Positions 1-23,050 of a DNA stretch of 23,050 nucleotides are shown here, piece by piece. This DNA is from an uncultured Hippea sp. (GTDB taxonomy: Bacteria; Campylobacterota_A; Desulfurellia; JAADFJ01). The stretch covers positions 1 to 23,050 of the forward strand of contig CAJVZA010000025.1 of the NCBI GenBank assembly GCA_913009315.1. The letters run 5' to 3'. The notes below the pieces were generated by a model that made no database searches, was not told where the DNA came from, and saw only the letters and a program-made list of their open reading frames with translations. The position numbers and the translations under genes are program-made. How positions within the stretch are numbered: position 1 is the first letter of the stretch; each line of letters opens with the position of its first letter.

Positions 1-83
1 AACCGGTTAGTATCTCAAATTTTAATTTTTAAATCTCTCTCTTTTTTTGATTTTTATAGATATAGCTATTGTGCAGTAGTCTT
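1..83. repeat. Right half of palindromic MITE-like repeat, copy A (cut by window edge)
   Basis: This stretch aligns without gaps to 16600-16682, the right half of the complete copy B. By hand count 64 of 83 positions match. It starts at the symmetric centre (aaccggtt) and ends in the inverted terminal sequence gtgcagtagtctt, so the left half should lie just upstream of the window. The flank after the end is ATTAT, matching the A/T-rich 5-bp flanks of the other copies. It ends 3 bases before the first ATG of the ArsR gene. Most differences from copy B are transitions, consistent with an old copy. Confidence 0.75.
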
Positions 84-86
84 ATT

Positions 87-470
87 ATGATGGATTTGAT
101 GAAAATAGAGCAGTGTTGTCTTATAAAACCCGATCTCAAGAGCTGTCCTTTACTTACGGAAAATCAAGCCGCGTCTCTTGAGCGAACATTTAAAGTACTC
201 GCCAACAGCACGAGACTTCGGATATTACACGCCCTCTTCCTGGCTGAAGAAATCTGTGTATCGGATCTGGCCAAAACGTTGAGTATGAAACCTACGGCGG
301 TATCTAACCAGCTTCAGCGGTTGACATTCAGTGGCATCATCGGGTCTCGCCGCAATGGGAATCAGATTATCTATCGCCTCATCGACCCGTGCGCGGTCAA
401 ACTGTTGAACAGTGCTTGGTGTCTAACCGAGGACACCGAAATGCGGACGCGGGAAGAGGGGAAAAAGTGA
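87..470 (+). CDS. ArsR/SmtB-family metal-type transcriptional regulator
   Basis: A small winged helix-turn-helix repressor of the ArsR/SmtB family, about 127 aa. The family signature is clear: FKVLANSTRLRILHAL (dimer and first helices), then EEICVSDLAKTL and KPTAVSNQLQRL as the recognition helix-turn-helix, then a basic wing around GSRRNGNQIIYRL. Cysteines lie near the N-terminus (a CC pair and KSC) and in the last helix (DPC and AWC), which suggests sensing of a soft metal, though the metal cannot be named. Starts at 87, 90 and 99 are all possible. No Shine-Dalgarno precedes any of them, because the DNA just upstream is the end of a repeat element. The 3' end overlaps a GTG start (GTGA) for a truncated gene, as expected for a regulator-transporter pair whose transporter has been lost. 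Confidence 0.85.
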   Translation: MMDLMKIEQCCLIKPDLKSCPLLTENQAASLERTFKVLANSTRLRILHALFLAEEICVSDLAKTLSMKPTAVSNQLQRLTFSGIIGSRRNGNQIIYRLIDPCAVKLLNSAWCLTEDTEMRTREEGKK

Positions 471-522
471 AACTTTGGGTGAGTATTCGTTCTTTTGTCT
501 GCTATTGCGGGTTATCAATGTA
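467..522 (+). pseudogene. Remnant N-terminus of a lost gene downstream of arsR
   Basis: A GTG at 467 overlaps the arsR stop in the classic GTGA coupling arrangement. It opens a frame reading MKLWVSIRSFVCYCGLSM, then a stop at 520-522. The hydrophobic, aromatic-rich opening looks like the N-terminus of a membrane protein, as expected for a metal transporter paired with ArsR, but 18 residues are too few to identify a family. The reading frame breaks about where HD-GYP homology begins in another frame (around 508-520), so I interpret this as the stump left by a deletion or recombination. Confidence 0.4.
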
Positions 523-822
523 ACCTATTATACTGCCGCAGCCCTGAATCAAATCGATGAGTTTGAAGATATAAGCCGATGGGCTGCCAACCACCACGAA
601 ACACTGGATGGCGCCGGTTATCCGTACGGTATCCATGGAAATAAACTGGGATTCGAGGAACGGTTGATGTCCTGCCTTGATATATATCAGGCGCTTACAG
701 AAGATCGCCCTTATCGAAAAGGGATGAGTGATGATAAAGCAATGAGAATTCTTGAAAAGAATGCCGCATCCGGCAAGATCGACAAAATGATTGTCAGTGA
801 TATCGGCAAGATGTTTGCATAG
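508..822 (+). pseudogene. Truncated HD-GYP (HD-type output) domain protein
   Basis: The frame encodes the C-terminal part of an HD-GYP-like domain. It has TYYT followed by IDEFEDISRWAANHHE, then LDGAGYPYG (the GYP motif), and LDIYQALTEDRPYRKGMS, a hallmark of these proteins. Intact members are c-di-GMP phosphodiesterases or related regulators with an N-terminal HD motif (HDIGK-type) and usually a receiver or sensor domain. All of that is missing. The frame is open from 475 (TTG), but the first dozen residues are unlike the family, so homology probably starts near 508. Without the HD metal ligands it should be catalytically dead. The last codons run into the end of a repeat copy at 828. Confidence 0.75.
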
Positions 823-827
823 ATAAT

Positions 828-890
828 GAGATCAGTGCATAATAAACAGATTTCCGTAAGCCAAAGAAAGAGCCATATTCAATAACTTAC
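828..890. repeat. Left half of the palindromic MITE-like repeat, copy C (degenerate)
   Basis: It starts with GAGATCAGTGCATAAT after an ATAAT flank and can be aligned with the left part of copy B at 16527. Shared blocks include aagcc, aaag and ttcaataa-ttac. Similarity ends near 890. A possible far end, gcagtgatttc at about 1091-1101, resembles the right terminus gcagtggtctc with two mismatches, but the DNA between does not resemble the element. This is therefore either a truncated copy or one with foreign DNA inside. Confidence 0.55.
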
Positions 891-1206
891 CCTACGCGCT
901 AAAAACAGATTAAAAACAGATATCAGCGACAAGAGGAAAGTTTTAGGTGTGGAAAGTCGGTTTTGCCGGTGCAATTGTGCTTGCGGGGGTAAGGTTTCGG
1001 CGCTCCGGATAATGCTTTATATTGTCTCCGGTTGGGCGGCATAACTCTTATTGCCCGGATAGAACCGCCGTTAGCGCAGCATTTAAATATGCAGTGATTT
1101 CACAGAAGAAGAATATCTGTTTCTGATCTGCTGTTTTGTGTCTGATTTTGCGCTGATGCGGGCAGTATTATATTTGAAACGGTATGAAATATCCTCAAAC
1201 CGACAT
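891..1206. other. Intergenic stretch, no confident gene
   Basis: No gene longer than a few dozen codons is convincing here. A tandem pair of TAAAAACAGAT lies at about 900-922. A tiny frame from GTG at 947 to the stop at 1012 (about 21 residues, mostly hydrophobic, beginning MWKVGFAG) is preceded by AGAGGA. It may be the stump of a membrane protein. Nothing else could be assigned. Confidence 0.5.
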
Positions 1207-1602
1207 CTATTTAGTGCACCTAATCGTTACATTTGTTACATTTGCCTCAGCTATAGTCCCGCTTCCGTTTGAGACTGTACAGCTCTGTTTCGCAGGATGT
1301 GTCAAAATAGTCACATTATAATTTGACCCATTTGCAAGTGCAGCGGCAAAAACAAACGGACCATCTGACGTTATAATCAAATTGTCTCCATAATTGTTTT
1401 GTAAGATCAATCCGATTCCAGCAAGCCCGCTTACCGTCCCGCCTACGGTGTAAGTGGAAGCGTTATAAGTGGAAGTGCTGCTTTCTCTATAGACTGTTGT
1501 TGCAATCGAGCCGGAATTTGCTGCATTATTGCTGCAGCCGTTGAGAAAGCTTACAAAAAATATTAATAAAAATACTGATAAAAACCTTTTAAAAATCTTC
1601 AA
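1207..1602 (-). CDS. Small outer-membrane-type lipoprotein, function unknown
   Basis: A 131-aa exported lipoprotein. The first 22 residues form a lipoprotein signal peptide: basic MKIFKR, a strongly hydrophobic stretch, then lipobox LNGC with the acylated cysteine at position 23. Serine at +2 favours outer-membrane sorting. After a Ser/Thr/Asn-rich linker a small beta-type domain follows, with YTVGGTVSGLAG, GLILQNNYGDNLII, FVFAAALANGSNYNV and a closing CTVSNGSGT...VTNVTIRC. This repeat-like unit is familiar from Desulfobacterota and gammaproteobacterial surface proteins, where it often occurs in several copies; here there is only one. The two late cysteines may form a disulfide. The start is TTG (1602-1600), with AGGA a few bases upstream. 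The gene stands alone on the minus strand behind its own promoter. Confidence 0.8.
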   Translation of the reverse strand: MKIFKRFLSVFLLIFFVSFLNGCSNNAANSGSIATTVYRESSTSTYNASTYTVGGTVSGLAGIGLILQNNYGDNLIITSDGPFVFAAALANGSNYNVTILTHPAKQSCTVSNGSGTIAEANVTNVTIRCTK

Positions 1603-1682
1603 TCGTTCCTACCCGTTTTTTGATTTCTAACGACTTTATTAATCTTGCCCAAATCAGAAAATATATCTCAAAAACCCAATAT

Positions 1683-1711
1683 ATTATGCTATATATTTGA
1701 TATGATGTCAA
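1683..1711 (-). promoter_or_regulatory. Sigma70-type promoter for the lipoprotein gene
   Basis: Read on the minus strand there is a perfect -35 box TTGACA (1711-1706), a 17-bp spacer and CATAAT as -10 (1688-1683). Transcription would start near 1676, giving a leader of about 75 nt before the TTG start at 1602. Confidence 0.7.
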
Positions 1712-2076
1712 CTATTGCTCTCAATCTGTACACTCAAAGTTGCAATGTCCTAAATGAGCAAAGCAGAACCGCTTGATATTGCAGATAAGCAGGATAACTA
1801 TTCTGCTGCACTCCACCAAAAGCGGGTAAGTCATATCAAACGTTATCCTCACATATTTTATGTATCAGTCTTACATTTGTCTGTTAGGTGTATCCCGTAT
1901 CTGCAGATTTTTCTAATGGTGTCAATATCGGAAATCGGGTTTTTGCAGCCGAACTGACTTTCAATCTAAATTGTCAGTGTCGTACTGAAACATAGCTCTG
2001 CATTCATATCGAGCAGACATTCATTCTGTTTGATAAAGATTGTGGATAGCGGAGGTGCTTAAGATTTATCGAACTA
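1712..2076. other. Intergenic stretch without a supported gene
   Basis: A 67-codon open frame at 1754-1957 has no recognisable domain and an unconvincing composition. A small hairpin (agcaggata / tattctgct) lies at about 1788-1807 without a T-tract. Nothing else is supported. Confidence 0.5.
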
Positions 2077-2104
2077 TTGAAAATATTTTTTCTTATTGTA
2101 AAAT
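2077..2104 (+). promoter_or_regulatory. Likely promoter of tRNA-Ser
   Basis: TTGAAA (2077-2082), a 16-bp spacer and TAAAAT (2099-2104) lie 23 bp before the tRNA-Ser gene, the right place for a short leader. Confidence 0.5.
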
Positions 2105-2127
2105 TCACAGGTATCGCATGTTTTATT

Positions 2128-2219
2128 GGAGGAGTGGCTGAGCGGTTGAAGGCGGCTGACTCGAAATCAGTTGAAGGGAGTATTCTCTTCCGTGGGTTCA
2201 AATCCTACCTCCTCCGCCA
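2128..2219 (+). tRNA. tRNA-Ser (anticodon CGA)
   Basis: A complete class II tRNA of 92 nt. The acceptor strands GGAGGAG and CTCCTCC pair, followed by G and an encoded CCA. The D-loop is ctgagcggttgaagg. The anticodon stem-loop ctgaCTCGAAAtcag gives CGA, which reads UCG. A long variable arm (about gaagggagtattctcttc) is typical of serine tRNAs, followed by a normal T-arm ggttcaaatcc. Confidence 0.95.
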
Positions 2220-2504
2220 TATTTAGATAGCGTGAAAGTAAATTTAAAGAGGAGGAGGTCAAAATACAGCCGAATCCGAACGAAAAACGGGCTGATACGC
2301 ACAAAATAAGCAGATGGAATGTTTCCGGTTTAAAAGCTTTATTTTTGAGCTGCACGCTTAAAAGATTTTCCGAACATCTCATATTGAAGCGCTAATGCAC
2401 GTTTCGCAGTCTAAGTGGAGAAAGACAGATCGGAGTTAAATCGTTTGCCCTGTAGATTTTATGAATAGTGTATAGATTAATTTCGTTTTATAACAATTAA
2501 AAAC
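2220..2504. other. Intergenic stretch between the two tRNA genes
   Basis: No gene, terminator hairpin or repeat is convincing. Open frames here are short and overlap the tRNA genes. Confidence 0.5.
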
Positions 2505-2533
2505 TTGACATTCTGTCTATATAGTGATAATAA
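2505..2533 (+). promoter_or_regulatory. Promoter for tRNA-Val and probably the thrS operon
   Basis: Perfect -35 TTGACA (2505-2510), an exactly 17-bp spacer and -10 TAATAA (2528-2533). Transcription would begin near 2540, about 24 nt before tRNA-Val. No other good promoter separates the tRNA from thrS, so the whole synthetase/ribosomal-protein run may start here, with the tRNA cut from its leader. Confidence 0.65.
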
Positions 2534-2563
2534 ATCAAACTTACATAAAGATACGATTTTAAA

Positions 2564-2638
2564 GGGCGCGTAGCTCAGGGGTAGAGTGCTTGCTTGACAT
2601 GCAAGAAGTCAATGGTTCGAAACCATTCGTGCCCACCA
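2564..2638 (+). tRNA. tRNA-Val (anticodon GAC)
   Basis: A complete 75-nt tRNA. The acceptor GGGCGCG pairs with CGTGCCC (one G-T pair), followed by A and an encoded CCA. The D-arm is tagctcaggggtagagt, and the anticodon arm cttgcTTGACATgcaag gives GAC, valine codon GUC. The T-arm is atggttcgaaaccat. It ends only 35 nt before the proposed thrS start. Confidence 0.95.
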
Positions 2639-2660
2639 AAATTAAACAATCGAATTTAAC

Positions 2661-2665
2661 AGGAG
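2661..2665 (+). promoter_or_regulatory. Shine-Dalgarno that points to an ACG start for thrS
   Basis: AGGAG at 2661-2665 is the only good ribosome-binding site between tRNA-Val and the conserved part of thrS. Eight bases downstream, in the thrS frame, is ACG (2674-2676). No ATG, GTG or TTG exists in frame between the tRNA 3' end (2638) and the conserved histidine motif. Confidence 0.5.
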
Positions 2666-2673
2666 AATTAAAG

Positions 2674-4545
2674 ACGCAGAAGAAACAGTTTATTGTAAAA
2701 AAAGGGGAATCGACAAGAGAGATTATAAAAGATCCTAATGTTATTGCCATTGAGGTCGGAGAGAAACAGTTTGATATATCAACTGTCTTTCAAGAGGATA
2801 CGGTTGTTTTGCCTATTTACCTTGAAAGCGAAAAGGGCAGGCAGATCGAAAGACACAGTGCAAGCCATATTATGGCTCAGGCAATAAAAAGCCTTTATAA
2901 AGATGCGCATTTTGGCGTTGGGCCTGCAATTAGGAACGGTTTTTATTATGATTTCGATATAAATAAAAAACTTAAACTTGAGGATCTTGAAGCGATTTCA
3001 GAGAAAATGTCCGAAATTGTAAAAAAAAGATACCCTTTTGTTAGAAAGGAACTTTCTAAGCAAGAGGCAATCGAATATTTTAAAGATCAAAATGACTATT
3101 ATAAAGTTGAGATACTTGAAAGCATAACTGATGAAAGAGTTAGTTTATATCAGCAAGGTGATTTTGTAGATCTTTGCAGAGGCCCGCATCTTCCGAACAC
3201 AGGATATCTCAAGGCGTTTAAGCTGTTAAGTGTGGCGGGAGCCTATTTTAAGGGCGACGAGAAGAATAAAATGCTCCAGAGAATATACGGAACCGCTTTC
3301 GAGAACAGAAAGAAACTGATCGAATATCTGAATTATCTTGAAGAAATAAAAAAACGCGACCATAGGAAACTTGGGAAAGAGCTTGATCTGTTTAGCATAA
3401 CCGATGAGGTTGGACCCGGTCTTATAATATGGCATCCAAAAGGAGCTATGCTGCGTTATCTGCTTGAGGAGTTTGAACGCACCGAGCATTTAAAACATGG
3501 ATATGAGTTTGTAAAGGGGCCTGAAATTTTGCGGACAGCGCTATGGAAAAAAAGCGGGCATTATGATAATTATCGTGAAAATATGTACTTTACAGAAGTT
3601 GAGGAACAGAGTTTCGGTATAAAACCAATGAACTGTTTAGGCCATATAATGATTTATAAATCCAGGATAAGAAGCTATCGTGATCTTCCTAAACGTTATT
3701 TTGAGCTTGGAGTTGTGCACAGACATGAAAAATCCGGTGTCTTAAACGGTTTGCTCAGGGTCAGAGAGTTTACTCAGGACGACGCTCACCTGTTTTGCCG
3801 GCCCGATCAGCTTGAAGATGAGATAATTTCGGTAATGAGCTTTGTTGACCGTTTGATGAGTCTATTTGGTTTTGAATATACCCTTGAGTTGTCGACAAGA
3901 CCGGCCAAATCAATAGGGACCGATGAAAATTGGGAACTTGCGACCAGCGCCTTATTAAATGCTCTCAGGCAAACCGGAAAAGAGTATCGGATAAATGAGG
4001 GTGACGGTGCGTTTTACGGACCTAAGATAGATGCCAAGCTTACTGATGCGATTGGAAGATCCTGGCAATGCGCTACAATCCAGTGCGACTTCAATTTACC
4101 TGAGCGCTTTGATCTTACATACAGAGACGAGAATGGCAGTATGGTTCGACCTGTTATGATTCACAGAGTTATTTTGGGGTCTATTGAGCGCTTTGTCGCA
4201 ATTTTGATTGAACATTTTAAGGGTGATTTCCCCCTTTGGATCTCTCCGATTCAGATTGCCGTTGTTCCTGTATCGGATAATCAGTTAAGTTATGCAAAGA
4301 GTGTTGCCGAGCGCTTGCAATATAATGGTTTTAGGGTTAACCTGTACGACCGCGATGATACGCTTTCAAAAAAAATAAGGGCTTGCGAGATTGAAAAAAT
4401 CAATTATATTGCAGTTGTTGGAAAAATAGAAGCGGAAAATAGCTCTGTAGATTTGAGAGCGAGAAAAAGCAAAAGAGTAGGAAAGTTCGGTATAGAAGAT
4501 TTGATTGCCTATTTAGGCAGGGAGGTAGAGCATAAGGAGAATTAG
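2674..4545 (+). CDS. thrS: Threonyl-tRNA synthetase (noncanonical start likely)
   Basis: Cytoplasmic class II synthetase that charges tRNA-Thr, about 623 aa from the proposed start (E. coli ThrRS is 642). Domains in order: a short TGS domain (to about residue 55); the N2 editing domain with the HSASH zinc-type motif near residues 61-65 and LCRGPH; and the catalytic core with MKPMNCLGH (zinc Cys), motif 2 around VVHRHEKSGVLNGLLRVREF and motif 3 MIHRVILGSIERF. The C-terminal anticodon-binding domain starts at SPIQIAVVPV. The start is unusual. Ordinary start codons in frame occur only inside the tRNA-Val gene (TTG 2590, ATG 2599, GTG 2629). The placed start is ACG 2674 behind AGGAG; ATT 2641 is an alternative, and a sequence error for ATG is possible. 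It begins the translation operon. Confidence 0.95.
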   Translation, partial: TQKKQFIVKKGESTREIIKDPNVIAIEVGEKQFDISTVFQEDTVVLPIYLESEKGRQIERHSASHIMAQAIKSLYKDAHFGVGPAIRNGFYYDFDINKKLKLEDLEAISEKMSEIVKKRYPFVRKELSKQEAIEYFKDQNDYYKVEILESITDERVSLYQQGDFVDLCRGPHLPNTGYLKAFKLLSVAGAYFKGDEKNKMLQRIYGTAFENRKKLIEYLNYLEEIKKRDHRKLGKELDLFSITDEVGPGLIIWHPKGAMLRYLLEEFERTEHLKHGYEFVKGPEILRTALWKKSGHYDNYRENMYFTEVEEQSFGIKPMNCLGHIMIYKSRIRSYRDLPKRYFELGVVHRHEKSGVLNGLLRVREFTQDDAHLFCRPDQLEDEIISVMSFVDRLMSLFGFEYTLELSTRPAKSIGTDENWELATSALLNALRQTGKEYRINEGDGAFYGPKIDAKLTDAIGRSWQCATIQCDFNLPERFDLTYRDENGSMVRPVMIHRVILGSIERFVAILIEHFKGDFPLWISPIQIAVVPVSDNQLSYAKSVAERLQYNGFRVNLYDRDDTLSKKIRACEIEKINYIAVVGKIEAENSSVDLRARKSKRVGKFGIEDLIAYLGREVEHKEN

Positions 4546-4579
4546 AGGATTTGAATTAAGGAATAACAAAAGACCGGAA

Positions 4580-5092
4580 ATGAAGTTTCGGGGAATTTTG
4601 AATGATGAAATCAGACACAGAGAAGTCAGATTAATTGATCAGAATGGGACTCAGGTGGGAATAATAAGCAAGGAAAATGCAATTGAAAGAGCAAAAGAAG
4701 CCGGTCTGGATCTTGTTATGGTTGCTCCCAATGTAAGACCTCCTGTTTGCAAGATCATAGATTTTGGAAAATATCGCTATGAGCTTCAAAAAAAGGAAAA
4801 AAGCAGTAAGAAGAATCAGAAGATTGTTAAGATAAAAGAGATTAAAATGAGACCATTTGTGGCAGAAGCTGACTATACTTCAAAAATTAATATGGCAAAA
4901 CGGTTTCTTTCGGATGGATATAAAGTGAAGTTTAATATCTTTTTATCCGGCAGGGAACGAAGTATAAATGATATAGGAAAGGACATGATCGGGCGCATCT
5001 CGGTTGATATGAGAGATGCGGGCGATGTTGAAAAAACAAGCGGGGCCTCCGGTGCGATGCTATATGTTATCGTTGTGCCCAAAAAGTCTTAA
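4580..5092 (+). CDS. infC: Translation initiation factor IF-3
   Basis: IF-3 binds the 30S subunit, checks the start codon and initiator tRNA, and prevents early 50S joining. The 170-aa frame has both domains. The N-domain runs from LNDEIRHREVRLID to APNVRPPVCKIIDFGKYRYE, which is the family signature. A lysine-rich linker follows (KKEKSSKKNQK), then the C-domain with VKIKEIKMRP, SDGYKVKFNIFLSGRE and a final VVPKKS. The ATG at 4580 has no close Shine-Dalgarno. The same frame is open upstream to an ATT at 4541 that overlaps the thrS stop and has AAGGAG immediately before it (spacing only 1 nt). Because infC often starts with AUU or AUA as part of self-regulation, a longer N-terminus is plausible. 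The order thrS-infC-rpmI-rplT-pheST is the classic conserved cluster. Confidence 0.96.
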   Translation: MKFRGILNDEIRHREVRLIDQNGTQVGIISKENAIERAKEAGLDLVMVAPNVRPPVCKIIDFGKYRYELQKKEKSSKKNQKIVKIKEIKMRPFVAEADYTSKINMAKRFLSDGYKVKFNIFLSGRERSINDIGKDMIGRISVDMRDAGDVEKTSGASGAMLYVIVVPKKS

Positions 5093-5115
5093 TAAAGATG
5101 AATTAAGAAGGTATT

Positions 5116-5322
5116 ATGGCAAAGACAAAGACAAAGGCAAAGGCAAAGACGAGAAGTGCGGTAAAGAAGCGTTTTAAGCTTTCCGGAAAGGGCTCTATTA
5201 AAAGACACAAGGGCTTCACAAGTCATCTCCAGGGAAGTAAAAATAGAAAAAGAAAACGTTCGTTAAAAAAGGCTGTTTATCTTAGCGGAAAAATTGCTGC
5301 CAACATAAAGAGTATGATGTAG
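5116..5322 (+). CDS. rpmI: Large ribosomal subunit protein bL35
   Basis: A 68-aa, strongly basic ribosomal protein of the 50S subunit. The family pattern is clear: KTRSAVKKRFKLSGKGSIKRHK, then SHLQGSKNRKRKRSLKKA. The length is a little above the usual 64-66 aa because of the alternating Lys/Thr/Ala N-terminus (MAKTKTKAKAKT). AGAAGG precedes the ATG. The gene lies 23 bp after infC and 15 bp before rplT. Confidence 0.97.
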   Translation: MAKTKTKAKAKTRSAVKKRFKLSGKGSIKRHKGFTSHLQGSKNRKRKRSLKKAVYLSGKIAANIKSMM

Positions 5323-5337
5323 TTTAGGAGGAAATAG

Positions 5338-5691
5338 ATGGCAAGGATAAAATCTGGTATTGTTACACGCAAGAGACACAAAAGAATGCTAAAGCTTGCA
5401 AAAGGTTTTTATGGTAGAAGAAAATCTACATATAAAAACGCAGCTGAGTCTGTAGAGCGAGCTTTAGCCAATGCATATGTGGGAAGAAAAAATAGAAAGC
5501 GTGATTTTAGAAGACTATGGATCACGAGAATAAGCGCCGCATGCGCTCTTAACAGTATTAACTACAGCAAATTTATGGGATTGTATTTAAAGAGCGGAGG
5601 CAAGCTTAACAGAAAAATGCTTTCGGAAATTGCAATACATGATCCTGAATATTTCAGTTCGCTTGTCAAAGGTATTAGATTATCAAGCTGA
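5338..5691 (+). CDS. rplT: Large ribosomal subunit protein bL20
   Basis: A 117-aa 50S assembly protein that binds 23S rRNA. It has the expected N-terminal basic tail MARIKSGIVTRKRHKRMLKLAKGF, the YGRRKSTYKNA motif, the RKRDFRRLWITRISAA core and the end helices MLSEIAIHDPEYFSSLV. AGGAGG sits just before the ATG. In other bacteria L20 represses its own operon by binding the mRNA; no clear operator could be recognised here. A palindromic A/T stretch (atataataaattatat, about 5691-5706) separates it from pheS. Confidence 0.98.
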   Translation: MARIKSGIVTRKRHKRMLKLAKGFYGRRKSTYKNAAESVERALANAYVGRKNRKRDFRRLWITRISAACALNSINYSKFMGLYLKSGGKLNRKMLSEIAIHDPEYFSSLVKGIRLSS

Positions 5692-5708
5692 TATAATAAA
5701 TTATATAG

Positions 5709-6740
5709 ATGATTGATATAGACGGTGTAGCTCAGGACGCCAGGCGATTGGTTGAGAGCTGCGGGGATGAAGAATCCCTTAAACAGGTTAAAGCCGGTTT
5801 GCTTGGTAAAAAAGGTTCGATTGCCGCTTTATTTAAGAAGCTGAAAGAAGTTCCTGAAAATGAAGTAGCAGCTGCCGGAAAAAAGATAAACGAACTTAAA
5901 CTGTATATTGAGCAGCTTATCGGACAGCAGAGAACTAATATAAAAGAGATTATCAAAAAAGAGAAACTCAGTATTTCTGCGCTCGATATAACATTGCCGG
6001 GGTACAATTACGGGGCAGGTTCTCTTCATCCTATTGAGATGATAAACAGAGAGATGATTGAGATCTTTAATGATATGGGATTTTCGGTTGCGACCGGTCC
6101 GGAGATGGAAACCGATGAGCTTAATTTTGAACTTTTAAACATCGGCAAAGATCATCCTGCAAGAGACATGCAGGACACATTTTATATTGATAGCGTGAAA
6201 GGTTTACTTTTGAGAACGCATACATCTCCGGTTCAGATCAGAGCTATGAGACAGACGGAACCGCCGATTGCTATTATTGCGCCGGGAATTGTTTACAGGC
6301 GTGATTCAGATGTTACTCATTCTCCGATGTTTCACCAGATAGAAGGTCTTATGATTGACAGACAGATTAGTCTTGCCGATCTAAAAGGTGTTTTAACTGC
6401 GTTCCTGCATAAAGTTTTTGGAAAAAGGGCGGTTAGATTTCGTCCAAGCTATTTTCCGTTTACAGAACCGTCTGCAGAGGTTGATGTAAGCTGCATCATT
6501 TGTCATGGAAAAGGGTGCAGAGTATGTTCTCATACCGGCTGGCTTGAGATTTTGGGAAGCGGTATGGTGCATCCTAATGTTATCCGAAATGTGGGATATG
6601 ATTCTGATAAATGGCAGGGATTTGCATTTGGAATCGGCATAGAGCGAATTGCAATGCTGAAATACGGCATTGATGATATACGGCTGTTTTTCAATTCGGA
6701 TCTGAGATTTCTTTCTCAATTCAGCGGCATATTGCACTGA
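5709..6740 (+). CDS. pheS: Phenylalanyl-tRNA synthetase alpha subunit
   Basis: The catalytic alpha chain of the alpha2-beta2 class II PheRS, 343 aa. An N-terminal coiled coil (to about residue 85) is followed by the core, with the LHPIEMINREM start of motif 1, motif 2 around YRRDSDVTHSPMFHQIEGL, FRPSYFPFTEPSAEVDV, and motif 3 GFAFGIGIERIAMLKYGI. Just after SAEVDV there is a cysteine cluster SCIICHGKGCRVC, spaced like a zinc knuckle and known from many non-enteric PheS proteins. The ATG has no evident Shine-Dalgarno, because the preceding 16 bases are an A/T palindrome. It is followed 4 bp later by pheT. Confidence 0.97.
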   Translation: MIDIDGVAQDARRLVESCGDEESLKQVKAGLLGKKGSIAALFKKLKEVPENEVAAAGKKINELKLYIEQLIGQQRTNIKEIIKKEKLSISALDITLPGYNYGAGSLHPIEMINREMIEIFNDMGFSVATGPEMETDELNFELLNIGKDHPARDMQDTFYIDSVKGLLLRTHTSPVQIRAMRQTEPPIAIIAPGIVYRRDSDVTHSPMFHQIEGLMIDRQISLADLKGVLTAFLHKVFGKRAVRFRPSYFPFTEPSAEVDVSCIICHGKGCRVCSHTGWLEILGSGMVHPNVIRNVGYDSDKWQGFAFGIGIERIAMLKYGIDDIRLFFNSDLRFLSQFSGILH

Positions 6741-6744
6741 TAAA

Positions 6745-9048
6745 ATGATAATATCTTATAACTGGCTTAATGATTGGGTTGATATAGATCTTAGTCCCGA
6801 AAATCTGGCCGAAAAAATGACAGAGCTTGGCACGGAAGTTGATGAGGTTAAAGACTTATCGAAAAATATAGATAATTTATCGGTTGCTGCTGTGCTTAAA
6901 CGAACCGATAATGCTTTCAAAAACGGCAGTAATAAAATGCTCAAGATCGATACCGGCAGAGAAATTGTGAATATTGTCACATCCGCATCAAATGTAAAGG
7001 AAGGCGACCAAATTGTCTGGGCGGCTCCCGGCACATTTATTAATGGAGCCGAGATCAAAAAGCGAAATTTTGATGATGTTGAATCTATTGGAATGGCCGT
7101 TTCACTTAAGGAGATTGGTCTTGAAGAGAGCTCCGAAGGCCTGATAGTTTTTGATAAATACTATAAAAACGGGACAGGTCTGAAGGATATCCCGCTTTTT
7201 TCCGACAGTTTAATTACGTATGAGATTACTCCAAACAGAGGAGATCTGCTCTCGCATCTCGGTATTGCAAGAGAGCTTGCAGCTTATTTTGAAAAACCGT
7301 TAAAAAAAAGAGTTCCTGATATTGATTTAGGCAAATACAGGCCATTTGATCTTGAAATTAGATCAAGAGATGTAGAATCTTATTATTGTGCATCTGTTGA
7401 AAAGATAAAAATAGCGGAATCTCCGCTGTGGCTTAAAATAAAACTGCTGAAATGCGGCATAAGACCGCTTTATAATATTATCGATATAAGCAACTATATT
7501 ATGCTTGATACGGGTCAGCCGATGCATGCGTTTGATCTTGATAAATTGAATAAAAAAATTGTTGTGAGAAAAGCCGGCAATGGCGAAACGATAGAGACCT
7601 TGGACGGGCAGCAGCGAACTCTTTCCGAGGACACTCTTGTGATAGCAGATGCTGATTCTTCAGTGGCTGTTGCCGGAGTAATGGGGGGCGAAGTAAGCAA
7701 AATTTCTAACGATACCTGCAGAATTCTGTTTGAGGCGGCAGTATTTAATCCGGTTTCCGTGAGACGCACTTCAAAAAGAATGAATTTGCCGACAGATGCA
7801 TCCTTTAGGTTCGAGCGCGGAGTCGACAGGCTTCAAACAAGACATTCACTTGCTGCAGCAATTGATATGACACAAAATATTTGCGGCGGCGAAATTATGC
7901 AGGCTGCATTTTATGATGAAGAGACTGTTCCGAAGAAGATCAGCCTTAACTATGAAAAAGTTAAGAATTATATCGGCGTATCGATTGATAAAAGATTTAT
8001 CGACAAAACATTGGAATCTCTCGGTATATCGAAAATAGAAGAGGCAAAAAATCGTAGTGTTTTTACAGCTCCGAGTTATCGGCATGATTTAACGGTTGAC
8101 GTTGACTTGATTGAAGAAGTAGCAAGGTTTTACGGATACAGCAAGATTGAGCCTACTATTCCCTATATTAGACCTTCTTCTGTCAAAAAAAGCAAAAAAA
8201 AGCAGAAAATTGCAGATCTGCTTGCGGCATTCGGCTTTAGTCAGGTAATCAATTACAGTTTTTTGGACAAAGATTCGACGAGAAGTTTCTCTTCTGAAAA
8301 ACCGATTGAAATATCAAATCCTATAAATATTGATCAATCTGTTATGAGAACTTCGCTTATTCCGGGTCTTCTTGATAACCTTGTTACAAATCTTAATTAC
8401 GGTAGTCAGACTGTAAAAATATTTGAGATAGGTACGCTGTTTTTTCGAACAGGCGAAGCAAATTATCTTGGGATGCTGGCGGGCGGTGATTATCCTGCTA
8501 ACTGGTATTCAAAAAAGGACAGGTTCGATTTTTATGATATCAAAGGTGTAATTGAACTTATCTGTGCGCCTGAGACTGTAGAGGTATCTGCTGATGTTCC
8601 GGCTTTTCTGCATCCTGCCCGGTCTGCTTCTGTTATTTTAGATCAAAAAAGCGTTGGATACATAGGGGAGCTTCATCCTGATATCCTGATCAACCGCAAA
8701 ATAGATAAACCGGTAGTTGTTGCAGAGATTAATCTTGATTATTTTAAAAGCAGCAGGCACTATAGTTATAAAAAAATAGACAAGCTTTTATCGATAAAAA
8801 AGGATATATCGTTAATTGTTGATAAGGCGATCTATACACAGAAAATTATTGATGCAATTTGTGAGATAAAATCAGTAAAAACTGCGATTCCTTTTGATCT
8901 GTATCAAGGAAAAAGTATCCCGGAGGATAAAAAAAGTGTTACATTTAATGTTGTCTTTGATAATCGAGTAAAAGATGATATACAGAATGAACTGAATAAA
9001 TTGGCGGATCATCTTGAGAAAAGATTGGGCGCCAAATTAAGAAGGTAG
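6745..9048 (+). CDS. pheT: Phenylalanyl-tRNA synthetase beta subunit
   Basis: The 767-aa beta chain of PheRS (E. coli 795 aa). Domains in order: N-terminal MIISYNWLNDWVDIDL; an EMAP/OB-fold tRNA-binding domain (about 39-150); the B3/B4 editing region with EITPNRGDLLSHLGIARELAA; B5 with the SFRFERGVD motif nearby; the catalytic-like core RHDLTVDVDLIEEVARFYGY; and a C-terminal FDX-ACB anticodon-binding domain (about 670-767, ending LEKRLGAKLRR). All expected parts are present. The start sits 4 bp after the pheS stop without a strong ribosome site, which suggests translational coupling to pheS. ileS follows after 3 bp. Confidence 0.97.
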   Translation: MIISYNWLNDWVDIDLSPENLAEKMTELGTEVDEVKDLSKNIDNLSVAAVLKRTDNAFKNGSNKMLKIDTGREIVNIVTSASNVKEGDQIVWAAPGTFINGAEIKKRNFDDVESIGMAVSLKEIGLEESSEGLIVFDKYYKNGTGLKDIPLFSDSLITYEITPNRGDLLSHLGIARELAAYFEKPLKKRVPDIDLGKYRPFDLEIRSRDVESYYCASVEKIKIAESPLWLKIKLLKCGIRPLYNIIDISNYIMLDTGQPMHAFDLDKLNKKIVVRKAGNGETIETLDGQQRTLSEDTLVIADADSSVAVAGVMGGEVSKISNDTCRILFEAAVFNPVSVRRTSKRMNLPTDASFRFERGVDRLQTRHSLAAAIDMTQNICGGEIMQAAFYDEETVPKKISLNYEKVKNYIGVSIDKRFIDKTLESLGISKIEEAKNRSVFTAPSYRHDLTVDVDLIEEVARFYGYSKIEPTIPYIRPSSVKKSKKKQKIADLLAAFGFSQVINYSFLDKDSTRSFSSEKPIEISNPINIDQSVMRTSLIPGLLDNLVTNLNYGSQTVKIFEIGTLFFRTGEANYLGMLAGGDYPANWYSKKDRFDFYDIKGVIELICAPETVEVSADVPAFLHPARSASVILDQKSVGYIGELHPDILINRKIDKPVVVAEINLDYFKSSRHYSYKKIDKLLSIKKDISLIVDKAIYTQKIIDAICEIKSVKTAIPFDLYQGKSIPEDKKSVTFNVVFDNRVKDDIQNELNKLADHLEKRLGAKLRR

Positions 9049-9051
9049 GGT

Positions 9052-11784
9052 ATGAATTATAAGGAAAGCTTAAATCTTCCGGAAACCTCTTTTAAAATGA
9101 GAGGAAATTTGAGTCGATTGGAACCGGAGATTCTAAAGCAGTGGAATGATGCAAAGCTGTACGAGAAACTGCTGGAAAAGAATAAGGATAATCGCCAATT
9201 TATACTGCACGATGGGCCTCCGTATGCAAACGGACATATTCACATGGGGCATGTATTAAATAAGATATTAAAGGATATTATTGTAAAATTTCATCTTATG
9301 AATGCCGAGTATGCACCCTATGTTCCGGGATGGGACTGTCATGGGCTTCCAATTGAACATCAGGTAGAAAAAGAACTCGGGGCCGAAAAGCATAAGATGA
9401 CTACGAGTCAAATCAGAAAACTTTGCAGAGATTATGCGTTGAAATATATTGATATACAGCGCGATGAATTTAAGCGGCTTGGTATTTTTGGCGACTGGGA
9501 AGATCCTTATTTGACGATGAACTACCATTACGAAGCTGCCATATTGAGGGAACTCGGCAAGTTTGTTGAAAAGGATACTGTTTACAAAAACAAAAGGCCT
9601 GTCTATTGGTGTGCCTCGTGTGAAACAGCGCTTGCTGAAGCTGAGGTTGAATATCATGACAAGAAAGACAAAGCGATCTTTGTAAGCTTTGATGCAGAGC
9701 AGGAATGGAAAGAGGCTGCAGGGCGCAAAGTTTCTGTAATAATCTGGACTACGACTCCATGGACAATACCTGCAAACAGGGCTGTTGCACTTAATCCCGA
9801 AATTGTCTATGCCATTGCCGCTGTTGGCGGCGACAAGGTTTTTGTGGTTGCAGCCGAACTGCTTGATTCCTTGATGACTCGGTTTAAAATATCTGATTAT
9901 AAAATTTTAACTGAGTTGAAGGGTAGGGAGCTTGAGGGCAGAAGCCTTATTCACCCTCTGAACGGAAGAGTATCTCCAATAGTTCTTGCCGATTACGTGA
10001 CAACCGATTCCGGAACCGGAGCGGTTCATACGGCTCCCGGTCATGGTGCCGACGATTATCAGACCGGATTGAAATACGGCCTTGAGATATTTTCGCCAAT
10101 CGATGATCATGGAAAATTTACCAAAGAGATCCCGGAATATGAGGGGAAAACTACTTGGGATGCAAACGATCTTGTTATGGCGGATCTTGAGAAAGCCGGA
10201 GGGCTTATTGATGTAGAGAAAATTACACATTCATATCCGCATTGCTGGAGATGCAAGTCTCCCATAATTTTTAGAGCTACAGCTCAATGGTTTATCTCTA
10301 TGGATAAAGGCAGCCTCAGAAAAGATGCATTGAGAGAAATAAATAATGTGCGCTGGATTCCCCAATGGGGCAAAAACAGGATAATGAGCATGATAGAAAA
10401 CCGCCCCGATTGGTGCATCAGCAGGCAAAGAGCGTGGGGTGTCCCAATTGCACTTTTTAAATGCAGTAAATGCGGCAAATATCAGACGTCTAAAGAACTG
10501 ATCGGCAGAGTAGCCGATATGATGGAAGAGGGCGGTGCCGATATCTGGTTTGAAATGGACAACAAAAAATTATTGCCTGAAGGTTATAAGTGTGACTGCG
10601 GATCAGAAGAGTTTGAAAAAGAAAAGGATATACTTGATGTATGGTTTGATTCCGGAAGCAGTCATGCGGCTGTTTTGGAGGATTCGCACTGGAAACTGTC
10701 GTCTCCGGCAGATCTTTATCTTGAAGGTTCCGATCAGCATAGAGGATGGTTTCACAGCTCACTTTTGGAATCGGTCGGTACAAGAGGTCATGCTCCTTAC
10801 AGAGCTGTTCTGACTCATGGTTTTGTAACCGATATGAACGGGAAAAAAATGAGCAAGTCACTTGGAAATGTCATAAGTCCAAAAAAGATTATTAATCAGT
10901 ACGGAGCCGACATTCTTCGCCTTTGGGTTGCCTCAAGTGATTATCAGTATGATATTCATTTATCTGATCTAATTTTGAAACGCCTTGTTGAAACATACAG
11001 AAAACTTAGAAACGGTGTACGGTTTTTGCTTGGAAATCTTGCCGATTCTTTTGATAATATTGATAAGCTGCTTGAATTTGATCGGCTGATTTTGGCAAGG
11101 TGGGAGGTAAAGAAGCGCGATATTCTTGATGACATGGCAGGCTATCAGTTTCATACAGCAATAAAAAATATTACTAATTTTTGTAATAATGATCTTTCCA
11201 GTTACTATTTTGATATAATAAAGGACAGACTTTATTGTGACTCAAAAGAGAGTATAAGTTACAAAAGCGCTCAGGTTGTTCTGAATATCTTATACGATGA
11301 AATAGTTCATATTCTTTCGCCTGTTCTTTGTTTTACTTCTGAGGAAGCGTGGCAGAACAGAAACAAAAGCTCCGTATTTGACGGAGGTCTTCCTGCACTA
11401 TATGACAGCAGGATAGAACAGCCGCTTATCGAAAGATATGAGAAACTGGACGGATACAGATCGGCTGTGAGAAAAGCTATTGAGCCTCTAAAGGCAGACA
11501 AAACTGTGAGCAACAGTCTTGAGCTTGTCATATATGCCGACGGCAATGATGCTGAAATAGAATTTTTGAAACAATTTGAAAACAGCGCCGATCTTTTTAT
11601 GGTTTCTGAATTTAGGATAGGCAGAGCTGCAAGTCCTATAGCAAGCTGCAGTATTGATGAAGTTGATATTACGATAGAGAAGTCGGATTCAGAGAAATGC
11701 GAACGCTGCTGGCGGTATCTTCCGTCGGTAAAGCTATCCGGTGACGGGCTTTGCAGTCGATGTCAGGAGGTGGTAGATGGATAA
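9052..11784 (+). CDS. ileS: Isoleucyl-tRNA synthetase
   Basis: Class I synthetase that charges tRNA-Ile, 910 aa, of the bacterial type with a C-terminal zinc site. Landmarks: GPPYANGHIHMGH with the HIGH-like motif at residues 64-67; the CP1 editing domain with WTTTPWTIPANRAVALNP and TGAVHTAPGHG; ISRQRAWGVP; WFDSGSSHAAVL; GSDQHRGWFHSSLL; and GKKMSKSLGN (KMSKS near 599-603). The terminal zinc motif is CERCWRYLPSV...CSRCQ. The start ATG follows AGAAGGTAGGG. The C-terminus overlaps the next gene by 8 bp. The usual neighbour lspA is absent; the AMMECR1 gene takes that place. Confidence 0.98.
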   Translation: MNYKESLNLPETSFKMRGNLSRLEPEILKQWNDAKLYEKLLEKNKDNRQFILHDGPPYANGHIHMGHVLNKILKDIIVKFHLMNAEYAPYVPGWDCHGLPIEHQVEKELGAEKHKMTTSQIRKLCRDYALKYIDIQRDEFKRLGIFGDWEDPYLTMNYHYEAAILRELGKFVEKDTVYKNKRPVYWCASCETALAEAEVEYHDKKDKAIFVSFDAEQEWKEAAGRKVSVIIWTTTPWTIPANRAVALNPEIVYAIAAVGGDKVFVVAAELLDSLMTRFKISDYKILTELKGRELEGRSLIHPLNGRVSPIVLADYVTTDSGTGAVHTAPGHGADDYQTGLKYGLEIFSPIDDHGKFTKEIPEYEGKTTWDANDLVMADLEKAGGLIDVEKITHSYPHCWRCKSPIIFRATAQWFISMDKGSLRKDALREINNVRWIPQWGKNRIMSMIENRPDWCISRQRAWGVPIALFKCSKCGKYQTSKELIGRVADMMEEGGADIWFEMDNKKLLPEGYKCDCGSEEFEKEKDILDVWFDSGSSHAAVLEDSHWKLSSPADLYLEGSDQHRGWFHSSLLESVGTRGHAPYRAVLTHGFVTDMNGKKMSKSLGNVISPKKIINQYGADILRLWVASSDYQYDIHLSDLILKRLVETYRKLRNGVRFLLGNLADSFDNIDKLLEFDRLILARWEVKKRDILDDMAGYQFHTAIKNITNFCNNDLSSYYFDIIKDRLYCDSKESISYKSAQVVLNILYDEIVHILSPVLCFTSEEAWQNRNKSSVFDGGLPALYDSRIEQPLIERYEKLDGYRSAVRKAIEPLKADKTVSNSLELVIYADGNDAEIEFLKQFENSADLFMVSEFRIGRAASPIASCSIDEVDITIEKSDSEKCERCWRYLPSVKLSGDGLCSRCQEVVDG

Positions 11785-12331
11785 AAATTTCGGTAAACTA
11801 CTTTTGAAAATGGCGAGATATTTTATTGCGAAGCGACTTGGAAAAGAACTTAAACCTCCGGATATAGGCGAATATGATGATTTGATGAGAAAAAAACAGG
11901 GGGTTTTCGTGACACTGAGCAAAAACGGAAATCTTAGGGGATGCATAGGAATTCCGGAACCTGTTATGAGTATTGCAGATGCATTAAAAGAGGCTGCGCT
12001 TTCAGCCGCTTTCGGAGACCCGCGATTTTTGCCTCTTGAATCTTCTGAATTAGATGATATAAAAATCGAGGTGACTTTGCTTAGCAAGCCGCAAGAGATA
12101 GAAAGACCTTTTAAAGAGAAAATAAAGATAGGACGTGATGGAATCATCTTAAAATCCGGCGGTCATTCGGGACTTTTTTTGCCTCAAGTGCCTGTTGAAC
12201 AGGGTTGGGATGTTGATGAATACTTGAAGCAGATTTGTTTTAAGGCTGGAATGGCATCCGATTGTCTAAAAGATCCCAATGCGAGGTTGTTTATATTTTA
12301 TGGAACGATATATAAAGAGACGGAGATATAA
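11777..12331 (+). CDS. amrA: AMMECR1-domain protein (AmmeMemoRadiSam system protein A)
   Basis: A 184-aa soluble AMMECR1-family protein. The family hallmark LRGCIG is at about residues 53-58, preceded by GVFVTLSKNGN and followed by AALSAAFGDPRFLPL, IEVTLLSKP and LFLPQVPVEQGWDVDEYLKQICFKAG. Its exact biochemistry is unknown. In many prokaryotes it goes with a Memo-like protein and a radical SAM enzyme, neither of which is adjacent here. The start overlaps the end of ileS by 8 bp, with AGGAGG placed inside the ileS coding sequence, so translation is probably coupled to ileS. Such tight linkage to a synthetase is the main hint about its role. Confidence 0.92.
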   Translation: MDKNFGKLLLKMARYFIAKRLGKELKPPDIGEYDDLMRKKQGVFVTLSKNGNLRGCIGIPEPVMSIADALKEAALSAAFGDPRFLPLESSELDDIKIEVTLLSKPQEIERPFKEKIKIGRDGIILKSGGHSGLFLPQVPVEQGWDVDEYLKQICFKAGMASDCLKDPNARLFIFYGTIYKETEI

Positions 12332-12395
12332 AGATGTTGTATAAAGTGATGATAAGATTTGTGAAAAGAACGGAAATCAATTTGGAGGGTTACTT

Positions 12396-14471
12396 ATGAG
12401 TAGTGTTGGTGTTTATTTATTAATTGCTTTTGTCAGTGGTGCAATTTCGCTTATTTACGCTGCCTCATCGGCTGTCTGGGTTTCGGCGAAACCTGAGGGC
12501 AACGAGAGAATGAAGGAGATTGCAAAAGCAATAAGAGACGGAGCTATGGCGTTTCTTTCAAGAGAATATCGGACGATTTCCTATGTTGCGGTAGTAATAT
12601 TTATTGTTATGTGGGCATTGGGGGCAAAGTCTGAGCATTTTGGATTTTTAACCGCTATAGGATATCTTGTGGGTGCCTCTCTTTCTGCTTTGGCAGGTTA
12701 TATCGGAATGGTCGTAGCGGTAAAGTCGAATGTAAGAACTGCTGAAGCTGCAAGACATGGACTGTCATATGCGCTTAATGTTGCATTCAGAGGGGGGTCC
12801 GTCACCGGATTTCTTGTTGCCGGATTTGGAATTTTGGCTGTAGCCGGATTTTATACGGCATCGGTATATTTGTTTGGTCAGCCTGTTGAAAAGACATTAA
12901 AGGCAATGATAGGTCTGGCATTTGGTACAAGTCTTATCAGTGTTTTTGCACGTTTAGGCGGGGGTATCTATACTAAAGCGGCTGACGTTGGAGCTGATCT
13001 TGTAGGTAAAGTCGAAGCAGGGATTCCCGAGGATGACCCGCGTAATCCGGCTGTTATCGCGGATAATGTCGGTGATAATGTCGGTGATTGTGCGGGTATG
13101 GCAGCCGATGTTTTTGAATCATTTACCGTTACGCTTGTTGCTTCTATGATTTTAGGACATACGCTTTTTGATAAACCGGGCAGTGTCGGTTTGGCTACAA
13201 TGTTTCCTCTTGTGGTGGCATCGCTTGCGATAGTATCCTCGGTTATAGGTGTATTTTTTGCAAGGATTAAAGACAACGATGCAGTGGTAAAAGGGTTTTA
13301 TAAAGCTCTCGGTGTGACATTTGTGATATCTCTTATAGTTACATGGTTTGCCGCAAACAAGATGATGCATAATGTTGTGACATTTCCTGACGGCTCTTAT
13401 GTGTCTCCTGCAAGCCTTTTTCTTACGGCGGCAATCGGTGAAATTATCGCCATACTACTCCTTTTTGTGACCGACTTTTTTACATCTGAAAGATATAGTC
13501 CTGTTAAAAGTATTGCAGATGCATCAAGAACAGGACATGCTACAAATATAATTGCCGGTATTGCGGTAGGCTTGAAAGCCCCGGTTCTTCCTGCAATCAT
13601 CTTCATATTTGCTATTTATTTCTCTTATATACTGGCAGGTCTGTATGGAATTGCCATTGCTGCCGCCTCTATGCTTTCACTGAGCGGTATAATCATTTCT
13701 ATTGATTCTTACGGACCTATTTCTGATAATGCCGGCGGCATCGCAGAGATGGCTGATCTGCCTGAGAATGTAAGGGCTACTACTGATGTTCTGGACTCTG
13801 CCGGAAACACAACCAAAGCTGTAACAAAGGGATTTGCGATAGGTTCGGCTGTAATGGCTGCACTGGTGCTTTTTGCCGAATATGTAGAATCGGGACGCGA
13901 AATGGGCATGACTTTAACTTTTAATTTAACAGATCCAATTGTTATTATAGGTCTTCTTGCCGGAGCTATGATGCCGTTTTACTTTACTGCCAGAGCGATG
14001 GAGGCGGTTGGAGTAGCTGCAGGCATGGTAGTAAATGAGGTTAGAAGACAGTTCAAAGAGATAAAGGGGATTATGGATGGTACGGCAAAACCTGAATACA
14101 GCAAAGCTGTTGATATTGTAACAAAAGTTGCCCTGAAAGAGATGATTGTTCCGGGTCTTATGCCTGTTGTGCTCCCTATTATAGTATATATACTGTTCGG
14201 TCCGGTTGCTCTTGGAGCTTTATCGGTGGGTGTTATTATTACAGGTCTGTTTCTTGCAATATTTATGACAACAGGCGGCGGAGCTTGGGATAATGCTAAA
14301 AAATTGATCGAAACCGGATTGTATGGAGGAAAAGGCTCCGAAGCCCATAAAGCTGCGATTACAGGCGATACGGTTGGTGATCCGCTGAAAGACACCGCCG
14401 GTCCTGCGATTAATCCAATGATAAAGGTTACCAATATTATCGCTATCTTGATACTGCTGGCAGGTTTTTAA
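12396..14471 (+). CDS. hppA: Membrane-bound proton-pumping pyrophosphatase (K+-independent type)
   Basis: An integral membrane protein of 691 aa with about 16 hydrophobic segments that couples pyrophosphate hydrolysis to ion export. The substrate-binding region [11 protein letters not shown] is at about 197-207, followed by [23 protein letters not shown]. The second acidic site is near the C-terminus: [21 protein letters not shown]. The key residue in [15 protein letters not shown] (near 470-475) is lysine. In the characterised family, Lys there goes with K+-independent, H+-transporting enzymes, while Ala goes with K+-dependent ones. GGAGGG precedes the ATG. purC starts 1 bp after its stop. 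Pyrophosphate from the synthetases and purine enzymes nearby could be its substrate; that link is inference. Confidence 0.97.
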
Positions 14472-14472
14472 A

Positions 14473-15183
14473 ATGAGCGACTTTGAACAGGGAACTTTAT
14501 TATATAAAGGTAAGGCAAAAACCGTTTACGGGACAACTGATCCCGATCGTGTGATTTTACATTTTAATGACGACGCTACTGCTTTTAACGGAAAAAAGCA
14601 TGATGTCGTAGAGGGCAAAGGCGAACTCAATGTAAGAATATGCAAGAAGATATTTGAATTTCTTTCCGACGAGATTCCTATGGCGTATGAAAGAACACTC
14701 AATAAAAAAGAGCTGCTGCAGAAAAATGTTGAAATTATTCCTATTGAGGTTGTTGTAAGAAATAAGATTGCAGGAAGTTTGGCTAAAAGATTCGGGAAAA
14801 AGGCAGGAGACGACCTGCCTTTCCCGATGATTGAGTATTTTTTCAAATCCGATGCTCTTGATGATCCGCAGCTAACCAGAAATCATATTGCAGCATTCAA
14901 TATAGCAGACAAACGGGAAATGAGGATCATAGAGAATTTAGCTTTAAGAATTAATACGCTTCTCAAACATTTTTTGTTTGTCAGAGGCATTATTTTAGTA
15001 GATTTCAAGGTAGAATTCGGCAGATATTACGGAAAAATTTTGTTAGCCGACGAGATAACTCCTGATGGTGCAAGACTTTGGGATATACGGGACGGAAGCG
15101 TACTTGATAAGGATCGGTTCAGGCATAATTTAGGAGATATGATTGAAGGATACAACATTATTGCCCAGCGGATAGGTGCGTGA
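14473..15183 (+). CDS. purC: SAICAR synthetase (phosphoribosylaminoimidazole-succinocarboxamide synthase)
   Basis: Joins aspartate to CAIR with ATP in de novo purine synthesis. It is 236 aa, the usual bacterial length. Recognisable segments are LLYKGKAKTVYGT (ATP-binding start), FNDDATAFNGKK, IPIEVVVRNKIAGSLAKR, DPQLTRNHI, ILVDFKVEFGR, LADEITPDGARLWD and the KDRFRHNLGD end. It begins 1 bp after hppA and its stop overlaps the GTG of purS (GTGA), so the three purine genes form one translationally coupled unit. Confidence 0.97.
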   Translation: MSDFEQGTLLYKGKAKTVYGTTDPDRVILHFNDDATAFNGKKHDVVEGKGELNVRICKKIFEFLSDEIPMAYERTLNKKELLQKNVEIIPIEVVVRNKIAGSLAKRFGKKAGDDLPFPMIEYFFKSDALDDPQLTRNHIAAFNIADKREMRIIENLALRINTLLKHFLFVRGIILVDFKVEFGRYYGKILLADEITPDGARLWDIRDGSVLDKDRFRHNLGDMIEGYNIIAQRIGA

Positions 15184-15416
15184 AGGTAAGAATAAACATT
15201 TATCTGAAAGATGAGATATTGGACCCGGAAGGCAAGGCCATAGAAAAGGTTATAAACCGGGCAGGATACGGCGGCATCAAAAATGTGCGCGTGAGAAAAA
15301 CTATCGATATGGATATAGATGCGGCTGAAACCGAAGCATTAAAAATCGCCGGAGAGGTTGCTCAAAAGATTCTTATAAATCCGGTAATACATGAGGCAGA
15401 CATAAAAAGATTATGA
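15180..15416 (+). CDS. purS: FGAM synthase subunit PurS
   Basis: The small structural subunit of the three-part formylglycinamidine ribonucleotide synthase (PurL-PurQ-PurS), 78 aa. The family pattern is KVRINIYLKDEILDPEGKAIEKVINRAGY, then VRVRKTIDMDI and a C-terminal helix with KILINPVIHEADI. The start is GTG overlapping the purC stop by 4 bp; the stop overlaps the purQ ATG by 4 bp. Presence of PurS implies a small-type PurL, which must be encoded outside this window. Confidence 0.96.
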   Translation: MKVRINIYLKDEILDPEGKAIEKVINRAGYGGIKNVRVRKTIDMDIDAAETEALKIAGEVAQKILINPVIHEADIKRL

Positions 15417-16093
15417 AAAGGCGATTTGGAATTGTGACATTTCCGGGTTCAAATTGTGATTCTGATTGTCATTATGCCGTTAAGCTTGCAGGGGCCGAGC
15501 CTGTAAAGATATGGCATGAATCGCCTCTTCCGGATGTTGATTGTGTGATTTTGCCCGGTGGTTTTTCCTATGGAGATTATTTGAGAGCAGGCGCTCTTGT
15601 TGCAGCGTCTCCTATTATGGAGCTGATTGCTCAATATTCTGCCGGAGGCGGTCTTGTTCTTGGAATCTGCAATGGTTTTCAGATTTTGGTTGAAACCGGA
15701 CTTTTGCCCGGAGCGCTTCTGAGAAATAAAACATTGAAATTTATTCATAAAACGGTTTATGTAAAATCCGTCAAAAAAACACCCTTTACATACTTAATTG
15801 ATGAGGGTTCCGTTCTAAAAATGCCGATTGCGCATAGCGAGGGATGCTACTTTTCAAATAATAGAAATTTTCAAACTGCTTTTCAATACTGCAGCAAGGA
15901 TGGGTCAATCTCCGAGGCATACAATCCTAACGGTTCTGTCGATTCGGTTGCCGGAATTGTTAACGAAAAGGGCAATGTATGCGGAATGATGCCTCATCCC
16001 GAACGGGCAGTTGAGAAGATTTTAGGCAGTGATGACGGCTTAAGAATTTTTGAATCGATCATTGCATGGCTTGATAAATTTGATAAAAACTAA
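15413..16093 (+). CDS. purQ: FGAM synthase glutaminase subunit PurQ
   Basis: Class I glutamine amidotransferase subunit, 226 aa, that supplies ammonia to PurL. It opens with FGIVTFPGSNCDSDC. The oxyanion and glycine-rich segment is LPGGFSYGDYLRAGA, the nucleophile elbow GICNGFQIL has Cys near residue 86, and the catalytic His-x-Glu is in MMPHPERAVE near 194. The length and motifs are those of the stand-alone PurQ, not the large enteric fusion. It is the last gene of the long co-directional run; no terminator hairpin is visible in the 72 bp that follow. Confidence 0.97.
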   Translation: MKRRFGIVTFPGSNCDSDCHYAVKLAGAEPVKIWHESPLPDVDCVILPGGFSYGDYLRAGALVAASPIMELIAQYSAGGGLVLGICNGFQILVETGLLPGALLRNKTLKFIHKTVYVKSVKKTPFTYLIDEGSVLKMPIAHSEGCYFSNNRNFQTAFQYCSKDGSISEAYNPNGSVDSVAGIVNEKGNVCGMMPHPERAVEKILGSDDGLRIFESIIAWLDKFDKN

Positions 16094-16165
16094 CATTCAT
16101 GCATTGGTACGTTTGCTGCGCTTCAAAATACCGCTGAATCCGGCTGATGCAGAAAGAGCGATCAG

Positions 16166-16525
16166 ATGAGCAAAGTCAATTTACTTGAGAAATTTTCTTT
16201 ATTCGATAGCTATTGGGATCCCAAAATAGTAGGTGAGCTGAATAACCAATATATAAAGCTGGCAAAATTAAAAGGAGAGTTCCTCTGGCATCATCATGAA
16301 AATGAAGATGAACTGTTTATGGTAGTGAAAGGTCACCTGACGATTAAGTTGCGGGATGGCGATATTGAATTGAATGAGGGAGAGTTTTATATTATTCCAA
16401 AGGGTACGGAGCATATGCCTAAAGCGGAAAATGAAGCGTATGTTCTTATGTTTGAACCGAAAAGTACCGTAAATACAGGGAGCGCAGATTCAGAAAAAAC
16501 TATCAATAATCTTGAGAAGATATAA
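16166..16525 (+). CDS. Small single-domain cupin protein
   Basis: A 119-aa cupin (beta-barrel) protein. Cupin motif 1 is WHHHENEDELFMVVKGHLTI, with His and Glu ligands for a metal, and motif 2 is GEFYIIPKGTEHMPKA, with the second His. This resembles the mannose-6-phosphate-isomerase-like cupins found in many bacteria; the substrate is unknown. The reading frame ends exactly at the left edge of the palindromic element: the TAA stop (16523-16525) lies within the ATAAT flank. The C-terminal dozen residues after the barrel are variable. If the element inserted inside an originally longer gene, the tail could have been trimmed, but the length is normal for this group. Confidence 0.88.
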   Translation: MSKVNLLEKFSLFDSYWDPKIVGELNNQYIKLAKLKGEFLWHHHENEDELFMVVKGHLTIKLRDGDIELNEGEFYIIPKGTEHMPKAENEAYVLMFEPKSTVNTGSADSEKTINNLEKI

Positions 16526-16526
16526 T

Positions 16527-16682
16527 GAGACCACTGCGCAATAAGCCCATAGGGAAGCCGGATAAAGGGCAATCTTCAATAAATTACAATTTTCAAACTA
16601 ATCGGTTAGTCCCTCAAATTTTAATTTTTAAATCTTGCCCTTTCTTTGACTTCTGTGGATGCGCTTATTGCGCAGTGGTCTC
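16527..16682. mobile_element. Complete 156-bp palindromic MITE-like element, copy B
   Basis: The ends are GAGACCACTGCGCAATAAGC on the left and its reverse complement with gcttattgcgcagtggtctc on the right. The symmetry continues inward: aaagggcaa and ttgccctttc, then A/T-rich arms (about ttacaatttt against aaattttaa), then a near-palindromic centre ctaatcggttag. The whole element could fold into one long hairpin. Identical ATAAT sequences flank it on both sides (16522-16526 and 16683-16687), which look like a 5-bp target duplication. There is no coding capacity, so movement would need a transposase in trans. The ends resemble those of some IS5-family elements, but that match is from memory only. 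Confidence 0.85.
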
Positions 16683-16685
16683 ATA

Positions 16686-17147
16686 ATGAATGAATTGCGC
16701 AGAAAAGACAGAGCTATCGCAGAAGAAGAATCAATAGAACTATTAAACAAAGCGGAATACGGTGTTCTGTCAACCGTTTCTAAGGATGGAAAACCGTACG
16801 GAATACCTCTGAATTTCTGCATTATTGACAACTGTATCTACTTTCATTGTGCTGTCGCGGGACAGAAAATTGATAACATCAAAAACAACGCCGCAGTTTC
16901 ATTTTGTATTGTCGGAAACACGAAGATATTGCCTGATAAATTCGGCACAAAGTACGAAAGTGTAATAATCTCAGGAGAAGCCGAAGAGGTATTTGGCATA
17001 GATAAACAAAAAGCTCTGGAAGGACTGCTGCAAAAATATTCATCGGAATTTATGGAAAAAGGGATAAAATATATAGAAAAGTTAAGAAATGAAACCAGAG
17101 TATTCAAAATCAGTATTAATAGATTAACCGGCAAGGCGCGGAAATAA
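16686..17147 (+). CDS. Nim-like / pyridoxamine 5'-phosphate oxidase-fold flavin-binding protein
   Basis: A 153-aa split-barrel protein of the PNPOx-like flavin-nucleotide-binding group that includes nitroimidazole-resistance (Nim) proteins. Typical stretches are NELRRKDRAI, LLNKAEYGVLSTVSKDGKPYGIPLNF, IYFHCAVAGQKIDNIKNNAAVSFCIVG and KYESVIISGEAEEV. Such proteins bind FMN or heme and probably reduce small molecules; the substrate here is unknown. The start ATG 16686 overlaps the right ATAAT flank of the palindromic element, so no Shine-Dalgarno of its own is present. An in-frame ATG inside the element at 16659 would add 9 residues and is less likely. Expression may depend on the element or on read-through from the cupin gene. 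Confidence 0.87.
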   Translation: MNELRRKDRAIAEEESIELLNKAEYGVLSTVSKDGKPYGIPLNFCIIDNCIYFHCAVAGQKIDNIKNNAAVSFCIVGNTKILPDKFGTKYESVIISGEAEEVFGIDKQKALEGLLQKYSSEFMEKGIKYIEKLRNETRVFKISINRLTGKARK

Positions 17148-17261
17148 TTTTATCGGCTTAACGCTTTTCAACTCAAGTTATCGATATAAATTCGAATCAT
17201 TCGGATTTAAAAAATCGAAAAATATCAACTAATTCAAATAATTAAAAAAATGCGGCATTAT

Positions 17262-17285
17262 GAGACCACTGCACAGTAAACAAAT
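17262..17285. repeat. Orphan end of the palindromic repeat family, copy D
   Basis: GAGACCACTGCACAG and the next bases match the left end of copy B (about 19 of 24 positions) and are preceded by ATTAT, the same kind of flank. No matching right end is found downstream. The sequence passes directly into a different, larger hairpin and then A/T-rich DNA, so this marks a likely breakpoint at the left edge of the acquired region. Confidence 0.6.
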
Positions 17286-17294
17286 TCACAGCTT

Positions 17295-17386
17295 TTTATG
17301 AGGTTTTCTATAGACAAGGCAAACTTCTGAAAAATTAACGGGTTAATTCAAAGAAGTTTAACGAAGTATATGGGAAACCTCATAAA
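17295..17386. repeat. Long imperfect hairpin, about 33 base pairs
   Basis: The outer arms tttatgaggttttctata (17295-17312) and tatgggaaacctcataaa (17369-17386) pair over 18 positions, allowing a few G-T pairs. After an asymmetric internal loop, aaacttct pairs with agaagttt. After a second small loop, aattaac pairs with gttaatt around a tiny gg loop. No T-tract follows, so this is not an ordinary terminator. It is unrelated in sequence to the MITE family. It may be the core of another mobile repeat or a structured RNA. Confidence 0.75.
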
Positions 17387-17516
17387 GCCCGCGAAGTTCG
17401 CAACCCATCTACTTGAACAAGTGACTGATTTAGGGTATATTAAGAGTTATTGGATTAACCGTTCAAAAGGGATTCTTCATATATCAAGAAAGCAATTGAT
17501 AAAATCAGGTATTTAA
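17370..17516 (+). CDS. Possible 48-aa protein, unrecognised
   Basis: A short frame from ATG 17370 to TAA 17514-17516, starting inside the 3' arm of the long hairpin. The product is basic, with about 48 residues opening MGNLIKPAKFATHLLEQ and closing ISRKQLIKSGI, and has balanced amino-acid use. It resembles a piece of a DNA-binding protein but I recognise no family. No clear Shine-Dalgarno precedes the ATG, and its ribosome site would be inside the hairpin. It could be a real small protein, the surviving part of a mobile-element gene, or chance. Confidence 0.3.
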   Translation: MGNLIKPAKFATHLLEQVTDLGYIKSYWINRSKGILHISRKQLIKSGI

Positions 17517-17758
17517 TAGATGGTTTTTTGAATAAATTTGAATAAAAGGGAATGGTAAAATGATGATAAAAGAAATATATCAACAATTGCGTTTATCCCT
17601 CCAATTGGGTGGTATGATAACAAGGGATATATACAAATGTTCTGCCCAATGCAAAAACAGTATTACAATCAAAAAAATAGGAAAAAATGTGAATAACAAA
17701 TTAATAAAAACTGTTGAATTAATTTTTACGAACAACTTTATTGTGGTATATTTGTAAT
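17517..17758. other. A/T-rich leader in front of the methyltransferase cluster
   Basis: Together with 17148-17294 this is the only large gap before the defence genes. An open frame of 65 codons (17560-17757) has a GGGAA upstream but no domain and is probably chance. TTTACG (17725-17730) and TATATT (17747-17752), 16 bp apart, could be a promoter; transcription would then begin almost at the ATG 17759, giving a nearly leaderless mRNA. At about 17197-17217 a small inverted repeat (aaattcgaat / attcggattt) is visible without a T-tract. Confidence 0.4.
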
Positions 17759-18994
17759 ATGGATGAATTTTACAAAATACCATCACCAACGCAAGAACTG
17801 TTTAATAATAAGGTCGAACTACTTCCTTCTGTTACTGAACTTTTTGAATTTGAATTAGCTTATCTAGAATATAAAACTCTTGATGAAAAAGAATACCTTG
17901 CTAGAACTGCCTATGCTAAAACATTTGAAGGCAAAGAAAGTTTACATTTTTTAAGATATTCGGAAATACCGGAGGAAGTTAGTAAAAACAGAACATCAAC
18001 GGCAAATTCTTATTTTAAAAACGGACTTTTTTCAACGGGTTATGCAACTCATAGTCTATTCCCCTATCGTGGAAAGTTTCACCCTCAATTAATAAAAGCA
18101 CTAATAAATATTCTTGGAATAAAAAAGGGCGAAACAATTCTTGATCCAATGGCAGGAAGTGGAACCACAAATATAGAAGCAGCATTGCTCGGTATTAATT
18201 CTTATGCAATAGATGTTAGTCCGTTTTGTCAAATGATGATTCAAACAAAATACGATGCTTTAAACATTGATATGAATATTTTAAACAAAATTGAACTTGA
18301 TGAGAATAAATTGTTTGATTTCTATTCTCGGAAAAATATTTTAAAAAAGATTGAGAAAATAGATTACGGCAAAAAAGAAATTTATGAATTGGTACTTCTT
18401 GCCTATCTTGATGCATTAGGATATTCGAAGCGTGTTGTTCGCTCAAATCATAAACAATTATTCAATAAAGTTCTTAATCGTTATATTGAAACCGTAAAAG
18501 CTTTATTGATGAATAAATATTTCAATAATAAAACATTAGGAGAAGTTACTATTTTAAATAATTCAGATGCTTTGAATATTGAATTACCTGAAAATTCCAT
18601 TGACGGAATAATTACTTCACCACCATATTCTTTTGCAATAGATTATGTTGAAAATGACAAAGACCAGTTGGAATATCTCGGATATGACACGAATAAACTT
18701 AAAGAAAATTTAATCGGTTTAAAAGGTAAGACCAAATCAGAGAAATTAGAAATTTATTTCAATGATATGGATAAATTTTTAAGCGAATCTTCACGAGTTT
18801 TAAAGAAAAATAAATTCCTTGTTGTAATAATAGGTTCTAACACTAATCAAACGGGAGGTGTTAGACTGGAACAGAAAGTAATTAATTCAGCTAAGAAACA
18901 CAGTTTAGATTTGGTAAAAAGTATATTAAAACCTATCAAAGGAATGAGAAACACGATGAAAGAAGAATACATTTTAATATTTGAAAGGAAATAG
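17759..18994 (+). CDS. DNA methyltransferase, TSPPY type (putative N4-cytosine or N6-adenine)
   Basis: A 411-aa SAM-dependent DNA methyltransferase. SAM-binding motif X is suggested by FPYRGKFHPQLIKAL, motif I is LDPMAGSGTTNIEA (about 127-140), and catalytic motif IV is TSPPYSFAIDYV (about 286). The roughly 150 residues between motifs I and IV would hold target recognition. SPPY rather than DPPY is classically linked with N4-cytosine methylation but does not prove it. The upstream in-frame TTG 17741 would add 6 residues; ATG 17759 is preferred. It is first of four closely packed genes, with a 1-bp gap to the next. Codon use is strongly A/T-biased compared with the housekeeping genes, pointing to transfer. 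It probably protects host DNA from the nuclease encoded next. Confidence 0.85.
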   Translation: MDEFYKIPSPTQELFNNKVELLPSVTELFEFELAYLEYKTLDEKEYLARTAYAKTFEGKESLHFLRYSEIPEEVSKNRTSTANSYFKNGLFSTGYATHSLFPYRGKFHPQLIKALINILGIKKGETILDPMAGSGTTNIEAALLGINSYAIDVSPFCQMMIQTKYDALNIDMNILNKIELDENKLFDFYSRKNILKKIEKIDYGKKEIYELVLLAYLDALGYSKRVVRSNHKQLFNKVLNRYIETVKALLMNKYFNNKTLGEVTILNNSDALNIELPENSIDGIITSPPYSFAIDYVENDKDQLEYLGYDTNKLKENLIGLKGKTKSEKLEIYFNDMDKFLSESSRVLKKNKFLVVIIGSNTNQTGGVRLEQKVINSAKKHSLDLVKSILKPIKGMRNTMKEEYILIFERK

Positions 18995-18995
18995 T

Positions 18996-19976
18996 ATGAT
19001 AAAAACGACAGAAGATAAATTTCAAACCGTCATTAAAAAGAATACATTTTATTTTTTTAATCCTAAATTTGAAGAAGATTATGAAGGGTATGTTAATTCT
19101 CTTAAAGAAACTTTGCTTAATGTAAAAAATAGAATTGAGACAGAAGGATTAAAAAAAGAAATATTTGAAGATTTAATATCTGAAAAGGAAAACGGATTGA
19201 GGGCTTTATTAGCTCTAACAGGTTTTTCAAATGAATACCTCAAACGACTGACTACAATAATTAGAATAGTTGATATTCCAGAATTAAATAATCTTGTTTA
19301 TAAAGATAAATGGTATGATGAGCCAAATCCTAATAATATTCAAGAATGGTCAGACAACAAAATAATAAATCTAATAAAGAAAAATAAATATTTTAGAAAA
19401 GGAATTGTTAACATCTTCTTTGAAGGAGCTTCAATTCCATTTCTTGCCGATACAATCCCTTTATTTGAGTTGAAAAAGTTAAGTATTTCAAAGTTGAAAT
19501 TTGAAATACCCGAAATGATTGATACATTAATTCGTTATAAAGAAAAAGGTAGTTATTCAGGCAAAAAAAGTAACAATCCGGAGATTGTTGTTGAAGAAAT
19601 ATTAAAATCTCTTGATATTACTTGGGAAGCGGGTGACTTAACGGAGTTAATAAATAACGCCCCCGATAACAAAAGAACAATGGATTTTATAATTCCAAAC
19701 AAAGAAAATCCAATAATTATTGCCGAAAGTTCGTTTTTAGCCACAACTTCATCAGGACAAGGAGACAAATCTAAAACTGAAATATCTATTGATACATTAA
19801 TAAAAGAACATTACCCTAATGCTACTTTTATTGGCTTTATCGATGGAATTGGTTGGTATGTCCGTAAAGGTGATTTAAAAAGGATGGTTACAGCCTATGA
19901 AGATGTTTTTACTTTTCACAAAGACGAATTAAAACGATTTGAAAAATTATTAATTGAAAAGGTCATTAAGAAATGA
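18996..19976 (+). CDS. Putative type II restriction endonuclease (PD-(D/E)xK-like, DpnII/MboI-type guess)
   Basis: A 326-aa protein directly after the methyltransferase. The C-terminal third carries a plausible nuclease core: MDFIIPNKENPIIIAESSF, with D near 230 and E near 244, followed by SGQGDKSKTEISIDTLIKEHYP. This D-x(n)-E-x-S layout resembles a PD-(D/E)xK site in which the usual Lys is replaced, with K near 258 possibly filling in. Some type II enzymes have E-x-N variants, so a variant is not disqualifying. A helical N-terminal region of about 190 residues has no recognised domain. AAGGAA lies 6 nt before ATG 18996. The stop overlaps the next start by 4 bp (ATGA). The call rests on position plus this motif; a different DNA-binding role is possible. 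Confidence 0.6.
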   Translation: MIKTTEDKFQTVIKKNTFYFFNPKFEEDYEGYVNSLKETLLNVKNRIETEGLKKEIFEDLISEKENGLRALLALTGFSNEYLKRLTTIIRIVDIPELNNLVYKDKWYDEPNPNNIQEWSDNKIINLIKKNKYFRKGIVNIFFEGASIPFLADTIPLFELKKLSISKLKFEIPEMIDTLIRYKEKGSYSGKKSNNPEIVVEEILKSLDITWEAGDLTELINNAPDNKRTMDFIIPNKENPIIIAESSFLATTSSGQGDKSKTEISIDTLIKEHYPNATFIGFIDGIGWYVRKGDLKRMVTAYEDVFTFHKDELKRFEKLLIEKVIKK

Positions 19977-21631
19977 GCAAAATAGAATTTGAAATAAAGG
20001 GAATAGGAAACTTGATTAAGGGAAATAAACTTTTTGTTCCACCATATCAACGTTCTTTTGCTTGGAAGGAATTACAAGTATCACAATTACTTGATGATAT
20101 AGATAACAATTTAAGTGAAGAAGAATACTTTTTAGGAACAATAGTCTTATCTAAGGAAGAAAATAGTAAACTTGAAATTATTGATGGGCAACAACGAATT
20201 GCAACAATAGTTATATTTTTTGCTGCTTTAAAAATTTTTTTAGATGATCAGAAAGCTATGGAAACAATCCAAACTGATTATTTAAGTGAATATGATATGA
20301 GAGATAAAGATAATATTCCAAAACTGGAATTAAACCTTCAAGATAACGAGTTTTTTAAGAGTTTTATAATTGATTCATATAAAAGTAAAGAAATAAAAAA
20401 AGAATCTCATAAGAGAATAAAGGATGCTTTTGAGCTTTCGGGGGAAAAAATTAAGAAATTACTTTCTCAAAATAATGATAATATAAATATCTTATATGAT
20501 TGGAGAGAGTTTATTAATGAAAAATTGCAATCTGTTATTATTACTGTACCTACTGATGCAAATGCTTTTACAATTTTTGAAACATTAAATGACAGGGGAT
20601 TAGAATTAGCACAAATAGATTTGTTAAAAAACTATTTATATAGTAAAGCGGGAATAAAAAGATTAGAAGAAGCACAAAGTTCATGGCTTGAACTTATAGC
20701 AAAAATAGAAGAAGAGAGTTTAACTTTGACATATATAAAGCACTATTGGGCATCAATTAATGGGTTTATTAGAGTAAAAAATAAAGAACTATATAATGAA
20801 ATAAAGAATAAAAAAAGAACATCTACTGAAGTAATTGCCTTTATTGGCGATCTAAAAAATGATGTAGATAGATATAAGGCGATTTTAAATCATAATTCAG
20901 CATTTTGGAACGACTATGATAATAAATGTAGAGAATTCATAGAAACTTTAAATTACTTTAGCTTAGAGCAATATAGACCTCTGTTAATATCAATATTAAA
21001 AAATTTTACAAATGATGAAGTAGCTAACTCATTGAAATTAATACTATCTTGGCTCGTAAGAAACCTTATAACAGGGAGAATGGGAGGAGGGGCTTTAGAG
21101 CAAGCTTATGCTAATAAAGCTAAAGAGATTTCAGATGGTAATGTTAAAGACGCAAAAAATTTAAAGGAAGCTCTTAAGAAGTTAATTCCAAGTGATGAGG
21201 AATTTAAACAAGAATTTGAAATTGCAACTGTTAGTAAACATAAATTTGCAAGATATTATTTAAGTGCTATTGAAAATTATCATAGGGGCAAAGGAAATCC
21301 TGAATTGTTAGTAAATACAAATCCTGATTCTATAAATTTAGAGCATATTTTACCTGAAAAACCAGGTAATAATTGGTCTAACTTTAAAGAAGAAGATGTA
21401 AGAACATATGTGAAAAGAATTGGGAATTTAACGTTAATGAAAACAAAAGAAAATAATGATTTCAAAAGTTCTGCCTTTCATATAAAAAAAGAAAAATTTA
21501 AAGAGTCTGCGTTATGGATAACAAAGATGATTGCTGAGAATTATGAAGAATGGAATGTAGAAAATATTAAAGACAGACAAAATAAACTTGCAGATTTAGC
21601 AGTGAAAACTTGGAGTTTAAATTTTGATTAA
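19973..21631 (+). CDS. DUF262 + DUF1524 protein, GmrSD-like (type IV-type restriction)
   Basis: A 552-aa fusion of the two halves of GmrSD. The N-terminal DUF262 domain has VPPYQRSFAW (about 22-31) and EIIDGQQRIATI (about 69-80), the ParB-like nucleotide-using motif. The middle is helical. The C-terminal DUF1524 HNH-type nuclease domain has SINLEHILPEK (His near 457), KRIGNLTLM (about 482) and a following Asn/Phe/Lys motif NNDFKSSAF. GmrSD enzymes cut DNA with modified cytosines using NTPs, and relatives act in BREX and phosphorothioation-linked defence. Key residues look intact, so it should be active. Its location inside a type II-like operon, between a putative nuclease and a second methyltransferase, is unusual. 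Start overlaps the previous stop by 4 bp; end overlaps the next gene by 8 bp. Confidence 0.88.
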   Translation: MSKIEFEIKGIGNLIKGNKLFVPPYQRSFAWKELQVSQLLDDIDNNLSEEEYFLGTIVLSKEENSKLEIIDGQQRIATIVIFFAALKIFLDDQKAMETIQTDYLSEYDMRDKDNIPKLELNLQDNEFFKSFIIDSYKSKEIKKESHKRIKDAFELSGEKIKKLLSQNNDNINILYDWREFINEKLQSVIITVPTDANAFTIFETLNDRGLELAQIDLLKNYLYSKAGIKRLEEAQSSWLELIAKIEEESLTLTYIKHYWASINGFIRVKNKELYNEIKNKKRTSTEVIAFIGDLKNDVDRYKAILNHNSAFWNDYDNKCREFIETLNYFSLEQYRPLLISILKNFTNDEVANSLKLILSWLVRNLITGRMGGGALEQAYANKAKEISDGNVKDAKNLKEALKKLIPSDEEFKQEFEIATVSKHKFARYYLSAIENYHRGKGNPELLVNTNPDSINLEHILPEKPGNNWSNFKEEDVRTYVKRIGNLTLMKTKENNDFKSSAFHIKKEKFKESALWITKMIAENYEEWNVENIKDRQNKLADLAVKTWSLNFD

Positions 21632-22685
21632 AATTATAGAAAAATATATAAACCAAATAATACGAGGCGACTGTTTGGAATTATTTAAAGATATTCCAGA
21701 CAATTCAGTAGATATGACTTTTGCCGACCCGCCATTTAATTTGAAAAAAAAATATACAAGCTATAAAGATAGCCTTGAATTTCAAGAGTACTTAAATTGG
21801 TGCGAACAATGGATATCCGAAATGGTGCGAGTAACAAAACCAACAGGCTCAATTTTTTTACATAATATTCCTAAATGGCTCACATACTACGCTACATTTT
21901 TAAACAAATTTGCTCATTTCAAACATTGGATTTCTTGGGATGCTTCAACAGCACCAATGGGAAAATCATTGCAACCAGCACATTATGGGATTTTGTTCTA
22001 CAGCAAAAAAGAAAAAGGAACAAAAATATACGAACTTCGCTATCCGCATAAAAGAGATAGAAAACAAGGATATTTACTAAAAGATTATGGAGGTAAAAAA
22101 GATAAATTACATCCATTTGGACCTTTGGTTTCAGATGTTTGGACAGATATTTACCGAATAAAACATAATAAAAATAGGGACCCGCATCCTTGCCAACTAC
22201 CTACACATCTATTAGACAGATTGATTTTATTATCGACTGATGAAAATAATATTATTTTGGACCCATTTTCTGGTACTGGAACAACAGCCATTTCAGCTAA
22301 AAGATTAGGGCGAAAATATATAGGTTTTGAATTGGACAAAGAGTATGTAGAAATCTCAAAACGAAAATTGGAAGTAGTGAAACCCAATTATAAGCTCGGT
22401 GAAAATTGGGTTAGCTTTTATTTGAATGATATAATTACAATAAGAAACAATGATTGGGATAGTTTGAAAAAATATTTTGTAGTTCCAGAACCAATGAGAA
22501 CAATAGATTTTAACAAAACAAAACTTACTGATAAAAAATTAATTCCAAAAGAAAAAGAAGTTATTTACAATATAAATAATATTTGTGAAATTGAAAAACC
22601 GAAAAGGAATGGGAATAAAATTGAAAAAATAAAAATAGAAGAAACTGAAAGAAATATTGAGAATAAAAGAACAATAGTTTTATGA
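21624..22685 (+). CDS. Beta-class DNA methyltransferase (putative N6-adenine)
   Basis: A 353-aa site-specific DNA methyltransferase with beta-class order: catalytic motif IV FADPPFNLKKKY near residue 34, target-recognition region, then motif X-like HPCQLPTHLLDRLI and motif I ILDPFSGTGTTAISAKRLG near 212, followed by YIGFELDKEYVEISKRKL. DPPF is typical of N6-adenine enzymes. The C-terminal 90 or so residues are an extra, Lys- and Asn-rich tail. The start is TTG 21624, overlapping the DUF262 gene, with GGAG 8 nt upstream; no ATG occurs before the conserved motif. It differs in class from the first methyltransferase of the cluster, so the pair may modify different strands of one asymmetric site, or different sites. 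Confidence 0.88.
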   Translation: MIKIIEKYINQIIRGDCLELFKDIPDNSVDMTFADPPFNLKKKYTSYKDSLEFQEYLNWCEQWISEMVRVTKPTGSIFLHNIPKWLTYYATFLNKFAHFKHWISWDASTAPMGKSLQPAHYGILFYSKKEKGTKIYELRYPHKRDRKQGYLLKDYGGKKDKLHPFGPLVSDVWTDIYRIKHNKNRDPHPCQLPTHLLDRLILLSTDENNIILDPFSGTGTTAISAKRLGRKYIGFELDKEYVEISKRKLEVVKPNYKLGENWVSFYLNDIITIRNNDWDSLKKYFVVPEPMRTIDFNKTKLTDKKLIPKEKEVIYNINNICEIEKPKRNGNKIEKIKIEETERNIENKRTIVL

Positions 22686-22710
22686 TGAAAGCACAGGGCA
22701 GAACAAAAGC

Positions 22711-22829
22711 TATACGTAATGCGGCATAGGAGAATACACCTTAAACTTTTTTAAAATATGTGTTGACAACAGGACTCAGCATAATGAGCGCTGAGATATC
22801 AACGTTTCATGTTCAATGCGTTACGCATA
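22711..22829. repeat. 119-bp inverted-repeat site, attC-like
   Basis: The outer arms TATACGTAATGC (22711-22722) and GCGTTACGCATA (22818-22829) are inverted repeats with 10 of 12 pairs. Inside, GTTGA (22762-22766) pairs with TCAAC (22799-22803) and CTCAGC (22775-22780) with GCTGAG (22790-22795). The size and nested arms around a GCGTTA core are like integron attC recombination sites, but the ends do not fit the strict 7-bp attC consensus. It lies between two A/T-rich genes. A different repetitive hairpin is an equally fair reading. Confidence 0.45.
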
Positions 22830-22887
22830 ATATTCTCAACCTGCTTCTGAAAAATAATTAATAAAAAACCGAGGTTTGCAAAATTGT

Positions 22888-23050
22888 ATGAAAGAAATTG
22901 AAGTAAAAATTATGGAAGTATCCCATAAAGATTTAGAACCGAAATTAATTTCATTGGGTGCTGAAAAAATATTTGATGATGAACTTTATGCAATTTTTTT
23001 TGATACGGAAGATTCTAAAATTAGAAATTCTAATGAAACTTTTAGGCTTA
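22888..23050 (+). CDS. CYTH-domain protein, N-terminal part (cut by window end)
   Basis: The first 54 residues of a probable CYTH (adenylate cyclase CyaB / thiamine-triphosphatase fold) protein. The opening MKEIEVKIMEV holds the ExExK motif that begins these enzymes. It is followed by LISLGAEKIFDDELYAIFFDT, which matches the usual second strand and YFDT-like stretch, and NETFRL leading to the first basic strand. CYTH enzymes act on triphosphate compounds with divalent metals; the specific substrate cannot be judged from this fragment. GAGG at 22871 is 13 nt before the ATG, rather far. Codon use is as A/T-rich as the preceding defence genes. Confidence 0.7.
   Translation, partial: MKEIEVKIMEVSHKDLEPKLISLGAEKIFDDELYAIFFDTEDSKIRNSNETFRL

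What the first reader, a model, noticed from the sequence alone, without database searches (positions are those of the whole stretch)
17759..22685. Four-gene modification/restriction cluster combining two methyltransferase classes, a nuclease-like protein and a GmrSD-like protein
The genes are separated by 1 bp or overlap by 4-8 bp, so they form one unit. Type II systems with two methyltransferases are known, and GmrSD is a known type IV enzyme that attacks modified DNA. A unit in which a GmrSD-like protein sits between a putative type II nuclease and a second methyltransferase is not a standard layout I recognise. It could be a two-layer defence: one nuclease cuts unmodified DNA while the GmrSD-like enzyme cuts phage DNA with foreign modifications. 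Alternatively, the DUF262 protein could be a partner or sensor of the modification pair.
Basis: partly seen in the sequence, partly recalled or inferred. Interest (0 to 1): 0.8.

Follow-up and report, generated by a model that had tools for sequence, protein, structure and literature searches.

The report
GmrSD-like nuclease inside Type II RM operon
A bacterial restriction-modification operon (two DNA methylases and a DNA-cutting enzyme) has a second, different type of anti-phage nuclease gene slotted between its parts; the same slot is used in several distant bacterial lineages, so one operon may protect against both unmodified and chemically disguised phage DNA.

Summary
At 17759-22685 four co-directional genes, 1 bp apart or overlapping by 4 and 8 bp, encode M1 (SPPY-type DNA methyltransferase), R (PD-(D/E)XK-type nuclease), G (GmrSD-like, DUF262+DUF1524) and M2 (beta-class DPPF methyltransferase).

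Comparison separates a core from an add-on. R+M2 is the core: it is found across many phyla and in T4-like phages, often with no M1 in the genome. M1 is common. G is a minority accessory, seen whole, broken or as a relic in 9 of 102 R-bearing loci, plus one G-M2 contig. It always lies exactly at the R/M2 junction. The slot G proteins form one clade (100/96 support), apart from solitary relatives. All surveyed homologues of 41% identity or more sit in the slot; the nearest outside it (38-39%) are solitary.

G is lost repeatedly: a relic, frameshifted and truncated copies, and close relatives whose junction equals the window's operon with G cut out at a 6-bp microhomology.

Best reading: a Type II restriction-modification operon carrying an embedded Type IV-like enzyme, giving two layers of defence. 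That layout is published for Type I RM (TgvAB, RloF), Hma, BREX and Dnd; I found no report for Type II. Substrate, recognition site and interaction of G with the methylases are untested here.

The parts
17759..18994 (+). M1: DNA methyltransferase, motif I (DPMAGSGT) before motif IV (TSPPY); probably N4-cytosine or N6-adenine, specificity unknown
   Evidence: Pfam UPF0020/N6_N4_Mtase, PADLOC MTase_II; ATG 17759, alternative TTG 17741; present in 81 of 102 R-bearing loci
18996..19976 (+). R: Type II restriction endonuclease; helical N-terminal part plus C-terminal PD-(D/E)XK-like domain (conserved D230, E244, K258 of the 326-aa protein)
   Evidence: PF04556 DpnII 24.5 bits (cut-off 23), 42 of 43 members match at E<=0.01; model closest to BstEII, Z 10.5 over 252 residues; invariant columns
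19973..21631 (+). G: GmrSD-family protein, DUF262 (NTPase/sensor) + DUF1524 (His-Me finger nuclease), all signature residues intact
   Evidence: Pfam GmrSD_N/GmrSD_C, PADLOC HEC-06 584.8 bits; D71GQQR75, F202xxxN206, E457H458, N485, N494 invariant in 29 homologues; model closest to DndI Z 27.0, SspE Z 23.5, BrxU Z 13.0
21624..22685 (+). M2: beta-class DNA methyltransferase (ADPPF before DPFSGTGT), constant partner of R
   Evidence: Pfam N6_N4_Mtase 174.6 bits; nearest solved relatives are adenine-type methyltransferases such as MboIIA and CcrM; follows R in nearly all loci, also in genomes without M1
19973..19976 (+). ATGA overlap joining R to G (in many G-less operons the same ATGA joins R to M2)
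   Evidence: junction tables
19982..19987 (+). ATAGAA: left copy of the 6-bp microhomology at the G boundaries (codons 4-5 of G)
21636..21641 (+). ATAGAA: right copy (codons 5-6 of M2); joining the flanks here gives the M2 start of the G-less relatives L002, L003, L005, L048
   Evidence: 77/85, 73/85, 68/85 and 73/85 identities to the joined flanks

Best explanation
A Type II restriction-modification operon with an embedded GmrSD-family nuclease. Shown: R and M2 are the core, M1 is an optional second methyltransferase, and G belongs to one clade of DUF262-DUF1524 proteins with intact catalytic residues that was found only at the R/M2 junction. Inferred: M2 (with M1) methylates amino groups of adenine or cytosine at R's site and so protects the cell. 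R cuts phage DNA lacking that mark. G uses its DUF262 domain to bind and hydrolyse NTP and to detect modified phage bases, such as C5-substituted cytosines, that would hide sites from R, and its DUF1524 His-Me domain nicks or cuts that DNA. Host m6A/m4C marks do not trigger it. Sitting inside the operon, G is co-expressed and co-transferred with the RM genes, and is easily lost when not selected.
For: Architecture and intact motifs of G. PADLOC HEC-06 match of 585 bits; HEC-06 proteins are reported to act on their own (PMC11411939). The same arrangement, a GmrSD-type gene embedded in an RM operon with proven action on hypermodified phages, is TgvAB in a Type I RM (PMC11411939). BrxU complements BREX, cuts 5mC/5hmC/glc-5hmC DNA and tolerates host N6mA (PMC8565348). 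The slot clade is monophyletic (100/96, all bootstraps) and confined to the slot among about 980 genomes searched with G plus IMG/VR. Solitary sister proteins suggest that the family can work without this RM. DndB is absent from seven genomes that carry slot G, against phosphorothioate sensing.
Against: No substrate, site or phage phenotype is known. The fold of G is nearer to the self-modification readers DndI and SspE than to the Type IV enzyme BrxU. Confinement of the clade to one RM slot is more than an independent enzyme needs. Most operons do without G, and several copies are broken, so its benefit is at best conditional. Co-transcription is inferred from spacing only.
Confidence: 0.58

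Rival explanations
1. Methylation-coupled reader. G senses the methyl marks that M1/M2 put on host DNA, as SspE and DndI sense phosphorothioate, and this switches its NTPase and nickase state. G is then a second effector of the same modification pair.
For: Best structural matches are DndI (Z 27.0, 524 residues) and SspE (Z 23.5), well above BrxU (Z 13.0). Every slot locus long enough to show its neighbours has M2 next to G and M1 upstream; none of the 21 loci without M1 has G. Among G-bearing operons the G tree agrees with the M2 tree.
Against: The absence of G from loci without M1 is not significant (Fisher p = 0.20). PADLOC places G with HEC-06, reported to work alone. The sister proteins are solitary. 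L008 and L258 share M1 and G but not R.
Confidence: 0.2
2. Hitchhiker. G is an independent defence gene that entered the operon once by chance and persists because flanking RM homology spreads it; it has no functional link to R or M2.
For: Scattered presence: 8 changes on the R tree, no better than shuffled labels. Seamless ends with microhomology. Frequent decay: relic in L081, frameshift in L004, stop after DGQQR in L008, R-G fusion in L088.
Against: A neutral passenger should not stay intact in six divergent operons (41-64% identity to the window's G) with all catalytic residues invariant, nor be confined to one junction.
Confidence: 0.17
3. Back-up or suicide function. G answers phage anti-restriction or loss of methylation by damaging DNA when R is blocked.
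For: Other two-in-one RM islands exist (DarTG2 inside a Type I RM, PMC12255303); G overlaps R by ATGA, which suggests translational coupling.
Against: No sensor of R or of phage inhibitors is apparent, and characterised GmrSD homologues cut modified DNA directly.
Confidence: 0.05

Closest known systems
TgvAB embedded in the Type I RM of Vibrio cholerae VPI-2 (PMC11411939); RloF between hsdS and hsdR in Campylobacter (cited there and in PMC4619093)
   Same: GmrSD-family gene(s) seated between the genes of a restriction-modification operon; TgvAB acts on hypermodified Tevenvirinae
   Different: Host operon is Type I (hsdRMS) and TgvAB is a two-protein system; here the operon is Type II and G is a single protein at the R/M2 junction
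HEC-06 (PADLOC; Hma-embedded candidate)
   Same: G matches the HEC-06 profile over its full length (585 bits); single-gene DUF262-DUF1524
   Different: Those were found embedded in Hma clusters; here the neighbours are a Type II RM and G forms its own clade
BrxU of BREX islands (PMC8565348)
   Same: Domain order, motifs, and a complementing partner system that uses N6-adenine methylation
   Different: Lower structural similarity (Z 13.0); it is part of a BREX island rather than an overlapping gene inside a Type II RM operon
DndI / SspE phosphorothioate-sensing nickases (PMC11662687)
   Same: Closest solved folds (Z 27.0 and 23.5); DndI is also embedded in a modification system's operon
   Different: No DndB in seven slot-G genomes; neighbours here are methyltransferases
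DpnII/BstEII-type Type II RM systems
   Same: R has a weak DpnII profile match and a BstEII-like model; nuclease plus one or two methyltransferases
   Different: No D12-class (DpnM-like) methyltransferase above cut-off; site unknown; extra GmrSD gene

Membership tests
GmrSD family (DUF262+DUF1524) | Both Pfam domains above the curated cut-off, in that order | tested here: met
   GmrSD_N 131.8 bits (cut-off 33.2), GmrSD_C 81 bits (cut-off 23)
GmrSD family (DUF262+DUF1524) | QR, DGQQR, FxxxN and His-Me finger (EHxxP, N, N) residues | tested here: met
   D71GQQR75, F202xxxN206, E457H458, N485, N494 invariant in 29 rows; Q26 nearly so; QR and EHILP read directly
GmrSD family (DUF262+DUF1524) | Fold of solved members | tested here: met
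   DndI Z 27.0, SspE Z 23.5, BrxU Z 13.0; next unrelated rows at or below 5.4
Type IV restriction enzyme | Cuts DNA because it carries a foreign modification, with NTP | not testable with these tools
   needs phage and biochemical assays
HEC-06 | PADLOC profile match over the full length | tested here: met
   PDLC04157, 584.8 bits, residues 1-548
SspE/DndI phosphorothioate-sensing systems | Phosphorothioate modification genes in the host | tested here: not met
   DndB family PF14072 absent from 7 slot-G genomes, positive in controls; Ssp genes were not searched and the genomes are incomplete
Type II RM system | Stand-alone PD-(D/E)XK-type nuclease gene paired with stand-alone DNA methyltransferase gene(s) | tested here: met
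   R and M2 adjacent in nearly all loci; model matches Type II enzymes, best BstEII
DpnII family RM | D12-class methyltransferase partner and GATC specificity | tested here: inconclusive
   R passes PF04556 narrowly and only at its C-terminus; neither M matches D12 above cut-off; site counts did not single out GATC
Type I RM with embedded GmrSD (TgvAB/RloF type) | hsdR, hsdM, hsdS around the GmrSD gene | tested here: not met
   neighbours are M1, R, M2 with no hsd genes

The most novel reading that the evidence does not exclude
The slot clade of G is a methylation-reading partner of M1/M2, a base-methylation counterpart of phosphorothioate-sensing SspE/DndI: the host's own m6A/m4C pattern licenses or restrains G, so one modification pair feeds two different nucleases.
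Probability: 0.17. Interest if true: 0.78.

Novelty: new variant of a known kind. Interest (0 to 1): 0.46.

Why it matters
Embedding of GmrSD-type genes in Type I RM, Hma, BREX and Dnd operons is published. The papers found here report none for a Type II operon, and none show a GmrSD clade confined to one gene junction across phyla. It suggests selection, not mere island clustering, for pairing protection against unmodified DNA with attack on modified DNA. It also gives a clean comparative system: matched operons with G, without G, and with G just deleted. If G proves to read the operon's own methyl marks, it would be a base-methylation analogue of SspE/DndI.

Tried and rejected
Chance neighbourhood: rejected by recurrence in the same slot. 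Obligatory four-gene system: rejected, since most R-M2 operons lack G and many lack M1 genome-wide. G travelling independently of the RM genes: simple pairwise identities suggested it, but AU tests do not reject agreement of R (p 0.13) or M1 (p 0.39) with the G grouping, so I do not claim it. Recognition site from palindrome avoidance: inconclusive and confounded by composition. Phosphorothioate sensing: no DndB in seven genomes. Plasmids and named phages searched with R: no match. Sequence search of solved structures with R: no match. Single-protein scan of IMG/VR with G: none; the alignment scan found one more slot copy. Rfam: only two tRNAs. Metagenome contigs and REBASE: not available.
Full report
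OBSERVATION. The cluster is GC-poor (26-30%) against about 40% for the housekeeping genes upstream. It lies on contig C25 of a 1.74-Mb genome that carries G once.

WHAT EACH GENE IS. M1 is a methyltransferase with motif I before motif IV (TSPPY), matching UPF0020/N6_N4_Mtase. M2 is a beta-order methyltransferase (DPPF then DPFSGTGT; 174.6 bits), related among solved proteins to MboIIA and CcrM. R passes the Pfam DpnII cut-off narrowly at its C-terminus (24.5 against 23); 42 of 43 family members match it at E<=0.01. Its AlphaFold model (mean pLDDT 77) is closest to the Type II enzyme BstEII (Z 10.5, 252 residues), with other Type II enzymes further down the list. G has GmrSD_N and GmrSD_C well above cut-off and matches PADLOC HEC-06 at 585 bits over its full length. 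Its signature residues are invariant in 29 homologues. Its model (mean pLDDT 88) matches DndI (Z 27.0), SspE (23.5) and BrxU (13.0).

CORE AND ACCESSORY. A scan of 84,980 species genomes with R found 167 relatives; 80 loci were read. The constant pair is R-M2. M1 is next to R in 81 of 102 loci examined. In most genomes with R-M2 but no adjacent M1, no close M1 exists elsewhere. So M2 can serve R alone, and M1 is optional; what M1 adds is unknown. R-M2 alone is also carried by viruses: beside head genes in L087, and between RegA/clamp-loader and DNA polymerase genes of T4-like contigs L300 and L302.

THE SLOT. G lies between R and M2, or next to whichever of them the contig shows, in the window, L004 (contig of a Zambryskibacteria MAG), L008 and L258 (Cloacimonadota), L019 (Bdellovibrio MAG), L044 (Nitrospinota), L062 (Bacteroidales; contig ends after G), L146 (same class as the host; contig starts just before G) and one viral contig (L088/L271). 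L081 (Atribacteria) holds a relic: about 30 N-terminal and 58 C-terminal residues. Several of these are short contigs of metagenome bins, so lineage labels may be wrong for some. L019 (64 kb), L258 (57 kb), L044 (24 kb) and the window (23 kb) are the safest.

IS G SPECIFIC TO THE SLOT? G was searched in 25 genomes of the host phylum, 395 Bacteroidota, 286 of the L004 phylum, 193 of the L019 phylum and 77 of the L044 phylum. GmrSD-like proteins are common, but every hit of 41% identity or more was in the slot. The next best (38-39%, G1142 and G1299) are solitary, and the ten Bacteroidota hits that I inspected have no R or M2 of this family beside them. In a maximum-likelihood tree the seven slot G proteins long enough to use form one clade (100/96, all bootstrap trees), sister to the solitary ones.

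GAIN AND LOSS. On the R tree G needs 8 changes (at least 6 forced by strong branches), on the M1 tree 8 (at least 5), on the M2 tree 6 (at least 4). Loss is directly seen: the L081 relic, a frameshift near the start of G in L004, a stop just after DGQQR in L008, and a fused, truncated copy in L088. In the window's close G-less relatives L002, L003, L005 and L048, M2 begins ATGAG(C/T)AAAAT(A/T)GA, as G does in the window and L004. About 85 other G-less operons do not; L007 is a partial case. Joining the window's flanks at the ATAGAA shared by the starts of G and M2 gives 68-77 of 85 identities to these junctions. This fits microhomology-mediated deletion of G; insertion at the same bases is not excluded. 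L008 and L258 share M1 (91%) and G (87%), but their R proteins are only 66% alike, so R was exchanged in one of them. Tests do not reject agreement of the G grouping with R (p 0.13) or M1 (p 0.39) among G-bearing operons, and M2 agrees. An old four-gene operon that often loses G, and a G that re-enters the slot, therefore both remain possible.

HOW IT PROBABLY WORKS. Inferred: M2 with M1 marks the host; R destroys unmarked DNA; G destroys DNA whose foreign modification hides it from R. The closest proven precedents are TgvAB, embedded in a Type I RM operon and active on hypermodified phages (PMC11411939), and BrxU, which cuts DNA with modified cytosines and tolerates host N6-methyladenine beside BREX (PMC8565348). 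This would let G coexist with amino-methylating M1 and M2. The main rival is that G reads the operon's own methylation, as DndI and SspE read phosphorothioate (PMC11662687). G's fold is nearer to these, but DndB is absent from seven slot-G genomes, and HEC-06 proteins are reported to act alone.

NOVELTY. GmrSD homologues near RM genes are well known, Type I most often (PMC4619093); embedding is published for Type I, Hma, BREX and Dnd. In the papers searched I found no report of a GmrSD gene inside a Type II operon or of a clade confined to one junction. REBASE, subscription papers and the Payne et al. 2024 preprint on embedded defences could not be checked. I file it as a new variant of a known kind.

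Noticed in passing
L300:1108-3031, L302:3675-5598 (and L301): T4-like viral contigs carry an R-M2 pair (R 50-51%, M2 63% identity) between RegA/clamp-loader genes and DNA polymerase; L302 also has a separate DNA methyltransferase and an HNH endonuclease gene. A complete Type II RM pair in a T4-like replication-gene region is unusual.
   Followed up: partly
L087:5938-7861: R-M2 pair beside portal, head protease and major head protein genes on a viral contig.
   Followed up: partly
L088:4776-8625 and L271:1-1977 (one IMG/VR contig of 61,666 bases): M1 and an R fused in frame to the N-terminal part of G followed by HPDLF-type repeats on one strand; a second G (at least 320 residues) directly followed by M2 on the other, with other methyltransferase genes between.
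   Followed up: partly
L008 and L258: Two Cloacimonadota operons next to hslVU-like genes share M1 (91%) and G (87%) but not R (66%), a clear case of R exchange within an operon.
   Followed up: partly
L027, L028, L032, L045, L049, L053, L059, L067, L068, L075, L077: R-M2 with no close M1 found anywhere in the genome, so M1's role in the larger operon is unexplained.
   Followed up: partly
L063:1514-4415: Between M1 and R lie a transposase-like gene and two other frames, showing that the M1/R junction also takes insertions.
   Followed up: no
window 17150-17740: About 0.6 kb of GC-poor, apparently non-coding DNA between the upstream genes and M1, possibly remnants of the insertion that brought the cluster.
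   Followed up: no
window (whole): CTAG is strongly under-represented (4 counted over both strands, observed/expected 0.08).
   Followed up: no
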